Of a stretch of 5,769 nt of DNA, positions 1-5,769 are shown piece by piece. The first letter of the stretch is position 1; each line of letters begins with the position of its first letter. Below the pieces are notes generated by a model that saw only the letters and a list, made by a program, of their open reading frames with translations, was not told the DNA's origin and did not search any database. Made by a program: the position numbers and the translations under genes. Source of the DNA: JBBIVP01 sp037439705 [NCBI: bacterium] (lineage in GTDB: Bacteria; JBBIVP01); assembly GCA_037439705.1 (NCBI GenBank), contig JBBIVP010000031.1:8911-14679 (forward strand), written 5' to 3'.

Positions 1-996
1 TGCATAGTAACCCTCCTTGAAGGTAATACGCCCCTTATACCATCCAGGGCAATAAGGGAAATAATTCCCAAAAAAATACAACTCTATTACAAAGCCGAAG
101 GTTTTAACCCCACTGCTTCTTTCAAAGACAGAGGGATGACAGTGGCTGTTTCAAAAGCACTTGAAGATGGAGCAAAAGCAATAATCTGTGCTTCAACTGG
201 AAACACTTCTGCGTCTGCTTCAGCATACGCTGCGAGAGCAGGACTCACCGCATATATATTAGTTCCAAAAGGAAAAATTGCTTATGGAAAGCTTTCCCAA
301 ACAATAGCACATGGTGCTAAAATTGTTCAGATAGATGGTAATTTTGATGATGCTCTTGAAATAGTCAAACAAGTGGCTGAAAAGTATCCAATAACCCTTG
401 TAAATTCCATTAACCCGTACAGGCTTGAAGGTCAGAAAACGGCTTCTTTTGAAATATGCGATGTGCTTGGCGATGCTCCCACATATCATTTTCTACCAGT
501 GGGAAATGCGGGAAATATATCTGCTTACTGGAAAGGATATAAGGAATATTATGAAGAAGGAAAATGTACCCGACTTCCAAAAATGATGGGGTATCAGGCA
601 GAAGGAGCAGCACCTATTGTTAAGGGTGAACCTGTAAAGCATCCAAAAACTATAGCATCTGCTATAAGAATTGGAAATCCAGCAAACTGGGAAAAAGCAC
701 TGAAAGCAAAAGAAGAATCAAATGGTATAATAGACATGGTATCAGACGAAGAAATTCTCTTCGCCTACAATTTTATTGGCTCAAAGGAAGGTATCTTCTG
801 TGAACCAGCATCCGCAGCCTCTCTTGCAGGTGTTTTTAAATATGAAAGGGAAAAGGGCTTTGAAGATGGAGATGTTCTTGTTTGCACCTTAACAGGACAT
901 GGATTAAAAGATCCGGAAGTTCCATTAAAGCTCATGGGAGAACCAATAACAGCTTGTCCGGATCTTTCGGAAGTAGTAAAGGCTCTGGGATTATGA
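1..996 (+). CDS. thrC: Threonine synthase, 5'-truncated by window edge
   Basis: PLP-dependent enzyme (fold type II) that converts O-phospho-L-homoserine to L-threonine and phosphate in the cytoplasm. The frame is open from base 1, giving 331 residues here; about 20-25 N-terminal residues are judged missing against the usual ~350 aa, so the ATG at 136 is internal and not the start. Seen in window numbering: EGNTPL at residues 7-12; NPTASFKDRG, with K42 (codon 124-126) as the expected Schiff-base lysine; ASTGNTSASA at 64-73; and the glycine-rich phosphate-binding loop PVGNAGN at 166-172. The C-terminal part carries EPASAASLAG and LTGHGLKDP, typical of bacterial ThrC. The TGA stop at 994-996 overlaps the ATG of the next gene by four bases, so the two are probably translationally coupled. 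No frameshift or missing key residue was seen. Confidence 0.97.
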   Translation, partial: CIVTLLEGNTPLIPSRAIREIIPKKIQLYYKAEGFNPTASFKDRGMTVAVSKALEDGAKAIICASTGNTSASASAYAARAGLTAYILVPKGKIAYGKLSQTIAHGAKIVQIDGNFDDALEIVKQVAEKYPITLVNSINPYRLEGQKTASFEICDVLGDAPTYHFLPVGNAGNISAYWKGYKEYYEEGKCTRLPKMMGYQAEGAAPIVKGEPVKHPKTIASAIRIGNPANWEKALKAKEESNGIIDMVSDEEILFAYNFIGSKEGIFCEPASAASLAGVFKYEREKGFEDGDVLVCTLTGHGLKDPEVPLKLMGEPITACPDLSEVVKALGL

Positions 997-2192
997 TAAA
1001 GTTCATCATCCTCCATTGCGATGGGGTTGCAGACGAACCGGTTGAAGAACTTGGCAACAGAACTCCTCTTGAGATTGCAAAGACCCCAAACATAGATTTA
1101 ATTGCAGATAAAAGCGAGTTAGGAACATATGAACCGATCCCTCCAGAACTTCATCCTGGAAGTGATGTGGGCACTCTTTCCCTTCTCGGATATAATCCTA
1201 TCCAGTACTATACCGGAAGGGCACCTCTGGAAGCTGCAAGTCTCGGAATTGAACTCAAAAAAGAAGATGTGGCTTTCAGATGCAATTTAGTAAGCGTTAA
1301 AAAAGAAAGAAATAATTTCATAATGGAGGATTACAGCGGTGGACATATTTCTGCAGAAGAAGGAAAAATTCTTATAGAAGCCATTCAAAAAGAACTCGGA
1401 AATTCAAAAATGAATTTTTATCCGGGCCTAAGTTACAGAAACATCCTCGTCTGGAAGGATGGACCACTGGATGTAAAAATTCCACCTCCTCATGATATAA
1501 TGGGAGAAAGGATAAATGTTTTTATTGAAGAAAACATTTCAATAAAAGAGATTTTCTTAAAATCATACGAAATTTTATCAGGTCATCCGTTGAACAGAGA
1601 AAGAGTGAACAATGGCAAAAAACCCGCCAATGCGGTCTGGTTGTGGGGACAGGGAAAAACCCCGACAATACCTACCTTAAAGGAAATGTATAAAATTGAA
1701 TCAGCAGTAATATCTGCTGTTGACCTTGTAAAAGGCATAGGAAAACTTGCAGGAATGAAAATCATAAATGTGCCCGGCGCAACAGGATATATGGATACAA
1801 ACTTTAAAGGAAAGGTGGAAGCATGTGTTGAATCTTTAAAAGAAGTTGACCTTATCCTTCTTCATGTTGAGGGAATAGACGAGGTCTCACATACAGGAGA
1901 TGCAAAAAAGAAAGTTGAAGCAATTGAAATTTATGACTCAGAGGTTGTTGGAAGATTAATGGATAAAGTTCAGGGATTTAAAAATTTAAGAATACTCCTC
2001 ACATCAGACCATAGAACACCCGTTCGTATAAAAACCCATTCTCACGGTGCAGTCCCGTACCTAATTTTCTCTTCAGATTCAATCAAAAAAACAGGTTTGA
2101 GATGGACTGAAAAAGATTGTGCAAGGGGGAATTACATCCAGCGAGGTTATGAACTTTTTAAAAAATTTATAGAACCCGCCTTGAGAAAATAA
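993..2192 (+). CDS. ApgM-family phosphomutase, probable homoserine kinase analogue
   Basis: This 399-aa protein belongs to the archaeal-type cofactor-independent phosphoglycerate mutase family (alkaline-phosphatase superfamily). One branch is annotated as 'proposed homoserine kinase' because of its linkage to threonine genes. Two-metal-site residues can be placed by analogy with iPGM: D10 (CDGVADEP), the nucleophile S57 (HPGSDVG), D339 and H340 (TSDHRTP) for one metal; D296, H300 (GIDEVSHTGD) and H351 for the other. YYTGRAPLEAASLGI and WLWGQGKTPTIP are family landmarks. The ATG at 993 was preferred over an in-frame ATG at 882: translation from 993 begins at the conserved first beta strand, the extra 37 residues would overlap thrC, and ATGA coupling is typical of operons. 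The only SD is a modest AAAGG at 978-982. Being coupled to thrC favours homoserine phosphorylation; glycolytic mutase activity remains possible. Family is certain; role is inferred. Confidence 0.95.
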   Translation: MIKFIILHCDGVADEPVEELGNRTPLEIAKTPNIDLIADKSELGTYEPIPPELHPGSDVGTLSLLGYNPIQYYTGRAPLEAASLGIELKKEDVAFRCNLVSVKKERNNFIMEDYSGGHISAEEGKILIEAIQKELGNSKMNFYPGLSYRNILVWKDGPLDVKIPPPHDIMGERINVFIEENISIKEIFLKSYEILSGHPLNRERVNNGKKPANAVWLWGQGKTPTIPTLKEMYKIESAVISAVDLVKGIGKLAGMKIINVPGATGYMDTNFKGKVEACVESLKEVDLILLHVEGIDEVSHTGDAKKKVEAIEIYDSEVVGRLMDKVQGFKNLRILLTSDHRTPVRIKTHSHGAVPYLIFSSDSIKKTGLRWTEKDCARGNYIQRGYELFKKFIEPALRK

Positions 2193-2236
2193 ACCTGATA
2201 TTGCAAGATCTGATACTTATTAGCAGACGAAACAAA

Positions 2237-2292
2237 AAGGAGGGTGAGTGCCGTCAGACACGACCCTTTATGCTGAATTAGGCGAAGTTTAA
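2237..2292 (+). other. Strong SD plus 14-codon GTG ORF (orphan)
   Basis: A near-ideal Shine-Dalgarno, AAGGAGGGTGA, at 2237-2247 is followed at 2248 by GTG and 13 further codons encoding VPSDTTLYAELGEV, with TAA at 2290-2292. The last codons lie inside the left inverted repeat. There is no apparent protein family. It may be the stump of a gene whose body was lost when the R-M cassette arrived, a small leader peptide, or chance. The rest of the apgM to methyltransferase gap (2193-2236) shows no strong hairpin, so no clear bidirectional terminator between these convergent genes was found. Confidence 0.3.
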
Positions 2293-2296
2293 CTTT
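2275..2296 (+). repeat. Left inverted repeat of the R-M cassette
   Basis: The core TAGGCGAAGTTTAACTTT (2279-2296) matches the reverse complement of 3897-3914 at 17 of 18 positions; extending outward to GAAT/GAGG gives 19 of 22. The methyltransferase stop codon (2289-2291, - strand) lies inside it, so the repeat marks the downstream end of the R-M gene pair. No target-site duplication was evident just outside the two copies. Confidence 0.75.
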
Positions 2297-3176
2297 TTTC
2301 ATAATTAAATAAATCTAATATCTTCTGTTCTTTGTTTATTTTTTTATTTTTTGGACTATATCTCCCGGTAAATTCCCCTTTTTCTTTTCTTTCTTTAAAT
2401 GTCTTCTCTACTACATGCCTTGCTATTTCCACCCTCACATAATTTTCTTCAGATTTGTAATTTTCTAACCTTTTCTCGGCAAATTCAATATATTCTTCTG
2501 ATATTTCTATTCCAATAAAATCATGTCCTAATATTTTTGCCGCAACTAATGTTGTTCCACTTCCACAGTAAGGGTCAATTACCACTCCTTTTTTTTCGTC
2601 CATAATCGAATAAATTGCTCTAACAGGCAATGCCAAAGGAAAAGGTGCTGGGTGAGGATTTTTTTGTTCGGGTGGAAATCGCCAGATTGATGTCAATAAA
2701 GCGTGTTTTGGCTTCAATTCCTCTCCAATTAGAGTTCTTCCTTTCGGCTTATAAAGCCAATATATCCTCTCTTCTACTTGCCAGAACCTCCAACCCCTGA
2801 TATTAGCAGCAATCATTCTATCCCAGATTATCTCTTGTCTAATTACCCACTTCGTTTTTCTCAGCCAATCCAATGGATGAAACATCAAGCCTTTTTCCCA
2901 TCTCAATTTATGATTATAGAAGAATGAACCGCCAGGTTTAGTAATCCTATAAATTTCATTTAAAATATCAATTTGACCTTTTTGATATTCTTCCTCTGGT
3001 AATTTATCTGTAGCACTTGAATACTTTACATTTTTTACTAACCAACCTTTTTTATTCTCGCCTTTATTGTAAGGCGGAGATGTTACTCCAACATCAACGA
3101 TTTCATCTGGTAACATCTTTAAAATTTTTAGTGCATCACCTTGAATTATCTTGTTTAGATATTCTTCTTGAGTCAT
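2289..3176 (-). CDS. Type II beta-class DNA methyltransferase (m4C or m6A)
   Basis: This 295-aa protein is an S-adenosylmethionine-dependent DNA methyltransferase that would protect the cassette's recognition sites. Motif order is IV then I, which defines the beta class: the catalytic TSPPYN at residues 32-37 follows the QGDALKILKMLPD segment near the N terminus, and the AdoMet-binding DPYCGSGTT is at 201-209. NPHPAPFP (174-181, H176) just before motif I is also typical. SPPY rather than DPPY is common for N4-cytosine enzymes but occurs in N6-adenine enzymes too, so the base is unresolved. Between the motifs lies the likely target-recognition part. A lysine-rich tail of roughly 50 residues follows the conserved fold. 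The ATG overlaps the endonuclease stop (ATGA, 3173-3176), so expression is probably coupled. The gene is AT-rich compared with thrC-apgM. The recognition sequence cannot be predicted by eye. Confidence 0.93.
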   Translation of the reverse strand: MTQEEYLNKIIQGDALKILKMLPDEIVDVGVTSPPYNKGENKKGWLVKNVKYSSATDKLPEEEYQKGQIDILNEIYRITKPGGSFFYNHKLRWEKGLMFHPLDWLRKTKWVIRQEIIWDRMIAANIRGWRFWQVEERIYWLYKPKGRTLIGEELKPKHALLTSIWRFPPEQKNPHPAPFPLALPVRAIYSIMDEKKGVVIDPYCGSGTTLVAAKILGHDFIGIEISEEYIEFAEKRLENYKSEENYVRVEIARHVVEKTFKERKEKGEFTGRYSPKNKKINKEQKILDLFNYEKS

Positions 3177-3882
3177 TTTGTTTTTCCCTCTAAAAAGTTA
3201 TAAAAATTTCTTGTTATGTATTCCTTATACTTTGATAGCTCAGTTTTATTTAAAAGATAAACAATCTTTAAATTGGGACAATGGAAATAATCTTTATAAT
3301 CAAATTCAGCGCTTCTTAAAAATTGTCCCCTTGTGCTTTTGCTTCCCTTTAATTTTTCCTTCCATCTTTGAATTTTTGACTCTAAATTTTTTATAAAATC
3401 TGGGTAATTAAATGGAAACTCAATGATATAAATGAGTTTCCCATCTACAAACCCACTCACCAACATATTTAGGTCTTTCTCTCTTTTATCCTTTTGCAAT
3501 CTCGCTGGAGTATAATCTGTAAAATTCCCACCACCATTTAATTTTGCTGGGGGTGTTTTTCTTTCACCCCTTTATATTTTTCAAATTCCTCAGTATTTAC
3601 ATTTTTGGGTTTTGCCTCACATTTTATAGTTCTTCCAGAAACAAAAGCATCTTGCTTAAAACCATTATATCCTATTTTCCCTTCTTTATGTGTGTATCCC
3701 GCTAAAGTGACGGTTATAAACTCCCTTACGGTTGAAGAGTTTTTATCATTTATATATATCGTAAGCAAGTCGACCAACATTCCTATAAGTGTATCTTTTG
3801 ACTTACCTATAAGATAGTTGTTTAATTCCTGATGAATCCCTGTTGAATATATTTTTATAACATTGGCTAATTCCTGGTTCAT
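3173..3882 (-). pseudogene. Type II restriction endonuclease, PD-(D/E)xK-like, frameshifted
   Basis: Two frames read as one gene. The first (ATG at 3882-3880) runs 114 codons to a TAA at 3540-3538; the second continues to TGA at 3175-3173. Backing up one base within 3549-3560 (AAAAACACCCCC on the - strand) joins residue K109 to TPPAKLNGGGNFTDYTPAR and then the 108-residue rest, giving about 236 aa, a normal size for a type II endonuclease. GFKQDAFVSG...KCEAKPKN has D78 and E89-x-K91, a plausible PD-(D/E)xK active site; the second half includes NMLVSGFVDGKLIYIIEFPF. The start has a good SD, GAGGTG, five bases upstream. The stop overlaps the methyltransferase ATG, the main contextual evidence for an R-M pair. 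I do not recognise the specificity family. Translation beginning at the internal TTG (3499) would lack the catalytic residues. It may be a true pseudogene, a slippage-controlled gene, or a sequence error. Confidence 0.75.
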
Positions 3883-3887
3883 ATTTT

Positions 3888-3893
3888 CACCTC
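3888..3893 (-). promoter_or_regulatory. Ribosome binding site of the endonuclease gene
   Basis: GAGGTG on the - strand, followed by five bases and then ATG at 3882-3880. It supports this start and shows that the upstream frame of the endonuclease retains a proper translation signal. It sits a few bases from the right inverted repeat. Confidence 0.7.
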
Positions 3894-3896
3894 ATT

Positions 3897-3918
3897 AAAG
3901 TTAAATTTCGCCTACCTC
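3897..3918 (-). repeat. Right inverted repeat of the R-M cassette
   Basis: On the - strand this reads GAGG then TAGGCGAAATTTAACTTT, matching the + strand of 2275-2296 at 19 of 22 positions. It contains the stop codon of the small upstream ORF and ends just before the endonuclease SD. Together with the left copy it encloses only the endonuclease and methyltransferase genes, about 1.6 kb. Confidence 0.75.
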
Positions 3919-4115
3919 GTCCGTATTCTTCTGTTTTGGCGGTGTAACCGAACTAAGCTCAGAGATATCATGCTCTGGCTGAACCAAAGATTCCATCCTT
4001 TTTTGAGAATTCTTACTATCTCTGTTTGAATTGTAATTGAAATATTATCCGGTAAGAATACAGTTATCCTGTCCCACGAAATTTCTCCAATTCTTATACT
4101 TTTCATAACCCGCAT
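3901..4115 (-). pseudogene. Small unknown ORF upstream of R-M genes, apparently frameshifted
   Basis: From ATG at 4115-4113 one frame encodes MRVMKSIRIGEISWDRITVF and continues through LPDNISITIQTEIVRILKK. After six A's (3999-4004 as T's on the + strand) that frame goes on with a Trp/Arg-rich stretch to a TAG at 3914-3912. A one-base step back at the A run instead gives a polar, more natural tail, RMESLVQPEHDISEL then SSVTPPKQKNTDEVGEI, ending at TAA 3903-3901; the repaired protein is 71 aa. I do not recognise the family. Eighteen bases separate its stop from the endonuclease ATG, which suggests one transcript. Controller proteins often sit here in R-M systems, but no helix-turn-helix is apparent. 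Its end lies in the right inverted repeat. It could equally be a decayed fragment of a host gene cut by the cassette. Confidence 0.45.
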
Positions 4116-4129
4116 TGCTTCTGCTTTTT

Positions 4130-4157
4130 ATTATAATAAAATTTTGAAAAAAAACAA
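4130..4157 (-). promoter_or_regulatory. Candidate sigma-70 promoter for the small ORF/R-M operon
   Basis: On the - strand a perfect -10, TATAAT (4135-4130), is preceded after 16 bases by a partial -35, TTGTTT (4157-4152). A start about 7 bases downstream would leave an almost leaderless message for the ATG at 4115, and no good SD precedes that ATG. A second TATAAT lies at 4176-4171 but without a recognisable -35. Confidence 0.45.
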
Positions 4158-4170
4158 GGAAAATGTTCCT
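4147..4170 (-). terminator. Weak intrinsic terminator after the RND exporter
   Basis: On the - strand AGGAA-CATT-TTCCT (4170-4157) forms a 5-bp stem with a 4-base loop, followed by TG and eight T's (4154-4147). It is placed about 65 bases downstream of the exporter stop. The stem is short and AT-rich, so termination would be inefficient at best. It overlaps the -35 of the promoter candidate. The remainder of 4116-4234 shows no gene. Confidence 0.35.
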
Positions 4171-4234
4171 ATTATAAGAAAGCCTCTATTTTTCTCTTAT
4201 TAACAAAAGAATAGAAACATTAATGTACAGCCTT

Positions 4235-5769
4235 TTATCTTTCTTTCAAAAGAACCTTTGAAATAACGGGAACAAATATGAGGGTGCCATCCATATTGAG
4301 AATCATAAGAATTGTTAAAAGAAGTGCCATTTCCGCTGTAAACTTCATTGGAGAAAAAAACCAGAATACAAGTCCTGCAACCATTGTGGAGGCGGTAAAG
4401 AATATAGCCTTGCCAGTGGTCATAAGAGCTGTTTTAACAGCCTCATCTTTAGAAAGACCTGATTCCAGAAGAGATTCAATTCTTGATAGAAGATAAATCC
4501 CATAATCAATTCCTACCCCGATTCCAACTGCAGCAACCGGGAGGGAATTTATATTCATATCTATCTTCGTCAAATACATAAACACCTCTGATAGAAACTG
4601 GGAGAGAAGAAGCGAAGGAAGAAGAATAATTAAAGATTTAAACGAACGCATAAACACTACAACAAGAACTCCAACAGTCAAAAGAACAACCTCAAGAATT
4701 AACCAGTAGGACCTTTCAACCTCATCGTTTACTGCATATAAAACGCCCAAAAGACCTCCAGCAAGTTTGAAACTGACTTTTTCGTCCTTATTCTTATCTA
4801 TAAATTCTTGAGCCTTTTTGACAATCTCCTTAAGTTTTTCATTGGAGAAGGTTTTATAGAAAAATGTTATTGGTGAGGATTTAAAATCCTCGCTGAAAAG
4901 CCTTTGCATTTCTCTTCCCCCGCTTAGCGTATATGTGATGGCTCCCACATCCCTCGCCTTGTATGGAAGAACTTCCCAGTTAGGGTCGTTTTCGTGAAAA
5001 ATTTTCATTATGAGCTTTACTGCCATAGAAAGGCTCAAAGAAGCAGTAGCTCCAGTCTCTTCCACCATAAACCTTTCAAACTCTTCTATTTTTTGAAGAA
5101 CCTCAATCTCTTTTATTCCACCTTCTCTTCCTGTGTCAGCAATTACTACAAATTGATTGGCTCCGTAAAAATATGAATTTACCTTATCCATAGCCACATT
5201 GTACGGATGGTCTGATTTAAGAATGGCATGCCCCGGCATGACATTTCCAACTTTGAGTTTTCTTCCCATAATTCCACTCGTAATAAGGGCAATAATGAGA
5301 AATATAAGGGTAAGAAAAGTATAAAGTTTCTTTCTCGAAAATATCGTGTGAAAAGAAGAAAAACGTTCATAAAAATATGAAATTTTTCTCTCGGCTTTTG
5401 GTGGGCCAAAAAGAAGGAGCATAACAGGAGAAAGGGTGAGAACTCCAAGAAATATGCTCCCTATCCACAGGCTTGAATAAATGGCAAGTTTCCACATAAG
5501 TGGAATTCCTGAAACTCCTATTGTAAGTATTCCGAGACCGTCTGTAAGAATGGAAAGAAGAGCGGGTGTGTATAGTTCTGAGAAGCTCTTCAAAATGGAT
5601 TGGTATTTATCCTTTGTTTTAAAAAACAGTTCACAATATGTTTCCATAATCTGTACAGAATGACTCAATGCTCTTGCAGAGAGTAGGACCGGAACCACAA
5701 GAAGAAGTGGGTCAAGCTCAAAACCAAGTATTTTTGTGCACCCTATAGCCCACACACCGCTCAAAATTC
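4235..5769 (-). CDS. RND/MMPL-superfamily exporter, N-terminal part outside window
   Basis: Integral inner-membrane protein of the 'predicted exporter' RND branch (COG1033/MMPL type, with sterol-sensing-like domains). The frame is open to the window edge; 511 residues are present, against the ~750-900 usual for these two-repeat proteins, so the 5' part is missing. Numbering from the TTG codon at 5764-5762 (internal, not the start): hydrophobic segments near 18-30 and 66-120 end the first membrane repeat; 147-166 resembles TM7; 167-350 is the extracytoplasmic loop; 352-372, 377-398, 404-426, 446-470 and 473-500 resemble TM8-TM12. GIGVGIDYGIYLLSR (414-428, D420/Y421) is the conserved acidic motif of the proton-relay helix, and ARALSHSVQ (30-38) is the counterpart in the first repeat. 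Stop TAA is at 4237-4235. The substrate is unknown; lipids, hopanoids or lipoproteins are typical of relatives. No partner gene is visible. Confidence 0.92.
   Translation of the reverse strand, partial: ILSGVWAIGCTKILGFELDPLLLVVPVLLSARALSHSVQIMETYCELFFKTKDKYQSILKSFSELYTPALLSILTDGLGILTIGVSGIPLMWKLAIYSSLWIGSIFLGVLTLSPVMLLLFGPPKAERKISYFYERFSSFHTIFSRKKLYTFLTLIFLIIALITSGIMGRKLKVGNVMPGHAILKSDHPYNVAMDKVNSYFYGANQFVVIADTGREGGIKEIEVLQKIEEFERFMVEETGATASLSLSMAVKLIMKIFHENDPNWEVLPYKARDVGAITYTLSGGREMQRLFSEDFKSSPITFFYKTFSNEKLKEIVKKAQEFIDKNKDEKVSFKLAGGLLGVLYAVNDEVERSYWLILEVVLLTVGVLVVVFMRSFKSLIILLPSLLLSQFLSEVFMYLTKIDMNINSLPVAAVGIGVGIDYGIYLLSRIESLLESGLSKDEAVKTALMTTGKAIFFTASTMVAGLVFWFFSPMKFTAEMALLLTILMILNMDGTLIFVPVISKVLLKER

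What the first reader, a model, noticed from the sequence alone, without database searches (positions are those of the whole stretch)
2275..3918. R-M gene pair bracketed by a 22-bp inverted repeat
The sequence at 2275-2296 and the reverse complement of 3897-3918 agree at 19 of 22 positions. They enclose only the endonuclease and methyltransferase genes, with one copy overlapping the methyltransferase stop and the other abutting the endonuclease SD. This precise placement suggests the ends of a mobile R-M module, a recombination scar, or an invertible segment. No transposase is inside, so movement would need help in trans.
Basis: partly seen in the sequence, partly recalled or inferred. Interest (0 to 1): 0.6.

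Follow-up and report, generated by a model that had tools for sequence, protein, structure and literature searches.

The report
Inverted repeat around decayed restriction-modification pair
A phage-type restriction-modification gene pair, whose endonuclease gene looks broken, sits between two near-matching 18-base inverted repeats that may be worn-down ends of a small once-mobile unit, a kind already described, though chance is not excluded.

Summary
The repeat is real: 19 of 22 positions agree (core 17 of 18, 2279-2296 and 3897-3914), one copy over the methyltransferase stop, the other 3 nt from the endonuclease Shine-Dalgarno. Its placement exceeds chance: 0 of 1500 shuffled windows; best score 12 in 652 gene units of 47 other loci, 15 here. 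The enclosed genes are a phage-type type II R-M pair. M is intact, of the SPPY type. R matches phrog_3210, function unknown; a viral homologue is predicted to have a PvuII-like fold. R here is probably dead: frameshifted, and Asn at an Asp invariant in 19 of 19 viral homologues. Eight distinct viral relatives tested lack such a repeat. There is no exact target duplication of 4 bp or more, only a TA at each outer edge. No genome, close relative or empty site could be reached, so mobility is untested. Degenerate terminal repeats of a small R-M unit is slightly favoured over coincidence; [quoted passage not shown] Inversion has no support. Not a new kind of system.

The parts
2279..2296 (+). arm 1 of the inverted repeat (19 of 22 if taken as 2275-2296); overlaps the M stop codon
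3897..3914 (-). arm 2 of the inverted repeat (19 of 22 if taken as 3897-3918); ends 3 nt upstream of the R Shine-Dalgarno
2289..3176 (-). M: N6_N4_Mtase family (PF01555), 295 aa, TSPPYN motif, intact; closest solved chains are named DNA cytosine-N4 methyltransferase
3173..3882 (-). R: endonuclease homologue of phrog_3210, split by a frameshift into ORF 3882-3538 and a second frame ending at 3173; Asn at the position of the Asp invariant in viral homologues
   Evidence: fold of a viral homologue
3549..3553 (-). run of five C (minus strand) at about which the two R frames part
2241..2267 (-). hairpin followed by a T-rich stretch downstream of M, outside arm 1; possible terminator of the R-M transcript, not picked up by the consensus scan
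   Evidence: absent from the list
3912..4115 (-). 67-aa ORF between MMPL and R, no family match; a neighbouring frame ends in arm 2; gene status unknown

Best explanation
A phage-type type II R-M pair was gained horizontally and now lies in the gap between the convergent genes apgM and MMPL. The inverted repeat is best read as worn terminal inverted repeats (about 16 bp plus a TA at each outer edge) of a small unit made of little more than R and M, which would have been moved in trans by a transposase that cuts at those ends and inserts at TA. Shown: the repeat, its non-random placement, the pair's homology to viral R-M pairs, the composition difference, the frameshift and the Asp-to-Asn difference in R. 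Inferred: that the arms are ends, that TA is a target duplication, that R is inactive, and that the unit is now immobile and behaves as a lone methyltransferase.
For: Placement beyond chance. TA at the outer edge of both arms. Segment 2279-3914 has 32.2% G+C against 38.0-40.4% in thrC, apgM and MMPL. R and M are adjacent in the same order in viral contigs: 9 of the 12 loci, and 10 of the 72 R loci with 600 nt or more downstream (these 10 are 7 distinct contigs after removing copies). [quoted passage not shown]
Against: No exact target duplication of 4 bp or more with edges allowed to slide by several nt. No bracketing repeat in eight distinct viral R-M relatives (best scores 7 to 9). The exact core was found in viral contigs only in two contigs sharing one stretch, about what I would expect by chance (my own rough estimate, not computed in a call). 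No transposase among the ORFs scanned. The only promoter-like site of the consensus scan that could serve R within about 400 nt upstream (4249-4222) and the hairpin downstream of M lie outside the arms, so the bracketed unit might depend on outside expression signals; the scan finds no more promoter-like sites than shuffles do (19 against 16.8). TA may be a by-product, since TA is its own reverse complement. No empty site.
Confidence: 0.4

Rival explanations
1. Coincidence: two AT-rich stretches near gene ends happen to match; no function.
For: 11.6% of shuffled windows hold a spaced inverted repeat this strong somewhere; many windows were read and striking cases selected; no such arms in the relatives tested; no target duplication of 4 bp or more.
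Against: 0 of 1500 shuffles and 0 of 652 real gene units match the placement and score.
Confidence: 0.33
2. Scar of illegitimate recombination or a residue of a larger island: the arms are short homologies through which foreign DNA was joined, not ends of a unit able to move.
For: Foreign-looking R-M pair in a convergent gap with unassigned sequence on the right (3915-4234, 32.5% G+C, like the pair).
Against: From general knowledge: inverted rather than direct repeats are not the expected product of simple homology-driven insertion.
Confidence: 0.12
3. Regulatory: the arms are binding sites, or pair in the transcript (leader with M stop region), controlling R and M expression.
For: Arm 2 lies in the R leader beside the Shine-Dalgarno; the best duplex between the 60-nt leader and the 60-nt tail is -30.1 kcal/mol, reached by 2 of 1000 shuffles; R-M systems with operator control are known (PMC3874152, passages).
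Against: The duplex score restates the repeat itself; no controller gene among the proteins scanned; no such arms in the relatives tested.
Confidence: 0.12
4. Invertible segment: a recombinase flips R-M between the arms.
For: Only the inverted orientation of the arms.
Against: No recombinase among the seven ORFs scanned; 3 of 22 mismatches; one search lists no promoter-like site pointing into the segment within 300 nt of either arm (one lies about 310 nt off, 4249-4222 minus).
Confidence: 0.03

Closest known systems
[quoted passage not shown]
   Same: A compact R-M pair with imperfect inverted repeats at both ends and no transposase seen inside.
   Different: No target duplication beyond a possible TA, and no empty site to show insertion. 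The 2010 paper itself is not held and was not read.
IS-linked movement of R-M systems (PaeR7I, PMC3031569)
   Same: R-M moved by a transposase supplied from outside.
   Different: There most products used IS1 or IS5, with target duplications of 8-10 or 4 bp; no IS was identified in this window (abstract and passages seen; window scans).
R-M pairs and R genes without this M in phages (phrog_3210; cyanophages and tRNA-rich phages)
   Same: Same R and M families, same order where both occur.
   Different: No bracketing repeat in those tested; 62 of 72 viral R loci with room lack an adjacent M of this type.
PvuII restriction endonuclease
   Same: Fold predicted for a viral R homologue: best PDB matches are PvuII chains (Foldseek E 1.9e-5; Z 10.6, rmsd 5.0 over 141 residues).
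   Different: 11-15% identity; specificity unknown; the window's R lacks the invariant Asp and was not itself folded.

Membership tests
R-M unit with transposon-like ends | inverted repeats at both ends of the R-M pair | tested here: met
R-M unit with transposon-like ends | short target duplication flanking the repeats | tested here: inconclusive
   no exact one of 4 bp or more; TA only, which the repeat's symmetry could give
R-M unit with transposon-like ends | empty site in a relative, with edges at the repeats | not testable with these tools
   no genome held; nearest apgM reached 41-46% identical
type II R-M system | methyltransferase gene of a DNA N4/N6 family, intact | tested here: met
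   PF01555 E 2.3e-35; PADLOC MTase_II
type II R-M system | adjacent intact endonuclease gene | tested here: not met
   homologous gene present but frameshifted, with Asn at an otherwise invariant Asp; a sequencing error could explain the frameshift but hardly both. Activity itself was not testable
PvuII-like PD-(D/E)XK endonuclease | fold and ExK motif in the R family | tested here: met
   model of a viral homologue, pLDDT 94.9; E and K invariant in 19 of 19 and present in the window. The window's own R was not folded
integron cassette | attC-like pair RYYYAAC ... GTTRRRY 40-150 nt apart | tested here: not met
   none on either strand; the motif is recalled, not from a call
invertible segment | recombinase and both orientations in reads | not testable with these tools
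   no reads; no recombinase among the seven ORFs scanned

The most novel reading that the evidence does not exclude
A minimal non-autonomous transposon, about 1.6 kb, whose terminal repeats overlap the M stop codon and abut the R Shine-Dalgarno, carrying a phage-derived R-M pair and inserting at TA: an R-M cassette trimmed to its coding sequence and moved in trans.
Probability: 0.15. Interest if true: 0.5.

Novelty: new member of a known kind. Interest (0 to 1): 0.25.

Why it matters
R-M systems turn over fast in genomes yet are poorly represented on mobile elements, which Oliveira and colleagues call an intriguing question (PMC4176335, abstract and passages). A unit with ends set tightly around R and M would be a concrete route. 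The evidence here is too thin to claim it.

Tried and rejected
Whole-window maximum inverted-repeat score was uninformative because self-palindromes count in it (the window's two best are self-palindromes); replaced.

Longer gapped homology between the two flanks: 191 of 1000 shuffles do as well with the arms included, and without the arms 298 of 500, so under that gapped scoring nothing stands out and the similarity stops at the arms.

The 18-base core in viral contigs: two contigs (L018, L019) that share a stretch and show no further similarity to the window; taken as chance.

Both arms can be read in frame as the end of a short peptide (ELGEV-stop, EVGEI-stop); with three differences this cannot be told from chance. 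The joined flanks are open across the junction in several frames; I judged this unremarkable without a computed control.

Integron attC, Rfam (only a sub-threshold CRISPR repeat inside apgM), tRNA in the window (none): nothing. R in plasmids: no match. R profile in 398 genomes drawn from the phylum of G001: 0 matches, without a positive control. R among solved-structure sequences: none. The right-hand ORF in plasmids: only matches at E about 10. The MMPL protein in 199 genomes of that phylum: best match by E-value 27% identical, so the host's lineage was not reached. Paper searches.

In one search the R starts of L028 and L100 were taken at the furthest upstream ATG, so their flanks may be off. 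L007, L009 and L010 are copies of L006 and L008 over most of their length, and L032-L036 and L042-L044 are the same contigs as L005, L006, L007, L004, L011, L008, L009 and L010. L013-L015 were not tested for arms: no R beside M was found by tblastn, L014 beginning inside M at its contig end.

Full report
Observation. Arm 1 covers the stop of M (2289-3176, minus). Arm 2 ends 3 nt before the GAGGTG of R (start 3882, minus). Besides R and M only short antisense ORFs lie between, and these were not scanned.

Chance. A spaced inverted repeat of this score occurs somewhere in 11.6% of 1500 dinucleotide-shuffled windows, so its mere presence is not remarkable. Its placement is: in none of the 1500 did one lie within 20 nt of both ends of the pair, or of any of five other gene units, and the analytic expectation for the pair is about 2.5e-5. 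Against mononucleotide-shuffled flanks of 140 nt, 0 of 1000 reach 15. In real sequence, 652 gene units from 47 dereplicated loci of 107 gave a best score of 12. Two tests went the other way: the whole-window maximum that counts self-palindromes and a gapped comparison of the flanks (191 of 1000 shuffles as good) showed nothing unusual. The case was selected from many windows, which weakens the favourable numbers by an unknown factor.

What is bracketed. M is a DNA methyltransferase of PF01555 (E 2.3e-35) with a TSPPYN motif; the closest solved chains are named DNA cytosine-N4 methyltransferase (8s9n, E 2.1e-44). SPPY is shared with most bacterial N4C enzymes according to PMC8885841 (passages). 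R has no Pfam, NCBIfam or PADLOC match. Its two halves each match phrog_3210, function unknown. Relatives with R directly upstream of M were found in 9 of the 12 viral loci fetched with M; in these M is 57-61% identical and the R proteins aligned are 28-36% identical to the window's. A viral homologue (L005) was folded with 18 others: pLDDT 94.9, best PDB matches PvuII (Foldseek E 1.9e-5; Z 10.6, rmsd 5.0, 141 residues). So the family is very probably a PvuII-fold nuclease.

State of R. The window's R is split: one frame runs 3882-3538, the other ends at 3173, and homology continues from one to the other at about a run of five C. In 19 of 19 viral homologues an Asp shortly before the Glu of ExK (seven residues before it in L005) is invariant; the window has Asn at the aligned position, next to an insertion that makes the alignment just after it less certain. 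A sequencing error might give the frameshift; the second difference makes a decayed R the better reading. That the Asp is catalytic is inferred from the nuclease fold.

Origin. The segment 2279-3914 has 32.2% G+C against 40.4, 38.2 and 38.0% for thrC, apgM and MMPL. It lies between convergent genes. The homologues of R that I found are in viruses: 99 relatives in viral contigs, of which 80 were kept, and 48 phage records; none in plasmids, and 0 of 398 genomes of one phylum, a search without a positive control. Other phyla could not be searched. A phage-type pair gained horizontally is well supported, by what route is not.

Are the arms ends? For: placement, a TA at each outer edge, compactness, and a published precedent (PMC3874152, section 7). 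Against: no exact target duplication of 4 bp or more; similarity stopping at the arms, and no related copies found in viral contigs; no such arms at eight distinct viral relatives, whose best scores are 7 to 9 (two of the eight with uncertain R starts); and expression signals possibly outside: a hairpin with a following T-rich stretch at 2241-2267 (not in the consensus list, and the fold as a whole is not unusual, z -1.07), and no promoter-like site on the minus strand between R and 4222 (a scan that finds no more sites than shuffles do). The decisive empty-site test could not be made: no genome is held, and the nearest apgM genes reached are 41-42% and 46% identical.

Alternatives. Regulation by binding sites or leader-to-tail pairing is possible but rests on the repeat alone. 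Inversion has no support. Coincidence remains a serious rival. I give terminal repeats of a small once-mobile unit 0.4 and coincidence 0.33.

Verdict. A real but modest feature. If it is what it may be, it is one more R-M unit with transposon-like ends, not a new kind.

Noticed in passing
loci L028-L107: phrog_3210, listed as of unknown function, is probably a PvuII-fold nuclease family; of 72 viral loci (copies not removed) with 600 nt or more downstream, 10 have an adjacent M like the window's and 62 do not, so many look like stand-alone endonuclease genes. The test sought only relatives of this M; some loci have another methyltransferase within 1.5 kb.
   Followed up: partly
L004, L005, L006, L008, L010: In several viral contigs the R-M pair sits within a tRNA array: the nearest tRNA gene ends about 35-100 nt upstream of R, and further tRNA genes lie downstream of M (57 nt to about 1.6 kb). 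L012, L028 and L100 have none, L011 only distant ones.
   Followed up: partly
window 2289-3176: M is closest among solved structures to chains named DNA cytosine-N4 methyltransferase (8s9n, 8s9m); I recall, without a call, that these may be the bdelloid rotifer enzyme. PMC8885841 says the rotifer enzyme clusters with phage methyltransferases of unknown specificity (passage).
   Followed up: no
window 993-2192: The gene called apgM passes the cut-offs both of TIGR02535 (proposed homoserine kinase) and of PRK04200 (phosphoglycerate mutase), and overlaps the end of thrC, so it may serve threonine synthesis rather than glycolysis.
   Followed up: no
window 3912-4115: A 67-aa ORF with no family match lies upstream of R; the neighbouring frame, open to a stop inside arm 2, looks as protein-like to the eye, which hints at a decayed gene.
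   Followed up: partly
L026 2929-3525 (Synechococcus phage ACG-2014d): An R homologue annotated hypothetical protein follows a helicase gene, with no methyltransferase annotated in the 6.4 kb shown.
   Followed up: no
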